Source: Draconibacterium sp.
GTDB taxonomy: Bacteria > Bacteroidota > Bacteroidia > Bacteroidales > Prolixibacteraceae
Length of the DNA: 64,000 nucleotides
Direction of reading: 5' to 3'
Assembly: GCA_011620585.1 (NCBI GenBank)
Contig: WOYV01000070.1
Span: 1 to 64,000 of the forward strand
How positions within the stretch are numbered: the stretch's first letter is position 1; each line of letters starts with the position of its first letter. Positions 1-64,000 of this stretch are shown here, piece after piece. A program made the position numbers and the translations under genes. The notes below the pieces were generated by a model. The model was not told the origin of the DNA and searched no databases. It worked only from the letters and a program-made list of their open reading frames with translations.

Positions 1-2
1 CA

Positions 3-158
3 AATGAGGGAACTATAAATCGAGAATATGGAAATTTACTTGAAATATCGGATAACTTTCCAAAATATGTTGTGACTATGGATGAATTGACTGAAATATC
101 AACCTATAAGGGAATTAATCGAATGCATATTAAAGACTTTTGTTTAAAAATGGTGTGA
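3..158 (+). CDS. C-terminal end of an ATP-binding (DUF4143-type) protein, partial
   Basis: Frame 3 is open from the window edge to a TGA at 156-158 and encodes 51 residues. The pattern REYGNLLEISDNFPKYVVTMD followed by a short YKGI..MHIKDF tail is what I know from the extreme C-terminus of the AAA-type ATPases with a DUF4143 domain that are common in Bacteroidota. In that family this tail sits after a nuclease-like domain. The ATPase core lies outside the window, so nothing can be said about its motifs. It is the first gene of an AT-rich accessory stretch that continues with restriction-modification and toxin-antitoxin genes. The assignment rests on recall of the tail motif only. Confidence 0.55.
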   Translation, partial: NEGTINREYGNLLEISDNFPKYVVTMDELTEISTYKGINRMHIKDFCLKMV

Positions 159-222
159 CAGATGACAAAAAAGCCAGTTGGCAACATGGATTATCAGACA
201 TTTGATTTAAAAAAAACAACGA

Positions 223-352
223 AACAACAATGTATAAAATAATAGCCGGTTCAGTAGTAAATTCAAGGGTTATAGCCAGCTTTAACTTTTTTGTAACTTG
301 ACAGGAAAGTACCACGCAATCTGCCACTACTCATACAATTTACCGTTGGCGG
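223..352. repeat. Intergenic repeat, copy A (left of the R-M module)
   Basis: The segment starts with AACAACAATGTA (223-234), then GCCGGT at 245, then TTGTAACTTGACAGGAA at 291-307, and ends with CCGTTGGCGG at 343-352. Copy B near 2784-2892 has the same landmarks with identical spacing (46 and 52 bases) and an identical 17-mer. Copy C near 3654 shares the first part. No gene is visible in the gap 159-437 apart from this repeat. Confidence 0.7.
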
Positions 353-437
353 TAATGGTTGAAAGGCTCTGCTATATTGGAAATCTTACAAGGAAGAAAA
401 GGATAATTTGAGTAACTTCGTGAAAAAATAAAATCTA

Positions 438-1733
438 ATGAAAACTCATCATAAAATAATAAATGGAGACAGCCGACAAATGAATCTTGTACCTGACAAG
501 TCAGTGCATTTGGTAATTACTTCTCCTCCTTATTGGCAACTAAAAGACTATGGAACAGAAAATCAAATTGGTTATCATGAAGATTATGAATCTTACATTA
601 ACAACTTGAACCTTGTTTGGAATGAATGTTACAGAGTCCTTGATAATGGCTGTAGATTATGCGTGAATATTGGGGACCAATTTGCCAGAGCTGTTTATTA
701 TGGTCGATATAAAGTAATTCCTATCCGGACTGAGATAATCAAATTCTGCGAAAGTATTGGATTTGACTATATGGGAGCTATTATTTGGCAGAAACAAACA
801 ACAACAAACACAACAGGAGGGGCTTCTCTTATGGGAAGTTTTCCAACCCCCAGGAACGGAATTTTGTCAATTGATTACGAGTTTATTTTAATTTTCAAAA
901 AATTAGGAACCCCTACAACTAAAGTAAGTAAAGAGATAAAAGAACAATCCAAACTGACTACAGAAGAATGGAAAGAATATTTTGCAGGTCATTGGAATTT
1001 CGGGGGAGCAAGACAAGATGGACACATTGCAATGTTCCCGGAAGAATTGCCGAAAAGACTTCTTAAAATGTTCGCGTTTAAGGGTGAAACTGTCTTAGAC
1101 CCATTTATGGGTAGTGGTACAACTTCCCTGGCTGCAAGAAACCTGGAAAGAAATTCCATCGGGTACGAAATAAACTCCGAATTCATTGAAATAGCCAAAG
1201 ACAAATTGAACATAAGACAGAAAGACTTAGCAGGGACAACATATGAATTCCTTAAAGATAAAATTAACATTGATGCTAATAAGGAATTTGAAAATTTACC
1301 ATATCGCTTTATTGACTATCAAAATCTTGATAAAAAAATTGACCCGAAAAAATTACAATTTGGTTCTAAAATAGATAAGAACAGTGGGGAGCGGGAAGAT
1401 TATTACACGGTCAAAGAGATTATTAGCCCAGAACTAATAAGGTTAAATAATGACCTAATTGTGAGGCTCATTGGCGTTAAAGAAAAGAAAAGTGCGAACG
1501 GTTCGGCTAAAAAATTTTTATATGATAAAACAAATGGGCAAAAAGTATATATGAAATTTGATAGTCAGAAATATGATGAAGAGAATAATTTGATGTGTTA
1601 CTTATATCTAAAAAACAAGACCTTCATTAATGCCCACCTAATTAAAAATGGGTTAGTTCAGGTGGATAGTGGAATTAATTTTAAGTACAGAGAAAAATTT
1701 ATCAAATTACATAATGAACAAACAACAAATTAA
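438..1733 (+). CDS. Site-specific DNA methyltransferase (N4-cytosine class) with C-terminal SNase-like domain
   Basis: 431 residues. The catalytic motif TSPPYW (residues 28-33) precedes the S-adenosylmethionine motif DPFMGSGTT (221-229), the order of a beta-class amino-methyltransferase; the W after TSPPY is typical of N4-cytosine enzymes. Residues about 120-190 are the likely target-recognition region. Residues about 322-425 form an extra domain with the staphylococcal-nuclease layout (VRLIGV ... YLYL ... INAHLIKNGL ... F), but the acidic and arginine catalytic positions of that fold are not kept, so it is probably a binding domain. The next gene overlaps its 3' end, and an MjaI-like endonuclease follows, so the likely role is protection of a CTAG-like site. 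The target is inferred from the partner, not read from this protein. Confidence 0.85.
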   Translation: MKTHHKIINGDSRQMNLVPDKSVHLVITSPPYWQLKDYGTENQIGYHEDYESYINNLNLVWNECYRVLDNGCRLCVNIGDQFARAVYYGRYKVIPIRTEIIKFCESIGFDYMGAIIWQKQTTTNTTGGASLMGSFPTPRNGILSIDYEFILIFKKLGTPTTKVSKEIKEQSKLTTEEWKEYFAGHWNFGGARQDGHIAMFPEELPKRLLKMFAFKGETVLDPFMGSGTTSLAARNLERNSIGYEINSEFIEIAKDKLNIRQKDLAGTTYEFLKDKINIDANKEFENLPYRFIDYQNLDKKIDPKKLQFGSKIDKNSGEREDYYTVKEIISPELIRLNNDLIVRLIGVKEKKSANGSAKKFLYDKTNGQKVYMKFDSQKYDEENNLMCYLYLKNKTFINAHLIKNGLVQVDSGINFKYREKFIKLHNEQTTN

Positions 1734-2040
1734 GACCCAGATTTTGGCAATTATCAATAAAACCGCTAATTATATTACGGCTGATGAAATATATAATCAA
1801 CTTTTACAAGTAGTTGACCCTGGACGTACACAGGAAACCATTAGAAAATACATACGGGAATTGGTAAACGAACAAAACAATTTAATAGGAAGTTCAAATC
1901 AAGGATATTTTAAAATAAACACCCCTCAAAAAGCACAAGAAGCAATTAATTATCTGTTAAGCCGAATCCCTGACTTACAAATGAGAGCAGATAATCTTAG
2001 AGAAATTTGGAACGCCAATAATCCTAACAACCTAATTTAA
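1714..2040 (+). CDS. Small winged-helix protein of the R-M module
   Basis: 108 residues from the ATG at 1714, which overlaps the methyltransferase stop by 20 bases; an earlier in-frame start would overlap more. Residues 1-70 read as a winged helix: a helix ending in ITADEIYNQLL, a recognition-like stretch ETIRKYIRELV, then a wing ending QGYFKI. A C-terminal helix (about 75-105) follows. It sits between methyltransferase and endonuclease with a 1-base gap to the latter, so it may be a controller of the module or a structural subunit. No known C-protein family is recognised. I am sure it is coding, less sure of the role. Confidence 0.65.
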   Translation: MNKQQIKTQILAIINKTANYITADEIYNQLLQVVDPGRTQETIRKYIRELVNEQNNLIGSSNQGYFKINTPQKAQEAINYLLSRIPDLQMRADNLREIWNANNPNNLI

Positions 2041-2041
2041 A

Positions 2042-2746
2042 ATGGCAAAAGAATACATATCCGGTTCAGACGGACATAATCTGAAATTCAAAAGAGAAAC
2101 ATTATTAAATTACGGAATGAACCGTTGGGGATTAAATAAAGCTCACAGCGTTGGTTCAACCTCTGAATTAATTAGAACATGTGCCCCTTCAAAATATGAA
2201 GAATGGGAACAATTTTATTTTACTAAAGCCAAGCAAAAGAAAAAGGACGGCTTGCAAATCACGAGGGAATATATAACAGGTCTTGGACAAACTCTTTATG
2301 TTAAGCTCTCCGAAGTTGTCCAACACGAACTTGAACAGATTTCAGAAGAAGAGTGTATTGATTATGCATATAATCTTGTTTTAAATCGGACTTATGAAGG
2401 CTACAGAACTGAAATAGAAACAATTTACGGGCAACTTGAGGGCGCGATTGGACAAAAGATTGAGCCTGCGCCAGATAACTGGGATAGAACTTATGGTGTT
2501 GATTTTTTCGTTAAAATCAATCAAAAATACATTGGTATTCAAATAAAACCGATAGCATCAGGTTAGTCATTAAATCAATACCAATGGATTGAAATGCACA
2601 GAAAAAATCACGAACGTTTCGAAAAAAAAATTGGGGGTAAGGTATTCTTTGTTTTTTCAACTAAAAGTTCAAGCGGGACTAAAAAAATTTATAATACAGA
2701 AGTAATCGAACAAATCATTGTAGAAATAAATCGACTACATAACTGA
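2042..2746 (+). pseudogene. MjaI-family type II restriction endonuclease interrupted by an in-frame TAG
   Basis: The reading frame opens at ATG 2042 and meets TAG at 2564-2566 after 174 codons. The same frame then continues without interruption for 59 more codons to TGA at 2744-2746, and the continuation (NQYQWIEMHRKNHERF, then GGKVFFVFS) fits the C-terminus of the MjaI endonuclease family. The N-terminal block MNRWGLNK..VG..SELIR.CAP and the PD-(D/E)XK-like core GVDFF...YIGIQIKP (D, then Q-x-K) lie before the stop. MjaI cuts CTAG. The truncated product would keep the presumed active site but lose about 60 residues, so it is probably inactive unless the TAG is read through. A point mutation or a base error in the assembly is equally possible. 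Confidence 0.7.
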
Positions 2747-2761
2747 AAGAAAACCACATAC

Positions 2762-2892
2762 CGCCACGCGCGTATAGTTAATTGCCGGTGCAGCAGGTAT
2801 TCCAGCATTTCAGCCCGTATCAAAAGTAGTTGTAACTTGACAGGAATGTGCTTCGAAATGCCAAACGTTTTATATACGTGCCCGTTAACGCC
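2762..2892. repeat. Intergenic repeat, copy B (between R-M and MNT/HEPN modules)
   Basis: GCCGGT at 2784, TTGTAACTTGACAGGAA at 2830-2846 and CCGTTAACGCC at 2882-2892 match copy A with exactly the same spacings. The 3' end carries the palindrome GTTAAC, which recurs at the start of copy C (3661-3666). This repeat fills most of the gap between the endonuclease remnant and the toxin-antitoxin pair. Confidence 0.7.
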
Positions 2893-2932
2893 AAGCTTGA
2901 AAAAAACAAACTGACGCTATATCAAAAATCAT

Positions 2933-2940
2933 TATCTTTG
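2933..2940 (+). promoter_or_regulatory. Bacteroidota -7 box of the MNT/HEPN operon
   Basis: TATCTTTG fits the Bacteroidota -7 consensus TAnnTTTG and lies 4 bases before the ATG at 2945, so the transcript would be nearly leaderless. A clear -33 TTTG at the usual distance is not seen. Confidence 0.45.
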
Positions 2941-2944
2941 TTTT

Positions 2945-3265
2945 ATGAGTAAAAAAGAGCAAATATTACAGCTGATAAAAATGGTCGTTGACAAAAATGC
3001 ACCTGATTCAGAAGTTTATTTGTATGGTTCTCAGGCACGTGGAAATGCAAAAAAACTTTCCGATTGGGATTTGTTGATTCTGCTCAATTCTGCAAATGTG
3101 TCGTTTGACTTTGAGACTAAATTCATGGACGAATTCTATGAATTGGAATTAAAAACAGGAGAAATTTTTTCGCCATTGATTTATTCAAAAAATGACTGGA
3201 ACTCAAACTACTCGATTACTCCGTTATACGAAAATATTCAAAAAGAAGGAATTAGACTAAAATGA
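2945..3265 (+). CDS. MNT-type nucleotidyltransferase antitoxin
   Basis: 106 residues. The minimal nucleotidyltransferase motif GS-x10-DxD is complete: G28-S29, then D40-W41-D42. Length and the absence of further domains fit the MNT antitoxins (MntA-like), which in characterised pairs transfer AMP to their HEPN toxin. The stop overlaps the start of the HEPN gene by 4 bases (ATGA), the usual coupling. It sits alone with its partner between two copies of an intergenic repeat, as a self-contained cassette. Adenylylation activity is inferred from the family. Confidence 0.85.
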   Translation: MSKKEQILQLIKMVVDKNAPDSEVYLYGSQARGNAKKLSDWDLLILLNSANVSFDFETKFMDEFYELELKTGEIFSPLIYSKNDWNSNYSITPLYENIQKEGIRLK

Positions 3266-3651
3266 CCGGAACAAAAAATGAATTGATTAATTATAGAATT
3301 GCCAGAGCAAAAGACACCTATGACGATGCATCAATTCTTGCAGAAAGGGAAAAATGGAATTCGACAATTAACAGATTGTATTATGCCGCTTATTATGCAG
3401 TAATGGCTCTTCTACTCGACTCTGACTTAAAACCAACAACCCACAACGGAGCAAAATCAAACTTCTCGGAGTATTTCATTAAGACTGGTAAGATTGACTC
3501 AAAATACGGTAAAATGTATTCTCAATTGTTTACTTGGAGACAAAAAGGAGATTATGACGATTTATTCGATTTTCACAAAGACAATGTAGAACCTTATTTT
3601 GAACCAGTTAATGATTTCATCTCGATGATTGAAAGCATGATACAAAAATAA
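3262..3651 (+). CDS. HEPN-domain toxin of the MNT/HEPN pair
   Basis: 129 residues, all helical in appearance. Residues 33-50 (WNSTINRLYYAAYYAV) are the strongly conserved first HEPN helix of the UPF0332 type, and residues 58-76 keep KPTTHNGAK..F...F. Residues 93-98 read RQKGDY, giving R-x3-D-Y where other HEPN toxins carry R-x4-6-H, so ribonuclease activity cannot be assumed. It is translationally coupled to the MNT gene by an ATGA overlap. Role: toxin of a type VII-like pair, by family and context. Confidence 0.8.
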   Translation: MTGTKNELINYRIARAKDTYDDASILAEREKWNSTINRLYYAAYYAVMALLLDSDLKPTTHNGAKSNFSEYFIKTGKIDSKYGKMYSQLFTWRQKGDYDDLFDFHKDNVEPYFEPVNDFISMIESMIQK

Positions 3652-3653
3652 AA

Positions 3654-3726
3654 GCCAGGCGTTAACAACATTGTAAATTGCATAGCCGGGAAAGTGCAAA
3701 TTTCAGGCGGCGAGCCAGCGGCATTA
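3654..3726. repeat. Intergenic repeat, partial copy C (right of MNT/HEPN)
   Basis: GGCGTTAAC at 3659, AACAACATTGTA at 3664-3675, GCCGG at 3685 and GCCAGC at 3714 match copy A in order and spacing (21 versus 22 bases and 29 versus 30). The second half, including the TTGTAACTTGACAGGAA core, is missing. This is where AT-rich accessory DNA gives way to ordinary chromosomal genes. Confidence 0.5.
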
Positions 3727-3832
3727 TAAACCTTCTTTTGAACATATTGCTTGCATAAAAAGCCGGTTTTCCATACCTTGAAAAGGCAAAACGCACAAAC
3801 AACAAAATTGCTAATTTTTAAATCTTACAAAC

Positions 3833-4239
3833 ATGGAGAACAAAATCAATTTTATACTGCCCGATGAGGTAGTTACCCAGGCACAGCAAAAACTGGAAGA
3901 GGTGAACGCCAGTTACAGCCTTACCTGATAGCCCTTACTCCCGACGAGCGGAGAGAACTTCCGAAAATGAGTGATAAAACCATTCCCTTTGTGGAAAAAA
4001 CGCTGGATTATACCGTGAGCGACCCGCAGTTTGCCCCGCCGTATATGAACAAGGAAGAACTGGCCGGCGATATGAAGGCCCATGGCCAGTTAACCGGCTT
4101 GTTCCGTATGGTGCAGCAGTTAAACAATGGCCTCGACGACACGGCTATGCAGGCCGGCGCCGAAAGCTACATTAATGCGCTGAGCTACTACAACGCCGTA
4201 AAACAGGCATCGAAAATGAATGTTCCGGCATCCAAATGA
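3833..4239 (+). pseudogene. Conserved Bacteroidota protein of unknown function, frameshifted
   Basis: The ATG at 3833 begins MENKINFILPDEVVTQAQQKLEEVN and runs into a stop at 3926-3928. From about 3910 another frame continues the expected protein: QPYLIALTPDERRELPKMSDK..FVEKTLDY...PQFAPPY, ending with KMNVPASK at 4239. Together they match a roughly 140-residue protein family I know from many Bacteroidota genomes, with no assigned function. A single frame change between about 3895 and 3915 explains the split. An internal start at 3967 could still produce a 90-residue C-terminal part. Its stop overlaps the next gene by 4 bases. A sequencing error is not excluded. Confidence 0.65.
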
Positions 4240-5468
4240 AACGACGAAAAAAACAAAATACCAAACTGTTAAAACAGGAAAGCCGTCATCAGAAAAAACA
4301 GTATTTCGAACGGCTGCACCGGGTGATGCGCGACCTGGGCAATCCAAAAGCCTGGGGCCTGCTGAATTCAGCAACCTATGAAATGGCTTATGAAACGCGT
4401 TTACGGCCCCATAAATTTGTAGCCCCTGTAAGTGGCAGATATACGATATCAAATTCCATACTCAAGGCCTTGAATAAGGATTTGAGCCATTTGTTGCAGG
4501 CCTCGTATATTGAATTGAAAAATTTAAAAAAGCGGATGAGCCTTTACGATTATTCGTTGTATGCTGAAATGGTATTTATGATGTATCGCAATGTGGATGT
4601 TAACAAGGGTGTTGATGCCGAAGCTTTTCGCAGTTGTTTCCCGCTCTTTACCGATGATCTTGAACCCACCAGGCTGGATGCACTGATGGAGATAAACGAA
4701 AAGATAATCCTGCTGTGCAGTTATCACTCCGATGTATCGGGGTTGATGTTACGTACAGTTTCGAATAGTGAGTTAGAAGACGGACAAAAGTGGGGGCCAA
4801 CATGCTTTTTCAACAACCACGTGCTCGATATCATGAAGGCGGAAAAGGAGCCGATGAAAATCGATGGCCATACACGGCTTGTACAACAGGTGTATATTCT
4901 GGGCGAAAAGGGTTTCGAAGCGCTGACCCGCACTCCTGCTGACCTTGGAATAGGTGGTCCGATGAAAGATTACCCGCTGAAAGTGTACATTCAGCAGCAT
5001 GTGTTTGAGCGGATAGCAGAACGTTTGTCGCCCCACTTTGCCCAACATAACTACCTATTTATTTTGCCTGCACTGGTTTCGCCGGAGCCTGTTAAAACCG
5101 GGCGTAGCCTAAGTTTTTTGTTTCCGGTAACCTTTGGCGGAATTAAACTGGGTTACCTGGTGGCCGATGTGCTGGGCGACAGACTGGTGGTGCGCACTTT
5201 TCTGCTTCTTACCCATAACGGAACACCCGAGGGCGACCGCTTAAACGAACTGCTGGGGCTCAAAAAAGCCGATTCGAAATACTGGGGCATCGACCGGTTA
5301 AAAACCTTGTTGTTTTCGGATATTGAACAAAACGAAAAGCTAAAATCGCTGTTTTGTGAAGCCGGCTGCGGTGGCCTGTTCAAGGTAAATAAAAAGCTGT
5401 TGGAATACGGCAGTCATAAGGAGATTGCCACCGCCGATATGCTGTCGCACTACCTGGGGATTGAATAA
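4236..5468 (+). CDS. Uncharacterised 410-residue protein
   Basis: I do not recognise a domain. The N-terminus is strongly basic (MKRRKKQNTKLLKQ...), with no signal peptide or membrane segment, so it is probably cytoplasmic. Residues about 70-150 look helical; residues about 255-330 have a strand-rich stretch with PVTFGGIKLGYLVADVLGDRLVVRTFLLLTHNGTPEG, which suggests a compact alpha/beta domain. The ATG overlaps the stop of the preceding frameshifted gene (ATGA), so the two form a unit. Codon use is like the chromosomal genes to the right, unlike the AT-rich genes to the left. Confidence 0.7.
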   Translation: MKRRKKQNTKLLKQESRHQKKQYFERLHRVMRDLGNPKAWGLLNSATYEMAYETRLRPHKFVAPVSGRYTISNSILKALNKDLSHLLQASYIELKNLKKRMSLYDYSLYAEMVFMMYRNVDVNKGVDAEAFRSCFPLFTDDLEPTRLDALMEINEKIILLCSYHSDVSGLMLRTVSNSELEDGQKWGPTCFFNNHVLDIMKAEKEPMKIDGHTRLVQQVYILGEKGFEALTRTPADLGIGGPMKDYPLKVYIQQHVFERIAERLSPHFAQHNYLFILPALVSPEPVKTGRSLSFLFPVTFGGIKLGYLVADVLGDRLVVRTFLLLTHNGTPEGDRLNELLGLKKADSKYWGIDRLKTLLFSDIEQNEKLKSLFCEAGCGGLFKVNKKLLEYGSHKEIATADMLSHYLGIE

Positions 5469-5560
5469 GGAGCGATGGGCTTTGAGCACAGCGCCTTGAG
5501 CTTGTTTGGTATTCCAAGTTGATTATTCTGCATTAAATATTGGGAGCTACTGACAAAAGA

Positions 5561-5719
5561 AGATCGCGGCGGTCGTAAGCTCCCTCGCGATGACAGTAAA
5601 CGGGTATTTCCTGCAGCGGACAACAACGAATTCGGTTCTGACATAATTTTTTACTGTCCGCTGCCGACACATTACTGAAATAGTGTCATTGCGATCCGGC
5701 GCAGGAGGAGAAGCAATCT
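5561..5719. repeat. REP-like inverted pair in the gap 5469-5788
   Basis: The left arm (5561-5595) begins AGATCGCGGCGG and ends TCGCGATGACA; the right arm (5684-5719) begins TGTCATTGCGA and ends GAAGCAATCT. The arms are imperfect reverse complements separated by about 90 bases. The TGTCATTGCGA...GCAATCT pattern is a type of dispersed palindromic intergenic repeat seen in many bacterial genomes. It lies between the convergent genes at 5468 and 5789 and could also end transcription. Confidence 0.55.
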
Positions 5720-5788
5720 CACAGCCTGTCCCGATTTGTTACAGGTGTGCGGTATTCTTTGAACCCTAAACTTTTAACTCTGAACTGC

Positions 5789-7468
5789 TTATCCTTTCGG
5801 AACCTTTTCACCCGGGAAACGGTTGGCATATTCTTTCCAGAACGATTTTACTTCGTTTTTCATTTCTTTCGACAAAGCCAGTATCCCAAACAGGTTTGGG
5901 ATGGTCATCAAAGCGATGGTGATGCCCGAAAGTGTCCAGATGATGGTGGTATCGGTAAACGAGGCCAGAAAAAACCCGATCACATAAATAATGTGGTAAT
6001 AAATTACTTTTCCCGAACCAAACAGGTAAGTGATGGCGCGGTCGCCATAATACGACCAACTGATGGCCGTCGAAAATGCAAACATCAGCAGGCCAATTGA
6101 AACAATGTATTTTCCGTAGTCGCCAAACCAGCTCCGGGTAAAAGCAATGGTGGTCAGCGGTGCGCTGTGCATCAGCGATTTTCCACTCAGTTTGAATTGC
6201 TGGTCGTTTACCAGTTTCCCGTTGTTAAAGGTAACCTGGCCCGAATACAGTTGGTCGTTTACCCAAACCCTCACGTCTTCGGCCACCGAACGGGCATGAA
6301 GGATGGTGGGCTGATCGGCGATGATGCCGTTTTCAACCTGTAGGGTTCCGTTGTATAAAGGCAGGTCGTTTTCACCCATAAGATAATCGTGTAAAGCTAC
6401 CACATCGGCATCGTTTTGCTCCGAATAATGGCCGCTTAGTACCACAAGGTCCGATTCCTGGAACTGGTTGTCATGTTTTTCGGTCCAAACGCCCGACGAT
6501 AAGAGTACCAACCCGGTGAGGGAGCAAATAATGATGGTGTCGATAAAAGGTTCGAGCAAGGCGACCAGGCCTTCCGAAACCGGTTCGTGGGCGCGGGCGG
6601 CAGCGTGGGCGATTGGCGCTGAACCTTGTCCGGCTTCGTTGGAGAACAGGCCGCGGTTTACCCCACGGTTAAAAGCAAAAGCTATGCTTCCACCCAGAAA
6701 TCCCCCCATGGCAGCGGTTCCGGTAAATACATCACCAAAAATGGCACCCAGCGAGGGAATAATATTTTCGTAGTTGTAGAAAATAACGGCAACGGCCCCC
6801 ATAAAATAGATGATGGCCATTAGCGGAACCAGTCGCGAAGTTACCTGTGCAATACGTTTGATCCCTCCAATAATTACGAATCCAAGCAGCACTGCAAGTA
6901 TTCCTCCTGACAGCATGTGGTTGATACCAAAGGTTTCGAAAAGCGAACTGGAGATACTGTTAATCTGGGGTAAACTTCCTGTTCCGAAAGAAGAAAGAAC
7001 GGTGGCAATCGCAAAAATCACGGCTAACCATTTCATATTCAGGCGGTTTTTCATGTAGTACATGGGGCCACCCGAAATCGATCCGTCCTGGGCCACTTCG
7101 CGGTATTTGTGCGAAAGCGTTACCTCAACGAATTTGGTGGTCATACCCAAGGCGGCGGTAACCAGCATCCAGAAAAGTGCAGCCGGACCGCCAAGATGGA
7201 TAGCCAGGGCAACACCGGCAATGTTACCGGTTCCAACGGTTCCTGAGAGTGCAGTTGTAAGTGCCTGGAAATGCGAAGTGTCGCCCTGGTCCCCCTCTTT
7301 GTCGAACTTGCCCCGGACAATGCGCAACGAATATGTCAGGTACCGAAACTGGGGGAACTTCAGATAAATAGTAAAAAAGATGCCGGTTCCGAGTAATAAA
7401 AAAACAAACCATTGTGATCCGCCAATATAGCTGTCGATCACGGAAAGAACTTCGTTGAGTTTGTGCAT
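5789..7468 (-). CDS. alsT: Sodium:alanine/glycine symporter (AGCS family) with a central insertion
   Basis: 559 residues, about 100 longer than most AGCS carriers. Family motifs are [12 protein letters not shown] (78-89), SGGPMYYM (132-139) and [15 protein letters not shown] (277-291). Membrane segments run through most of the protein except residues about 331-435, a hydrophilic insert (SGHYSEQND...[12 protein letters not shown]...) that separates [10 protein letters not shown] from APLTTIAF, where the standard carriers join directly. The insert reads like a small beta-rich domain exposed at one membrane face. Function: Na+-coupled uptake of small neutral amino acids across the inner membrane. 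It stands alone, convergent with the gene to its left. Confidence 0.9.
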
Positions 7469-7773
7469 TGATTAAGTGTTTTTTCAGTAAAGAGCTTAAA
7501 AATAACATTCTGATTTAATAAGCTAAAGAATGAAAGCTTTATTTTCGGAAGAATATAACCCGGGCATGAACTTTGTCAGGATTTGGCATTATCCAGTTGG
7601 TTTCTGATTTTAAAAGTATGCCAATCACAGGAAATATTTGATATGGCGTTAATTAGAGGTTTTTGTCGCAATTAACCGGATATACAAATTACTTTTTTAT
7701 TTCTTTTCGCAAGGAGTTAACAGGTGGAAAAGATATTATTGTATTTTAGCTTGAAATACTAAAATAGTAAGCC
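7469..7773. other. Intergenic region between divergent genes, no gene seen
   Basis: 305 bases between the AGCS carrier (leftward) and the 83-residue gene (rightward). It is AT-rich and must hold both promoters, but I find no convincing TTTG-N19-TAnnTTTG pair. No tRNA, small ORF with family resemblance, or strong hairpin was seen. Confidence 0.4.
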
Positions 7774-8025
7774 ATGTTACCAAAGTTTTTATTAGCCGAC
7801 AATTCGCAGGAAACTCCCGACACTATTTTTGTGGTCCACACCGAAACTCCCCGTTTTATCGTGGAAGCCGACATTGAAGATTTCTGGAGTAACCAACACA
7901 TCCACTGGATCGACGGCGAACCGGGCGATGAGGAATTAATCGGTGAACTGATCGAGGCAGCCGAAGAGTTTTTGGAAAAAGAATTCGAAAACGAAGAATT
8001 GCTTGCCGACGAAGACGAAGAATAG
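7774..8025 (+). CDS. Small acidic conserved protein of unknown function
   Basis: 83 residues. It begins MLPKFLLADNSQETPDTIFVVHTETPRFIVE and ends in a very acidic helix (about residues 60-83: EEFLEKEFENEELLADEDEE). There is no signal peptide or membrane segment. I know similar short proteins from Bacteroidota but no function. It lies 2 bases upstream of a PspC-domain gene and is almost certainly co-transcribed with it. The initiator ATG follows AGTAAGCC. Confidence 0.65.
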   Translation: MLPKFLLADNSQETPDTIFVVHTETPRFIVEADIEDFWSNQHIHWIDGEPGDEELIGELIEAAEEFLEKEFENEELLADEDEE

Positions 8026-8027
8026 TT

Positions 8028-8282
8028 ATGTCTTCGCGACGTTTATCCCGGTTGCGCGACCGGGTTTTGGGTGGCGTGCTGGCAGGCTTTGCCGAATACA
8101 CCGATGCCAATAAGATGCTGGTGCGTCTTTTGTATGTTTTGCTGTCGTTGTTTTCTGCGGGTTTTTTCGGCTTTGTGGGTTATGTCATTTCCTGGATTAT
8201 CACTCCGGAGATACCAACTGGGAAAATTCCTTATTCTTCTGGGCTTATTTTTGGATTTTACGGTTCTTTCTACAAAAATTGA
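8028..8282 (+). CDS. PspC-domain membrane protein
   Basis: 84 residues. RLRDRVLGGVLAGFAEYTDANKMLVRLLYVLLSLFSAGFFGFVGYVISWIITPE has the PspC layout: a basic RxRDRxLGGVxAG start, then two hydrophobic stretches (about 30-47 and 48-58). PspC proteins sit in the inner membrane and take part in envelope-stress responses in enterobacteria; in Bacteroidota their role is mostly unknown. It is transcribed with the acidic protein immediately upstream. The gap to 8492 contains nothing I can identify. Confidence 0.8.
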   Translation: MSSRRLSRLRDRVLGGVLAGFAEYTDANKMLVRLLYVLLSLFSAGFFGFVGYVISWIITPEIPTGKIPYSSGLIFGFYGSFYKN

Positions 8283-8491
8283 CGCGGCGCTGTCGCTAAA
8301 ATAAGCTGTAGGGCAGCAAAATATTATTAAAATAAAAATCTGATATTTTACCGGACAGTGGTGAAAATGATAGTAAATTTTTCGTTTTCAAACTTTTTGG
8401 ACAGCCTCTTCTTTTTTATGCCTTTAATGTTTTAGTAATGCTGTTTTTCTTTTATCAGTTACATAACTGAAACTGTTTACTGCGACTTTTC

Positions 8492-9508
8492 CTACCCCGG
8501 GTCATACTCCGATTCGTTCAGTATTTTCTGATAATCTTTTTTCGCCATTAATTCAGCCAAAGTTACTTCAGGGTGTTTTTTCATGTATTGGCGGACAATC
8601 TGCCAGCCAATCCAAACTCCTGTTCTTCCGGGCGATTCAAGCGGAAACCCACTGGTGGTGGGAGCATCGTTAATATAGCGGACAATGTCCATTCGTTTGG
8701 TTGAGTACAACATTTTTTGCTCAATAAGGTAAGTCCACATGGCAGGTGCATTGGCAACGCACCAGTCCAGTTGTTGGGCAGTATATCCAATTTTTATGGT
8801 ATCGTGTGTGTCGGGCAACATTGCGTCGACGAGATACATCATTTTACCTTTTTCGATCATATTATCCAGCACACTGGTTGTCGGGTTCGGATCTTCAAAT
8901 TCGGTGATTGCCCAGGCAAAAGCCACATCCGCAGGAATACGTTCCTTGTACATGTTCATTACCTTGTATTGCGGCGTAGAACTCAGTTGCTGATAGAAAC
9001 TACATTCGCGTCCCAGGTATTTATCGAGGCTAATCCCGATAATATTTTCGGCTGTAACCACCGATTGATTAAAACCCGAAATGTAAGTAAAAATCGTTGG
9101 CAGCTCTTTGTCAGGAAAATGAAATCGATAGTATTTGAATGCTTTTTGCAGGTCTTTTTCAAGCCATTTTATATTGCTGAATTCCTGGAAAGTGGTGGTT
9201 TTTACTTGTGTGATCAGCGTATCGGTTAAAAAGGTTTTTATTAATTTGGGGAATTCTTCATCTCCAATTCCCCCGATTCGGATAATCCGGTATGTAAAAA
9301 GATTAAAAAAATCAGGATATTTGTTGCTCAGCTCAGTAACTGTTTGCAAAGTGTCTTTCCCATCTAAATCAAAAAGCTGCCGGCCAAATCGTGCCACTTC
9401 CACTTCGTCGCCGATCTGCGAAATGTCCACTTTCAAAGGGTTCCGATGACAGGCTGTAAATAAAACAATTGCAAACAGGGTGAAAAATATTGTTTTTGGA
9501 TACTTCAT
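8492..9508 (-). CDS. gldB: Gliding motility lipoprotein GldB
   Basis: 338 residues. The signal peptide ends in a lipobox with C20 (VLFTAC). The body has the GldB hallmarks: DEVEVARFGRQLFDLD near residues 34-49, YPDFFNLF, and a C-terminal VNDAPTTSGFPLESPGRTGVWIGWQIVRQYM-like region in which SPGRTGVWIGWQIVR is highly typical. GldB is an essential lipoprotein of the type IX secretion/gliding machinery in Flavobacterium johnsoniae. It lies head-to-head with nadE, and a gldB-nadE neighbourhood is also known in flavobacteria. No other gld genes are in the window. Confidence 0.92.
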   Translation of the reverse strand: MKYPKTIFFTLFAIVLFTACHRNPLKVDISQIGDEVEVARFGRQLFDLDGKDTLQTVTELSNKYPDFFNLFTYRIIRIGGIGDEEFPKLIKTFLTDTLITQVKTTTFQEFSNIKWLEKDLQKAFKYYRFHFPDKELPTIFTYISGFNQSVVTAENIIGISLDKYLGRECSFYQQLSSTPQYKVMNMYKERIPADVAFAWAITEFEDPNPTTSVLDNMIEKGKMMYLVDAMLPDTHDTIKIGYTAQQLDWCVANAPAMWTYLIEQKMLYSTKRMDIVRYINDAPTTSGFPLESPGRTGVWIGWQIVRQYMKKHPEVTLAELMAKKDYQKILNESEYDPG

Positions 9509-9653
9509 TTTATTTGAAATTTAAATCAATACGAAGCGCTTAAAATAATATTGCGAAAGTGAACTAAAAATTGGAGATTTGCAATCGTTAGATATTCGGT
9601 TTCGATTGAAATGACATAATCAGGCGTCGAACACCGAACTTTAAACTTAAGTA

Positions 9654-11297
9654 ATGAAAGTATCACTCGTTCAGTTAAATTATACAATTGGCGATTTCGA
9701 AGGAAATTCGGGAAAGATTATTCGTGGGATTGAAAAAGCCAAAAAGCAAGGTGCCGATCTTGTGTTGTTTTCCGAGCTTTCGGTTACCGGTTATTACCCG
9801 CACGATCTGCTCGAAAAAAAGGAATTTATTCGCAGGGCTGAAGAAACAGTAGCTCAAATTGCTCAACACTGTAACGGTATTGCAGCTCTGGTGGGAGCTC
9901 CCCGGGTGAATGAAAACGAACGTGGAAAGAAACTTTTTAATTCGGCTTTTTTCCTGGCCGACGGAAAGATTCAAAGTATACACAACAAGACACTTTTACC
10001 AACCTACGATATTTTTGACGAATACCGCCATTTCGAGCCCAACCGCGAGTTTAGCATTGTTGAGTATAAAGGCGAGCGCATTGCTATTACTATTTGTGAA
10101 GATTTGTGGGATGAATTGCCTACCGCCAACGAATTTGGAAAAGACAAGCTGTATTCAGTTTCTCCGTTGGAAGAACTATCAAAACTGGATCCCAATTTTG
10201 TGGTCAATCTTTCGGCATCGCCGTTTTCGTATAACCAGGAAAGCTGGCGTAAAGATGTGCTGGTTTCGAAAGCTAAAAAGTACCATCTTCCTATTTTGTA
10301 TTGTAACCAGGTAGGAGCTCAAACCGAGTTAATTTTCGATGGAGGTTCGGTTTTGATCGATCGGGAAGGAGAGATTGTAAAAGAACTAAAGTATTTTGAA
10401 GAAGACAGTTTACTGGTCGATACAAACCATTTGGGGGAAAAGCAATTGCAGGCAGAAACCGGTTATATCGAAAAAATTCACGATGCATTGGTTTTGGGTA
10501 TCCGCGACTATTTTGGCAAGATGGGTTTCAAACAAGCTACTCTCGGCCTTTCAGGAGGAATTGATTCGGCTGTTGTGGCGGTTTTAGCGGTTCGTGCGCT
10601 TGGCGCCGAAAACGTGAGGGTGTTGCTGATGCCATCCAAATATTCGTCAGTCCATAGTGTGGAAGATGCACGCGTGTTGGCTGAGAATCTTGGAACCCGA
10701 TACGATATCGTTCATATTCAAAAAGCCGTAGATGCTTTCGAAACTGAGATGGCTCCGCTTTTCGAAGGTTGTGCCCCCGATGTTACCGAAGAAAATATCC
10801 AGGCCCGTGTACGGGGAATTTTTGTGATGGCCATCTCAAATAAATTTGGGCATATATTGCTGAACACCACCAATAAAAGTGAATCGGCGGTTGGATACGG
10901 AACATTGTACGGGGACATGAACGGCGGTCTTGCCGTACTGGGCGACGTATACAAAATGGACGTGTACAAACTGTCGCGTTTGATAAACAAAGACCGCGAG
11001 ATTATTCCTGAAAATACGATTATAAAACCACCGTCAGCCGAATTGCGCCCCGACCAAAAAGATACTGACTCGTTGCCTGAATACGAAGATTTGGATCAAA
11101 TGCTTTTCAACTACATCGAATTAAACAAGTCGCCGCGCGAAATAGCTGCGCTGGGTTTCGATGAAGAAATTGTACGACGGGTAATACGAATGGTAAACAT
11201 GAACGAATATAAACGATTTCAGGCCGCGCCTATTTTGAGGGTAAGTTCAAAAGCCTTCGGTTTTGGGAGAAGAATGCCGCTGGTTGCCCGATATTGA
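9654..11297 (+). CDS. nadE: Glutamine-dependent NAD+ synthase
   Basis: 547 residues in two domains. Residues 1-260 are a nitrilase-fold glutaminase with the triad E41, K112 (NKTLLP) and C148 (TICEDLW). Residues about 270-547 are the synthetase with the ATP loop SGGIDS (300-305). Ammonia released by the first domain is used to amidate deamido-NAD+ in the second, the last step of NAD+ synthesis. The length matches two-domain bacterial NadE. It is divergent from gldB with about 145 bases between them. Confidence 0.95.
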   Translation: MKVSLVQLNYTIGDFEGNSGKIIRGIEKAKKQGADLVLFSELSVTGYYPHDLLEKKEFIRRAEETVAQIAQHCNGIAALVGAPRVNENERGKKLFNSAFFLADGKIQSIHNKTLLPTYDIFDEYRHFEPNREFSIVEYKGERIAITICEDLWDELPTANEFGKDKLYSVSPLEELSKLDPNFVVNLSASPFSYNQESWRKDVLVSKAKKYHLPILYCNQVGAQTELIFDGGSVLIDREGEIVKELKYFEEDSLLVDTNHLGEKQLQAETGYIEKIHDALVLGIRDYFGKMGFKQATLGLSGGIDSAVVAVLAVRALGAENVRVLLMPSKYSSVHSVEDARVLAENLGTRYDIVHIQKAVDAFETEMAPLFEGCAPDVTEENIQARVRGIFVMAISNKFGHILLNTTNKSESAVGYGTLYGDMNGGLAVLGDVYKMDVYKLSRLINKDREIIPENTIIKPPSAELRPDQKDTDSLPEYEDLDQMLFNYIELNKSPREIAALGFDEEIVRRVIRMVNMNEYKRFQAAPILRVSSKAFGFGRRMPLVARY

Positions 11298-11401
11298 TAA
11301 ACATTTGGCCCAGGAGGTTTAGGCGCAAATTTTTAATACAAATAATTTTCGAAAGCGGCTAAAATAAACCCGAATCGTGGCACAGATTTAACAATTTTTT
11401 T

Positions 11402-11409
11402 TAGCTTTG
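11402..11409 (+). promoter_or_regulatory. -7 box upstream of the Crp/Fnr regulator
   Basis: TAGCTTTG fits TAnnTTTG and lies 26 bases before the ATG at 11436. I see no matching -33 TTTG at the usual 19-21 base distance. Confidence 0.4.
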
Positions 11410-11435
11410 ATGCTGTAAAACATACAGACGATTCT

Positions 11436-12137
11436 ATGTTAAATTCAGATTTGGGAGTTAAGGATATCATCGACAATCAGAAATCGATTTTTTATCTGCT
11501 TACTCCGGATGAAAAGGAAGAATTGCAGCACCATATTTCTTTGTCTCATTACAAGAAAAACGAATTTGTTTTCAAAGAAGGAGATACCCCAGGCGGTTTT
11601 ATGATTCTTGTAAACGGCAAAGTGAAAATCTTTAAGGAAGGCGTTGGTGGGCGCGAACAAATTATTCGTATGACAAAGCCATTGGGATTGATTGGTTATC
11701 GTGCTCTTTTGGGCGATGAAACTCATATCGGCTCAGCAGTCACACTTGAAGAATCGATGATCTGCACCATAAGCCCCGATTTTATATTTAACAGGGCCCT
11801 GAAAAATCCTGATTTCTCATTTAAAATCATTAAAAAACTTTGCAAAGAACTTGGTTTTTCAAATTCCCGTACCGTTACTTTAACGCAGAAACACATTCGC
11901 GGGCGATTAGCCGAATCGCTCATTCTTTTAAAAGAAAAATACGGTTACGAAAACGATGGAACTACTTTGCGTGCTTACATGTCGCGCGAAGATATCGCCA
12001 ACCTTTCGAACATGACAACCTCAAACGCGATTCGAACGCTGTCGACATTTGCCACCGAAAAAGTAATCGCGATTGATGGAAGAAAAATCAAAATCCTCGA
12101 CATAAACCGTCTGGAGAGGATTAGTAAGTTGGGATAA
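11436..12137 (+). CDS. Crp/Fnr-family transcription regulator
   Basis: 233 residues. Residues about 20-140 form the cyclic-nucleotide-type beta roll (FKEGDTPGGFMILVNGKVKIFKE), and residues about 160-230 a Crp-type winged helix with MSREDIANLSNMTTSNAIRTLSTF as helix-turn-helix. No cysteine cluster for an Fe-S centre is present at the N-terminus, so it is not a classic Fnr. The ligand is unknown. A dyad terminator follows at 12161. Confidence 0.85.
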   Translation: MLNSDLGVKDIIDNQKSIFYLLTPDEKEELQHHISLSHYKKNEFVFKEGDTPGGFMILVNGKVKIFKEGVGGREQIIRMTKPLGLIGYRALLGDETHIGSAVTLEESMICTISPDFIFNRALKNPDFSFKIIKKLCKELGFSNSRTVTLTQKHIRGRLAESLILLKEKYGYENDGTTLRAYMSREDIANLSNMTTSNAIRTLSTFATEKVIAIDGRKIKILDINRLERISKLG

Positions 12138-12160
12138 AAATCAACACCAGGTATTTAAAG

Positions 12161-12186
12161 CCGGACAAATTTTGTCTGGGGTTTTT
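12161..12186 (+). terminator. Intrinsic terminator after the Crp/Fnr gene
   Basis: CCGGACAAAA pairs with TTTTGTCTGG (one G-U), followed by GGGTTTTTA. It sits between the stop at 12137 and the end of the convergent murF-alr gene. Confidence 0.6.
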
Positions 12187-14656
12187 ATTCCTGCAAATAA
12201 ACCCGTTTCACACGCTGCGAAATCCCGGTCAGGATTTCATAGGGAATGGTTCCAATCTTTTCGGCCAGCTCACTGATCGAAATATGAGGGCCAAAGAACT
12301 CGACGGTATCACCACTTTTAACCTCCAAATCAGTAACATCGAGCATGAGCATGTCCATGCAAATATTTCCGATTATCGGAACTTTGGAGTTATTAATAAA
12401 GGCAAATCCGCTCCGGTTTCCAAGTTTCCGGTCAAGTCCGTCAGCATAGCCCACCGGAACAATCGCAACTTTACTTTCTCGATTTACTTTCCCTTTTCGG
12501 TTGTAACCTACGGTTTCTTCACGGTTGACTTTTTTAACCTGAGAAACAGTGCTTTTTAATGTTCCGATATTTTCGAGCGGAAGTCCGAGTTGTGATATTC
12601 CGTACAAACCAATTCCAAGCCGCACCATTTCGTACTGCTTCTCAGGGAACCGCTCGATCCCGGCCGAATTCAAAATATGTCGTTCGAAAGAACACTGAAG
12701 TGCGTTGCCAAGCCAGGCTGAAGTTTCTTCAAATTTTTGAAACTGCCTGCGGGTGAAATCATCAAGCGCTTCCTCGTCGCTTGCAGCCAGGTGTGAAAAC
12801 ACGGATTGGATTTTGAGTACGTCCGATTTTTTCAGATGTTCAACCAGGCGATCCAATTCGTCTCTTTCTTTAAATCCCAGCCTGTTCATCCCGGTGTCGA
12901 TTTTAATATGGACTGGAAAATTCCGGATGCCCGTTTCTGCAACACTTTCCGAAAACTTTTCAAGGAGCTCAAGGCTGTAAATATTAGGTTCGAGCCGGTA
13001 ATTGATGATGTTCTGAAAACTGTCCTGTTCGGGGTTCATTACTACAATCGGAACCACGATTCCTGCGTTACGAAGCTGAACACCTTCGTCGGCTACCGCC
13101 ACTGCCAGGTAATCAACCTTTTGGTACTGTAAAACGCGCGCAATTTCCACATCGCCACTTCCATACGAAAAAGCTTTCACCATACCCATTATTTTAGTAG
13201 AAGGCTTCAGACTTTTTCTAAAAATATTCAGGTTATTTACGAGCGCATTCAGGTTGATCTCCAAAACGGTTTGATGTGCTTTTTGTTGGAGTAGCGCCGA
13301 AATTCGTTCGAAACGAAAACGTCGTGCCCCTTTAATCAGGACAGCCGCCGATTGGAACTCGTGAGAAACAAAACCATGCTCAAATTCTTCAGCGCTTGCA
13401 GAGGTTTGTACCGGGATTGAAAACAAATTCTTTCTTTTCGATATTTCGGGCCCGATCGCGCACACCTGGTCAATTTTCCATTCCACCAGCAAACGGTTCA
13501 CCTGTGTGTACAACTGATCGTTTGGCAGTCCGGTTTGTTCGATATCCGAAAGAATAATTATTTTTTTTTGTGATTCACCGGTGGCTTGTTGCTTCAACGC
13601 CGATAAGGCAATGGCAAGCGAATTCAGGTCGGAGTTGTAAAAGTCGTTGATCAGTATGCAGTTATTAATCCCCTGTTTGATTTCCAAACGCATGGCTACC
13701 GGGCGCAGTTCGGCAAAACGCCGCAAATAGTTTGCCGGATCAAGTTCAAGCGCCATTAACCCGGCAAAACAATGACAGGCATTTTCAATAGCCGATTCAT
13801 CGGTAAAAGGAATGATAAAATCGTATGTTTTATTATTAAAATAAGCCGTAATAGTACTGCTCTTCATTTGTTTTGTAATTTCGAAAAACAGAACTGAAGT
13901 TGAATTTTTTGTACTCCAAAAAAACTTTTCAATGGAGTGCTGTTCGCAAAACGCTTTTGCTTTTTCTGCCAAAACCGGATGGTCGGTTCTGCAAATGAGT
14001 TTTTTGCTGTTGCTAAAGAGTAACAGTTTTTCACCGATTTTCTGTTCGATAGAAGTAAAAAATTCCTGGTGCGCATCGCCAATATTGGTGAATATCCCAA
14101 TACCAGGATCGATCACCGGCTGCAAATTCTTCATTTCGCCGGGCTGCGAAATACCGGCTTCAAAAATACCCAGTTCATGACCTGAACCCATCAGGAGTAC
14201 GGAGAGTGGGACTCCCACCTGCGAATTGTAACTCTTTGGGCTTTTTGCTACCCGAAAATCTTCTGAAAGCAAATCATGCAGCCACTCTTTTACAATTGTT
14301 TTTCCGTTGCTGCCTGTAATCCCGATCACCGGAACTGAGAACAAATGGCGGTTAAAAGCCGCCAGTTTTTGAAGCGCCTGCGTTGTGTTTTCCACCAGGA
14401 TAAAAGCGGCGTCAGCAGTAATCTGCTGTTTTTCGGATATCACAAAAGCCCGGATTCCTTTTTCCAGAAGTTCCGGAATGTATTTGTGCCCGTTATTTAC
14501 CGGGCCTTTCAAGGCAAAAAAAAGTGCATTGCTTTCGCGCTGGATCTGTCGGCTGTCAGTAGCTATCAATGCAACCCGGAAATCACGCAATTCATCGGGG
14601 ACGTAAAATGTTCCATCGAGGATTCCTGCAATTTCTGAAAGCGAAAAATGATGCAT
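12185..14656 (-). CDS. Bifunctional MurF - alanine racemase
   Basis: 823 residues from the ATG at 14656; longer upstream readings run into tdk. Residues 1 to about 460 are UDP-MurNAc-tripeptide:D-Ala-D-Ala ligase, with Mur-ligase P-loop GSNGKT (115-120) and SYNSQVGVP. Residues about 463-823 are a fold-type III alanine racemase: PLP lysine K494 in MVKAFSYGSG and the C-terminal VPVGYADGLDRKLGNRSG region. The fusion couples D-alanine production with its use in peptidoglycan and is a known arrangement in Bacteroidota. The start codon shares one base with the tdk stop (TAATG), so tdk and this gene are coupled. In the P-loop the residue after GKT is Ile where Thr is usual. Confidence 0.92.
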   Translation of the reverse strand: MHHFSLSEIAGILDGTFYVPDELRDFRVALIATDSRQIQRESNALFFALKGPVNNGHKYIPELLEKGIRAFVISEKQQITADAAFILVENTTQALQKLAAFNRHLFSVPVIGITGSNGKTIVKEWLHDLLSEDFRVAKSPKSYNSQVGVPLSVLLMGSGHELGIFEAGISQPGEMKNLQPVIDPGIGIFTNIGDAHQEFFTSIEQKIGEKLLLFSNSKKLICRTDHPVLAEKAKAFCEQHSIEKFFWSTKNSTSVLFFEITKQMKSSTITAYFNNKTYDFIIPFTDESAIENACHCFAGLMALELDPANYLRRFAELRPVAMRLEIKQGINNCILINDFYNSDLNSLAIALSALKQQATGESQKKIIILSDIEQTGLPNDQLYTQVNRLLVEWKIDQVCAIGPEISKRKNLFSIPVQTSASAEEFEHGFVSHEFQSAAVLIKGARRFRFERISALLQQKAHQTVLEINLNALVNNLNIFRKSLKPSTKIMGMVKAFSYGSGDVEIARVLQYQKVDYLAVAVADEGVQLRNAGIVVPIVVMNPEQDSFQNIINYRLEPNIYSLELLEKFSESVAETGIRNFPVHIKIDTGMNRLGFKERDELDRLVEHLKKSDVLKIQSVFSHLAASDEEALDDFTRRQFQKFEETSAWLGNALQCSFERHILNSAGIERFPEKQYEMVRLGIGLYGISQLGLPLENIGTLKSTVSQVKKVNREETVGYNRKGKVNRESKVAIVPVGYADGLDRKLGNRSGFAFINNSKVPIIGNICMDMLMLDVTDLEVKSGDTVEFFGPHISISELAEKIGTIPYEILTGISQRVKRVYLQE

Positions 14657-15234
14657 TATGGTTTGGTTGCTTTGTTGTAACAGCTTCGGCAGAGTGGCTC
14701 GTAGATGTCTTTTTCGCCGAGCAACACCACTTGTTCTTTTTCCGAAAGGCGGTGCGAAAATTGCGCAATGCTTCCGCAACGAACACAGATTGCGTGAACC
14801 TTGGTTACGAAGTCGGCCACCGCCATTAATCCGGGGATGGGACCAAACGGAACGCCTTTGAAATCCATGTCGAGCCCGGCAATGATAACCCGCACACCCA
14901 TGTTGGCCAGCTTTAAAACCACATCTGCCAAGCCATTATCAAAAAACTGAGCTTCGTCGATGCCCACCACATCAACATCGCCGGTAAGGAGCAAAATATT
15001 AGCTGAATTATCGACCGGAGTCGAACGAATCGAATTTTCGTCGTGCGAAACCACTTCGGTATCCGAGTAACGGACATCGATGGCAGGTTTAAATATCTCC
15101 ACTTTTTGTTTGGCAATCCTGGCGCGTTTGAGCCTGCGGATCAACTCCTCGGTTTTCCCCGAAAACATCGATCCTGCAATAACTTCGATCGTGCCTGCTT
15201 TTTTATGGCCGTTGACATCTCTTTCGATAAACAT
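14656..15234 (-). CDS. tdk: Thymidine kinase
   Basis: 192 residues, the length of type II thymidine kinases. P-loop GSMFSGKT (21-28), DEAQFF (93-98) with the catalytic Glu, and the zinc site C150-x2-C153 plus C182-x2-C185 are all present. It phosphorylates thymidine for salvage in the cytoplasm. It is the first gene of a two-gene unit with murF-alr (1-base stop/start overlap). A good promoter lies at 15268-15300. Confidence 0.95.
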
Positions 15235-15267
15235 TCACCGTTACTCTTATAGTTTTTACTACTTTTA

Positions 15268-15300
15268 CAAAAGTATAATTTAAACGTTTTTCTGCACAAA
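15268..15300 (-). promoter_or_regulatory. Promoter of tdk-murF/alr
   Basis: On the minus strand TTTG (15300-15297), 21 bases, then TACTTTTG (15275-15268) matches the Bacteroidota -33/-7 consensus. The tdk ATG is 33 bases downstream. The box overlaps the start region of the divergent gene at 15301. Confidence 0.6.
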
Positions 15301-16077
15301 ATGGAAAATAAAAAACTACTTAATTTTCTTTTGAAGGATATTGCCGAGATCGAAGAACTATTTGCAGAGAAGGGTGGCAACGGTTTCGACGAATATGAAA
15401 TGGAATTTCTCCGCAGCCGTTTTGACGGATCAAAAAAAATTATACACATTCTGAATGAAAAGGTGGAAGAAGTTGAATCGCCACTTTCTCATAAAATTGT
15501 TGAAGAAGAAATACCGGTTCATTCATCTTTGGAGGGAAAAGAGGAAGTGATTGAACTTGTTATTGATAAAGCTCAGCCTTTAATCGACCGACACAAGGAA
15601 GAAGAGGAGATTGCTGATGCAAGGGACGATGAAGTGCCGTCGGAAGATGAAAATGCAGAAGAGGATGAAATAAACGTTCAAAATACAATAGCACAAGAAC
15701 TTGAAGAACCTGAAGAAGTGGACGGGGAAGCCGAAGATAAAAGTTTGGAAGAGCCACAACGACTTGGCGATCGCTTTGTAAAAGAAAAATCGCTGAACGA
15801 TCTTTTGGCCAATGGCAGCGATAAACTTGAAAATAAATTGTCGAACACACCGGTAGGCAGTTTACAGGGAGCCATTGGTATTAACGACCGGTACATATAC
15901 ATTCGTGAGTTATTTAATGGCAGCGCTGAAACTTTCTCGAAAACGGTTGCCGATCTCGATAAACTTCAAAATATACAGGAAGCGGTGGCTTATCTTCAGC
16001 AAAATTATAAGTGGAAGAAAAACGACGCCAGCCTCAAATTTGTCAACCTTGTAAAACGACGCTTTCCGAATGGCTGA
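15301..16077 (+). CDS. Conserved Bacteroidota protein with acidic linker, unknown function
   Basis: 258 residues in three parts. Residues 1-55 are helical (LLNFLLKDIAEIEELFAEK...EMEFLRSRFDGSKKIIHIL). Residues about 60-155 form a low-complexity linker very rich in Glu. Residues about 155-258 are a conserved block (LGDRF..EKSLNDLL, PVGSLQGAIGINDRYIYIRELFNGS, then QEAVAYLQQNYKW), which I know as a conserved unnamed C-terminal region in Bacteroidota. It is cytoplasmic by composition. It overlaps rsmI by 8 bases and is divergent from tdk. Confidence 0.75.
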   Translation: MENKKLLNFLLKDIAEIEELFAEKGGNGFDEYEMEFLRSRFDGSKKIIHILNEKVEEVESPLSHKIVEEEIPVHSSLEGKEEVIELVIDKAQPLIDRHKEEEEIADARDDEVPSEDENAEEDEINVQNTIAQELEEPEEVDGEAEDKSLEEPQRLGDRFVKEKSLNDLLANGSDKLENKLSNTPVGSLQGAIGINDRYIYIRELFNGSAETFSKTVADLDKLQNIQEAVAYLQQNYKWKKNDASLKFVNLVKRRFPNG

Positions 16078-16750
16078 TCCCGGGAAATTGATATTGGTGC
16101 CCACGCCAATTGGTAATCTGCAGGATATCACCTGGCGTGCTGTACAAGTTTTAAAAGACGCCGATATTATTTTGGCCGAAGATACGCGGGTTTCATCAAA
16201 ATTAATGAAACACCTCGAAATCGATAAACGACTCACTTCGCACCACAAATTCAACGAACATAAAACGGTGGGACACATCGTGAGCCAGATTGAAATGGGT
16301 AATGTTGTGGCGCTTATTTCGGATGCCGGAACACCTGCCATTTCCGATCCCGGCTTTTTGCTTGTTCGTGCCTGTGTCGAAAAGGGGATTGAGGTGGAAT
16401 GTTTGCCTGGTCCAACTGCCTTGATTCCGGCGTTGGCGGTTTCAGGGTTACCCACCGATAAATTTGTTTTCGAGGGGTTTTTGCCACAAAAAAAGGGTAG
16501 ACAAACCCGTCTAATATTTTTGGCTGAAGAGACAAGAACCATGGTTTTTTACGAATCTCCGTTCCGGCTTGTAAAAACACTTGGCCAGTTTGCCGAATTT
16601 TTTGGAGAAGAAAGAAATGCCTGTGTTTGTCGCGAACTCAGTAAAATGTTCGAAGAAATTAAGCGGGGAAGTGTGAAAGAATTGGAAGCATATTACGCGG
16701 CACATCCACCTAAAGGCGAAATTGTGATTGTGGTGGAAGGCAAATCTTAA
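16070..16750 (+). CDS. rsmI: 16S rRNA (cytidine-1402 2'-O)-methyltransferase
   Basis: 226 residues. Tetrapyrrole-methylase-fold motifs: LVPTPIGNLQDITWRAVQVLKDADIILAEDTR-like start (TPIGNL, AEDTR), ISDAGTPAISDPG and CLPGPTALIPALAVSGLP. The size is that of the short form without a C-terminal extension. It 2'-O-methylates C1402 of 16S rRNA. Its ATG lies inside the previous gene (8-base overlap), so the two are co-transcribed. Confidence 0.93.
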   Translation: MADPGKLILVPTPIGNLQDITWRAVQVLKDADIILAEDTRVSSKLMKHLEIDKRLTSHHKFNEHKTVGHIVSQIEMGNVVALISDAGTPAISDPGFLLVRACVEKGIEVECLPGPTALIPALAVSGLPTDKFVFEGFLPQKKGRQTRLIFLAEETRTMVFYESPFRLVKTLGQFAEFFGEERNACVCRELSKMFEEIKRGSVKELEAYYAAHPPKGEIVIVVEGKS

Positions 16751-16786
16751 AAATAGAGAGCCCGACTATTGCCATACCAATTATTA

Positions 16787-17506
16787 ATGAAAAAGTACAC
16801 GCACATATTTTTTGACCTCGATAACACACTCTGGGATTTTAAAACCAATTCGCTGCATGCCATGCACGAGACGTATAAAAAGGTGATACTGGATTCAACC
16901 GAAGCGCAGTTTGACGAATTTTTTAAAGTGTACGCCCGGCACAACCATCAACTTTGGGAAGCTTATCGTAAAAAACAAATCAAAAAAAAGGAACTTACCC
17001 AACTTCGGTTCCAGTTAACTTTCGAAGATTTGAATATTTCCGGGATTGATCCGCAGGAAATGAACGACCTGTATTTGCGCGAAATGCCCCGCCAAACCTT
17101 TTTGATTGATGGCGCATCAGACTTGCTTTCAACGCTGAAAACTTCCGGTTATAAATTGTTCATTATAACAAACGGTTTTTTCGAGGTTCAACATAAAAAA
17201 CTGGAAAGTTCGGGCCTGCAACCTTTTTTCGAAAAAGTATTTATCTCAGAAGAATTAAAAGTTCCAAAACCCGGTCGCGAAATTTTTGAGCACGCCATTA
17301 AATCGGCAAATGCAAAAAAATCATCGAGTTTAATGATTGGCGACGATTGGGAGGTAGATATTTTAGGCGCTTTAAATTTTGGGATCGATGCGGTCTATTA
17401 CGCTCCGAACGGTACCGACAGAGCTTCGGGGTTCTTTGGAAATACTGCAAAAAACAAGCTTATTGTAATAGAAGGACTTTCTGAAATAAAATTGGTTTTA
17501 AAATGA
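16787..17506 (+). CDS. YjjG-family HAD nucleotidase
   Basis: 239 residues from ATG 16787; a TTG at 16769 would add six residues without gain. HAD motifs: FFDLDNTLWDF (motif I), IITNGF (motif II), K in KVPKPGREIF (motif III) and MIGDDWEVDILGA (motif IV). The helical cap and the sequence order match YjjG-type 5'-nucleotidases, which remove non-canonical pyrimidine nucleotides in E. coli. The substrate here is by family. It follows rsmI by 36 bases. Confidence 0.85.
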   Translation: MKKYTHIFFDLDNTLWDFKTNSLHAMHETYKKVILDSTEAQFDEFFKVYARHNHQLWEAYRKKQIKKKELTQLRFQLTFEDLNISGIDPQEMNDLYLREMPRQTFLIDGASDLLSTLKTSGYKLFIITNGFFEVQHKKLESSGLQPFFEKVFISEELKVPKPGREIFEHAIKSANAKKSSSLMIGDDWEVDILGALNFGIDAVYYAPNGTDRASGFFGNTAKNKLIVIEGLSEIKLVLK

Positions 17507-17652
17507 TAATAAATTAGATAATTAGGCGCTTTGCTAAGAATTTGTAAAAAAAATCATCAAAATTATGTCGATTTGTTTGTGTAATTCGAAGTAAATTCGA
17601 TATTTGTAGTACTGAAATTTAACAACTTTTAAGATTTTTAAATACTGGAAGA

Positions 17653-17688
17653 GGGTAATCAGTGAAAAATGGGGTTTGGGGGAACCCT
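17653..17688 (+). promoter_or_regulatory. Conserved leader element of susC 1
   Basis: GGGTAAT (17653-17659), GTGA (17662-17665), then the hairpin GGGGTT-TGGGGG-AACCCT (17671-17688). The same arrangement occurs upstream of the second susC at 22768-22802 with a covarying stem. The hairpin ends 68 bases before the ATG at 17757. A possible promoter, TTTG (17576) and TATTTG (17601), lies upstream, so the element would be in the 5' untranslated region. Confidence 0.55.
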
Positions 17689-17756
17689 TTCACGGAAAAA
17701 ATTACATTGAGAATTTACTATAAATGCTGTTTAATTGTTAATTTAAAACTATTTCT

Positions 17757-20700
17757 ATGAAAAGATTAGCTCTGTTTTTTGTATTCCTGTTTGTAGGACT
17801 CACGGCAGTTTTGGCACAAACCAAAACAATTACCGGGGTTGTAACAGCAGGTGCAGACGATTCTCCGATTCCCGGGGTATCGATTATGCTAAAAGGAACA
17901 ACCTTGGGTACCATCACAAACATCGATGGTGAGTACACATTAAAAGTGCCTGAAGATGCACAAACCCTGGTTGTGTCGTTTATTGGTATGAAAACGCAGG
18001 ATGTAGCCATTGGTAGCCAAAGCGTTATCAACGTGGTTATGGAAGCTGACGTTTTTGGTATCGACGAAGTAGTGGTTACCGGTGTGGCAGGCGCCACCGA
18101 GAAAAAGAAACTTTCGGTTTCGGTAGCCTCTGTTTCAGCAGATCATTTGGAAAAAGTACCCGCGGGTTCAGCAGCCAGTGCACTGCAAGGTAAAGTTGCC
18201 GGTGTTCAGGTAACCAGTTTGGGCCGTCCGGGTTCGGGCGCTACCATCCTGTTACGTGGCGCTGCCAACTTTTACGGATCTAACGCTCCGCTCGTATTGA
18301 TGGACGGTGTGTTTGTTGAAGGTGGTTTAGCCGATATCAACGTTGATGATATTGCCAGTTTCGAAATTGTAAAAGGCGCTTCAGCATCTTCATTGTACGG
18401 TTCGCGTGCGGGTAACGGTGTTATTGTAATAACCTCGAAGCGTGGTGCTTTTGGTACTCCTGAAGTAACTGTTCGTTCGGAGCTTGGTTTCTCTCAAATA
18501 ACCAACTTTGTTGACGTAAACATGTCGCATCAGTTTAAGCTTGCTTCTGATTGGGAACAATATAAAGGTCAGTACACAAAATTTGAAGGTATTGACTATC
18601 CTGCTGATTGGGGAGGAGTGTATGCAGCTGGAGGCGAACAGGCCACATCAGGTGCAAGAATTGAAGAAGAGGATAGATACGCTGATAATCCTTTTGGCGT
18701 TTATTACGATTTTCAAGACCTTTTCTTTAAAAAAGGTACCAATGCCACTGAATATGTATCGATTGCCAGTGGAACTGAAAAATTCAAAACGTTCTTCTCT
18801 ACTGAATACAATAAAGTGGACGGTGTACAGAAAGAAATTGGAGGATACTCTCGAAATACTTTTCGTTTTAACATGGATTATTACATTAACGATTGGTTGA
18901 AATTCAGCGCCAGCAACAACTTTATTAAACTGATCGACAACAGTACTTTTAATGATTTTCGTACCATTACCCGAATCTCTCCGGATGCCAATGTAACATT
19001 CCCTAACCCTGACGGTCAACCATACTGGTACAAAGCCGACCCATGGGATAACGAAGTAAATAACCCCTTGTATAATGCTTATGCTATTGATGCAAAAACA
19101 AAACAGCAACGTTTCCTGGGCGGTTACAAACTGAATGTAAAATTCACCGACTTCCTGAACCTCGATGCTGAATATTCGTTTGAAAGTAACAACAGCCGTT
19201 ATACCAGCAACTACAAGTATGAAACATATACCCAAACTGGTGATGAAATTGGATTTGGATATAGTAAGGGTAGTTTAGAGAAAAGAAGTTCGCTGAACAT
19301 GGTGCAGAAAGCGCAAACCACTTTAAACTTTTCAAAACAATTTGGCGAACTCGATGTAAAAGCAAAATTAAGCGCTTTGGCTGAAGACAGACATTATGAA
19401 TATTTCAGTGCTCGTGGTCAGGACTATTTGTATAAAGATATAGCTTCACTTGATAACTTTGACAAGGCGAATATTTCTGCTCATTCTGATCAGACAGCAG
19501 AACGCGCCCAAAACCTATTTGCGATTGCCAGTTTGGTTTATAAAGACCGTTATATTTTCGATGGTTTGTACCGTAAAGACGGTTCTTCACTGTTTGGTGC
19601 CAACGAACGTTGGAACGACTATTACAGGGTATCGGGTGCTTACCGTATTACGCAGGATATCACCATTCCGGGTGTTCAGGAATTGAAAATTAGTGCAGCC
19701 CATGGTACTGCCGGTCAACGCCCTGGATTTACATGGCAATATGAAATGACCGAATTGAGCGGAGGTACTTTACCTTATGACCGTATTAAAGGTAACCCTG
19801 ACCTGAAACCGTCGAAAACCGCTGAAACCGAGATTGCTTTGAGCGCTCAGTTCCTCGACAGGTTTAGTTTGGATGCAGCTTACTCTTTCCAGGAATCAAC
19901 CGACCAGTTTATGCTGGTAAACCTGTTTGCCCCAGCCAACGCCGGTAAAAACCGTCAGTGGCAGAACGTAGGTAACCTCGAAACCAAAACCTTCGAATTA
20001 TCATTGAATAGTCAGATCGTTCGCTCGAAAGACTGGAACTGGGATGTAACGGTTAACTTCACCAAAACAAGTTCTCTGATCACCCAGTTAAACGTGGCTG
20101 AGCAGTCTGTAGGCCCAACAGATAACGTTCTTTTTAAAATTAAGGAAGATACCGAATTCGGAGCCATGTATGGTTACAAATTTGTTCATGATTTGACGAC
20201 CATGGAAAAACAACTACCTGATGGCGAATCGATCAGCGATTACAGTGTAAACAGCGACGGAGTTGTGGTTAAAACTTCAACCATTGGAAGCGTTGACGAA
20301 AAAGCTGTACTCGAAGTGGATGAAAACGGCGCTCCGTTATCGCAGGAAATCGGTAACCAAAATGCGGACTGGTATGCGGGAATTGTGTCAAACCTGTCGT
20401 ACAAAAACTTCGACTTCTATATGCTGTGGGATTACAAACACGGCGGCGACATTTACAACCGTAATACACAGTGGAACGTAATTGCAGGCCGCTCGGCAAT
20501 TGTTGACCAGGCCGGTAAAGCTGAAGCCAATAAGAAAACCACTTTGTATTATCAGTCACTCTACCAGGTGAACCAAAACGTTGATTTCTGGGTAGAAGAC
20601 GGAACGTTCATGAAACTAAGAGAAGTATCTCTTTCTTACACCTTGCGTAAAAAGCAAATGGAAAACTTCCTGAACGGATTCTTTAAAGAATTTAAATTCA

Positions 20701-20858
20701 GCGCTATTGGTAGAAACGTTTTGACTTTCACCAAATACTCCGGATGGGATCCTGAAGTTGCCGCTTACGACGACGACACTCAGCAATATTTTAGCGCCGA
20801 CACGGGTGTATATCCTAACCAGGCTTCGTATTCTTTCTCAGTGCAGTTTAAGTTTTAA
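17757..20858 (+). CDS. SusC/RagA-family TonB-linked outer-membrane protein (locus 1)
   Basis: 1033 residues. Signal peptide 1-20 (ends VLAQ), then a CarboxypepD_reg-like domain (about 23-100: ITGVVTAGADDSPIPGVSIMLKGTTLGT), TonB-box-like IDEVVVTG (about 101-108), a plug domain (about 115-230, with LRGAANFYGSNAPLVLMDG and SLYGSRAGNGVIVITSK) and a beta-barrel ending in an aromatic F-K-F. It imports oligomers through the outer membrane with its SusD partner 18 bases downstream. No glycosidase, protease or sensor gene adjoins the pair, so the substrate cannot be named. A conserved leader hairpin precedes it. Confidence 0.93.
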   Translation: MKRLALFFVFLFVGLTAVLAQTKTITGVVTAGADDSPIPGVSIMLKGTTLGTITNIDGEYTLKVPEDAQTLVVSFIGMKTQDVAIGSQSVINVVMEADVFGIDEVVVTGVAGATEKKKLSVSVASVSADHLEKVPAGSAASALQGKVAGVQVTSLGRPGSGATILLRGAANFYGSNAPLVLMDGVFVEGGLADINVDDIASFEIVKGASASSLYGSRAGNGVIVITSKRGAFGTPEVTVRSELGFSQITNFVDVNMSHQFKLASDWEQYKGQYTKFEGIDYPADWGGVYAAGGEQATSGARIEEEDRYADNPFGVYYDFQDLFFKKGTNATEYVSIASGTEKFKTFFSTEYNKVDGVQKEIGGYSRNTFRFNMDYYINDWLKFSASNNFIKLIDNSTFNDFRTITRISPDANVTFPNPDGQPYWYKADPWDNEVNNPLYNAYAIDAKTKQQRFLGGYKLNVKFTDFLNLDAEYSFESNNSRYTSNYKYETYTQTGDEIGFGYSKGSLEKRSSLNMVQKAQTTLNFSKQFGELDVKAKLSALAEDRHYEYFSARGQDYLYKDIASLDNFDKANISAHSDQTAERAQNLFAIASLVYKDRYIFDGLYRKDGSSLFGANERWNDYYRVSGAYRITQDITIPGVQELKISAAHGTAGQRPGFTWQYEMTELSGGTLPYDRIKGNPDLKPSKTAETEIALSAQFLDRFSLDAAYSFQESTDQFMLVNLFAPANAGKNRQWQNVGNLETKTFELSLNSQIVRSKDWNWDVTVNFTKTSSLITQLNVAEQSVGPTDNVLFKIKEDTEFGAMYGYKFVHDLTTMEKQLPDGESISDYSVNSDGVVVKTSTIGSVDEKAVLEVDENGAPLSQEIGNQNADWYAGIVSNLSYKNFDFYMLWDYKHGGDIYNRNTQWNVIAGRSAIVDQAGKAEANKKTTLYYQSLYQVNQNVDFWVEDGTFMKLREVSLSYTLRKKQMENFLNGFFKEFKFSAIGRNVLTFTKYSGWDPEVAAYDDDTQQYFSADTGVYPNQASYSFSVQFKF

Positions 20859-20876
20859 TGTTAAAAGAGTATAGAA

Positions 20877-22334
20877 ATGAAATATTTAAGAAATTTATTA
20901 TTGATCACATCGGTACTGTTATTTGCGGTATCGTGTGATGATTTTTCGTTGGACCTTGAGGTTCCGAACTACGAACACCCCAACGACGTGATTTTGAACT
21001 CTGAGCCTACAGCTTTGACTGCTGTAGCCGGTAACGTGCTTCATGCATGGTACATGACTGTTCATGAATATAATGGACCATGTATGGCTATGCAAACTAT
21101 GGCTGACGTAAGTACCTGTTCGTGGGGTAACGTAGGTATGAATGATATGTCGCACGAGCCAAGAGGTGCCTGGAATAACCTGCCTTCCTATGGTTACGAA
21201 TATGTCACAAGCACATATTTTAATGCCATGTATTCTATTTTGTCCGACGCTAATACTTTGGTGGCAGCAGTAGAACAAGGAACCGAATTTGAAGATCCCG
21301 ACCTGGTGAAATTGATGGGTAAAGTAGGTCAGGCTCTTTCAATTGGTTATTCGGCGTTGGTTTTCGACCGAGTTTGGTTATCAGATGAAAACGGTCCGGT
21401 AAACGAAGACGGCTCATCAGTCGATTACAAGGAAGCCATGACTTTTGCTATTCAAAAACTGGATGAAGCTATTGCTATGGCCGGTAACATTATTGTGCCA
21501 GATAGTTGGTTGCCCGGTGGTGGTGGAGATGCTACAAAATTTAAAGCTTTCCTGAATAGTATGGGTGCCCGTATGTTGGTAGGCAACGTACGTAATAAAG
21601 CTCAAAAAGCCCAAATCGATTGGAATAAAGTATTAATATATGCAAATGCTGGTGTTTCTGAAGACTTTACCATTTTTATGGATGATGTAGTTTGGTACGA
21701 TCTCGCTCCAAAAACATACTTAGTGTTAGGTGGCTGGGGAAGAACCGATATGTATGTGGTAAATATGATGGATCCAAATACTCCGAGTTACTGGCCCGAT
21801 GGAGAAACAATTCTTCCTCCCTCTACTTCGGCTGATGCGCGTTTGGAATCAGATTATCAATATTTGTCGAGCCAAAGTTTTAACCCAACTCGGGGTACCT
21901 ACCATTACAGTTCCTATCGTTACGCTGCACTCGATTATTATATTACCGAGTGGGTAACCGATGTAACCGAATTTTCAGCATCAGAAAACGATATGTACAA
22001 AGCCGAAGCTTTGTTGCAAATCGGTAAAGTTGCCGAAGCCGCTGCTGTTGTTAATGCCGGTACGCGTACCGTAAGGGGTCAGTTGCCTCCTGTTGATGCC
22101 ACTGCCGAAGCAGTTGCAGCAGCCATTCATTACGAAAGATGTGTGGAATTTGCATACACGGGTATGTCTCTCAGTTTCTTCGAAATGAGAAAAGAAGACC
22201 TCTTACAAAAAGGTACTCCATTGCATTTCCCTGTTCCGGGAAAAGCGCTGGAATCGATTCCTGAAGAAAACTACACTTATGGTGGTACAACCGGTGTTGC
22301 CGGCGAAGACTACTCAACTGGTGGTTGGAGATAG
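20877..22334 (+). CDS. SusD/RagB-family outer-membrane lipoprotein (locus 1)
   Basis: 485 residues. Lipobox C20 (LFAVSC), then an acidic tether. N-terminal region about residues 40-150 and the C-terminal SusD block (MYKAEALLQIGKVAEAAAVVNAGTR...; IHYERCVEFAYTGMSLSFFEMRK) identify the family, in which TPR-like helices bind the substrate over the SusC barrel. It is the second and last gene of its operon; a hairpin lies at 22359-22384. No surface enzyme follows. Confidence 0.9.
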   Translation: MKYLRNLLLITSVLLFAVSCDDFSLDLEVPNYEHPNDVILNSEPTALTAVAGNVLHAWYMTVHEYNGPCMAMQTMADVSTCSWGNVGMNDMSHEPRGAWNNLPSYGYEYVTSTYFNAMYSILSDANTLVAAVEQGTEFEDPDLVKLMGKVGQALSIGYSALVFDRVWLSDENGPVNEDGSSVDYKEAMTFAIQKLDEAIAMAGNIIVPDSWLPGGGGDATKFKAFLNSMGARMLVGNVRNKAQKAQIDWNKVLIYANAGVSEDFTIFMDDVVWYDLAPKTYLVLGGWGRTDMYVVNMMDPNTPSYWPDGETILPPSTSADARLESDYQYLSSQSFNPTRGTYHYSSYRYAALDYYITEWVTDVTEFSASENDMYKAEALLQIGKVAEAAAVVNAGTRTVRGQLPPVDATAEAVAAAIHYERCVEFAYTGMSLSFFEMRKEDLLQKGTPLHFPVPGKALESIPEENYTYGGTTGVAGEDYSTGGWR

Positions 22335-22358
22335 TTCAACCATCTGAAAATTATAAAA

Positions 22359-22384
22359 AGGAGAACCAATTTTTCGGTTCTCCT
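22359..22384. terminator. Hairpin after susD 1
   Basis: AGGAGAACC (22359-22367), 8-base loop, GGTTCTCCT (22376-22384): a perfect 9-bp stem. No T-run follows on the plus strand (CTAATG), while the minus strand would have one, so termination on the plus strand is uncertain. Confidence 0.45.
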
Positions 22385-22420
22385 CTAATGTACTCTTTCA
22401 AATAGACCGTAGTTGCGAAC

Positions 22421-22513
22421 GATATCCAGCCGGGAGGTACTCACTCTACATTTTACTCACAATTACCCTTCGTAGAACTTTTTGAAAAAGCCTCCCGGCT
22501 TTTTTCTTTTTTA
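22421..22513 (+). ncRNA. Nested stem-loop element, copy 1 (candidate small RNA)
   Basis: Outer stem AGCCGGGAGG (22428-22437) with CCTCCCGGCT (22491-22500), inner stem TCTAC (22445-22449) with GTAGA (22472-22476), loop containing TCACAATTACCCTT (22457-22470), and a T-run right after the outer stem. A second copy at 22931-23008 keeps both stems, the loop and the T-run. The loop is complementary to GGGTAAT..GTGA in both susC leaders. I see no promoter of its own. Confidence 0.45.
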
Positions 22514-22767
22514 ATGCAATAGATAGATTTTTTTGTTTCCTCATTACTTATAAGCCCCTTTGTTAATTAATTGTCAAATGGGCATGTTTTATTGCCTGAA
22601 AATATGGCAATTTGACTTTTCAATTCCGCGCCTCAAATATCTTTCACTGTATTATCAAAAGTCAAAAAATGGTTTCATTATTTTTGACGTTCTGATTTTT
22701 TTTTTACACATTTGTAACTGTTAAAAAAATTAACCATTAATAATGGTCTTTAACAATTGGCAAAAAA

Positions 22768-22861
22768 GGGTAATATGTGATAATGGGATTTGGGGGAATC
22801 CCGCACTTTTTATATCAAATTGAATTTATAGCTGTTTAATTTTACTAAAACTATTTCTATG
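22768..22861 (+). promoter_or_regulatory. Conserved leader element of susC 2
   Basis: GGGTAAT (22768-22774), TGTGA (22776-22780), hairpin GGGATT-TGGGGG-AATCCC (22785-22802), then TTTATAGCTGTTTAAT...AAAACTATTTCTATG ending at 22861. The third stem pair is A-T here and G-C in leader 1, with an identical loop. The spacing from hairpin to ATG (22859) matches leader 1, but the real susC 2 starts 252 bases further on, after a second copy of the same leader tail. Confidence 0.55.
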
Positions 22862-22930
22862 TTCAGTTATGAAGTAGCCGTGTGTTTATTTTCCCAAAAG
22901 ATGTTTGCGTATAAGCCGTTTGTGGTAAAA

Positions 22931-23008
22931 GATATTGCCGGGAGGGACTCGCTCTACTTATACTCACAATTACCCTTCGTAGAATTTTTAACTCTCCCGG
23001 CTTTTTTT
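22931..23008 (+). ncRNA. Nested stem-loop element, copy 2 (candidate small RNA or attenuator)
   Basis: Outer stem GCCGGGAG (22937-22944) with CTCCCGGC (22994-23001), inner stem TCTAC (22953-22957) with GTAGA (22979-22983), loop with TCACAATTACCCTT (22964-22977), then a run of seven T. It lies in the 5' region of susC 2, about 100 bases before its ATG, so it could stop transcription before the gene. A 62-codon ORF starting at 22859 runs through it but shows no family resemblance. Confidence 0.45.
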
Positions 23009-23110
23009 AAGATGGTCCGCACTTTTTTACGCGAACATCTACGCTAAATACAAGACGAGAATGACTTATATTTTTTATAGCTGTTTTATTAATAACTAAA
23101 AATTATTTCT

Positions 23111-26100
23111 ATGAAAAAAATTGCGATTTTTTTATCGATTCTCCTTTTCATGGGAACTATGGCATTCGCTCAAACCAGGAGTCTGAGTGGAACGGTTACC
23201 TCGGAAGAGGATAATCTGCCTATTCCCGGAGTATCGGTTTCAGTGAAAGGGACTACCCTCGGAACGATCACCAATTTGGATGGTCAATTCGAATTTAAAG
23301 TTCCCGAAGATGCCCGAACACTTGTTTTTCGTTTTGTGGGTATGAAAATCCAGGAAATTGCGATTGGTTCGCAAACAACTTTCAATGTTAAGATGACAAC
23401 CGAGTCGGTGGGGATTGATGAAGTGGTTGTTACTGCTATGGGTATCAACCGGCCCAAGCGCGAAATGACCTATCAAACCCAAAATGTGAAAGAAGAAGAA
23501 CTAACAAGAGTAGCCCCTACAAGAGCCGCAAGTGCTCTTGCAGGTAAAGTAGCTGGATTACAGATCAATGTTCAGGACAACGGAGTTAATCCGTCGACAC
23601 AAATTCTGTTAAGAGGGTTGCGGTCTATTAGTGGCGACAACTCTGCTCTTATTGTAATCGATGGCTCAATCGCCTCTCAGGGAGCATTTGACGACTTGAA
23701 CCCTAATGACATTGCCGACATCAGCATATTGAAGGGTGCCACAGCTGCTGCTCTTTATGGATCCAGCGCAGGTAACGGAGCATTGATTGTTACGACCAAA
23801 AGAGGGAAAGAAGGGGATAAATTTACTGTTGGGGTAAATTCAGCATACACGGCTGAGAAAGTAGCTTATATGCCCGAATTCCAGACAAAATACGGAACGG
23901 GTTGGGAAGGAGCTTATGATGCAGTTGAGAATACTAACTGGGGACCGCGATTTGATGGTACCTTAAGACAAATCGGCCCAACTTTCCCCGAAGGTTATGG
24001 ATTGGAAACACAAATGGTGCCTTATGCTCCGGTAAAAGATAACCTTTTACATTTTTTCAATACCGGTAATACATTTAACAATACAGTTTATTTTAGTGGA
24101 AGTGGAAATAACAGTACTTTTTATGTGTCGATAGGGGATCAAAGATCTGACGGTATCGTGCCAGAGGATACGTATGAAAGAAATACATTCAGGGTAAATG
24201 CAACAAAAAAAATAGATAAAGTTGAGTTGGCCGCCAGCATAAATTATTTTACCGATAAAACCGATGTGGTGGGCAGCACAATTGGAGACCAGGATCGTCC
24301 ATTATACTGGTTTATTTTGAATACCTCGGCCAACATCCCTCTGGAAAAATACAAAGACTGGCAAAACCCGTTAAGCTACGGATATGCCGATAATTATTAC
24401 AATGCCTATTACCAGAATCCGTATTGGGCTGTAGGAACCAACAGAAATATTTATGAATCAAACCGTTTGATTGGTAACGTCAGTTTATCGTACGACATAA
24501 TGGACTGGTTGAATTTTACTGCGCGCGCAGGTGTTAACAATGTTTGGGGAAATGGTAAAAACTGGAGAGCAGCCCAAACCTACGATCCAGATCTGCAACC
24601 TTCGGCAGGAGCTGTTTCTTCTTTTGTAGAAGACACTGAATATCAGACCAAAACTTATACCGGCGATGCGCTGGTGACGGGTAATTTCAAATTTCTGAAT
24701 GACTTTACACTGAAAGCGATTCTCGGCGGGACTGTCTTTTCAACTGATACTAGAGAGAGTACTTTGCGTGCCAATAACCTAAGTATTCCTGGCTTTTACG
24801 ATATTTCGAATGGAACAGGGGCTTTGGTTGGTACAGTTAACGAGTCCGTAAAAAGGAATTTTGGGTTTTATGGAGACTTTACGCTTGGATACAAAAACTA
24901 CTTATTCCTGAACTTCTCAGGACGTAACGACTGGACTTCCACCCTGGCCAAAGGTAACAACAGTTATTTTTATCCTGCTGTTGGGCTTTCTTTTGTTGCA
25001 ACTGACGCGTTTGAAGCGCTTAAGAACAACGAAGTTTTGTCGTCTGCAAAGATTACAGTTGGTAACTCAACTGTATACAATGACCTTGCTCCATACCGTA
25101 TAAATGAAACCTACTCGCAATCGAACGGATTCCCGTTTGGATCGGTTAACGGTTTCTATTTATCAAACACTGCGGTTGATGCCAATATTTCAAAAGAAAA
25201 AATTAATACTACAGAAATCGGTCTTAACCTTGGTTTCTTCAGAAGTCGGATGTGGGTGGATGCTTCCTGGTTCAATACCGTCACTTCTGATTTGATCACA
25301 TTTACCACTCCATCGATAACCTCAGCGTCAACATCTTTCCTGACGAATATTGGTGAACTTCAGGGCAAAGGGCTTGAACTTACTCTTGGAGGTACAGTGT
25401 TGAACGTGAGTGATTTTAAATGGGACATAAACCTTAACTATACTTCGAGCGAAACGGTAGTAAACGAAATTTATGAAGGGCTCGACGAAGTCGCAGTAAC
25501 CACAACCGGGCAGTATGGTATTTATGCGGTTGTTGGAGAAGCTTTCCCACAGATGAAAGCCAATGTTTATCAGCGCGATCCCCAGGGGAGATTAATCGTA
25601 GACCCGGTCAGCGGCCATCCAAAAACGGAAACTGCCTTGGTAAGTTTGGGGAAAACCACCCCTGATTATATTATTGGGTTGAATACCGTAATAAGCTATA
25701 AAGGATTGTCGGTTTCTACTACATGGGATTATCGTACCGGGCATGTGTATTACGAACAGGGATCGGATGCAATGGAATTTACCGGACGTTCTATGGCTAG
25801 TGTTTCAGCTAACCGCCAGGACTTTGTAATTCCGAATTCGGTGATCGAAACCAGCCCAGGTGTCTATGTTGAAAATACAAACATTCAGGTAAGAAGTGGG
25901 CGTCAAAGTTACTGGACCGATGTGTACAATGATGTAAAATCGAACTATGTAAAAGACGCTACGGCTTTAAAAATGAGGGAACTGGCCGTTAATTATGAGT
26001 TGCCGGCCAGCTTGCTTGCCAAAACTCCACTTCAGAAAGTTTCAGTTGGGTTTATCGGCAGGAATCTTCTCACTTGGTTACCAGCTGAGAATAGGTTTTC

Positions 26101-26206
26101 TGACCCTGAATTCAACAACAATAATGATAACAGAATTGGGGTGGGAGGGTACTTCCAGTCGCCACCAACCAAATCTTACGGTTTTATCTTAAATGTAGAA
26201 TTCTAA
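23111..26206 (+). CDS. SusC/RagA-family TonB-linked outer-membrane protein (locus 2)
   Basis: 1031 residues. Signal peptide 1-20 (ends MAFAQ), CarboxypepD_reg-like domain (LSGTVTSEEDNLPIPGVSVSVKGTTLGT), TonB-box-like IDEVVVTA, plug (LLRGLRSISGDNSALIVIDG; ALYGSSAGNGALIVTTK) and a barrel ending FILNVEF. Its N-terminal 100 residues are closely related to locus 1, while the plug and barrel differ, so the two receptors probably take different substrates. It heads a four-gene unit with susD 2 and two lipoproteins. The 5' region is unusually long and structured. Confidence 0.93.
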   Translation: MKKIAIFLSILLFMGTMAFAQTRSLSGTVTSEEDNLPIPGVSVSVKGTTLGTITNLDGQFEFKVPEDARTLVFRFVGMKIQEIAIGSQTTFNVKMTTESVGIDEVVVTAMGINRPKREMTYQTQNVKEEELTRVAPTRAASALAGKVAGLQINVQDNGVNPSTQILLRGLRSISGDNSALIVIDGSIASQGAFDDLNPNDIADISILKGATAAALYGSSAGNGALIVTTKRGKEGDKFTVGVNSAYTAEKVAYMPEFQTKYGTGWEGAYDAVENTNWGPRFDGTLRQIGPTFPEGYGLETQMVPYAPVKDNLLHFFNTGNTFNNTVYFSGSGNNSTFYVSIGDQRSDGIVPEDTYERNTFRVNATKKIDKVELAASINYFTDKTDVVGSTIGDQDRPLYWFILNTSANIPLEKYKDWQNPLSYGYADNYYNAYYQNPYWAVGTNRNIYESNRLIGNVSLSYDIMDWLNFTARAGVNNVWGNGKNWRAAQTYDPDLQPSAGAVSSFVEDTEYQTKTYTGDALVTGNFKFLNDFTLKAILGGTVFSTDTRESTLRANNLSIPGFYDISNGTGALVGTVNESVKRNFGFYGDFTLGYKNYLFLNFSGRNDWTSTLAKGNNSYFYPAVGLSFVATDAFEALKNNEVLSSAKITVGNSTVYNDLAPYRINETYSQSNGFPFGSVNGFYLSNTAVDANISKEKINTTEIGLNLGFFRSRMWVDASWFNTVTSDLITFTTPSITSASTSFLTNIGELQGKGLELTLGGTVLNVSDFKWDINLNYTSSETVVNEIYEGLDEVAVTTTGQYGIYAVVGEAFPQMKANVYQRDPQGRLIVDPVSGHPKTETALVSLGKTTPDYIIGLNTVISYKGLSVSTTWDYRTGHVYYEQGSDAMEFTGRSMASVSANRQDFVIPNSVIETSPGVYVENTNIQVRSGRQSYWTDVYNDVKSNYVKDATALKMRELAVNYELPASLLAKTPLQKVSVGFIGRNLLTWLPAENRFSDPEFNNNNDNRIGVGGYFQSPPTKSYGFILNVEF

Positions 26207-26219
26207 AAATCACATCAAT

Positions 26220-27713
26220 ATGAAAAAGATATTAAAATATACAGGCTTATTGATGATCGTCGTTTCATTTATGTCATGCGATGATTTTCTCGACGTGAAT
26301 GACGATCCAAACAACCCGGTGAGTGTAACACCTGATTTGGTACTGCCCGTTGCACAGGTTTATACCGCTAACATTATACAGGGCAATACCGGGAGAAGAG
26401 CTAATTGCTTTGGGAATATGCTTATGTACAACTGGAGCCAGAGTGATGGTTATTCGTGGTACACCGATGAGTTTAAATATAATGTTACTTCTTCTTTTTA
26501 TCAGGGAATATTTAACGACAGCTATTCCTCTGCATTAAAGCAGTATCAGATACTTGATCAGTTGGAAGGAGAGAAGTATAACAACTACAGAGCGATTGCG
26601 AAGGTTATGAAATCATTCCATTTTCAGTTACTTGTTGATTTTTACGGAGATGTGCCATACACAGAAGCTTTGTTGAGAAGTGAGGAAGCAACACCTGTTT
26701 ATGATGATGCTCAGACCATTTACGAGGATTTGATTACAGAGCTTGATACCGCGATCTTTTTGATCAACAATGCCTCCAGCACTTCACTGGTTCCTGGGGC
26801 GGATGATGCAATCTTCTCGGGGGACATGACGGATTGGAAGAAATTTGCCAACACGTTAAAATTGAGGATTTTGGTTCGTCAGTCAAATATGTCAGGAAGA
26901 GATGGATACATTAAAACTGAACTTGGTAAGATAGCAGCCGAAGGGTCCGGTTATATTACTTCTGATGTAGGAGTGAATCCTGGTTATGTGAAAGAAGAAG
27001 CTAAACAAAGTCCTTTCTGGAATTATTTTGGTTGGGATGCAAGTGGAACCATCACAATGGACAACAATGCTACTTGTGCAACCGACTATGTACTGGAGTA
27101 TCTTACAACAACTACTGATCCAAGAATTGACTATTTGTATGAAAAACCATCGACCGGGCATTTGGGTGTTCCGCAAGGATTGCTAGATTATGATACTCCC
27201 GTTCCAGATGCGTTCGTTCCTGCATTGGTTTCGAATATAGGGCCTGGTTTGTTAAAAAGCCCTACACAGGATGCCGTAATTTTTACTCTGGCCGAGAATT
27301 ATTTTAATCAAGCAGAAGCTCGTTTGAAAGGATTAATCACATCTGGTGACGATGCCAAAACTTTATACGAAAATGGAATTGAAGCATCATTCGATTATTT
27401 AGGTGTAGCGGAAGACAGATATGATATTTATATTGCCCAAAACAAAAATCTTGTAAACTGGGATTCTTCGTCAGACAAATTGGAAGCTATTATTACCCAG
27501 AAATGGATAGCCGTAAATGGAATAACAGCTGAACAGTCGTGGTTTGATTACAATCGTACAGGATTTCCTTCAGGTCTTCCGATTTCTCTGCAATCAGCAA
27601 AATCTGATCGACCGGTACGCATCTATTATCCGGCAGGAGAATATTCGTCCAACGGAGAGAACGTACCTGCTCAGCCTGACGCATTTACTGAAAAAGTATT
27701 TTGGGGTAAATAA
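26220..27713 (+). CDS. SusD/RagB-family lipoprotein, SusD-like type 2 (locus 2)
   Basis: 497 residues. Lipobox C20 (SFMSC), followed by DDFLDVNDDPNNPVSVTPDLVLPVAQVYTA, the N-terminal signature of the SusD-like 2 group. ADVPYTEA-type VDFYGDVPYTEAL (about 138-150), a central TPR-like part, and the C-terminal ...AEQSWFDYNRTGFPSGLP region support this. It binds substrate on the cell surface for the SusC immediately upstream (13-base gap). Confidence 0.9.
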   Translation: MKKILKYTGLLMIVVSFMSCDDFLDVNDDPNNPVSVTPDLVLPVAQVYTANIIQGNTGRRANCFGNMLMYNWSQSDGYSWYTDEFKYNVTSSFYQGIFNDSYSSALKQYQILDQLEGEKYNNYRAIAKVMKSFHFQLLVDFYGDVPYTEALLRSEEATPVYDDAQTIYEDLITELDTAIFLINNASSTSLVPGADDAIFSGDMTDWKKFANTLKLRILVRQSNMSGRDGYIKTELGKIAAEGSGYITSDVGVNPGYVKEEAKQSPFWNYFGWDASGTITMDNNATCATDYVLEYLTTTTDPRIDYLYEKPSTGHLGVPQGLLDYDTPVPDAFVPALVSNIGPGLLKSPTQDAVIFTLAENYFNQAEARLKGLITSGDDAKTLYENGIEASFDYLGVAEDRYDIYIAQNKNLVNWDSSSDKLEAIITQKWIAVNGITAEQSWFDYNRTGFPSGLPISLQSAKSDRPVRIYYPAGEYSSNGENVPAQPDAFTEKVFWGK

Positions 27714-27729
27714 TTAAAAATTGAAGAAT

Positions 27730-28623
27730 ATGAAAACATTGAAATATATTTTATTTTTTGTGCTGAGCTTGAGCTTATTAAACTCATGTCTTGTGGAAGA
27801 CACAACAGATCTCGATCTAAATGGTCAGGGACCGAGTTTAGTGACTTTTGACGGCACTGGCTTAGTTAACCTAACAGTGTTGGCTAATGGATCGGAATAT
27901 GATAGAACCATAAAAGTGCTGTTAGTTGGTCCAACAAAGTTTGATATTACTGGCGACCTCACTGTTACAGTTGAAGCTACTAATGAATCAACTGCCATTG
28001 AAGGGGTTCATTACACACTCGAAAAAACAGTTGTATTGAAGGAAAGCAACAATTATTTAGGCTACGTGAATATTAAGTTACTTACCGAAGGAAATACTCC
28101 GCCAATGGAAGGTACACCTGAGTATGAAACCTATAAAGCACCTGTTTTGTATCTGAAAGTTGCAAGTGTTACTGGTGCCGAAGGAGTTGTAAATTCTGGA
28201 AAATTAGCAACAGTTAACCTAAACTTTACACCTCCTAACCCATATGCAGGTTCTTATACCTCCAAAGTGTGGTACTGGCACCCTTCTGCAGGTGGCAATT
28301 ATCCTCCGAGTGATAGTGGTGAACCATATGGTGGCGTTAGAGAAGAAGTAAAAGAGCTTACGGCAATAACTGGTAGAAAGTGTCAATTTGGATTTGCTGT
28401 ATGGGCTGATACCGATTTGTGCTGGGTTACCGTAAATCCTGATAATTCATTAACTTACGAGGTGGATGTTACGTGGTCATATGACGTTAAAATGGGTGAT
28501 CCAACAAATGCTTCAAAAGTGTCGCATTACGATCCAGAAACCGGAGTAATTTATCTGTATTATTACTATTCCGGTTCTGGAGGAGATCGTATATTCTGGG
28601 AGATATTAACACCTAATTTTTAG
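27730..28623 (+). CDS. Surface lipoprotein of locus 2 (DUF1735/DUF4843-like)
   Basis: 297 residues from ATG 27730; the upstream TTG at 27721 is unnecessary. Lipobox C20 (LSLLNSC). Residues about 45-170 form an immunoglobulin-like beta domain with TVEATNESTAIEGVHYTLE, a pattern usual in lipoproteins encoded beside SusC/SusD (DUF1735/DUF4843 type). The C-terminal 120 residues are rich in Trp and Tyr (KVWYWHPSAGG; YLYYYYSGSGG) and may bind a ligand. It probably acts as an accessory surface protein of the uptake complex. Family naming is by resemblance. Confidence 0.7.
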   Translation: MKTLKYILFFVLSLSLLNSCLVEDTTDLDLNGQGPSLVTFDGTGLVNLTVLANGSEYDRTIKVLLVGPTKFDITGDLTVTVEATNESTAIEGVHYTLEKTVVLKESNNYLGYVNIKLLTEGNTPPMEGTPEYETYKAPVLYLKVASVTGAEGVVNSGKLATVNLNFTPPNPYAGSYTSKVWYWHPSAGGNYPPSDSGEPYGGVREEVKELTAITGRKCQFGFAVWADTDLCWVTVNPDNSLTYEVDVTWSYDVKMGDPTNASKVSHYDPETGVIYLYYYYSGSGGDRIFWEILTPNF

Positions 28624-28640
28624 AATTATTAAAATCAATC

Positions 28641-29681
28641 ATGATGAGAAATATTTCAAAATATATTATTTCTGGGCTGTTCTTTATGCTTTTGGGCTTT
28701 GCTTCATGTGATTTGCTCAGAACGGCAGAACAGGATGCCGAACCGATTGTTGAGCCCAATGAGACTTATCCGCTTATTGAACTTTTCGCTCTTGATAATA
28801 CAGGAACAGTTACAGAAGGAGATACTCTGGTGTACACCGTGAAAATGAACCGGCCCATAGACAGATCGTTGACTTTTACTCCTGTAGTAACTGCTGCAAC
28901 AACACTCGTCGAGCATGAGGACTTTGATATCGAAGGTCCCATTACGATAGCTCCTTGGGAAACAGAAGGAAAGCTGGTAATTTATACCTATGCTGACATA
29001 ACTCCGGAAAGCGATCAAACACTTGCTGTATCGTTGGAGCTAAACAGTTTGGCAGAAAAAAATCTTGTTCATCCTGATAATGTGTTTACTACGGTCAGCG
29101 TTACAATGGCGAATTTTAAATCACCGAACCTTATCCTTGAGTTTTTCTGGGAAAAAGACATCGATTTGGGCGATCTGGGCGTATATCCTACAAGTTCAAA
29201 TGTCGATTTTGATGCGATCATTTCAACAGCAGAAGGTTTTGATATTAACGATCCTTGGGCTACAGATGTTGGTATTTATCAGGCAGCTACCGGTAATCAT
29301 CCCGAAGTTATTGAACTCGTGCCTGGAGATCTTCCCGACGGTGAATATGTGGTTTGGTTTGACTTATGGTCGAATGGATTCGCAGGCTATGGCAATACCA
29401 CCGAAATTCCGCTTACCACACATGCCTATCAGGTAGGAGCTGACTTTGATGAAATGATTGAGCAGGATCCATCCACTATAATAAATGCAGATGTGCCTGG
29501 AGCCGACGATGAAGGGGGCTATGCCAGTAATGGTATTTTATGCAAGCTAAAAATCGAAGGTAGCAAATTCACTGTTACAGACTATAAGGATGTCCTGATC
29601 GGCACAACCAAGTCAGGTAAAGCTAAAACACCACGACCGCATATCACGAAAGAAGTTATAACTAAGGGTTTATCAAATTAA
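28641..29681 (+). CDS. Surface lipoprotein of locus 2 with Calx-beta-like domain
   Basis: 346 residues. Lipobox C23 (LGFASC). Residues about 50-150 resemble a Calx-beta-type sandwich: VTEGDTLVYTVKMNRPIDRSLTF, then EHEDFDI and ITIAPWETEGKLVIYTYAD. The C-terminal half has GEYVVWFDLWSNGF and ends in a basic stretch (TKSGKAKTPRPHITKE). There is no glycosidase or protease motif. It is the last gene of locus 2, followed by a strong terminator. Confidence 0.65.
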   Translation: MMRNISKYIISGLFFMLLGFASCDLLRTAEQDAEPIVEPNETYPLIELFALDNTGTVTEGDTLVYTVKMNRPIDRSLTFTPVVTAATTLVEHEDFDIEGPITIAPWETEGKLVIYTYADITPESDQTLAVSLELNSLAEKNLVHPDNVFTTVSVTMANFKSPNLILEFFWEKDIDLGDLGVYPTSSNVDFDAIISTAEGFDINDPWATDVGIYQAATGNHPEVIELVPGDLPDGEYVVWFDLWSNGFAGYGNTTEIPLTTHAYQVGADFDEMIEQDPSTIINADVPGADDEGGYASNGILCKLKIEGSKFTVTDYKDVLIGTTKSGKAKTPRPHITKEVITKGLSN

Positions 29682-29707
29682 GCTGAAAAGCAGAATAAGA
29701 AAAGAGG

Positions 29708-29737
29708 GCCGGGAACCTAAATTCCCGGCTTTTTTTT
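29708..29737 (+). terminator. Terminator of susCD locus 2
   Basis: GCCGGGAA (29708-29715), loop CCTAAA, TTCCCGGC (29722-29729), then eight T. It is 26 bases after the last stop codon of the locus. Confidence 0.85.
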
Positions 29738-30078
29738 CTGAAGTTTACTCAAAAATCAACGATTGAATATATAGTATTCTAACTCATCTTGATTGTGCCG
29801 ATGACAAAGATAGGGGCGGATAAAAAGCAATACATTGGTAACGAAACTATCAGTTTGCGATAATAGGCTCTTGTATGGGATTTAGGGATTCAAATAAAAA
29901 ACCCTTAATTCGCAAGTGAAGATGTTCCTTCCGAACTTTATAAATTGTTTATTACAGCTGATAATGATTCAGCCAAACTGAGTAGAGATTTCTTAAAGAA
30001 GATGGTTTTTTATAGGCGTTTGTGCTGTTAAATGTATATTTGATTTTCTCTTTTAGCTTGTTTTTATAGAACTAAGAT
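29738..30078. other. Intergenic region, no gene seen
   Basis: 341 bases, AT-rich, with stops in all frames. TATATTTG at 30035-30042 fits the -7 consensus and is 36 bases before the next ATG; TTTG at 30019 is too close to be its -33 box. No RNA gene or repeat was recognised. Confidence 0.4.
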
Positions 30079-30870
30079 ATGGAAAATAGAAGAATGGCTT
30101 TGAATTTATTATACTTATTTACTTGTATTATTGTACCGCTCAACTTGGTGGCACAGAACCAAATCTTTCAGTCAGATTCTGCTGTAGAGGAGCTGTTCAA
30201 AATTGCTGAACGCTATTATCCACTCAACGACGAGTATATAAATGGCTTTGTTTATCCTGTTCGAGGTTCAAAGATTGCCGGTGATCCTTATTTTAATTCA
30301 TCAAACTGGTTAGATGGAACGTTGTATATAAACGAAACCGAGTATAAACACATTCCCCTAAAATACAACCTTATTAATGACGAGTTAATTCTGAAAACGA
30401 AAACACGGCAAGACATTGTGCGATTAATTGTTTTGAATAAAGCTCAGGTTGATTCTTTTAAAATTGAGGCTCTCGTTTTTATCCATTCCAAAAACTTGTT
30501 TCGGCAAGAGGACAATCAGGAGTTCTATCAAGAGATTTGTGGAAAGCATCCAAATCTAAAAATATTGAAACGCTACGGGAAGAGGTTTATAGATACCTAC
30601 AGCAACAGCACTCCTTATGGTAAGTACTCTGCACAAAAGAATGATACATATCTTTTTGATGGGAAGAAACTTATATTAGTAAACAGCGAAAAAGCTTTTC
30701 TTGGGTGCTTCGAAAAATCAGCAAGAGAACCAATAAAGGACTACATTCGAAAAAGGAGTATCCAGTATAAAAATATCTCTGTTTCACAGTTTAACGAGCT
30801 AGTAAATTATTGCGTCGAACTTATTGCAAAAAATAACGAAACGAGTCAGGAATTAAAATCTATGCAATAA
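30079..30870 (+). CDS. Secreted protein of unknown function
   Basis: 263 residues. It has a signal peptide (about 1-25, hydrophobic NLLYLFTCIIVPLNLVAQ) and no lipobox. Residues 40-120 read YPLNDEYINGFVYPVRGSKIAGDPYFNSSNWLDGTLYINETEYKHIPLKYNLINDELIL, a small beta-domain pattern (G-L-Y-hydroxy..) that I have seen in exported Bacteroidota proteins without known function. The C-terminal part is basic and helical. It lies 66 bases upstream of a TonB receptor and may be co-transcribed with it. AT-rich codons suggest a different history from the genes left of 29700. Confidence 0.65.
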   Translation: MENRRMALNLLYLFTCIIVPLNLVAQNQIFQSDSAVEELFKIAERYYPLNDEYINGFVYPVRGSKIAGDPYFNSSNWLDGTLYINETEYKHIPLKYNLINDELILKTKTRQDIVRLIVLNKAQVDSFKIEALVFIHSKNLFRQEDNQEFYQEICGKHPNLKILKRYGKRFIDTYSNSTPYGKYSAQKNDTYLFDGKKLILVNSEKAFLGCFEKSAREPIKDYIRKRSIQYKNISVSQFNELVNYCVELIAKNNETSQELKSMQ

Positions 30871-30936
30871 GATGATTAAAAGTGCGAGTTCGATCGGTAC
30901 TCCAGATTACCAAATAAACCAAACAATTATAAACAA

Positions 30937-33723
30937 GTGAAACTATTGCGGTTCGTTTTTCTACTCTTCATTGTTCTGCCAGGAATCGTTATTGCTCAAG
31001 AGCCAGAAAATCAGATTTTTGTGACAAGACAAAACACTAGCTGGGAGGAGTTTGTTCGCCAGATGGAACAAAAATTTGAGATTCATTTTTTTTATGATCA
31101 CATAGCTACAGAGAACGTTCGTATCAATGTTCAGGTAGAACGCATTTTACTGGAACAACTGCTAGAACAAACCTTTGTAGAAAAAGACGTTAAAGTGTCG
31201 AAAGATACGGATGGGAACTATTTTTTATTTCCAAAGTTTGCATTAAAACCTACTGTTGCCAGCAAGTTCTTCCACGCGCCTGATTCCGAATACAAAACAA
31301 GGGTAAACGAACAGAACAACAATGATAAATATAGCAACGATACATTCTTAAAAACCTATAACGAATACATTGCAGGGACGGTAGTTGTAGGAACCGACAA
31401 TATTACAAAAAACAGAAATGCGAGAGTAAAGGGCTTTGTATTTAACAGTGAAGATGGAACGCCGGTAGATTTGGCGAGGGTTTTTATTGCCGAATTAAAT
31501 GAGGTTTTAGTGACAAACGGATCAGGGGAGTTTGAACTCGAAGTAGCACCTGGCAACTATACCCTGACGATTAATAGTCTCGGATGGCATGAAAAGTCGT
31601 TTAAACTAACCGTTTTTTCTTCCGGTGACGCTAATTTTCCCATGCGAGTGAAATCTATTTTGCTGGATGAGACTGTTGTAACAGCCGAACGGAATCAGAA
31701 CCTTAGTACCACCACCATGGGGTTTGAAAAAATAACAGCAAAAGCCATAAAGGAGATGCCTGTTGTGCTAGGCGAAAAAGATGTGGTAAAGATGGCTTTG
31801 TTGTTGCCGGGAGTTCAGACTACTGGCGAAATTTCTTCAGGATTTAACGTAAGAGGAAGCCCGTCAGACCAGAATATGTTTATCATTAATGATGTATCTA
31901 TTTATAACTCCTCTCATCTTTTCGGGCTGTTCACTACCTTTAATTCCGACGCAATAAGTGAGTTTAAATTTTATAAAAACAGTATTCCGGTAGAATATGG
32001 TGGGCTGTTGTCATCGGTGTTCGACATTGACGTTAAAACCGGAAACAGTCAAAACTTCTCGGTACGCGCTGGAGTCGGGCCTACATCGGCCCGGGCAATG
32101 GCAGAAGGACCGATAACAAATAACGGAAGTAGCTACATGGTGAGTTTTCGCTCTTCATACTCCGACTGGATGTTGAGGCAGGTTGACAATCTGGAGGTCC
32201 GTAACAGCTCAGCCTCGTTTCAGGATGCCTTAATGAATTTTAACTTTCCTCTCGGCGAAAAAAATAAGCTGAACTTGTTTTTGTACTGGAGCCGCGACTA
32301 TGCCGACTTATTTTTAGGCATCCAAAACGAATATCGGAACCTGGGAGCTTCGATAGGATGGACACACAACTTCAATAAAAAACTGACTTCGGAACTAAAT
32401 CTTGCTTCCAGTCAGTATACCTACAATGAATCAAATATCGAAGTGGAATATCTGGCCAACCAACACTCGTTTGATATTGCTCATTATGAAGCCAAGTGGA
32501 AACTGTTGTATAGCTTCGCCTCGGGGAAAAAACTGGAGCTTGGGTGGAACAGTAAGTTTATCAGAATAAGTAATGGTGATTTTCTTCCACTATACAATCA
32601 GTCGACATTGAACCCACTGACGTTTGAACCAGAACAGTCCGTCAGTAGCAGTATATTTGCTACCTATAGATGGGATGTTTCGGCGCGTTTTTCTGTCGAT
32701 GCCGGATTAAGAGCCACACGTTATGCCTACCTTGGCCCCAAAACCGTATTCTCTTACATGAAGAACGAGCCCAAAAGCATTGATAACATAACAGATACCA
32801 CCTTTTACCCGAAAAACAGTGTCATCAATAACAATCAGAACATTGACTGTAATTTTGCCGCAAAATACGAGCTTACTAACAATTTATCGTTTAAAGCAGG
32901 CTATAACCTTCTCCATCAGTATACATTTATGTTGTCAAACACGGTATCGGTGTCGCCTTCGAGCAAGTGGAAACTGAGTGACCCGAATTTAACGCCCATG
33001 CAGGGAGAACAGTTTTCAGCCGGACTATATAAGAACTTTGCAAATGGTAAAATCGAAACCTCGGTTGAAGCTTACTATAAAAAGGTGAAGCATTTAGTGG
33101 AATACAAAGACGGAGCCGAATTTGTTACAAATCCTGTTCCGGAAACAAATATTATTCAGGGCAAATTACGGTCGTATGGTGTAGAGTTTATGCTTAAGAA
33201 AAAAATGGACAAACTAAGTGGCTGGCTGAATTACACCTGGTCTAAAGCAGAGGTTACGGCTTTTAATCCTGTAACCGGGGAAATGAATAACCAGGGATAT
33301 TCCTATCCAGCCAATTATGATCGGCCTCATGCCGCAAACATGACCTTGAATTACAAGCTGTCAAAAAGATTATCCTTTTCGGCCAACCTGGTCTATTCAA
33401 CCGGACGCCCCATAACTTACCCTTCATCAGTATATTATCTGAATGACGTTCAGATTACCGGATTTTCGAAACGAAACGATTACCGACTTCCCGATTATTT
33501 CAGAACCGATATATCAATTAGCCTTGAGGGAAATTTGAAAAAGAATAAACTGGCACACGGTTTTTGGTCATTGTCTTTTTATAACCTTACCGGTCGAAGG
33601 AACGCTTATTCCATGGTCTTTCAGAATGTAGACGGAGAAATTAAAGGCTATAAGATTTCAATTCTTGGTGCGATGATTCCTTCGCTAAATTATAATCTTA
33701 AATTGGGGAATTATGAAAACTAA
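30937..33723 (+). CDS. TonB-dependent receptor with N-terminal STN domain
   Basis: 928 residues, starting at GTG 30937 directly before the signal peptide (ends VIAQ); no ATG is available upstream in frame. Residues about 28-95 are a secretin/TonB short N-terminal domain (WEEFVRQMEQKFEIHFFYD...), normally used for signalling or folding; residues about 163-245 a carboxypeptidase-regulatory-like domain; then plug (PGVQTTGEISSGFNVRGSPSDQNMFIINDVSIYN) and barrel. This type is not paired with SusD but with DUF4249 proteins, as here: the next gene overlaps by 11 bases. The ligand is unknown. Confidence 0.88.
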   Translation: MKLLRFVFLLFIVLPGIVIAQEPENQIFVTRQNTSWEEFVRQMEQKFEIHFFYDHIATENVRINVQVERILLEQLLEQTFVEKDVKVSKDTDGNYFLFPKFALKPTVASKFFHAPDSEYKTRVNEQNNNDKYSNDTFLKTYNEYIAGTVVVGTDNITKNRNARVKGFVFNSEDGTPVDLARVFIAELNEVLVTNGSGEFELEVAPGNYTLTINSLGWHEKSFKLTVFSSGDANFPMRVKSILLDETVVTAERNQNLSTTTMGFEKITAKAIKEMPVVLGEKDVVKMALLLPGVQTTGEISSGFNVRGSPSDQNMFIINDVSIYNSSHLFGLFTTFNSDAISEFKFYKNSIPVEYGGLLSSVFDIDVKTGNSQNFSVRAGVGPTSARAMAEGPITNNGSSYMVSFRSSYSDWMLRQVDNLEVRNSSASFQDALMNFNFPLGEKNKLNLFLYWSRDYADLFLGIQNEYRNLGASIGWTHNFNKKLTSELNLASSQYTYNESNIEVEYLANQHSFDIAHYEAKWKLLYSFASGKKLELGWNSKFIRISNGDFLPLYNQSTLNPLTFEPEQSVSSSIFATYRWDVSARFSVDAGLRATRYAYLGPKTVFSYMKNEPKSIDNITDTTFYPKNSVINNNQNIDCNFAAKYELTNNLSFKAGYNLLHQYTFMLSNTVSVSPSSKWKLSDPNLTPMQGEQFSAGLYKNFANGKIETSVEAYYKKVKHLVEYKDGAEFVTNPVPETNIIQGKLRSYGVEFMLKKKMDKLSGWLNYTWSKAEVTAFNPVTGEMNNQGYSYPANYDRPHAANMTLNYKLSKRLSFSANLVYSTGRPITYPSSVYYLNDVQITGFSKRNDYRLPDYFRTDISISLEGNLKKNKLAHGFWSLSFYNLTGRRNAYSMVFQNVDGEIKGYKISILGAMIPSLNYNLKLGNYEN

Positions 33724-34873
33724 ACATGTTCTCATTGCATTCTTTGTTATTGTGATTGTGGCTTGCAAAGACGAGTTCTTATTGAACTTTGATACCAATC
33801 AGAAGATTCTGGTAGTTGAAGGCGGCATCACCAATCTTGAAGGACCATACGCGGTTCGCTTATCCACTACCTTACCGGTGAATCAGCCCTTGCGGATACC
33901 GCTCGAAAATTGTAGGGTTACAATTTCCGACAATACAGGTGTAAGTGAGGTTCTTACGGAGACAGAACCAGGCGTTTATAAAACAGTAGTCGGAGGAATA
34001 AGAGGGATAATCGGAAAGGAGTATTCACTTTTAGTAACAACACCTGATGGGAAAAAATACGAAACCGGATTTGAAAAAATGGAAGAATCGGTTGGCATCG
34101 ATACGGTTTATGCCGAGCTTAATTACAAGGAAAGCCTCGATTACCCTTTTGGATTACCAGGCTATCAGTTTTATATCAATACCCAGCCTGGACAAAAAGC
34201 AGATAATTATTTTTTATGGGATTTGACAGAAACCTATCAGTACGATGCCGATTATCGTTTATATGCTTTGTATTATTACGGCGACATATTTTATACAAAG
34301 TCAGATATGGAACAAATTGAAGACATTGTTAAGTTGAATTATGATACCCTTTTTACTTGCTGGAAGACGGAAACGGTGAAAGACATTTTTACAGGTCATA
34401 CCTCAAATCTTTCTACACCGGTTATCAATCGGCAGCCTTTACATTTTGTATCAACTGAAACGAAAAAACTTTCGGTGCGTTACGGGCTTCTTGTGCAGCA
34501 GTATGCCGTCTCAAAAAAAGCTTACCAATTCTGGAAGAGCATAAGGGAGCAAATTTCGGATGAAAGCTTCCTGAATACGAGACAGCCTTACAACATAGCG
34601 GGGAATCTTGAAAATGTAGCCGATACCAGAGAAATTACCTATGGCTTTTTCACGGTAGCTTCTGTGGCTGAAAAGAGGGTTTTCTACAACAAACCTAATG
34701 CCGCATTCTATTTTGAAAAAGGCTATACGGCCGAACCAATTGATCTGCATAAGAAACAACAACCGGTCTATCTGGTACTCGAAGAAAATGCCATGTATTT
34801 TGTTCATAAAGACTGCGTGGACTGCCGAACGGAAGGAGGAGTAGCCCATAAACCTGATTTCTGGATCGATTAG
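33713..34873 (+). CDS. DUF4249 lipoprotein partner of the TonB receptor
   Basis: 386 residues. Lipobox C18 (VIVIVACKD). KILVVEGGITNLEGPYAVRLSTT at about 30-52 and TDNTG..EVLTETEPGVYKT are the DUF4249 signature: an Ig-like first domain and a longer C-terminal part with CVDCRTEGG near the end. DUF4249 lipoproteins are regularly encoded with STN-type TonB receptors and may act as surface partners in the way SusD does; that role is inference. It overlaps the receptor by 11 bases. Confidence 0.82.
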   Translation: MKTKHVLIAFFVIVIVACKDEFLLNFDTNQKILVVEGGITNLEGPYAVRLSTTLPVNQPLRIPLENCRVTISDNTGVSEVLTETEPGVYKTVVGGIRGIIGKEYSLLVTTPDGKKYETGFEKMEESVGIDTVYAELNYKESLDYPFGLPGYQFYINTQPGQKADNYFLWDLTETYQYDADYRLYALYYYGDIFYTKSDMEQIEDIVKLNYDTLFTCWKTETVKDIFTGHTSNLSTPVINRQPLHFVSTETKKLSVRYGLLVQQYAVSKKAYQFWKSIREQISDESFLNTRQPYNIAGNLENVADTREITYGFFTVASVAEKRVFYNKPNAAFYFEKGYTAEPIDLHKKQQPVYLVLEENAMYFVHKDCVDCRTEGGVAHKPDFWID

Positions 34874-34900
34874 TGTATAATAAGCAACAATTCAGCATTT

Positions 34901-37240
34901 ATGAAATATCCGATATTTTTCCGGGGCATCCACTTTTTTTTATTTTTCTTGGTTTGCCTTAATTTAATTGCGCAAACCAATGATTTTAACCCGAATAGCG
35001 TAAAAGAAACCATTCAAATTGAAACCGATCGCGATTTATACTTTGTCGGTGAAAATGTTTTTTTTTCCATAAGTTATTTTGTTAACGAATCAAGGTTGGG
35101 GCCAACAATCAGCCAGGTGGTTTACCTGGAATTGATTAATTGCCGGAACAATCATCCGGTAGTTCAGAAAAAGATTAAAGTGGCCGACTTTAAAGCGAGC
35201 GGCGCCCTCCTGATTCCGAATAGCCTTCCAACGGGTAATTACCTGATGCGGGCGTATACCCAATATCAACGTAACTTTTCTGCATCGAATTTCAGAAGTC
35301 GGCTTCTTACTATTTTAAACCCTGAGGACCGTGAGAATTATCTTAGCCTTGTTGCAGAGCCCGATTCTGTAGAAATTGTTCCCGAAGGAAATGTGCTTCT
35401 CGACAATATTCAGAATACCGTGGTAATAAGGGTGCCAACATACTGGTTAGCAAAAGACAATAGCTATCAGATCGTCACCGGAGCTTCGCAGATTGTTGAT
35501 ACCTTGAAAATACCCCAGACAGGAGTTACGCAAATCGAATTCACCGGGAGTCGTTTGCAGGAATATTACTTTCTTATGGTAAAAAGTAACGGCGATACCC
35601 TTCGTACGGCTTTCCCGGAAATTCAAACAGAAGGCATTCAGACCACGACGCTGCAAGTTGGAGATAATATCACTTATTCCATACAAAAGGTGGGAAGTTC
35701 GGTAAACACCCAATCTGATTTTAGGTTAAAAGTGCTTGGAAATGATTTTTACGAACTTTTTACGGAAGATATTGAAATGTCCGGAAACACTTTCGAAACA
35801 AAGGTGCCAACTGAGAGGCTGGTAAAAGGAATTAATTATCTGGTATTATCGGATGTAAGCGATAGCATACTGAAGATTAATTCAATCTTTATTCCAAATG
35901 TGGTTAGTGAGATCGAACTTTCAGGGATTATAAATACCTATTCGTGCCGGGATACCGTAAAGGCACAAATGAGGATTGATGACTACATCTTAGACCAAGA
36001 GCCGTTTGTAACCATTGCGGTTACGAAACACAAAACGAAAAGGCAGGATCATGATTCTGACTTGTCGTTGTACCTGAACTCTGGTTCTCTTCTTTCCGAT
36101 TTTTTCCAATATAATACGAACTTAAGCCAGGTAGTGCGCAACCAGACAATGGTTTTGTTTGATAAACGAGTGAACAGAAAACAGGTGGCAGAAAAAATAA
36201 AATATGCCGATTTTGTTGGAATGAAGTACATTCCCGAGATATATGGCCTAAGTATGAGCGGAGTTATCCGTAGCAGCGAAAACAAGGCTCCGGTGGCAGG
36301 TCAAAATATTTTTGCTTCGGTATTGTTCAATAATCCTCAGTTGCATGTGAGTAAATCGAATGAAAACGGAGAGTTCATTTTTACCTTAAACAATGTTAAA
36401 GGAGTCACGAAGGTCTTTCTCTGTCCCGAAAACTCAGAAAAAGGACCATATGAAATACTGATAAGCAATCCTTTCTCCGGCGAATACCCCGCGTGGGGCG
36501 AGATCCCCGCTTTTGGAGCGATTTCAGATACTGTCCTTATCAATGAAATGTACAGAAATTTGCAGATCAATACGCACTTTTATCCAACTACTGATCCCGA
36601 GCCTAACGTTGAAGTGCAGCGTAACTCGTTCAATATCGATAGCAATAAGTCGACGATTAAATTGGCGGATTTTGTTGGTTTGAAAAACATGGAAGAACTT
36701 TTTACTGAGATTGTTCCAACAGTTAAATATGTAAAGCGTGATAATAGTTATGCATTTGCTGTGTTTGATGAAAATGGAAATGTCTTTTCTCATAACCCGT
36801 TGGTACTTATGGATCGGATTCCGGTTTTTGACCTCTCGAAAATTATGGAGCTCGATATCTCCCTGGTCAAAATGATTGAGGTGATTAATACTACCTATAT
36901 TCTTGGAGAGAACACATTCCAGGGGGTTGTGATGCTAAGCTCCAATACGAGTGATTTTGCAGGGATTGAGTTTCCAGGGTCTTCAGTATTTGTTGATTTC
37001 AGGTCGGTAGAAAACATACCTAACCACGCCGGGTATCCAAGCCCGATAAACGGAGGCGATAAGCATTTCCCTGATTTTAGAACCACATTGTTCTGGAACC
37101 CCGGGATTAAACTCACCGGCAATTTGTATGATTTTTCTTTTTTAACTTCGGACGATACCGGGATTTATGATGTTGAAATAAAAGGATATACAAATACTGG
37201 AGAACGGATTTACGGAAGAACGCAAATTTCTGTTCGTTAA
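34901..37240 (+). CDS. Secreted MG2-like beta-domain protein
   Basis: 779 residues with a signal peptide (about 1-25, ends LIAQ). Residues about 38-130 resemble a macroglobulin MG2 domain: IQIETDRDLYFVGENVFFSISYFV..., ending LPTGNYLMRAYTQY. Residues about 455-530 look like a carboxypeptidase-regulatory domain (LSMSGVIRSSENKAPVAGQNIFASVL). The C-terminal part contains a plug-like segment without a barrel. Proteins of this build are common beside TonB receptors in Bacteroidota, with unknown function. It follows the DUF4249 gene by 27 bases and ends 7 bases from a convergent gene. Confidence 0.75.
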   Translation: MKYPIFFRGIHFFLFFLVCLNLIAQTNDFNPNSVKETIQIETDRDLYFVGENVFFSISYFVNESRLGPTISQVVYLELINCRNNHPVVQKKIKVADFKASGALLIPNSLPTGNYLMRAYTQYQRNFSASNFRSRLLTILNPEDRENYLSLVAEPDSVEIVPEGNVLLDNIQNTVVIRVPTYWLAKDNSYQIVTGASQIVDTLKIPQTGVTQIEFTGSRLQEYYFLMVKSNGDTLRTAFPEIQTEGIQTTTLQVGDNITYSIQKVGSSVNTQSDFRLKVLGNDFYELFTEDIEMSGNTFETKVPTERLVKGINYLVLSDVSDSILKINSIFIPNVVSEIELSGIINTYSCRDTVKAQMRIDDYILDQEPFVTIAVTKHKTKRQDHDSDLSLYLNSGSLLSDFFQYNTNLSQVVRNQTMVLFDKRVNRKQVAEKIKYADFVGMKYIPEIYGLSMSGVIRSSENKAPVAGQNIFASVLFNNPQLHVSKSNENGEFIFTLNNVKGVTKVFLCPENSEKGPYEILISNPFSGEYPAWGEIPAFGAISDTVLINEMYRNLQINTHFYPTTDPEPNVEVQRNSFNIDSNKSTIKLADFVGLKNMEELFTEIVPTVKYVKRDNSYAFAVFDENGNVFSHNPLVLMDRIPVFDLSKIMELDISLVKMIEVINTTYILGENTFQGVVMLSSNTSDFAGIEFPGSSVFVDFRSVENIPNHAGYPSPINGGDKHFPDFRTTLFWNPGIKLTGNLYDFSFLTSDDTGIYDVEIKGYTNTGERIYGRTQISVR

Positions 37241-37247
37241 AATCAGG

Positions 37248-38519
37248 TTACGTTTTCCTTTTCTTTTTCTTTGCAGCCGGAAAAAGAATGTTGTTCAGGA
37301 TCAATCGGTAGCCAGGCGAATTGGGGTGCAGGCTTAAATCGGTTGGCGGGTCTCCGATCAGATGTTGGTAATCTTCGGGGTCGTGGCCACCGTAAAAGGT
37401 CCAGAAACCGCGCCCTTTTTCACCATGAATATAACGTGCTTCGTTGGCAGGCTTGTTCTCGCCCATAATCAACACATTCGATTTGATCACTTCCTTGCGG
37501 TAAGCGGTGGTTTGCCCCATAAAGCCTTTGATGAGGTTGCGGTGGTTTTGGCACAACATGGTAGGTATTGGGTCCCACTTGGCAGAAAATTCGAAGAGCG
37601 TAAAAAAATCGTTTTCGCGTAGTACATGATAAACCTGGCTTCGCGATTGTGTGGCATCGATGTTTGAAAACTCATAGACATTGGGGTCTTTCTCAAGCTT
37701 AAAGCCTTCAAAAGCAAATGCGCGTTTAAAATCCAGTTTGCCATCAGCATCCGGATCCATCGGATCGCCATCAAACATCGGTTGACATATGTCGATTCCG
37801 GCGGCGGCAAGCGAAATATCGTAGGTGTCGGTGGCGGCGCACATCGCAAATAAAAAGCCACCGTTCTGCACATATTTTTCAATCTCGCGGCTTACAAACG
37901 ATTTCATTTCCGAAACCTTTATAAACCCTAATTTTTGAGCCAGATCGTTATCGATTTTAACTTCCTGCTGGTACCAGGGCATATGTTGGTAGGTGCGCCA
38001 AAACTTACCGTGCTGGCCCGTAAAATCCTCGTGGTGCAAGTGCAGCCAGTCGTAATCTTTGAGTGTGCCGGCGAGTATTTCTTCGTCGTAAATAATATCG
38101 TAAGGAATTTCGGCATAGGTGAGTACGAGCGTCACCGCGTCGTCCCAGGGTTGTTTGTTGGGAGGCGAATAAACCGCAATTTTGGGCGCCTTGGTCATAC
38201 TTACCGCATCCTGGTTAACATCGGGGCTTGATATTTCGTTAAGAATGGCGCTGGCTTGTGCGTCGGCCATGTTTTCGTAACTTACTCCACGAATAATACA
38301 TTCATTTTCGATCTCGGGATAATGTGGAATTAAAAAACTGCCGCCACGATAATTCAACAGCCATTTTACTTCGACATCTTTTTGCAAAACCCAATAGGCA
38401 ATTCCGTACGATTTCAGATGATCTTTTTGAACATCGTCCATCGGGATGAGCAGGTACATAGCGCTGCCTTTCAAAAATAGAATGAGAAAAAGAATCGAAA
38501 AAATTGCGCTGCGTTTCAT
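37248..38519 (-). CDS. Exported conserved protein, often labelled asparagine synthetase B
   Basis: 423 residues from ATG 38519; a longer frame would run into the dnaB gene. Signal peptide 1-20 (MKRSAIFSILFLILFLKGSA). The body (YLLIPMDDVQKDHLKSYGIAYWVLQ; VEVKWLLNYRGGSFLI) belongs to a Bacteroidota family that databases often call asparagine synthetase B, but I see no AsnB glutaminase (N-terminal Cys) or P-loop. Residues about 105-260 read like a class I glutamine-amidotransferase/ThuA-like Rossmann fold (PKIAVYSPPNKQPWDDAVTLVL; GGFLFAMCAATDT with a possible nucleophile Cys). It is periplasmic by its signal peptide. Function unknown. Confidence 0.75.
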   Translation of the reverse strand: MKRSAIFSILFLILFLKGSAMYLLIPMDDVQKDHLKSYGIAYWVLQKDVEVKWLLNYRGGSFLIPHYPEIENECIIRGVSYENMADAQASAILNEISSPDVNQDAVSMTKAPKIAVYSPPNKQPWDDAVTLVLTYAEIPYDIIYDEEILAGTLKDYDWLHLHHEDFTGQHGKFWRTYQHMPWYQQEVKIDNDLAQKLGFIKVSEMKSFVSREIEKYVQNGGFLFAMCAATDTYDISLAAAGIDICQPMFDGDPMDPDADGKLDFKRAFAFEGFKLEKDPNVYEFSNIDATQSRSQVYHVLRENDFFTLFEFSAKWDPIPTMLCQNHRNLIKGFMGQTTAYRKEVIKSNVLIMGENKPANEARYIHGEKGRGFWTFYGGHDPEDYQHLIGDPPTDLSLHPNSPGYRLILNNILFPAAKKKKRKT

Positions 38520-38571
38520 GGCCAATATTTTCCGAAAGATACAATTTTCGCTATAAAAATGTTCGCTGGCT

Positions 38572-40101
38572 TTAAAAAGGAGCTTTCGAAGTTGAAGCAG
38601 ACGATTCAGGATCAAGGTCTCTGTTTCGGGCAATTCCTTCGGTGTAACTGTCTTCATCCTGGTTCATCGACGAGCGGAAAGTCTTCACACTGTCGAAACC
38701 ACCCTTGCTAAACTGCGGATCCATATCGGTAAATTTGGCGAGTTCTTTACGGAAACGCAGGTGAACATCGGCTGTGGCGCCGTTACGGTGTTTGGCAATA
38801 ATAATTTCTGCAACTCCGAGTAGCGAGTTCCCCGATTCATCTTCGGTAAGTCCGAAATATTCAGGTCGGTGAATAAAAGTAACAATATCGGCATCCTGCT
38901 CGATCGCACCCGATTCACGAAGGTCAGACAGTTGTGGCCGGCGGCCTTCGCGCGATTCAACCGAACGGTTAAGCTGCGACAGCGCAATTATCGGAACATT
39001 CAATTCCTTGGCAATGGCTTTTAACGAACGCGAAATGGAGCTTACTTCCTGCTCCCGGCTAAACCGGTTGTCGGAACCGGCTGTCATCAACTGCAAATAA
39101 TCGACAATGATAATATTGATATCGTGTTGCATTTTTAAACGACGGCACTTGGCACGGAATTCAAAAACTGATAAGGCCGGGGTATCGTCAATAAAGATTG
39201 GCGATTCATCGAGCGCTTTTATTCGCTGATTGAGCTGAGCCCATTCGTAATCTTCAAGTTTCCCGGTTTTTATTTTTTCGGCGCCGAGTTCGGTTTCGGC
39301 AGCAATCAAACGATTTACCAACTGTATCGACGACATCTCGAGCGAGAAAATGGCAACTCCCTGTTTGTGGTCGACGGCCATGTTCCTGGCCATTGAAAGT
39401 ACAAAGGCTGTTTTCCCCATTGCCGGCCGCGCAGCAATAATAATAAGGTCGGTTTTCTGCCACCCTGAAGTTATTCGGTCGAGAGCTGAGAACCCTGACG
39501 GCACGCCGCTTAACCCGTCGGGTTTGTTCCGTGCTTTCTCGATTTGGATGATTGCCTCATTTAATACAGGTTTAATCGGAAGTGTTTCTTTTTTGATATT
39601 CCCTTCCGAAACCTTGAAAAGTTCCGACTCCGAGAAATCGATCAGGTCGTCCACATCCATGGCATCGTCGTAAGCTTTTGTTTGAATCTCGGACGAAACG
39701 CGGATCAGTTCGCGCTGGATATATTTTTGGGCGATTATACGAGAGTGGAATTCGATGTGAGCAGCAGAAGCCACGCGTCGGGTGAGTTGCGTAATGTAAC
39801 CCGGCCCCCCCACTTCATCTAATTGGTTCCGGTCTTTTAATTCCTGGGTCACCATCAAAAGGTCGACAGGTTTTTCCTTGCCCGAAAGCGACTGGATGGC
39901 TTCAAAAATTTTCCGGTGTTCTTCTTTGTAAAAACTGTTGGCCTGGATAATATCGGCCACAGTAACGTAGGCATCACGTTCCAGCATCAGGGCGCCAAGA
40001 ACAGCTTCTTCCACCTCGATAGCTTGTGGCGGAAGTTTTCCGTACTGTGCATTTATTTCGTCGATGGTGGAATTCTGATTGCTTCTTTTTCGTTCTGCCA
40101 T
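38572..40101 (-). CDS. dnaB: Replicative DNA helicase
   Basis: 509 residues. N-terminal DnaB domain (PPQAIEVEEAVLGALMLERDA), then a RecA-type helicase with Walker A ARPAMGKT (224-231), Walker B-type IIIVDYLQLM and the C-terminal SREQEVSSISRSLKAIAKELNVPIIALSQLNR-like sequence of the family. It unwinds DNA at the replication fork. A consensus promoter lies 43 bases upstream. No intein is present, unlike in some dnaB genes. The last about 40 residues are a Ser/Asp-rich tail. Confidence 0.96.
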   Translation of the reverse strand: MAERKRSNQNSTIDEINAQYGKLPPQAIEVEEAVLGALMLERDAYVTVADIIQANSFYKEEHRKIFEAIQSLSGKEKPVDLLMVTQELKDRNQLDEVGGPGYITQLTRRVASAAHIEFHSRIIAQKYIQRELIRVSSEIQTKAYDDAMDVDDLIDFSESELFKVSEGNIKKETLPIKPVLNEAIIQIEKARNKPDGLSGVPSGFSALDRITSGWQKTDLIIIAARPAMGKTAFVLSMARNMAVDHKQGVAIFSLEMSSIQLVNRLIAAETELGAEKIKTGKLEDYEWAQLNQRIKALDESPIFIDDTPALSVFEFRAKCRRLKMQHDINIIIVDYLQLMTAGSDNRFSREQEVSSISRSLKAIAKELNVPIIALSQLNRSVESREGRRPQLSDLRESGAIEQDADIVTFIHRPEYFGLTEDESGNSLLGVAEIIIAKHRNGATADVHLRFRKELAKFTDMDPQFSKGGFDSVKTFRSSMNQDEDSYTEGIARNRDLDPESSASTSKAPF

Positions 40102-40143
40102 TTTTTTGATATTGATAGTTGGTTAAGCTTCAAAACTGAGCCT

Positions 40144-40175
40144 CAAAAATAGAAAGTTCTAACGCCTGCAACAAG
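40144..40175 (-). promoter_or_regulatory. Promoter of dnaB
   Basis: On the minus strand CTTG (40175-40172), 20 bases, TATTTTTG (40151-40144). The -7 box fits TAnnTTTG exactly and lies 42 bases before the ATG. Confidence 0.6.
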
Positions 40176-40240
40176 TCATTTACCTTTCTCTTATGAAAGA
40201 ATATTAACCTGTTATTCACAGCAACTGTTATTAATTCGGT

Positions 40241-41224
40241 TTACCCGATTTTATCTTCGATAATCCGCGTGATAAATTCCTGTAGAGTAGCGCCCATTGC
40301 GTTGATTTGCTGAGGGATAAAACTGGTCTCTGTCATTCCGGGTGTAGTGTTTACTTCGAGGAAGTAGAAAGTTTCATTTTTTAAAATGAAGTCGACACGA
40401 ACAATGCCCGAACATTCGCAAAGCTCGTAAATTTCAGAAGTTAGCTGCTGGCAGGTTTCAAAAAGATGCCTGGGTAAGCGGGCTGGTGTAATTTCCTCGG
40501 CAGCACCCGGTGTATATTTGGCTTCGTAATCGAAAAATTCATTTTTAGGAAGGACTTCGGTAACCGGGAATACGGTAAGCTCGCCATTCAGTTTTACCGC
40601 ACCGCAGGTAAATTCCTTGCCATCGACGAACGATTCGATCAGCGCTTCATCACTTTCCATCCACGATTTGAGGATGGCATCCTCCAACTGGTCGATACTT
40701 TTTACTTTCGAAACGCCAAAGCTCGAACCTCCTGCATTGGGTTTTACAAATACAGGTAAGCCAAGTTTTTGAACGATAGCTCCTGCATCGATTGTGGCGC
40801 CTTTGTTTAATTTTACCGATCCTGCCATTTTTACTCCAAAACTTCGCAGGTAGTTGTTGCAGAACCATTTGTTAAAAGTGAGCGACGATGAGTGTACACT
40901 ACAGGTAGAGTAGGGTAGCCCAATCAGATCGAAATAGGCTTGTAAAATGCCATCTTCACCGGGTGTGCCGTGGATGGTAATGTAAGCAAAATCGAAATGG
41001 ATTTTCTCACCGTTGAGTTCGAAACTGAAATCCGACTTGTCGATGTCGGCCAATTTTTCCCCATCTCGAAAAACTTCCCAGCGCTGGTTTTGCATTTCCA
41101 CCAGCCACGGGGTGAACTTCGTCGTATCGACAGCTTTAAAAACGTTGGCGCCGCTTTTTTGCGAAACAATAAATTCTGAAGAGTCGCCGCCTGCTACCAC
41201 GGCAATATTTGGTTTGTTTGGCAT
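40241..41224 (-). CDS. ddl: D-alanine--D-alanine ligase
   Basis: 327 residues from ATG 41224, one base after the rluD stop; an ATG at 41233 is possible. ATP-grasp motifs: VVAGGDSSEFIVS, HGTPGEDGILQAYFDLIGLPYS, VKPNAGGSSFGVSKV, and the metal-binding EVNTTPGMT. It joins two D-Ala for peptidoglycan. It is the third gene of PASTA-rluD-ddl. The D-Ala comes from the MurF-Alr fusion encoded at 12185. Confidence 0.94.
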   Translation of the reverse strand: MPNKPNIAVVAGGDSSEFIVSQKSGANVFKAVDTTKFTPWLVEMQNQRWEVFRDGEKLADIDKSDFSFELNGEKIHFDFAYITIHGTPGEDGILQAYFDLIGLPYSTCSVHSSSLTFNKWFCNNYLRSFGVKMAGSVKLNKGATIDAGAIVQKLGLPVFVKPNAGGSSFGVSKVKSIDQLEDAILKSWMESDEALIESFVDGKEFTCGAVKLNGELTVFPVTEVLPKNEFFDYEAKYTPGAAEEITPARLPRHLFETCQQLTSEIYELCECSGIVRVDFILKNETFYFLEVNTTPGMTETSFIPQQINAMGATLQEFITRIIEDKIG

Positions 41225-41225
41225 T

Positions 41226-42275
41226 TTAGTCATTTCTGTTGGCAATATAATTTTCCCATTTTTCGATTGCTTCACTCATGTCGGCCGGAAGTTCGGAGTT
41301 GAACTGCATTTTTTTGCCGGTTGCCGGGTGTATAAAGCCCAGTGTTTTGGCATGCAGCGCCTGGCGAGGTAATATTTTAAAACAATTATGAACAAACTGC
41401 TTGTACTTGGTAAAAGTGGTTCCGCGAAGGATATGGTCGCCCCCGTAATTCGAGTCGTTAAAAAGAGGATGGTTGATGTATTTCATGTGCACCCTGATCT
41501 GGTGTGTACGACCGGTTTCGAGCTTGCATTCCACCAGCGAAACATAGCCAATGTGTTTCAAAACCTTGTAATGGGTCACGGCATGTTTCCCGAAATCGCC
41601 TTCGGGAAATACGGTGAAAACCTGGCGGTTGTGGATGCTTCTGCCAATGTTTCCGGTGATGGTGCCTTCATCTTCTTTTGGAATCCCCCAAACCAGCGCC
41701 TGGTATAAACGTTCCGAAGTTTTTTCGAAAAACTGGAGCGCCAGTTTATTTTTTGCCTGTTCGGTTTTGGCCACTACCAGCAAACCCGAGGTATCTTTGT
41801 CGATACGGTGAACGAGCCCGGGGCGGGGATCCTCGCTGTTAAAAAGCGGAAGATCTTTAAAATAATAAGCCAGTGCGTTTACCAGTGTCCCCGAATAATT
41901 TCCGTGTCCGGGATGCACCACCAAACCCGGAGGTTTGTTGATCACCACCAGGTGGTCGTCTTCGTAAACAATGTCGAGCGGAATGTCTTCGGGAATGATC
42001 CTGAGTTCGCGGCGGGGATAATCCATCACAAACTGAATATCGTCGTTGGGTTTTACCTTGTAATTCGATTTTACGGGGGAACCGTTCACTAAAATACTTC
42101 CTGCATCGGCTGCTGTCTGAATACGGCTTCGCGAGGCGTTTTCCATCCGGTTCGAAAGAAACTTGTCGATCCGCATCGGTGTTTGTCCGGCATCGACACT
42201 TACCCGGTAATGTTCGTACAAAGCTCCATCTTCCTGGTCTTCGTTCTCTTCTATGTCTTCTAAATAATCAGTCAT
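41226..42275 (-). CDS. rluD: RluA-family 23S rRNA pseudouridine synthase
   Basis: 349 residues. S4 RNA-binding domain (about 30-90: MRIDKFLSNRMENASRSRIQTAADAGSILVNG) and pseudouridine synthase domain with the catalytic Asp in HRIDKDTSGLLVVAKT. Motifs RTHQIRVHM and GRTHQ are present. The domain order matches RluD, which modifies helix 69 of 23S rRNA. It lies between the PASTA and ddl genes with gaps of 2 and 1 bases, so translation is probably coupled. Confidence 0.9.
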   Translation of the reverse strand: MTDYLEDIEENEDQEDGALYEHYRVSVDAGQTPMRIDKFLSNRMENASRSRIQTAADAGSILVNGSPVKSNYKVKPNDDIQFVMDYPRRELRIIPEDIPLDIVYEDDHLVVINKPPGLVVHPGHGNYSGTLVNALAYYFKDLPLFNSEDPRPGLVHRIDKDTSGLLVVAKTEQAKNKLALQFFEKTSERLYQALVWGIPKEDEGTITGNIGRSIHNRQVFTVFPEGDFGKHAVTHYKVLKHIGYVSLVECKLETGRTHQIRVHMKYINHPLFNDSNYGGDHILRGTTFTKYKQFVHNCFKILPRQALHAKTLGFIHPATGKKMQFNSELPADMSEAIEKWENYIANRND

Positions 42276-42277
42276 TG

Positions 42278-43084
42278 CTATTGTTCAGGTATTCCTGGTG
42301 TGTTGAATCGTTCTGGATCGACGCTTAACCACAGGTCCACAGAAGAACCCAGGTAGACTTTGCTTGTCATTTTGCTGTCGGGCATTTGTTTCCAAACGCG
42401 TGCATTCAGTGTATCGTCTTTTGTAATAATCGATCGGTCGTAAATAATCACGCCCACGTTCAGGCGCGATTCAGTAAGTGCCTGTCGGGCATCTTCCATA
42501 AATAATCCGTGTAAATCAGGAAGCGAATTTTCCATGTTGCCTTTGCTTTGCCCAACTACCAATGCCACCGAACTGCCTTTGATCACGAAATCGCCTTCCC
42601 GAACATCTGTTTCATCCTGTTTTACGCTTAATACCAGGTCGTTGTATTCCGATGGCTCGTAGCTGATGCTATCGATCGTTAATCCACAATTATCCAATAA
42701 CACCTGGGCTTGCCGAAAAGAGATATCGGTAAGTTTTGGAAGTTGAACTTTTTCGGGTTCCAGTGCGTTTAAAGTCAGATAAATCAGTCGACCTTCTTTT
42801 ACTTTTTTGCCTGGTTTGGGCTCCTGATCGACAATGGTTCCCGGTTCAGAAAATTTGTTATAAACCGAATCCAGGATCTGTAATTTCAGATTTTCTGATT
42901 TTGCCGTTTCGTTGGCTTGTTCCATGGTCATTCCCGAGAATGCAGGAACCGAATAGGAAATACCGTGGTGGGTATAACTTTTCAGGCCGCTCAACGTGAC
43001 TACCAGCAACAGAATGATCAATATAATGGCTATAGCCAGATTGATGAAGAATACACGACTTGTCAGGAATTTTTTTAAACTCAT
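42278..43084 (-). CDS. PASTA-domain membrane protein
   Basis: 268 residues from ATG 43084. A short cytoplasmic start, one membrane segment (about 10-33: FFINLAIAIILIILLLVVTLSG), then three PASTA repeats (about 45-115, 118-185 and 190-262), e.g. VPAFSGMTMEQANETAKSENLKLQILD. There is no kinase domain. PASTA repeats bind peptidoglycan fragments in other bacteria; the link to ddl in the same operon supports a cell-wall role. First gene of the operon. Confidence 0.85.
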   Translation of the reverse strand: MSLKKFLTSRVFFINLAIAIILIILLLVVTLSGLKSYTHHGISYSVPAFSGMTMEQANETAKSENLKLQILDSVYNKFSEPGTIVDQEPKPGKKVKEGRLIYLTLNALEPEKVQLPKLTDISFRQAQVLLDNCGLTIDSISYEPSEYNDLVLSVKQDETDVREGDFVIKGSSVALVVGQSKGNMENSLPDLHGLFMEDARQALTESRLNVGVIIYDRSIITKDDTLNARVWKQMPDSKMTSKVYLGSSVDLWLSVDPERFNTPGIPEQ

Positions 43085-43163
43085 TACCTTGGATATCGAT
43101 CTTATAGTAGGAAACAAAAATAAGCCAAAAAAAGTATGTTGAAAGCGAATGAAGATGAAACCT

Positions 43164-44282
43164 CTACCAAATTTGCAGAATATTGTACAAGGTGTCGCGT
43201 TCGGCTGGTACCAGGTTCAGTTCCTTAATCAAGGCCACCAGTTCTTCTCTCGATGCGGTAGGTTTATCGTCGCCGCCTGCCATCGAATATATTTTGGTAG
43301 TGTCGTCGATGGTCCCATCCAAATCGTCGACCCCAAAATTGAGCGAAAGTTGGGCAGCCTGCTTCCCAATCATCGGCCAGTAAGCTTTCAGGTGAGGTAT
43401 ATTGTCAAGAAAGATTCTCGACACCGCATAGTTTTTCAGGTCTTCGATCAAGGTCGATTCCTTCACCTTTGAATATTCATTGTTTTCTCTTCTGAATTTT
43501 AAAGGGATAAAGGCGTTAAATCCCCCGGTTTGATCTTGCAGTTCACGAAGCCGGTTTAAATGATCAACACGCTGTTCGTAGTTTTCGAGAAGGCCATATA
43601 ACATGGTTGAATTGGTTGGAATGCCCATTTTGTGTGCTACGGCATGGATACGGAGCCATTCGTTTGACCCGGTTTTGTCGGGGCAGATTTTAGCCCGCAG
43701 TTCTTCGTCAAAAATTTCGGCGCCACCGCCCGGCATCGATTCCAGTCCTGCGTCTTTCAACCGCTTTAATCCTTCTTCAATACTGATGTTTCCCTTTTCG
43801 CACATTTGGTCGATCTCGACTGCTGTAAAGGCTTTGATGTTTAATTTTGGTCCTGCTTTTCGTATTGAAGTAATCAGATCGGTGTAAAAATTAATGTCGC
43901 GGTCGGGGTGAACGCCACCCACAATATGAACTTCGGTTGCTCCTTTGGCTGTAAACTTTTTTACGTCCTCCACCATTTCTTCGATGCTGCATTCCCATGC
44001 CCCGTTCTGTCCTTTACGGCGACGATACGAGCAGAATTTACAGTGGTTGATGCAAATGTTGGTAGGCTCGATATGAAAGTTTCGGTTAAAGTACACGTAG
44101 TTTCCACTCAAATGTTGTTTCGCGTGCGTTGCCAACACACCCAACAATGCCAGGTTGTTCGACTGATAAAGATGGAGCGCATCCCCGGAACTTATACGTT
44201 GGCGGCTTAAAACTTTGGATGAGATTGCTTTCAATTCATCCGAAATATGCAGCGGGTTGATCAATAAAAGCTCTGAATTCAT
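43164..44282 (-). CDS. mqnE: Aminodeoxyfutalosine synthase (futalosine menaquinone pathway)
   Basis: 372 residues. The radical-SAM cluster motif is C77-x3-C81-x2-C84 (CINHCKFC). MPGGGAEIFDEELRAKICPDKT and GVDDLDGTIDDTTKIYSMAG distinguish MqnE from the cyclase MqnC. It joins the enolpyruvyl group of MqnA product to SAM-derived adenosyl to give aminodeoxyfutalosine, an early step of menaquinone synthesis without the Men route. Other mqn genes are not in the window. Confidence 0.88.
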   Translation of the reverse strand: MNSELLLINPLHISDELKAISSKVLSRQRISSGDALHLYQSNNLALLGVLATHAKQHLSGNYVYFNRNFHIEPTNICINHCKFCSYRRRKGQNGAWECSIEEMVEDVKKFTAKGATEVHIVGGVHPDRDINFYTDLITSIRKAGPKLNIKAFTAVEIDQMCEKGNISIEEGLKRLKDAGLESMPGGGAEIFDEELRAKICPDKTGSNEWLRIHAVAHKMGIPTNSTMLYGLLENYEQRVDHLNRLRELQDQTGGFNAFIPLKFRRENNEYSKVKESTLIEDLKNYAVSRIFLDNIPHLKAYWPMIGKQAAQLSLNFGVDDLDGTIDDTTKIYSMAGGDDKPTASREELVALIKELNLVPAERDTLYNILQIW

Positions 44283-44310
44283 ATCGATTGCAAATATCTT
44301 TAAACACGAA

Positions 44311-44338
44311 AAGGTAAAGAAATAGATTTCTTTACCTT
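44311..44338 (-). terminator. Terminator of rpmH
   Basis: AAGGTAAAGAAAT (44311-44323) pairs perfectly with ATTTCTTTACCTT (44326-44338). On the minus strand it follows the rpmH stop by 25 bases and is followed by TTTT. Confidence 0.7.
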
Positions 44339-44363
44339 CCCGCAGACTATTTATAAGATAAAA

Positions 44364-44522
44364 TTATCTTTTATGTATAGGTTCGTCCGAAACAGTCAGT
44401 TTTTTCCGGCCTTTTGCCCTGCGGGCTTTTAATACTTTACGACCGTTTGCAGTCGACATTCTTTCTCTGAACCCGTGCTTGTTTTTTCTTTTTCTGTTAG
44501 ATGGCTGAAATGTACGTTTCAT
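44364..44522 (-). CDS. rpmH: 50S ribosomal protein L34
   Basis: 52 residues. [22 protein letters not shown], then [22 protein letters not shown], is the L34 sequence almost unchanged across bacteria, with a short C-terminal tail SDEPIHKR. It is part of the large ribosomal subunit. It stands alone here, with its own strong promoter (44565-44595) and terminator (44311-44338); dnaA and rnpA, its neighbours in many bacteria, are not next to it. Confidence 0.97.
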
Positions 44523-44564
44523 TTCTCTATGATTTTACTTATTACTTTTCAAAATTTCGGACTG

Positions 44565-44595
44565 CAAAAATAGTCTTTTTTTTATTTCTTCCAAA
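44565..44595 (-). promoter_or_regulatory. Promoter of rpmH
   Basis: On the minus strand TTTG (44595-44592), 19 bases, TATTTTTG (44572-44565): a textbook Bacteroidota promoter. The start codon is 42 bases downstream. Confidence 0.7.
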
Positions 44596-44659
44596 ACTTG
44601 TTTGCTTTTTTCGTTGAAAATTGCAGCACGGCTTTAATTTCTGTTTTTCAAATATTTAC

Positions 44660-45034
44660 CTATTTCGAAAAGATCATTTTAATAGCCATCAATATCATTA
44701 GTACTCCAAATAAGCGACGTAGGGTGCGATCGGAAATATTTATGGAGAAATGCGAGCCCAGGTAAGCCCCCACCACAAAGGTGAGCGAGAGTACCAGTGC
44801 AATTTTCCAGTTTACAAAGCCTTCCTTGTAATAGTTCCAGGCAGCCAGGATTCCCACAGGGGGCAACATAAAAGCAAGGCTGGTCCCCTGGGCTTCGTGT
44901 TGCGACAAACCGATAATAAATACCAGGGCCGGAATAACAATAATGGCTCCCCCAATTCCAAAAACACCCGAAAGCAACCCCGAGATCAGTCCGATCAGGA
45001 TAAGTATGATTAGTTGTGTTGCCGTCATCTTCAT
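44660..45034 (-). CDS. Half-size TauE/SafE-family membrane protein
   Basis: 124 residues; full TauE/SafE transporters have about 240-260. The single repeat is complete: ISGLLSGVFGIGGAIIVIPALV with the GxxSGxxGxGGG-like motif, then QGTSLAFMLPPVGILAAW, and four membrane segments in total. It may work as a dimer of half-transporters. It starts 11 bases after the response regulator stop and so belongs to the HK-RR operon. Substrate unknown; TauE/SafE members are proposed exporters of sulfur or organic anions. Confidence 0.75.
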   Translation of the reverse strand: MKMTATQLIILILIGLISGLLSGVFGIGGAIIVIPALVFIIGLSQHEAQGTSLAFMLPPVGILAAWNYYKEGFVNWKIALVLSLTFVVGAYLGSHFSINISDRTLRRLFGVLMILMAIKMIFSK

Positions 45035-45045
45035 TCGTTTAATAT

Positions 45046-45756
45046 TTATTTTCCTTCTGATCTTACTGAAAACCGAAATCCAACACCATGTAGGTTTGTA
45101 ATCTTTATTCCGCTGTCGTCTTTTAAGTATTTTCGCAGGCGCGAAATAAAAACATCAAGGCTGCGCCCAAGAAAATAATCGTTGGAGCCCCAAACTTTTT
45201 CAAGGATTTCATTGCGACTAAGCACACGATTCGGATGTTCAGCAAAAAAACGCAACAGTTCTGCTTCTTTCAAAGTCAGACTTCGCTGGTTTCCATCGAA
45301 ACTAAGTGATAATTCTTCAGGATGAAAAATGAATCGTCCAATATGCATGCTCCCTCGTTCAACTTGTTCGGCAGGTTGCGCCTGGCTTCGTCGGAGAAAA
45401 ATTTTAATCTTTAGCAGGAGTTCTTCCATACTGAACGGTTTCGGTATGTAATCGTCGCCGCCAATGGTTAATCCTTTTATTTTATCTTCAGTCATGCTGC
45501 GGGCTGTCAGAAAAATGATCGGCACCTGGTTGTTTGATCTTCTGATCTTTTCAGCCACATGGAATCCGTCAATTTTAGGGAGCATTACGTCTAAAATTAT
45601 CAGATCGAAACTCGATTTGCTAAAAAGACGGAGCGCTACTTCGCCATCTTCGGCGGCAGCCACTTCATAATTATTTTCTTCGAGGTTGTCTTTCACAATA
45701 AAACGGAGTGCATCGTCGTCTTCAACCAACAGAATTTTATGCGTAAAATCTTTCAT
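45046..45756 (-). CDS. OmpR-family response regulator
   Basis: 236 residues. Receiver domain 1-120 with phosphoacceptor D56 (DLIILDVMLPK), acidic pocket E12-D13-D14-D15 and K108-region IPKPF; OmpR-type winged helix about 135-230 (LTLKEAELLRFFAEHPNRVLSRNEILEKVWG). It binds DNA after phosphorylation by the kinase encoded just upstream, whose stop overlaps its start by one base (TAATG). Confidence 0.92.
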   Translation of the reverse strand: MKDFTHKILLVEDDDALRFIVKDNLEENNYEVAAAEDGEVALRLFSKSSFDLIILDVMLPKIDGFHVAEKIRRSNNQVPIIFLTARSMTEDKIKGLTIGGDDYIPKPFSMEELLLKIKIFLRRSQAQPAEQVERGSMHIGRFIFHPEELSLSFDGNQRSLTLKEAELLRFFAEHPNRVLSRNEILEKVWGSNDYFLGRSLDVFISRLRKYLKDDSGIKITNLHGVGFRFSVRSEGK

Positions 45757-47021
45757 TATTCAGGTATGTAAAGTGTAAAAATACTTCCTCCCGGGGGATT
45801 ATCCATCACCTTTATTTTCCAGTTGTGTGCTTTTACAATTTTGTAAACGTAATCGAGGCCGAGTCCAAACCCTTTTACATTGTGGACATTTCCGGTAGGT
45901 ACACGGTAGAATTTCTTGAATATTTTTTTACGGTACTCGCGCGGGATCCCAATTCCGTTATCGTTAAGGCTCAGGTGCAGGGTATTTTTATGTTTCGTTA
46001 ATTTGATTTGGATATGAGGTTTTTGCTCGCAATATTTTACGGCATTTTCCAGAATATTGATGAGCAGGTTCGAAAAATGAAATTTGTCAGCGTCGATTTG
46101 TGGGGTCAGGTTCTGAAAGTCGATTTCAAGAGTCGCTTTTTGCCCGTTGCCGCTATGTTTAAAACTGTTACAGGTTTCGGTAAGGAACTCATACAGGTCG
46201 ATCTTTTCTTTCTTCAGGAAAATCCTGTTTTTTTCGAGTGATGCAAGGTTCAGCACTTTCTCCACATTTTTTGATAGCCGTGAATTCTGATCCTGGATAA
46301 TTTGAGCGTATTCAAATAATCGTTTTGGATTCTTCAGGATTTTTTCGTCGTTGATTATTTTTGCTGACAGCGCAATAGAAGAGATCGGGGTTTTTAATTC
46401 GTGGGTCAGGTTATTGATGAAGTTTTTCTGAACTTCGGAAAGCTGCCGCTGGCGAATAATTACCGAAAGTGTGTAGCCAAAAAAGAAAAGCACCAAAACC
46501 AACAAACCGGTAAGGAAATACCACATCGAAAGTTTGGAATTAAAATAGGCCGACTGATCGGGAAAATGAACGGCAAAATAATTGGCATACGCTTCGTTGA
46601 CAGGAAAATTAAAGGCGGACGGTTTTTCTTCATCGCTGGAAGTAATAAGTGTTCCCTGTTCCATTTGTTCTTCTTGCGGATTAAAGATCGCGTATTCGAA
46701 ACTGTAATAAATATCGTGTTTTTTTAGCTGTTCAATGAGGTTGTTTCTCAGTAAGTCTTCATCAATAGCAACGCCAACGTTAACCAGGTAACTGTTCTCC
46801 GCAATAATCTCGACAGGGGTAATGTTATCAAAATTTGCCGTAGTCCCGGTGGCCAGCATAATTTGCCAGGCTACTTCTTTTAAAGCCACACTGGCGCTTT
46901 CAGTAAACTGGTTCTCAGATAACCGGTACGAATAGCGGATAAAGGCAAACTGAATCAGGAAAACTCCGATAATCGAGATCGTTGCCAACAGAATGATATA
47001 TTTCAGCGCTTTACTTTTCAT
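45756..47021 (-). CDS. Sensor histidine kinase
   Basis: 421 residues from ATG 47021. Two membrane segments (about 6-28 and 163-188) enclose a roughly 130-residue periplasmic sensor domain without recognised family. HisKA with H207 in NLTHELKTPI, and HATPase with NILENAVKY (N box), DNGIGIP (G1) and GFGLGLDYV (G2). It phosphorylates the adjacent regulator. The signal is unknown. First gene of HK-RR-TauE. Confidence 0.9.
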   Translation of the reverse strand: MKSKALKYIILLATISIIGVFLIQFAFIRYSYRLSENQFTESASVALKEVAWQIMLATGTTANFDNITPVEIIAENSYLVNVGVAIDEDLLRNNLIEQLKKHDIYYSFEYAIFNPQEEQMEQGTLITSSDEEKPSAFNFPVNEAYANYFAVHFPDQSAYFNSKLSMWYFLTGLLVLVLFFFGYTLSVIIRQRQLSEVQKNFINNLTHELKTPISSIALSAKIINDEKILKNPKRLFEYAQIIQDQNSRLSKNVEKVLNLASLEKNRIFLKKEKIDLYEFLTETCNSFKHSGNGQKATLEIDFQNLTPQIDADKFHFSNLLINILENAVKYCEQKPHIQIKLTKHKNTLHLSLNDNGIGIPREYRKKIFKKFYRVPTGNVHNVKGFGLGLDYVYKIVKAHNWKIKVMDNPPGGSIFTLYIPE

Positions 47022-47188
47022 GATTAACGACACAGCGGACAATACGAAACTACCTATTTTTCACCCAGGTTCAACCCCTTAACAACTCATTAACAAAATA
47101 TTGAGGTTGATTAACACGTATTCTCGCCTTGCATGTATACATTTGTTTCGTTTAAATAGATAATGCCTACAAATTTAAAATATTTATT

Positions 47189-48283
47189 ATGAAACGAATT
47201 CTACAATTATTCATGGTTCTTGCCCTCGTTTTAGCAGTTAACGCTACAATGGGACAGGGTCAAGCCAAAATTGTTTTTGACGAAATGGTTCACGATTTCG
47301 GAGCTTTTAAAGAAGCCGACGGGGTTCAGACAACCACATTCACATTTACAAACTCAGGCACTGAGCCACTTGTTCTTTCTAATGTTCGTGCTTCTTGCGG
47401 ATGCACAACTCCGAAATGGACCCGCGAACCCGTTGCTCCCGGCGCCAAAGGTTCAATCGAAGTAAGTTACAATCCCAAAAATCGTCCGGGTTCTTTCAAC
47501 AAATCAGTTACCATTACGTCGAATGCCGAAAATCCAACTGTGGTTTTGCGGATTACCGGTCAGGTTGACCAACGCGAAAAAACGCTTGCCGAACAATATC
47601 CTAGGACCATTGGTCCACTACGTGCCAAATCGAACTACATTTCGTTTGCCAAACTTACCATGGGACAGGTTGATACAAAAGAGCTGGAACTGATTAACGA
47701 TACCGACAAACCGGTTGAAGTTGGTTTCCGCACCGTTCCAAAACATCTTACTGCCAAAGTTGAGCCTTCAACCATTCCTGCACATGGAAGTGGGAAACTG
47801 ATTGTTACTTACACTACCAAAGAAGCCGAGAGCTATGGTTTTGCATCACACCGTATTTATCTTTCGCTTGACGGGAGCAACGACTATAAAAACTCGATTG
47901 GGGTTAGCGCTACTGTCGAAGAAGATTTCTCGAACCTGACTCCTGAACAATTGGCAGCTGCGCCGGTTGCTTCTTTTGAACCCACTACTTTCGATTTTGG
48001 GGATATGAAACAAGGCGAGAAAAAATCGCATACTTTCCAGCTTACCAACGCTGGTAAAACTGATTTGGTAATTCGCCGGGTTCGTTCTTCTTGCGGATGT
48101 ACTGCTGTTGCCCCATCGAAAAACGTAATTGCTCCGGGCGAAACTGCGCCGATCAACGTTACTTTCGATTCAAGGGGTAAAAGAGGCCGTCAGAGTAAAT
48201 CAATCACTGTGATCACAAACGATCCAAAGAATCCAACTGCTACCCTGCGTATTTCAAGCAACGTGGTGACTCCCGAAAGTTAA
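47189..48283 (+). CDS. Exported protein with two DUF1573 domains
   Basis: 364 residues. Signal peptide 1-23 (ends ATMGQG). Two DUF1573 repeats: about 30-130 (VFDEMVHDFGAFKEADGVQTTTFTFTNSGTEPL, NVRASCGCTTPKW) and about 260-360 (TFDFGDMKQGEKKSHTFQLTNAGKTDLVI, RVRSSCGCTAVAP). A central Ig-like domain lies between them. The paired SCGCT motifs are typical and could bind metal. The domains resemble the ASPM/MSP-type Ig fold; function unknown. TACATTTG at 47138-47145 is a good -7 box. Confidence 0.88.
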   Translation: MKRILQLFMVLALVLAVNATMGQGQAKIVFDEMVHDFGAFKEADGVQTTTFTFTNSGTEPLVLSNVRASCGCTTPKWTREPVAPGAKGSIEVSYNPKNRPGSFNKSVTITSNAENPTVVLRITGQVDQREKTLAEQYPRTIGPLRAKSNYISFAKLTMGQVDTKELELINDTDKPVEVGFRTVPKHLTAKVEPSTIPAHGSGKLIVTYTTKEAESYGFASHRIYLSLDGSNDYKNSIGVSATVEEDFSNLTPEQLAAAPVASFEPTTFDFGDMKQGEKKSHTFQLTNAGKTDLVIRRVRSSCGCTAVAPSKNVIAPGETAPINVTFDSRGKRGRQSKSITVITNDPKNPTATLRISSNVVTPES

Positions 48284-48308
48284 GAGGATTTAATGTCAAA
48301 ATAATACA

Positions 48309-48348
48309 GGAAGGTGTTACCGGGTAACCGGTGGCGCCTTCTTTTTTT
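48309..48348 (+). terminator. Terminator after the DUF1573 gene
   Basis: GAAGGTG (48310-48316) pairs with CGCCTTC (48335-48341) with one G-U, enclosing an inner ACCGGGTAACCGGT dyad, followed by seven T. Confidence 0.75.
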
Positions 48349-48406
48349 GTGCATAACCAAAGTGTATTTTTTATTTGTCGTATTTTTGGGTTCATAAAAT
48401 ATCCTG

Positions 48407-49522
48407 ATGAACAAAAAAGAAACAAAGCATCATATCGAGAATGATCCTGAATTTAAAAGCTTAAACGTAAATGCCGGTGTGGAGCAACCGGAAGTTGTGA
48501 ACGACGAGTCGGTGAAGCGCTTTTTAATGAAGCGCCGAGAAGTGCTCGCCCCCGAAATTTATGTTGAAGGAATTTTACGGGGCGACATTCCTCTTCTGAG
48601 TAAAGCGGTAACCCTTGTTGAAAGTTCGAAAAAGGAACACCAGCAAGTGGCACAGGAAATTATAAAACTTTGTTTGCCACACAGCGGAAAATCTATTCGG
48701 GTGGGTATTACCGGGGTGCCGGGTGTAGGAAAAAGTACCTTTATCGAGGCGATGGGAAGTTACATCACAACAAAAGGTGGAAAACTCGCGGTGCTTGCAA
48801 TTGATCCGAGTAGCGAACGATCGAAGGGGAGTATTCTTGGGGATAAAACCCGTATGGAAGAATTGGCCGGAGATAAAAATGCTTACATCCGCCCAAGTCC
48901 TTCGGCAGGTTCGCTGGGAGGCGTGGCACGTAAAACACGCGAAACAATTATTCTTTGCGAAGCTGCAGGGTTCGATCATGTTTTTATCGAAACAGTGGGA
49001 GTAGGGCAAAGCGAGACCGCTGTTCATTCGATGACCGATTTCTTTCTTTTGCTAATGCTGGCAGGCGCCGGCGACGAACTCCAGGGAATAAAACGCGGAA
49101 TCATGGAAATGGCCGATTTGATCGCCATTAACAAGGCTGACGGAAACAACATCGACAGGGCAGAGATGGCACGTGTTCAATATAAAAATGCCATTCATTT
49201 ATTTCCGAAAAAAGACTCAGGCTGGGATCCAGGTGTGCTTACCTGTTCAGCATATAATAAAACCGGAATAGAACCTATTTGGCTACAAATAGAAAAATAT
49301 TGTGCAGAAACAAGTAATAATGGTTACTTTAATTCGAACCGAAAAAGACAGGCCATTTACTGGATGCACGAAACCATTGAGGAACAGCTGAGAAAGAGCT
49401 TTTACGATAACATGGAAATAAAGGGAAAACTTCAGCAAATGGAAGAACTGGTGAAGCAAGACTCCATCAGTTCGTTTGTGGCAGCCGGCGAACTGTTTAA
49501 CTTGTATTCAAGGATCAGGTAA
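48407..49522 (+). CDS. meaB: Methylmalonyl-CoA mutase-associated GTPase MeaB
   Basis: 371 residues. P-loop GVPGVGKSTFIE, IDPSSERSKGSILGDKTRM and ETVGVGQSE are the G3E-family MeaB signature, and NKADG is the guanine-specificity motif. MeaB loads and protects the B12 cofactor of methylmalonyl-CoA mutase. The mutase genes are not in the window. TATTTTTG at 48381-48388 is a likely -7 box. A 48-residue N-terminal extension precedes the conserved part. Confidence 0.92.
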   Translation: MNKKETKHHIENDPEFKSLNVNAGVEQPEVVNDESVKRFLMKRREVLAPEIYVEGILRGDIPLLSKAVTLVESSKKEHQQVAQEIIKLCLPHSGKSIRVGITGVPGVGKSTFIEAMGSYITTKGGKLAVLAIDPSSERSKGSILGDKTRMEELAGDKNAYIRPSPSAGSLGGVARKTRETIILCEAAGFDHVFIETVGVGQSETAVHSMTDFFLLLMLAGAGDELQGIKRGIMEMADLIAINKADGNNIDRAEMARVQYKNAIHLFPKKDSGWDPGVLTCSAYNKTGIEPIWLQIEKYCAETSNNGYFNSNRKRQAIYWMHETIEEQLRKSFYDNMEIKGKLQQMEELVKQDSISSFVAAGELFNLYSRIR

Positions 49523-49638
49523 GTACCTGATTGTACAGGACAATGATTTCTTGTAAAAGCTTTAACTTTGCAAAACCTTTCGTGAAGAGAGCTGTTATTA
49601 TTAACCAAAAAAGTGATCAAAAAATCAAAATAATAAAG

Positions 49639-51030
49639 ATGAATTACGATGTTATAGTTATTGGTAGTGGCCCCGGTGGTTATGTAACAGCCATCCGTGC
49701 CGCCCAACTGGGATTAAAAGTTGCAGTAGTTGAAAAAGAAAACCTTGGAGGAATCTGTCTCAACTGGGGTTGTATTCCAACAAAATCGCTGTTGAAAAGT
49801 GCCCAGGCATTCGAATATGCAGTCCACGCTGCCGATTATGGAGTGTCTGTTTCAGGCGAAGTAAAACCCGATTTCGCTGCCATGGTAAAACGCAGCCGTG
49901 ATGTTGCTGATGGCATGAGCAAGGGAATCCAATTCCTGTTTAAAAAGAATAAAGTGGAATCGATTTTTGGTTTTGGTAAACTCTCGGGCACAAATACAGT
50001 GGAAGTAACTGATGAAGCCGGTAAGAAAACCTCTTATTCAGCAAAACACATCATTCTGGCAACCGGGGCCCGTTCACGCGAACTGCCAAACCTGCCACAG
50101 GATGGCCAGAAAATTATTGGATACCGTAAGGCATTATCGCTTGACAAACAGCCCGAAAGTATGGTGGTTGTTGGTTCGGGAGCGATAGGCAGCGAGTTTG
50201 CTTATTTCTATCACACTATTGGCACAAAGGTTACTTTGGTAGAATTTATGCCAACGCTGGTACCCAACGAAGACGAAGAAGTGGCAAAACAACTCGAACG
50301 CAATTTCAAAAAATCGAAGATGACTGTGATGGTAGGTTCTTCAGTTGAAAGTGTAGATACTTCTGGCGATAAATGTAAAGTAACCATCAAAACCAAAAAA
50401 GGACAGGAAGTTGTGGAAGCCGACATTGTTCTTTCAGCAGTTGGTATTGCCCCGAATACAGAAGGAATTGGTTTGGAAGTTATGGGTGTTGTAACCGAAA
50501 ATGGACGTGTAAAAGTAGATGAGTTCTATAGAACCAATGTGGAAGGCGTTTATGCGATTGGCGACATTGTTGCCGGCCCGGCACTTGCGCATGTAGCGTC
50601 AGCCGAAGGTATTGTATGTATTGAAAAAATAGCAGGATTAAATCCGGCACCGGTTGATTACGGTAATATCCCGGGTTGTACTTATACCAGCCCTGAAGTT
50701 TCGTCGGTTGGACTTACCGAAGCAAAGGCGAAGGAAGCCGGCTACGAAATAAAAGTGGGTAAATTTCCATACTCGGCCAGTGGTAAAGCAAGTGCAGCCG
50801 GACAAAAGGACGGTTTTGTTAAACTGATTTTCGATGCTAAATACGGCGAGTTACTCGGTGCACATATGATTGGCGGAAACGTTACTGAAATGATCGCTGA
50901 ACTGGTGGTCGCCAAAAAACTGGAGATTACCGGTCACGAATTGATGAAAACCATACACCCGCACCCAACCATGAGCGAGGCGGTGATGGAAGCTGCTGCT
51001 GCAGCCTACGACGAAGTTATACATATCTAA
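49639..51030 (+). CDS. lpdA: Dihydrolipoyl dehydrogenase
   Basis: 463 residues from ATG 49639, directly before MNYDVIVIGSGPGG; a longer reading from 49531 lacks family resemblance. FAD site GSGPGGY, redox disulfide GGICLNWGCIP, NAD site VVGSGAIGSEFA, and the C-terminal interface HPHPTMSEA with its catalytic His-Glu. It reoxidises lipoyl groups of 2-oxoacid dehydrogenase or glycine-cleavage complexes; no E1/E2 genes adjoin. TAACTTTG at 49563 is a possible -7 box. Confidence 0.95.
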   Translation: MNYDVIVIGSGPGGYVTAIRAAQLGLKVAVVEKENLGGICLNWGCIPTKSLLKSAQAFEYAVHAADYGVSVSGEVKPDFAAMVKRSRDVADGMSKGIQFLFKKNKVESIFGFGKLSGTNTVEVTDEAGKKTSYSAKHIILATGARSRELPNLPQDGQKIIGYRKALSLDKQPESMVVVGSGAIGSEFAYFYHTIGTKVTLVEFMPTLVPNEDEEVAKQLERNFKKSKMTVMVGSSVESVDTSGDKCKVTIKTKKGQEVVEADIVLSAVGIAPNTEGIGLEVMGVVTENGRVKVDEFYRTNVEGVYAIGDIVAGPALAHVASAEGIVCIEKIAGLNPAPVDYGNIPGCTYTSPEVSSVGLTEAKAKEAGYEIKVGKFPYSASGKASAAGQKDGFVKLIFDAKYGELLGAHMIGGNVTEMIAELVVAKKLEITGHELMKTIHPHPTMSEAVMEAAAAAYDEVIHI

Positions 51031-51052
51031 GATATACATATTCAAATATTTA

Positions 51053-51080
51053 AACCCGAGGTTCCCGCTTCGGGTTTTTT
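51053..51080 (+). terminator. Terminator of lpdA
   Basis: AACCCGA (51053-51059) pairs with TCGGGTT (51070-51076), then TTTT. It is 23 bases past the stop. Confidence 0.7.
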
Positions 51081-51151
51081 AGCGTTATTTTTGAATATTG
51101 TACGCATTTGTTCAAAAGGTTCGCAATTAACTGTTAATCAGGATGGAATGT

Positions 51152-51181
51152 TTTGTCATATTATAATTAGTTTTATATTTG
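51152..51181 (+). promoter_or_regulatory. Promoter of the FadL-family gene
   Basis: TTTG (51152-51155), 18 bases, TATATTTG (51174-51181), matching the Bacteroidota -33/-7 pattern. The ATG at 51273 leaves a leader of about 85 bases. Confidence 0.6.
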
Positions 51182-51272
51182 CTCCTCATAATCAGCTACA
51201 GGAATCGAAAATTTCCCATTTTTTATAGTAAATACATGAGGGTAAATTTCAAAAAAAACTAAATCAATTGTA

Positions 51273-52901
51273 ATGAAAAAAACTGTATTGTCAGTAGCAT
51301 TTATTATGCTGCTTCAGCTTGCTTTTGCAGGTGGTATTTTAACCAACTACAACCAAAGCGCCCAGTATATCCGAATGATGTCCCGAAATGCATCATTAGA
51401 TGTTGACGCTGTTTTTTATAATCCGGCAGGTTTGGTAAAATTGGAAAATGGCTGGCATTTTTCTTTCTCCACTCAAACTATTTTGCAAGACCGTAACATC
51501 GAATCAAGTTTTCCATTACTAAACTCTCAGGATTACGAGGGTACAACTTTTATCCCTGTTTTTCCTGATTTTTATGGCGTTTATAAAAAGGACAAATGGG
51601 CGTTCTCGATCGTAGTTGCACCTGTTGCCGGTGGTGGAACCTCTGAATTTAAAACGGGTTTGTCTGCTTTTGAAATTCCGATATCGCAAACAAAAACATT
51701 GCTGTCAGCGCTTGGCGTAATGGATTATGATGTCGATCTGTATTTTAAAGGAAATTCGGTTTACTGGGGCATCCAGTTAGGTGCTACTTATGCAATAAAT
51801 GATAAGGTTTCAGTTTATGGTGGCGTAAGATGGATTCCTGCCAAAAACGTTTACGAAGGATATATCAAAAACATCCAATTACAGGTTGGCGGAAATATGG
51901 TTCCTGCAGTTGGATTCTTAACAGGGGTTTCAGCGGATATGCAAGCGCTTGCAGATATGCCAACAACCTTAAGTCCTTACCTGGCTACGGCAGGCAGTTA
52001 TACTTTGGCACAATTGGAAGGAGCCGGACAGATCAACGCAGCTATGAAAACGGGTATTGAAACGGGCTTACAACTGATGGGGCTGCCACAGGGAACCATT
52101 GATGCAATGACCTTAAATCAGATAAATGGTGCTTACGTAGCGGCCCAGCCAGGGTTTCAAAGCCAGGCAGCTCAACTTGCCGGTTCAGCTGCTATGATGG
52201 GCGATAAAAGGGTGGATACCGAACAAACCGGAAATGGTTTTATTCCGATTGTCGGGATCAACTATTCTCCAAATGATGACTGGAATTTTGCCTTAAAATA
52301 TGAAATGAAGACCTTCCTGACATTGGATAATAAACCAAATGCAGATAACAATTACGATCTTTGGGGAAGCAAAGTTAACAGCGATATTCCTGCCATATTT
52401 GCGGCTGGTATTGGCTATTCAGGGTTAGACTGGCTCGAAGCTCAGCTTTCTTACAATTTATATTTTGATAAAGGTGTTGATTATGGAAATAATGTAAACG
52501 ATGTTGCTGTTTGGGGAAGTGTAGATCCTGAAAAAATACAACATCGTGATATTGATAATAATTATTATGAATTGGCGTTGGGACTTCAGTTTAATGTTTC
52601 GGATAATTTTGCATTCAGTGCAGGCGCCCTTCGCTCAAAAACCGGGGTTACAGCCAGCTATCAGAATGATTTAAGTTATAGTAACTCGTCCTATACTTTA
52701 GGCGGTGGAATTATGTGGAAGATTACCGATAAGCTTACCCTGGATTTAGGAGTCTCGAACACGAATTATGAGGATGATAAGATAACCTTTGAATATCCCG
52801 GATATCCTGACGAGAGTGGGGCTGCTATAACAAGTTATCAGAATAACTATGGTAAAACCACTCTGAATTTAGCTGCCGGGCTTACCTTTAGCATTTTTTA
52901 A
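51273..52901 (+). CDS. OmpP1/FadL/TodX-family outer-membrane transporter
   Basis: 542 residues. Signal peptide 1-19 (ends LAFAG), then the FadL N-terminal hatch pattern (QSAQYIRMMSRNASLDVDAVFYNPAGLVKLENGW) in which the NPAG motif is diagnostic. The rest is a beta-barrel ending with an aromatic IF. An inserted segment at about 210-310 (ADMQALADMPTTLSPYLATAGSYTLAQLEGAG...) is helical and larger than in E. coli FadL. It lets hydrophobic compounds, such as fatty acids, pass laterally into the outer membrane. Monocistronic, with its own promoter and terminator. Confidence 0.9.
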   Translation: MKKTVLSVAFIMLLQLAFAGGILTNYNQSAQYIRMMSRNASLDVDAVFYNPAGLVKLENGWHFSFSTQTILQDRNIESSFPLLNSQDYEGTTFIPVFPDFYGVYKKDKWAFSIVVAPVAGGGTSEFKTGLSAFEIPISQTKTLLSALGVMDYDVDLYFKGNSVYWGIQLGATYAINDKVSVYGGVRWIPAKNVYEGYIKNIQLQVGGNMVPAVGFLTGVSADMQALADMPTTLSPYLATAGSYTLAQLEGAGQINAAMKTGIETGLQLMGLPQGTIDAMTLNQINGAYVAAQPGFQSQAAQLAGSAAMMGDKRVDTEQTGNGFIPIVGINYSPNDDWNFALKYEMKTFLTLDNKPNADNNYDLWGSKVNSDIPAIFAAGIGYSGLDWLEAQLSYNLYFDKGVDYGNNVNDVAVWGSVDPEKIQHRDIDNNYYELALGLQFNVSDNFAFSAGALRSKTGVTASYQNDLSYSNSSYTLGGGIMWKITDKLTLDLGVSNTNYEDDKITFEYPGYPDESGAAITSYQNNYGKTTLNLAAGLTFSIF

Positions 52902-52923
52902 ACCAATAGCAATATACGTTCAT

Positions 52924-52953
52924 AAGGGTGTGGAATTTTCTGCACCCTTTTTT
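52924..52953 (+). terminator. Terminator of the FadL-family gene
   Basis: AAGGGTG (52924-52930) pairs with CACCCTT (52943-52949), followed by TTTTTTA. The T-run touches the last codon of the convergent deformylase gene. Confidence 0.75.
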
Positions 52954-53434
52954 ATACCTTCCAGCGAAACGATTGGCTATCGATTGCCCTTTGCGTAGCC
53001 AGTATTCCATCCAGGTGATCGTATTCGTGTTGTATCAGTTCCGACATTTCGTTTTCGAGAAAGACCTCGTGCAATTGCCAGTTTAAATCGAAGTATGAAA
53101 TCCTGATGTTTCGATGCCGACGGACTTTTACCAGTAAATTTGGGAAACTCATACAATCGTCCCACAATTCAAACATTTCAGCGCTCTTCTCCAATATCTT
53201 TGGATTTATCATTGCCTCGGGCTGCTTAATGAACAGCGCAATTATGCGTTTCCTGATACCAATCTGAGGAGCAGCAATAGCACGCCCAAAACCATATGTT
53301 TTTTGAATGTCGAGGATGCTGTCCCACATGCGTTCAATTTGAGGCATTAACGCTTCCAGTTCGCTTTCCTCAACAGGTATTGAAGTTTTATACAGTTCTG
53401 GGTTGCCCAGTAGTAATATATCCTTTATTGCCAT
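52952..53434 (-). CDS. Peptide deformylase-like protein
   Basis: 160 residues from ATG 53434; a longer frame to 53560 adds residues with no family match. Motif I GFGRAIAAPQIG, motif III QHEYDHLDG (two His metal ligands and catalytic Glu) are intact. Motif II, EGCLS in standard deformylases, reads DDCMSFPN: the metal-ligand Cys is kept but Glu-Gly is changed to Asp-Asp. This is probably a type III or divergent deformylase that may act on other substrates. Another standard def gene is likely elsewhere in the genome. Confidence 0.75.
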   Translation of the reverse strand: MAIKDILLLGNPELYKTSIPVEESELEALMPQIERMWDSILDIQKTYGFGRAIAAPQIGIRKRIIALFIKQPEAMINPKILEKSAEMFELWDDCMSFPNLLVKVRRHRNIRISYFDLNWQLHEVFLENEMSELIQHEYDHLDGILATQRAIDSQSFRWKV

Positions 53435-53513
53435 TTGTAAGGCTTTCTGTAAAAATACAAAAGCTGCTCCCAAAATAATAGAAACAGCTTTTGTATTTAA
53501 TACATTTCGTAAA

Positions 53514-53954
53514 TTATAGCGGGCTGGCTGTGAAATGCGCGCCAATATTGGTTTTAACATTAAATGTCATAGGCGCCTCGTTGGTTGATCCGGAAACTGT
53601 TATCGTTATTTGTTTGGTTGAATACAATTTTGCAGCAACCTGGCTTAACAAAGCATCGCTGATTTCGGGACTGTGCACCAAATTCGAAGTGGTTACATTG
53701 GTAATGGCAGCAATGGTCCCAACTCCTTCAACCGAAATATCAATGGTTTCGATGGTCTGCGTATCCTGGAGTCCGCTAAAAACAATTTCAAGTTCGTTGA
53801 TGTCGACTGATTTCAAAAGATTTAAATATTCGCTGACATCAGGATTATCTTGCAACGACCCGGTATGCGATTCAGAAAAAGAGTAATTCAATGTGGCCGA
53901 TTTTTTTAACGAAGGAGTTGGCGCTTCCACATTTACCGGAATATAGACCGACAT
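53514..53954 (-). CDS. Beta-rich protein without its expected signal peptide
   Basis: 146 residues (MSVYIPVNVEAPTPSLKKSATLNYSF...). It looks like the body of a Bacteroidota exported or lipoprotein beta-sandwich, with DVSEYLNLLKSVDINELEIVFSGL and an Ig-like end. In the same frame 14 more codons (KIKDATTVDFDTT) extend upstream to a TAG, with no start and no signal peptide, so the 5' end is probably lost or frameshifted. Function unknown. No promoter was found. Confidence 0.5.
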   Translation of the reverse strand: MSVYIPVNVEAPTPSLKKSATLNYSFSESHTGSLQDNPDVSEYLNLLKSVDINELEIVFSGLQDTQTIETIDISVEGVGTIAAITNVTTSNLVHSPEISDALLSQVAAKLYSTKQITITVSGSTNEAPMTFNVKTNIGAHFTASPL

Positions 53955-54090
53955 AGTGGTATCAAAATCAACTGTGGTGGCATCTTTAATCTTCTAATTA
54001 TTATTAACATACACAATATAAGACAAAAAGGTACGTAATGAAAATTTATCTCTGAATAGCAACAATTAATTGCTCATTGTTATGCAAATA

Positions 54091-54120
54091 AAAAGGCTGT
54101 TTTAAAATAAACAGCCTTTT
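54091..54120 (-). terminator. Terminator downstream of the 54159-54815 lipoprotein gene
   Basis: AAAAGGCTGTTT (54091-54102) pairs with AAACAGCCTTTT (54109-54120). Symmetrical, so it can act in both directions; the nearest upstream gene is the lipoprotein gene on the minus strand. Confidence 0.75.
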
Positions 54121-54158
54121 ATAGAACTAACTGTGCAGTAAAATTAGGAATACCAATC

Positions 54159-54815
54159 CTAATTCAGATCAAATATTTTTGTAAACACTTCGTCGTTAAC
54201 CAATTTGGCAGTCAACACAAATTGTTTGATGCCTTCTTCTTTTAAATCAGAAAGATCGTAGCGAAATTCGCGGGTAAACCAGGCTTTGCATAAATCGTCG
54301 TTGGCATTGTGTCTGATCTCGAAAGAAGCTATGGTTTCGTTTCCGGGTGTCCATGGGTTCATTCTGGCCAGGTCGATGGTATGTTCGCGGCATCCTCCAC
54401 TATAGGATACTTTAAAATACAGACAATCGCCATCAAGATAAGCTTCGTGTAAATAAACCGGATCGCGGGCAAGACTGTCATAGTTTTCGAAGTACAGATC
54501 GACATACGAAGCGCACGATAATTCTTCGATGTACGAAATTTCGCAAGGCACTCCTTCGTCACAGCCATTGTTTACGCTTTTCAATTCGGTGAAATCTACC
54601 AACACGCGTTGGCCCTGGGCAAAAACAAAACTATCAGGGTAGTACATCGGCTGTATTCTTAACCCGTTATCGAGTTCAATCACAATGCGACAATCTCCGG
54701 TGCCGGCATAATCAAGTACAACGCCGGTATCGCTAAGTGTTGTACTGTTGATAGTTTCGTCGTTGCACGAAACGATAAACAAAAACAAGGATAATATAAG
54801 GATTACTTGTTTCAT
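54159..54815 (-). CDS. Lipoprotein, NigD-like
   Basis: 218 residues from ATG 54815. Lipobox C17 (LFIVSC). Residues about 35-80 (GDCRIVIELDNGLRIQPMYYPDSFVFAQGQRVLVDFTEL) resemble the OB-like first domain of NigD-like lipoproteins; the C-terminal half has SYIEEL..C, SGGCREHTID and FTREFRYDLSDL, a beta-sandwich pattern. There are seven Cys besides the lipid anchor, so disulfides are likely. It is 40 bases downstream of the serpin gene on the same strand. Function unknown. Confidence 0.6.
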   Translation of the reverse strand: MKQVILILSLFLFIVSCNDETINSTTLSDTGVVLDYAGTGDCRIVIELDNGLRIQPMYYPDSFVFAQGQRVLVDFTELKSVNNGCDEGVPCEISYIEELSCASYVDLYFENYDSLARDPVYLHEAYLDGDCLYFKVSYSGGCREHTIDLARMNPWTPGNETIASFEIRHNANDDLCKAWFTREFRYDLSDLKEEGIKQFVLTAKLVNDEVFTKIFDLN

Positions 54816-54854
54816 GGCTTTCTGACTTTCCCTTATAACGTGCAATTTCGGTTT

Positions 54855-56108
54855 TTAGTCTTCATATTCGGGATTTTGTACCTCGCCGATAAACAAAATG
54901 GCGTGGGTATCTTTTTCGGTAATCGCAAAAACAAACGGACGATCAACCGTAAAGTAGATTTTTTGAGGGCCTTCGGGGCCGACACTGGTTGTTGTGAATA
55001 CAAGTGCCGTTACCGCAGCGGCCTCGGTTCCTGTTTCGTTTACATCGATATACGTCTTGTGAATCGCCGAACTGATAAAAAGATATTCATCTGAAATTTC
55101 TGAGAAATCGGCTTCACTATCGCTAAAAGCTTTTACCATTCCCATATCCTTCAATACTTTTTTTAACCCGGTTTCATAACCAAACTTAAAACGTGGCATG
55201 GTAACTACCACATGATCCTGTTCCTGAAAGCCTGGCGCCCAGTTTTCCCAGTTACCGGCATTTAGTTCGCCAATAATATCTTCTGAAGTTTGACCTTGGC
55301 CCGGGAGCATTACAGCCATGTTGTATTGTCCGTTCCCATAAGGAAGCTGGACGGCGCTGAACAATTTGTTACTGGCATACAGTAATTTGTCCTCCTTATT
55401 CATCATCGGAACTTCCATTTCTGTCCCGTCTTTTTTTGTAAAAGTCCTCATTTTTGTCCCGTCCTCGTCGAAACGCGTCGTCCAGGTTCCATAAAAATAA
55501 ATCGCGTTGAGCAGCGCCATTCGGTCATTTGGTGTTAGTTCATTAAGGATCTTCGTTATTTTATTGTGTGTTTTATCGGCTACCCAGCCGTTTATTGTTT
55601 CCAGCGCAGCAGGGCCCGAAAAATCAAGATCGTCCACTTCGGCATCGTAATAAGTATTATTCAAATCGAGAAAATTTTGTTTTATAGTGAACCCGTTTTT
55701 ATAGAAAATGGCGTTGGCAATTTCAAACACGACATCTTCGTCGAGCGATTGAAGTGCAGCCACCAGCATTTTATACGATATATTGACCTGCTCAGAAGTG
55801 AGGCCATTAAGTTTCATGGCTTCCTCCATTTCTGTTTTAGTATCGCCATCTGCTCCGTTATACGCCATCCCCAGCGCCAGTGAAACACTCAAGGGCGAAA
55901 CCATGATGTTGTCTTCGGTGCTGTTTTGTCTTATTTTCTGAAATAATTCGAGACCAAAGGCATTATTGGCTTCAACCAGTTGAGCCGATTTGCTGTCGAG
56001 ATCAATTTTCTTGTCCTCGTTGGGTTGGGTGCTAAGCTCATTGCACGAGGCAAAACCAATCAGTAATACGACACTCAGAATAAAGGATGTTAATTTCATT
56101 GTTTTCAT
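54855..56108 (-). CDS. Lipoprotein serpin (serine/cysteine protease inhibitor)
   Basis: 417 residues. Lipobox C22 (GFASC) gives a membrane anchor. The full serpin fold follows: NIMVSPLSVSLALGMAYNGADGDTKTEM, AIYFYGTWTTRFD, QVVL-type VQLPYGNGQYNMAVMLPG, and the C-terminal FTVDRPFVFAITEKDTHAILFIGEV. The reactive-loop hinge is ETGTEAAAVTALVF, with small residues as in inhibitory serpins. Counting from the hinge Glu, P1-P1' falls near Thr-Ser in FTTTS. It probably protects the cell surface against foreign or own proteases. ATG at 56108 or 56099. Confidence 0.92.
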   Translation of the reverse strand: MKTMKLTSFILSVVLLIGFASCNELSTQPNEDKKIDLDSKSAQLVEANNAFGLELFQKIRQNSTEDNIMVSPLSVSLALGMAYNGADGDTKTEMEEAMKLNGLTSEQVNISYKMLVAALQSLDEDVVFEIANAIFYKNGFTIKQNFLDLNNTYYDAEVDDLDFSGPAALETINGWVADKTHNKITKILNELTPNDRMALLNAIYFYGTWTTRFDEDGTKMRTFTKKDGTEMEVPMMNKEDKLLYASNKLFSAVQLPYGNGQYNMAVMLPGQGQTSEDIIGELNAGNWENWAPGFQEQDHVVVTMPRFKFGYETGLKKVLKDMGMVKAFSDSEADFSEISDEYLFISSAIHKTYIDVNETGTEAAAVTALVFTTTSVGPEGPQKIYFTVDRPFVFAITEKDTHAILFIGEVQNPEYED

Positions 56109-56369
56109 TATTGTTTGTTTTTAAATTTTAGCGATTAATTTGTTTAATAGATGCTTTTGCCAGGTAAAAGGTTGCGTAACTACTTTTTAAAAGTTATTTG
56201 TAAGTTAGAAAGCTACGGTATAAAACCGAAAATCAGAATGTGTTAAAAATTATCTCCGCCACGCAACCTTTCTGTCAACACCTTCGTCTTATTCATGATT
56301 TTAGAAAATAACCGTGCAGCAATAAGGCAAATGGTGGAAGGTTCCGGTAAAGTAAACGGCATTATTCCT

Positions 56370-56377
56370 TACTTTTG
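56370..56377 (+). promoter_or_regulatory. -7 box upstream of the ECF sigma gene
   Basis: TACTTTTG fits TAnnTTTG and lies 20 bases before the TTG start at 56398. The gap 56109-56397 holds nothing else I can identify. Confidence 0.45.
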
Positions 56378-56397
56378 TGGCACATTTGCTTTGAATT

Positions 56398-56955
56398 TTG
56401 GAAGACCTGAAACAAATAATAAACGAATGTGCCTCGGGAAATATCAAGGCGCAGGAAATACTCTACCGGACATTTGCACCCAGGATGTTTGGAGTGTGCC
56501 TGCGTTATGCCAAGGATCGTACCGAAGCAGAGGATAACTTACAGGAAGGATTTATTAAGATATTTTTGAATATCAAAAGTTTCAGGCACGAAGGTTCTTT
56601 TGAAGGTTGGATGAGGCGGATAATGGTAAATGTTTCGCTCGAGAAATTCAGAAAGGAGCAAATGATGTATCCGGTTGAAGATTTGGCACGACATCACGAT
56701 TCGAAATTATCGGATGATATTTTAGCTGAAATATCGGCGCAGGAACTCTTGCTTGTAATCCAGGAACTGCCGCCGCGTTACAAAATGGTGTTTAACCTGT
56801 TTGTAATGGAGGGAATGAGTCATGACGAAATCAGCCGCGAGATGAACATTTCGGTTGGAACTTCGAAATCGAACCTCGCACGTTCGAGAGATATATTGAA
56901 AAATAAGGTGAAAAAGCTTTATGGTGAAGCAAAAAAGAATAACAACACAGCCTGA
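56398..56955 (+). CDS. ECF-type sigma factor, TTG start
   Basis: 185 residues. Region 2 (ILYRTFAPRMFGVCLRYAKDRTEAEDNLQEGFIKIFLNIKSF) and region 4 (ELPPRYKMVFNLFVMEGMSHDEISREMNISVGTSKSNLARSRDILKNKV) are clear. The conserved first helix needs a start before residue 10, and the frame has a TGA two codons upstream of 56398, so TTG at 56398 is the only possible start. Its stop overlaps the next ATG by one base (TGATG). It directs RNA polymerase to promoters that cannot be named from here. Confidence 0.88.
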   Translation: MEDLKQIINECASGNIKAQEILYRTFAPRMFGVCLRYAKDRTEAEDNLQEGFIKIFLNIKSFRHEGSFEGWMRRIMVNVSLEKFRKEQMMYPVEDLARHHDSKLSDDILAEISAQELLLVIQELPPRYKMVFNLFVMEGMSHDEISREMNISVGTSKSNLARSRDILKNKVKKLYGEAKKNNNTA

Positions 56956-58373
56956 TGAGCGATAAATTAAATAGCGACAAAGCGATCCGCGAGAAGTTCG
57001 AAAGCTATTCGGTGGAGCCTCCGGCATATCTGTGGAAAGCCATTAGCGAACAAATGGAAGCCAGGCGTAAGAAAAAGCGCATGGTTTACATTGGCTGGAT
57101 TTCGGCTGCCGCTGTGGTGGTGATTGCATTTATGGCAGGCTGGTTACTTAATCAACCCCGCAAAACGCTTGTTCCACAAATGGTTGAACAACAAGAAACG
57201 ACAGGCCAAACACAGGGCCTTGTTGATACGAATGCTGTATTTATGTCGGAGGAAATTGTAAATCAGCAACAAGTAGCAATTATCGCTAAGTCGGATGTTC
57301 AAAAGGAAATGGGGAAAGTTTCCGCTTCTTCGTTTCAACATAATACGGGTGTTGTAACAACACAAAACCCGGTATCCGAAGATCGCGTAGTAGTGAAGAG
57401 CCAGGCCTTTGCTCTAATCACTTCAAAAAATGCAGATGTGAGCCAGGACGAAACGACATCTTTGGAATTAACCGGAAAGTTAAAAAGGGCAACAATCTCG
57501 ACGAAATTATCAAATAGCGATCGAATGTTGATTGCAGCCAACAGTAAAAATAAAGACGAAGAGCCTGCTAATGAAACCGGATGGATCCTGGGTGCACATA
57601 TTTCTCCGGGATATTCTTCACATACTTCCTCTTATTCACCGGCTTATCAGCAAAATATGAATTCGAATATGTCGGGAGGAACTAAAAATACAGGGTGGGG
57701 AATGTCGGTTCAATACAAAACGGGCAAGAAGCTTCGTATCGAAAGTGGAGTATATTATGCGCAAAACACACAAAGTCCCACTCACTCGGGAAATATTTTT
57801 GCTTCATTTCCGTCATTCGATTATTTGTCGGGAAATGAAACAGTAAATACGGGTGATGCTGTATTTTCAAATACCGTTACCTTGCGTCAGGACGGAATGG
57901 TGATGAATAGCACTGCCGGAGTAGTAACTGTGAGCCAGACTCCGGCTGGCGCCGAATTAACGGCGAAAAATGATGCGCAAAGTGGGGCCGGGATGGTAAC
58001 CCTTACGGCGAATGGTGAGTTTACGCAGGAATTCGATTTTGTTGAAATACCCTTTTTTCTTAGATATCGTTTAGTTGACAAAAAACTCGGAATCGATGTG
58101 GTTGGAGGATTGAACGCCGGAATTATTATCGGGAACAATGCTTATCTCAGCAATCAGAACGGAAAACAAAATATTGGCGCCACCGAGGATATTTCAACCC
58201 TTAATCTCTCAGGAACCGTTGGAATGGGACTGAATTATGCTTTAGGCCGCCATTTCTCACTGGCACTCGAACCGCGTTTCAATTATTATCTGAACTCGAT
58301 CAATACCAATCCTGAAGTCGATTACAAACCGTATCGTTTTGGACTGTTTACCGGAGTTTACTACCAGTTTTAA
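56955..58373 (+). CDS. Anti-sigma-like membrane protein with C-terminal beta-barrel-like domain
   Basis: 472 residues. Residues 1-40 (IREKFESYSVEPPAYLWKAISEQMEARRK) resemble the cytoplasmic helix found in Bacteroidota proteins encoded after ECF sigma genes. One membrane segment follows (about 46-64: MVYIGWISAAAVVVIAFMAGWLL). Residues about 65-205 are a low-complexity linker, and residues about 210-472 look like an outer-membrane beta-barrel: alternating strands (AHISPGYSSHTSSYSPAYQ; FVEIPFFLRYRLVDKKLGIDVVGGLNAGI) and the end FGLFTGVYYQF. It could join inner-membrane anti-sigma control with envelope sensing; that is inference. Confidence 0.7.
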   Translation: MSDKLNSDKAIREKFESYSVEPPAYLWKAISEQMEARRKKKRMVYIGWISAAAVVVIAFMAGWLLNQPRKTLVPQMVEQQETTGQTQGLVDTNAVFMSEEIVNQQQVAIIAKSDVQKEMGKVSASSFQHNTGVVTTQNPVSEDRVVVKSQAFALITSKNADVSQDETTSLELTGKLKRATISTKLSNSDRMLIAANSKNKDEEPANETGWILGAHISPGYSSHTSSYSPAYQQNMNSNMSGGTKNTGWGMSVQYKTGKKLRIESGVYYAQNTQSPTHSGNIFASFPSFDYLSGNETVNTGDAVFSNTVTLRQDGMVMNSTAGVVTVSQTPAGAELTAKNDAQSGAGMVTLTANGEFTQEFDFVEIPFFLRYRLVDKKLGIDVVGGLNAGIIIGNNAYLSNQNGKQNIGATEDISTLNLSGTVGMGLNYALGRHFSLALEPRFNYYLNSINTNPEVDYKPYRFGLFTGVYYQF

Positions 58374-58473
58374 CTTAGGTGGATTGTGAAATTCCGGGAG
58401 AAAAGTGCCTTCTGCAAGTCAATCGTTTTACTTTTTAATAAACCTTTATCTCGGGATCAAATTAACAAGAATA

Positions 58474-58955
58474 CTATTTCAGAAATTCTTCAACTGTGGT
58501 AACTTTTGCATGGCTTTTTAAAGTCGCCAGTGTAGAAAGATGAACATCTTTAGCCGCAATGGTTGTATCTCCAAACTTCAGATCACGGGTGGCGCAGGCA
58601 TCTTCCAGAACTGTACACTGATAACCCAGGTCATGAGCAGCGCGGGTTCCTCCTTCGAGGCACATGTGTGTTTGCATGCCAACAAGTACAACATATTTAA
58701 TAGGATGGTTTTGTAAATATTTCCGCCGGGCTCGTGGGCATGTTTTACGTGCACAACCAGGCCATGATTTTCGCGGAAATAATCCAGTACTTTTTTTGCT
58801 TGTCCTGCCGCTTGTTCAGGTTCCACCAAAGGTAAATCACCACCGGGGAAATAGAAATCCTGTATGTCTATGAGGATCAATGCAGTTGAGTCGAGTTTCT
58901 GAGCAAAAGTGTTCAACGAGAATAGTGCGAATATAAGAAGAAGTAGTTTTTTCAT
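58474..58955 (-). pseudogene. Exported isochorismatase-family hydrolase with internal deletion and frameshift
   Basis: The 5' part (from ATG 58955) encodes a signal peptide (ends TFAQ), the Asp motif ALILIDIQDFYFPGG, and VHVKHAHEPGG. The frame then shifts; the other frame continues NHPIKYVVLVGMQTHMCLEGGTRAAHDLGY, with the nucleophile Cys, to EEFLK at 58474. Family members have about 25-30 more residues between these blocks, including the catalytic Lys. So about 75-90 bases are missing, and the frame is lost too. The gene cannot make a complete Asp-Lys-Cys triad. Confidence 0.8.
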
Positions 58956-58972
58956 AATTATTTGTTTTAACG

Positions 58973-59158
58973 GTGGTGGTATGGTTAGTATGGGATCGCG
59001 GGCCTTTTGCCAGTCAAGTTACCACAACATTTGAAGTGGGTTACTACACCCCGAAAACCATTGAAGCCTTTATTAACTATACCGCGCGTGTTACAAGCTG
59101 GCCGTTTTCGTTATTCTATATTGATTTCCGCTTCAAATTGGATTCTCATTTTATATTT
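58973..59158 (+). other. Possible coding remnant, origin unknown
   Basis: From 58973 the plus strand is open for 61 codons with chromosomal-type codon use: WDRGPFASQVTTTFEVGYYTPKTIEAF, then INYTARVTSWPFSLFYIDF. It reads like the end of a larger protein but I recognise no family. It has no N-terminal part and overlaps the 3' end of the nuclease gene on the other strand, so it is probably debris next to an insertion. Confidence 0.3.
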
Positions 59159-59614
59159 TGAACTAAAATATTCGCGCTGTTCTGCATTTGACTCATGAAA
59201 AGATGGAAATCTATTTTTCCGGTTTGCTACTATTGCTTTTCGTTTTTTAAAACCAAAATAATAATCAGGATTTTCATCAATCAATCTTTTTATTGTGCTT
59301 TCTATCTGAGAAAGTCCTTCTGCCTGCCATTTGTCTCTTTTATTTTTTAATTCAATAAAAAACAAATTTGATTCATAACACAACATCGCGTCACAACGAT
59401 TGTCCATTTCACCATTTGGTCTATTAATAATTATACAATTGTCAATAGCAGTAAAAAGTATATCAACTTCTCTTTCATTAGTAACCCTGGCATTGCATAA
59501 GTCGGAATTGTATTCGATAATCTTTGCGGGAGTTTTATCTTCTGCGTCATAAATACCGAATTTCCTATCTTTTACCAAAATCTGACAAGATTTCTCTTGA
59601 AAATTTACGCTCAT
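59111..59614 (-). CDS. PD-(D/E)XK-like nuclease partner of an ATPase
   Basis: 167 residues. The core reads CDAMLCYESNLFFIELKNKRDKW with D75, then E88-x-K90, followed by GLSQIESTIK (Q103), the D...ExK...Q layout of the PD-(D/E)XK nuclease fold. No other domain is present. Its ATG overlaps the TGA of the ATPase gene (4 bases), so the two proteins are made together. Composition is clearly AT-richer than the neighbouring core genes. By analogy with ATPase-nuclease pairs it is a likely effector of a defence module; I do not recognise it as a named system. Confidence 0.7.
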   Translation of the reverse strand: MSVNFQEKSCQILVKDRKFGIYDAEDKTPAKIIEYNSDLCNARVTNEREVDILFTAIDNCIIINRPNGEMDNRCDAMLCYESNLFFIELKNKRDKWQAEGLSQIESTIKRLIDENPDYYFGFKKRKAIVANRKNRFPSFHESNAEQREYFSSKYKMRIQFEAEINIE

Positions 59615-60852
59615 AATTCTTCTTCAATTTCTAAAAGTGAGTCGTAAAGTTGATTAACCTCTCCAAGAGAAATGTTAAGGTAATTCTTGTCAGATGGAAT
59701 ACCTTCAAATTTACCTAGCGCATTAATAGTTCCCTTTTTCTCATCCAATTCATAAATAGCTAAATCGCTTGCAACAACAGTTGATGACATTGGTACAATT
59801 TCATTCGTTTGAGAAAATTCAGTGTCCTTTAATTTAAAACCTTTTTCAGTCAATGATTTAAATAATTTTTCAGCTTTTACTGCTAAAGTGAGATAATTTA
59901 TTAAATATGGACTATGTGTTGTCATAATTAATTTATTCCCTTTGCTCTGATTATTGAACTCCATCAGGCAGTTCAGCATTTGTTGTTGAGATGTTGGAAA
60001 CAAATTCTGCTCCGGTTCTTCTACAATATTGATAAAGCATTTATTAAAATATCTTGCTTTAACCGATTTTGTTAGTTTATTTTTATCCTTGTCGGATAAA
60101 GAATTATCGTTCATAATTGCCATTATTTCATTTGAGAATCGTACTGCCTGAGTTACAGTCAATTCTTTTTTTATTGTTTCTTCTCCTTTTTTCATTAATA
60201 AAGAAAGATTTTTTGAGACGAGAAATAATGGGATGAATGACTGAAGTCCGCTGGAAGCTTCGAGCAACCTTATTCTGTAATCATCTCCAACAACATAAGA
60301 TAAATCTTCATCTGCATCATATTCGTATGAATATCCTTTTAATGGTAAACTGACTTTCTTTGCACTTTCCTTTTGTGCCTTTCTTAATTCTTCAGCAAAT
60401 GTGAATAAATTATCAGGTAGTCCTTTAACATTGAACGCATCGCTGATTGTACTCAAAAAATTCCTTTCTGAAGGAACATACATAATCTTAGGAACGATAT
60501 ATGAATTGCTCCGAATCTCGGTGACAACTGGATATTGCATCGACCTGTCACAAAGTATATGATACTTCTCTCCGGTATATTCTATGTAAGAATTATTTTT
60601 AAAATAATTATGAATTTTCTGGTATTGGAGGAAATTCTTAAACATGTGAAAAGAGAGTTTCCCTTTTTCAATATCTCCTCTATTCATGGCTTTTTCAATC
60701 CAACTTAATGTTGAAAAAACCTTCGCAACCGTACTTTTTCCGCTGCCTTGGTTGCCTATAAATATGGTGACTTTTTTAATATCTATCCAGCCGTCGTTAT
60801 CCAGCATTCCTTCTTTGATGGGACCGAAATTTTTTATTCTTATTTTGCTCAT
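59611..60852 (-). CDS. AAA/SMC-type ATPase of a two-gene module
   Basis: 413 residues. It starts MSKIRIKNFGPIKEG, the typical OLD/RecF-like N-terminus. Walker A GNQGSGKST (33-41), ABC-type signature EASSGLQS (198-205), Walker B FINIVEEPE (273-281) and the H-loop TTHSPYL (311-317) are all present. No TOPRIM or HNH domain follows, so it is shorter than OLD or GajA. The coil between the P-loop and signature is short. It is followed by the PD-(D/E)XK gene with an ATGA overlap. A possible -7 box, TACTTTTG, is at 60881-60874. Probably a sensor or regulator for the nuclease. Confidence 0.8.
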   Translation of the reverse strand: MSKIRIKNFGPIKEGMLDNDGWIDIKKVTIFIGNQGSGKSTVAKVFSTLSWIEKAMNRGDIEKGKLSFHMFKNFLQYQKIHNYFKNNSYIEYTGEKYHILCDRSMQYPVVTEIRSNSYIVPKIMYVPSERNFLSTISDAFNVKGLPDNLFTFAEELRKAQKESAKKVSLPLKGYSYEYDADEDLSYVVGDDYRIRLLEASSGLQSFIPLFLVSKNLSLLMKKGEETIKKELTVTQAVRFSNEIMAIMNDNSLSDKDKNKLTKSVKARYFNKCFINIVEEPEQNLFPTSQQQMLNCLMEFNNQSKGNKLIMTTHSPYLINYLTLAVKAEKLFKSLTEKGFKLKDTEFSQTNEIVPMSSTVVASDLAIYELDEKKGTINALGKFEGIPSDKNYLNISLGEVNQLYDSLLEIEEEL

Positions 60853-61110
60853 ATCCTATGTTTTCTATCTTTACAAAAGTAATTCATTTCTTTACATACC
60901 TATAAGATGAAAAAACTCTTTTCATTGTCATTGTGTCGTTGTCTTTTTTTTCGGCTTGTATGTCAGTGATATATTTGTTTTTAAGTTTTTGTAAACCTTT
61001 GTAAATACTTACAAGTGAATGCTAATTTATTAAAAATCAGTGCAATAAAAAATAAGGACAGATAAATAGAATTTCGTACGGAACCAAACTGAAGACAGGA
61101 AGAAAGACAT
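60853..61110. other. Intergenic region upstream of the ATPase pair
   Basis: It contains the presumed promoter of the ATPase gene and, at 60907 on the plus strand, ATGAAAAAACTC followed in a shifted frame by a lipoprotein-signal-like LFIVIVSLSFFSAC. The frame then ends within 20 codons, so this is at most a remnant. Nothing else is seen. Confidence 0.35.
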
Positions 61111-61140
61111 AAAAAAGGCGCTTCCGAAAACGAAAGCACC
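61111..61140 (-). terminator. Terminator of transketolase
   Basis: On the minus strand GGTGCTTTCG (61140-61131), TTTT, CGGAAGCGCC (61126-61117), then six T. It is 27 bases past the stop. Confidence 0.8.
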
Positions 61141-61166
61141 TTTCCACTCTATTTATTTTGTTCCAA

Positions 61167-63197
61167 TTAAGCTAACATCTCTTTTACTTGTTGGTAAACA
61201 TTCTCGCCATTAAAACCAAGTTTATTATCGAGAACCGAATAGGGAGCAGAGAATCCAAATGAATCGAGTCCCCAGATTTTACCGTTTTCGCCAACCAATC
61301 CGGCAAGCGTTACCGGCAACCCGGCTGTCATTCCAAAACGCGGGATACCAACAGGTAAAACATCGTTTTGATATTCTTTTGGCTGGTTACGGAAAACGCC
61401 TTCCGAAGGAACCGAAACCACCTGTACTTTTAGCCCATCTTTTTCTGTCAATAAAGCGGCGCCATCTACAAGAGTGGTAACTTCCGAGCCGCTTGCCAGT
61501 AACACTACATCGGGTGTTCCTTCAGGTTTCAGTACAATGTAAGCTCCTTTTTCCGCTTGCAGGGCTGTTTGGTAAGCATCGCCTTCCACCGGCAAATTCT
61601 TAATGTTTTGTCTCGAAAGAATCAGTGCCGAAGGAGTGTGCGTATTTTCAAGCGCCATTTTCCATGCAACCGTAGTTTCATTTACATCGGCCGGACGAAG
61701 CACCAACGCGCTGTTGTGTCCTTTGTGGTTTTTCAGTTTTTCCATCAAACGGATCTGGGCTTCCTGTTCTACAGGTTGGTGAGTAGGTCCGTCCTCTCCC
61801 ACACGGAATGCATCGTGTGTCCATATAAATTTCACGGGAAGTCCCATCAGCGCCGACAGACGGACGGCGGGTTTCATATAATCCGAAAAAACAAAGAAAG
61901 TTCCGCAAGCCGGAATCACACCACCGTGCAGGGCCATCCCATTCATAATCGCTGCCATGGTCAATTCGCTTACGCCAGCCTGGAAGAATGCACCGCTAAA
62001 GTCGCCTTTTGTAAAGGCTTTTGTTTTCTTCAGGAATCCATCAGTTTTATCCGAATTCGAAAGGTCGGCTGATGCCACCACCATGTTTTCGATCTCGCTG
62101 GCAAAAGCTGCCAGAACAGTTGATGAAGCAGCGCGGGTTGCCGAGTTGGCTTTCTGTTCTATCTTGGCAAAATCAAAGGCTGGCGCTTCTTTTGAGAAGA
62201 ATTTAGCGAGTTTGACAGCCAACTCAGGATTGGCTGCTTCCCATTTCGCTTGTTCTGCTTTTTTTGCAGCGGCAACTGCAATCAGTTCTTCAGCACGTTT
62301 ATTATAGAATTCCTTAACTTCTTCGAAGATTACGAATGGATTTTCTGGATCGCCCCCCAGGTTCTTGATCGTATTTTCGAAAGAAGCGCCTGCCTCACCC
62401 AATGGCATGCCATGGGTAGCACACTTGCGTTCGTAATTACTTCCGTCTGCTGTTAATGCGCCTTTACCCATAATAGTTTTCCCAATTATGAGCGTCGGTT
62501 TTTCCTTTTCCGAAATTGCTTCTTTCAGCGCCAGGCGAATTTGTTCGGTGTTGTTTCCTTCAATCGTAATTACTTTCCAGTTCCATGCTTCATATTTTTT
62601 TCCGGTATCTTCCAACGTCACTTCATTTGTTTCGGTAGAAAGCTGAATGTCATTCGAATCATAAAACATTACCAGGTTACTTAATCCTAAGAACCCTGCG
62701 ATACGGCCTGCTCCCTGGGAAATCTCTTCCTGAACCCCACCATCCGAAATAAAAGCAAATGTTTTATGCGCCATCCACTCGCCAAAACGGGCAACCAGAA
62801 AACGTTCGGCAATTGCCGCGCCTACTGCCATCACATGTCCCTGTCCGAGAGGTCCTGATGTGTTTTCAATACCACGTTCAGCGTCTAATTCAGGGTGACC
62901 CGGAGTAATACTTTCCCATTGACGGAAATTTGCCAGGTCTTCCATGCTGTATTTCCCTGCCAATGCCAAAACGCTGTACAACATAGGCGACATGTGCCCG
63001 GGATCAAGGAAAAACCGGTCACGGTTGATCCATGTCATGTCAGATGGATCGTAGTTTAAAAATTCAGAATAAAGAATGTTGATAAAATCAGCTCCGCCCA
63101 TGGCACCGCCCGGGTGACCCGATTTTGCTTTTTCAACCATTGTAGCTGCCAGAATACGGATGTTATCGGCGGCTTTTACTTGAATACTTTTACTCAT
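61167..63197 (-). CDS. tkt: Transketolase
   Basis: 676 residues from ATG 63197. Thiamine-diphosphate enzyme: SGHPGGAMGGADF, the ThDP motif GDG-like ISDGGVQEEISQGAGRIAGF..LSNLVMFYDSNDIQ, and the pyrimidine-domain WTHDAFRVGEDGPTHQPVEQ. It is full length in one chain, unlike the split forms. It moves two-carbon units in the non-oxidative pentose phosphate pathway. TATTTTTG at 63247-63240 is a likely -7 box. Confidence 0.95.
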   Translation of the reverse strand: MSKSIQVKAADNIRILAATMVEKAKSGHPGGAMGGADFINILYSEFLNYDPSDMTWINRDRFFLDPGHMSPMLYSVLALAGKYSMEDLANFRQWESITPGHPELDAERGIENTSGPLGQGHVMAVGAAIAERFLVARFGEWMAHKTFAFISDGGVQEEISQGAGRIAGFLGLSNLVMFYDSNDIQLSTETNEVTLEDTGKKYEAWNWKVITIEGNNTEQIRLALKEAISEKEKPTLIIGKTIMGKGALTADGSNYERKCATHGMPLGEAGASFENTIKNLGGDPENPFVIFEEVKEFYNKRAEELIAVAAAKKAEQAKWEAANPELAVKLAKFFSKEAPAFDFAKIEQKANSATRAASSTVLAAFASEIENMVVASADLSNSDKTDGFLKKTKAFTKGDFSGAFFQAGVSELTMAAIMNGMALHGGVIPACGTFFVFSDYMKPAVRLSALMGLPVKFIWTHDAFRVGEDGPTHQPVEQEAQIRLMEKLKNHKGHNSALVLRPADVNETTVAWKMALENTHTPSALILSRQNIKNLPVEGDAYQTALQAEKGAYIVLKPEGTPDVVLLASGSEVTTLVDGAALLTEKDGLKVQVVSVPSEGVFRNQPKEYQNDVLPVGIPRFGMTAGLPVTLAGLVGENGKIWGLDSFGFSAPYSVLDNKLGFNGENVYQQVKEMLA

Positions 63198-63258
63198 GTT
63201 TGTTTTTTTATTTATTCGAATTAGGTAGGACAGGAATGCCAAAAATATAAAAAAAGAA

Positions 63259-63272
63259 GGACTTTAAAGTCC
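63259..63272. repeat. Perfect 14-base palindrome upstream of tkt
   Basis: GGACTTTAAAGTCC lies 11 bases upstream of the presumed -7 box of tkt, where a repressor or activator could bind; it could also be the stem of a terminator read from serA. Confidence 0.35.
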
Positions 63273-63356
63273 CCTATATTCAAGATAAATTCAAAATAAG
63301 CCAGAAGCCAGTGCTCTAACTCTAATTCTTTTTGGGATCAGTTTTTCAGAAAAGAA

Positions 63357-63388
63357 ACAGGAGGGACTTCATTTGAAGTGTCTCCTGT
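63357..63388 (-). terminator. Terminator of serA
   Basis: ACAGGAG-ACTTCA (63357-63371, two-base mismatch) pairs with TGAAGT-CTCCTGT (63374-63388). On the minus strand TTCTTTT follows. It is 22 bases downstream of the serA stop. Confidence 0.7.
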
Positions 63389-63409
63389 TGTATCATCGTA
63401 AACGAGTTT

Positions 63410-64000
63410 TTACGCGGTGATGATGCGAACCATAAAAATTCCCTCGATGGCCATCAGTTCATCCTGAACAGAAGAGTCTACCTTGTCAGTGGCTACATCG
63501 ATTATATTGTAGGCAATTTCATTGTGTTTGCGGTTCAACATGTGGTCGATATTCAACCCTTTTGCAGCCAGCACGCTCGATATCTGGCTAACCATGTTCG
63601 GAACATTCTTATTTGCGATCAGTATCCGGCAACCACCGTTTCTATCCATTTCGGCAGCCGGGAAATTCACCGAGTTGATGATATTCCCATTTTCAAGGTA
63701 TTCACGAACTTGTTCAACCGCCATAATCGCACAGTTGGTTTCCGATTCTTTGGTTGACGCTCCAAGGTGCGGAATTGGGATAACGTTTTCGAGTTTAAGG
63801 ATTTCTTCATCCGGGAAATCGGTGACATACGACGAAACTTTTCCCGATGCCAACGCTGATTTCAAATCTTGGGTATCTACCAGTCCGCCACGTGCAAAGT
63901 TCATGATCTTCACCCCGTCTTTCATCATGGCAAACTTATCTTTGTTGATGTACCCTTTTGTTTCGGGAGTCAATGGTACATTGATCGTTACATAGTCGGC
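63410..64000 (-). CDS. serA: D-3-phosphoglycerate dehydrogenase, C-terminal part
   Basis: 197 residues are visible; the frame is open to the window edge (ADYVTINVPLTPETKGYI), so the start lies beyond 64000. The NAD-dependent dehydrogenase part has NFARGGLVD (Arg of the active site), FPDEE (Glu region) and PHLGASTKESE (His). The last about 75 residues (RILIANKNVPNMVSQISSVLAAKGLNIDHM) are an ACT domain, as in short bacterial SerA proteins under feedback by serine. It catalyses the first step of serine synthesis. Confidence 0.92.
   Translation of the reverse strand, partial: ADYVTINVPLTPETKGYINKDKFAMMKDGVKIMNFARGGLVDTQDLKSALASGKVSSYVTDFPDEEILKLENVIPIPHLGASTKESETNCAIMAVEQVREYLENGNIINSVNFPAAEMDRNGGCRILIANKNVPNMVSQISSVLAAKGLNIDHMLNRKHNEIAYNIIDVATDKVDSSVQDELMAIEGIFMVRIITA

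Follow-up and report, generated by a model that had tools for sequence, protein, structure and literature searches.

In a group of marine bacteria, a terminator-type hairpin carries a loop antisense to the susC leaders of one locus and probably acts by base-pairing with them. The window, by which we mean the whole 64,000-nucleotide stretch of Draconibacterium sp. DNA analyzed here, contains two copies of this element, one at the end of a susCD gene pair and one in the leader of the next. Computational support is provided by the conservation of the element, covariation in its stem, complementarity of its loop to the leaders, a joint change of loop and leader site, its occurrence in two positions, and an ORF that reads through it. 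We consider it very likely that RNA–RNA pairing is the selected function. On sequence grounds, we further infer that free small RNAs are formed and that the net effect is probably repression, and we lean slightly toward a translation-coupled attenuator for the copies located within leaders (class A). An earlier note on this DNA had offered two readings, namely a family of trans-acting small RNAs or an attenuator in the 5' region of susC2; both survive with partial support, one for each copy. The genes and element copies of the locus are as follows.

17757..20858 (+), susC1 (TIGR04056, E 1e-180)
20877..22334 (+), gene in the susD position after susC1, assigned by position only
22429..22505 (+), element copy 1 (class B), terminator-type hairpin and U-run, 3' of the susC1 gene pair
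22457..22470 (+), anti-site loop of copy 1, sequence TCACAATTACCCTT
22937..23008 (+), element copy 2 (class A), terminator-type hairpin and U-run, within the susC2 leader
22964..22977 (+), anti-site loop of copy 2, sequence TCACAATTACCCTT
23111..26206 (+), susC2 (TIGR04056, E 2.5e-174)
26220..27713 (+), susD2 (PF12771, E 9e-71)

The gene at 20877..22334 had no Pfam or NCBIfam match. We compared the window with 19 regions of 20 kb (L066-L084) and found the locus mostly syntenic, usually 3' of a YjjG-type HAD gene, with one to three susCD pairs in each stretch seen. The susCD genes at this locus (window positions 17757-27713 and the 19 regions) look like exchangeable cassettes. Over their initial 60 nt, 19 other susC2-type genes are 80-87% identical to that of the window, and the proteins are ~27-38% identical to the window's susC2 or susC1 products, close susC1 types aside; flanks, leader, and element are kept.

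Copy 1 (22429-22505) consists of the arms GCCGGGAGG...CCTCCCGGC followed by TTTTTT, and copy 2 (22937-23008) of GCCGGGAGGG...CTCTCCCGGC followed by TTTTTTT. The loop is identical in both copies, as the earlier note had observed, and the identity extends over 24 nt (TACTCACAATTACCCTTCGTAGAA). Predicted fold energies are -23.6 kcal/mol for copy 1 and -22.3 kcal/mol for copy 2 (z -4.2 and -4.5), with 0/200 shuffles folding as well in either case. The element had been described as a nested stem-loop, of which the outer stem is certain, whereas the TCTAC/GTAGA inner stem is the minimum-energy form in copy 2 only; the corresponding fold of copy 1 favors UUUUAC/GUAGAA. In an alignment of 29 copies, 97.6% of outer-stem cells are paired and two pairs show two-sided changes. 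The inner stem is mostly paired as well, but with only one-sided changes or unpaired cells across the 29 copies; its role as a key feature is unsupported. Both counts retain one row (G066B) that is misaligned in the 5' arm. Overall, the element is a GC-rich hairpin of the terminator type with a U-run in most copies, the run being weak in some (e.g., G061, G062, and G069). A further hairpin at ~22359-22384, ahead of copy 1, lacks a U-run. Comparison of the 64 kb window with Rfam returned no family at the gathering score, and the low-threshold matches near the element resemble chance.

The earlier note had counted a lack of further copies in this or related genomes as grounds for refutation; such copies are present throughout much of the genus, with diverged ones beyond it. 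Searching for the 24-mer with at most three mismatches retrieved 29 copies in 20/140 family genomes, representing 20/37 genomes of the window's genus and 0/103 others, while a reversed-pattern control on the same 140 genomes retrieved 0. The exact pattern, searched in one genome each for 84,980 species, gave 14 stretches, all from Draconibacterium or Maribellus records. A covariance model built from the 29 copies and run on the 140 family genomes recovered diverged copies in two other genera (G107 twice, G108, G109; G132) at E 3e-13 to 1e-10, along with matches in G036 (E 2.5e-4) and G040 (E 1.4e-4), both from the window's genus. At E 0.1, 38/140 genomes match the model, the remainder of them weakly, with other weak matches ranging from E 4e-4 to 0.1.

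A genome-wide family within the window's own genome is not what we found: the pattern gives two copies and the model adds one weak, partial match on contig C73. We rejected the latter (E 5.5e-4) as a third copy given that it is partial and lies on the strand opposite a gene end. Among 393 genomes sampled from the order, only two more matches were retrieved (43-48 nt, E 2e-4 and 4e-4), and these are ordinary short-loop terminators lacking the loop. The element was not found in viral contigs. In nine further genomes, no anti-site loop was detected near the leaders by a finder that calls eight perfect pairs and loops of <75 nt, with several of the contigs ending early; operon-end terminators, where seen in these genomes, had short loops, and three of the nine (G048, G055, and G052) gave weak element-model matches on other contigs. 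A search of the open-access literature, with most subscription papers outside its scope, returned no report of the element. As the genomes are related, counts of copies and leaders given here are not independent.

Copies of the element occupy two positions. Class B comprises 5/29 copies together with those of G036 and G040, and class A comprises the other 24/29. Class B copies lie 3' of the last gene of a same-strand susCD run in 7/7 cases, operons being read from gene order, and copy 1 follows the last gene of its run by ~95 nt. Class A copies are situated within a susC leader, between the predicted leader promoter and susC. The gap between element and susC contains no further -7 consensus box in 21/23 class A cases, one of the 24 having been excluded because its susC start was not recognized. 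A TAnn(n)TTTG box does occur between element and susC in G035, G066, G107 (second copy), G108, G109, and G132. Going by this distribution, the hairpin resembles an attenuator in most of the genus, and elsewhere it resembles the terminus of a separate short unit.

Promoters of Bacteroidota follow a -33/-7 consensus. In the window, predicted promoters, the leader sites complementary to the element loop (site I), the leader hairpins, and an ORF in the second leader are arranged as listed.

17576..17606 (+), predicted promoter of leader 1: TTTG, 19 nt, GATATTTG; one mismatch to the -33/-7 consensus
17651..17665 (+), site I of leader 1, GAGGGTAATCAGTGA, complementary to the element loop; -14.2 kcal/mol, 0/300 shuffles
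17672..17687 (+), leader 1 hairpin, GGGTT-TGGGGG-AACCC
22683..22714 (+), predicted promoter of leader 2: TTTG, 20 nt, CACATTTG; a consensus match only, with a weaker -7 box
22766..22780 (+), site I of leader 2, AAGGGTAATATGTGA, complementary to the element loop; -16.1 kcal/mol, 0/300 shuffles
22785..22802 (+), leader 2 hairpin, GGGATT-TGGGGG-AATCCC
22859..23047 (+), leader ORF of 62 codons with a susC-like start context, running through copy 2

A similar promoter box, identified by consensus match only, precedes the leader hairpin in most leaders; the TAnnTTTG promoter motif is named in PMC9723704. Site I lies ~30-50 nt 3' of the predicted -7 box, reads GGGTAATNNTGAGTA in many leaders, and is followed by the hairpin. 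The latter, with its TGGGGG loop, has 6 bp, 100% of cells paired, and two-sided changes at 3/6 pairs across 27 leaders. After the hairpin comes a start codon in a susC-like context, mostly TTTCTATGAAGGGG where an element follows. In 23/27 leaders, versus 0/6 leaders without an element of their own, the site I stretch doubles as the 5' strand of a longer leader stem, at a cutoff of >=7 nt expected paired that was chosen afterwards. At E 0.01, a model of the leader matches 37/140 family genomes, several of which place the TGGGGG or TGGGG loop on quite different stems; in the window genome, the model finds just this locus's two leaders at that threshold. We also considered whether the leader box recurs elsewhere in that genome and dismissed this, as most other matches to GGGTAAT..GTGA and TTTGGGGGAA fall inside ORFs.

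Two further features of susC leaders were noted. Hairpins with a TGGGGG or TGGGG loop occur on quite different stems before other susC genes (L176, L177, L178, L182, and L108), in genomes that have at most weak element matches elsewhere or belong to another genus; they are perhaps part of a wider susC leader RNA motif. A near-palindrome, GTTAAAAAAATTAAC, is present at window positions 22719-22735 and in many leaders, close to the predicted transcript start, and is sometimes repeated ahead of the element in long leaders. It is a candidate for either a 5' hairpin or a regulator site.

The complementarity between loop and leaders was confirmed at 22766-22780 and 17651-17665 and goes beyond chance, with 0/300 dinucleotide shuffles pairing as well per 45-nt leader window (-14.2 kcal/mol in leader 1 and -16.1 kcal/mol in leader 2). 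When both strands of the 64 kb were scanned with a 16-nt loop core, setting aside the antisense strand of both copies, leader 2 ranked first and leader 1 fourth among non-self targets. We extended this comparison to 24 leader–element pairs, covering 23/24 class A elements (one G051 element lacks a hairpin leader). The best leader site for the loop core was in every case site I (8), the first start codon (14), or the start codon of a nearer ORF (2), and <=10/200 dinucleotide shuffles paired as well in 23/24 pairs, the exception being the first G053 leader (74/200). Site I alone, paired with the best anti-site of its genome, was equaled by <=7/200 shuffles in 22/27 leaders. A good site I is absent from 5/27 leaders (two in G038, one in G051, and those of G067 and G069), all five of which have start-codon pairing. 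The leader of window copy 2 has lost its start-codon match (site II, -5.9), and site I is kept in both window leaders. Leaders of susCD pairs that lack an element of their own, in the leader or 3' of the pair, provide natural negatives: hairpin leaders of this kind in G039, G060, G064, G065, G069, and G070 failed to pair in 6/6 cases, with 91-172/200 shuffles performing as well.

For class B, pairing with the leader of the same run is good in five cases (the window, G036, G040, G043, and G044). The susC1 leaders of G039 (16 or 193/200 shuffles) and G066 (10 or 24/200) give results that depend on the loop core chosen and are doubtful. The five elements from other genera pair mostly nonsignificantly with the 450 nt upstream or 340 nt downstream, the best value being 9/150 (second copy of G107), with 11/300 for G132 in a narrower test. 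Given this weak local pairing, the loop may have other partners in those genera. Generic binding to all susC start codons was considered and discarded, given that pairing at 24 susC-like matches in the window genome reached -8.9 kcal/mol or weaker; some of these matches are fragments, and a crude rule was used to choose the starts.

Loop and site I have changed together in G036 and G040. The loop in these genomes reads ATTATAGTTTCCC instead of ACTCACAATTACCC, and site I is GGGGGAACTATAA. The altered loop and altered site form 14 consecutive pairs (-17.9 and -18.8 kcal/mol, 1/300 shuffles each). The 29 other anti-sites reach at most -6.0 kcal/mol on the G036 leader, and the G036 anti-site averages -7.4 on 33 main leaders, but attains -16.8 on one of them. 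Because the two genomes are near relatives, this coevolution counts as one event; it is nevertheless the strongest individual piece of evidence for the pairing. The joint change in one lineage offers a ready mutational test of the pairing.

Class A copies display the layout of an attenuator, with a leader ORF overlapping a terminator between a predicted promoter and the gene. Across the 35 codons that precede the element, 21/24 class A copies keep frame 0 open, compared with 1/24 and 2/24 for the other frames, and frame 0 holds 6 stops versus 89 and 60. Frame 0 reads the class A element as LTLHxLTITLRR. It is open in 0/5 class B copies. A homologous start is present in frame 0 in 20/24 class A copies, located 105, 108, or 120 nt upstream and including two GTG codons; this start is displaced by one base in the window and the second G051 copy, lies at another distance in G068, and is unrecognized in G067. 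The window is the single copy whose only open frame is a different one, yet that frame is open through the hairpin. Three of the 24 class A copies (second G051, G067, and G068) show no read-through from a homologous start or have no such start.

Purifying selection on the encoded peptide is not clear, with pN/pS of 0.81 and 0.69 in frame versus 0.50-0.81 in the wrong frames, and neither sensing codons nor a conserved arrest peptide was recognized in the leader ORFs. Given that pN/pS is no lower in frame and that the shifted frame of the window is still open, the data suggest that translation of the leader ORF may matter rather than its peptide. The alternative that a conserved leader peptide (LTLHLLTITLRR) is the selected feature was rejected on these two grounds, and because class B copies carry no ORF and the ORFs of G107 and G108 stop before the element. 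Long leaders fit less well. There, pairing falls on the start codon of a short first ORF that stops ahead of the element, and the ORF that does read through has, in most such leaders, a start that fails to outperform shuffles in pairing, with G061, G062, and the first G038 element as exceptions. This pattern weakens the attenuation logic and is left unexplained by it.

These observations can be joined in the following model. A class B element (copy 1) would terminate the susC1 operon, and the resulting 3' RNA, whether free or still attached, would pair with site I, open the leader hairpin, and lower susC expression, so that the operon would exert feedback on itself as well as cross-talk with the following one. 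At a class A element (copy 2), ribosomes translating the leader ORF through the hairpin would allow transcription to reach susC2. Should an anti-site, either its own or that of an RNA already released, block the leader, ribosomes would be kept off and transcription would stop, each such stop releasing another copy of the antisense RNA. For the trans-acting RNA proposed in the earlier note, the placement of class B 3' of susCD runs (7/7) is favorable, whereas the window genome has only two full copies. The attenuator proposed there for susC2 agrees with the placement of class A and the lack of a -7 box in 21/23 cases; its proposed sign, in which loop–leader pairing prevents termination, is unsupported. 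The opposite sign is at least as likely because the leader ORF is read through the terminator.

A stronger version of this model is a self-reinforcing switch. In class A, the terminated RNA would be antisense to the leader's 5' end and start codon, such that each stop favors the next, and the copies at operon ends would let one susCD cassette silence its neighbors, giving exclusive or two-state receptor use. Taken as a whole, we regard this elaboration as unlikely.

Among other explanations, a purely trans-acting small RNA working in the manner of FopS, with leader ORF and attenuation irrelevant, has the best standing, and we judge it rather unlikely. In G107 (second copy), G108, G109, and G132, a susC promoter box, TAAATTTG, with an upstream TTG lies 3' of the element; with a separate susC promoter, the element in those genera would act in trans only or not at all. 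The pairing at start codons resembles that of FopS on susC (PMC11697453), the window genome encodes an RRM_1 protein of the RbpB class, and two more stretches of that genome match the loop region. Against this account, most of the genus has no consensus promoter between element and susC, the ORF is kept open through the element, and the two full copies in the window genome are both at the locus.

An anti-terminator would reverse the sign of regulation. The nascent leader, through site I or the start codon, would pair with the loop in cis, and the terminator would stay open such that susC is transcribed. Nested folding agrees in part, since the anti-site pairs with site I or the start codon at a probability of >0.5 in 16/23 class A leaders, with the outer stem then mostly lost. 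However, the nested fold of window copy 2 keeps its outer stem (0.99), and the folding program cannot represent a pseudoknot in which the pairing and the terminator stem coexist. Moreover, pairing and translation through the element would both mean ON, thus leaving no obvious OFF state. This explanation does not apply to class B, because class B follows the last gene. We consider it unlikely.

A DNA-level explanation, in which site I and the loop are oppositely oriented copies of an operator for a local transcription factor, appears very unlikely. Site I does lie close downstream of the predicted promoter, and a change of factor would also account for the joint change in G036/G040. However, the sites often differ (as judged by eye) by insertions of 1-2 nt, a difference that is tolerable in an RNA duplex but rarely so in an operator. 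In addition, one of the two sites always lies within the loop of a hairpin whose stem covaries, and in the window genome the leader model detects this locus's two leaders alone. Least probable is the absence of any regulatory pairing, with ordinary terminators and with conservation arising from homologous exchange of susCD cassettes via shared leader DNA: cassette swapping is apparent (19 susC2-type gene starts 80-87% identical, proteins ~30%), but the loop core is kept in other genera with different leaders, the stem shows compensatory changes, loop and site have changed jointly in G036/G040, and pairing fails in leaders of pairs without the element.

The preferred model of a pairing terminator loop shares features with several known systems. 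OppZ and CarZ are autoregulatory 3'-UTR small RNAs of Vibrio cholerae (PMC7398697) and, like the RNA predicted for class B, arise from the 3' end of an operon and are complementary to the 5' region of the same operon. The corresponding location, at the 3' end of the operon paired with, was found for 7/7 class B copies, with good pairing in five. By contrast with OppZ and CarZ, the seed here lies inside the terminator loop, and the leader of the following operon contains a second copy. The FopS family of Bacteroides thetaiotaomicron has 14 members, in which a single-stranded 5' seed precedes a separate terminator (PMC11697453). As in the FopS/RbpB system outlined there, a Bacteroidota RNA is complementary to susC leaders, often at the start codon; by comparison with FopS, the present seed is in the terminator loop, full copies are at the target locus, and the leader 1 site of the window is ~90 nt upstream of the susC start codon. 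The element is not FopS or GibS, as its conserved loop lies between the arms of a terminator-type stem. In the 64 kb window, GibS gave an Rfam match of E 3 on the opposite strand (20.1 bits versus a cutoff of 115), and no FopS model was among the hits, the sequence-model test resting on GibS. The window genome encodes an RRM_1 protein of 104 aa (L018:2164-2478, G000:C73; PF00076, E 4.5e-26), which is the domain class of RbpB.

Class A also resembles rnTrpL of Sinorhizobium meliloti, a tryptophan-responsive, attenuator-derived RNA acting in trans on trpDC (PMC7298713): a terminated leader RNA with a small ORF could here also act as antisense. Unlike rnTrpL, the present element has a loop that matches the leader it belongs to, and sensing codons were not recognized. 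The DonS-type cis-antisense RNAs of Bacteroides PULs likewise involve antisense regulation of susC genes, which is predicted here, and are encoded divergently to susC (PMC7366714). The element is not of the DonS type, as its T-run and stem orientation place it on the susC strand.

If the proposed model holds, the RNA control of Bacteroidota glycan-receptor genes outside gut genera would gain an element combining terminator, antisense RNA, and attenuator, in which a single type of hairpin serves both at an operon's end and within the leader of the operon that follows. It would bear on the choice among exchangeable SusCD surface receptors at a single locus and hence on nutrient interactions. SusCD receptor choice probably matters for phage interactions too. 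As read from sequence, the finding is richer than first described, since the earlier note had not mentioned the conserved hairpin just 3' of each complement, the ORF across copy 2, the relatives, or the distinct positions of the two copies. It is a predicted variant among known kinds of RNA control, and its coevolution signal is clear.

Several stretches outside the locus also show complementarity of this kind. In the window genome, AATTGTGAGTAAAAGTAGAGT (G000:C73:12011-12092, L149) is complementary over ~21 nt to the 5' half of the loop region and underlies the partial C73 model match on the other strand. It sits just 5' of a terminator-like hairpin where an ABC-transporter-like gene ends, and is possibly a target, a sponge, or a relic. 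Another susC leader of the same genome (L161, G000:C49), which has CGAAGGGTAT, pairs with the loop core at -17.9 kcal/mol (2/300 shuffles) and is a possible trans target. A gene start at G000:C130:36463-36474 (L137), TTCTATGAAGGG, matches CCCTTCGTAGAA of the element in antisense, one of the pairs being G-U, and its product has a signal-peptide-like start. Finally, a G047 leader without a detected element (L175, reverse strand, oriented 3185-3315) carries site I. Just after its start codon, AATTTCAC...TTACCC can pair with site I at -18.1 kcal/mol, enclosing the start region, and this leader perhaps represents a cis version of the loop–leader pairing.
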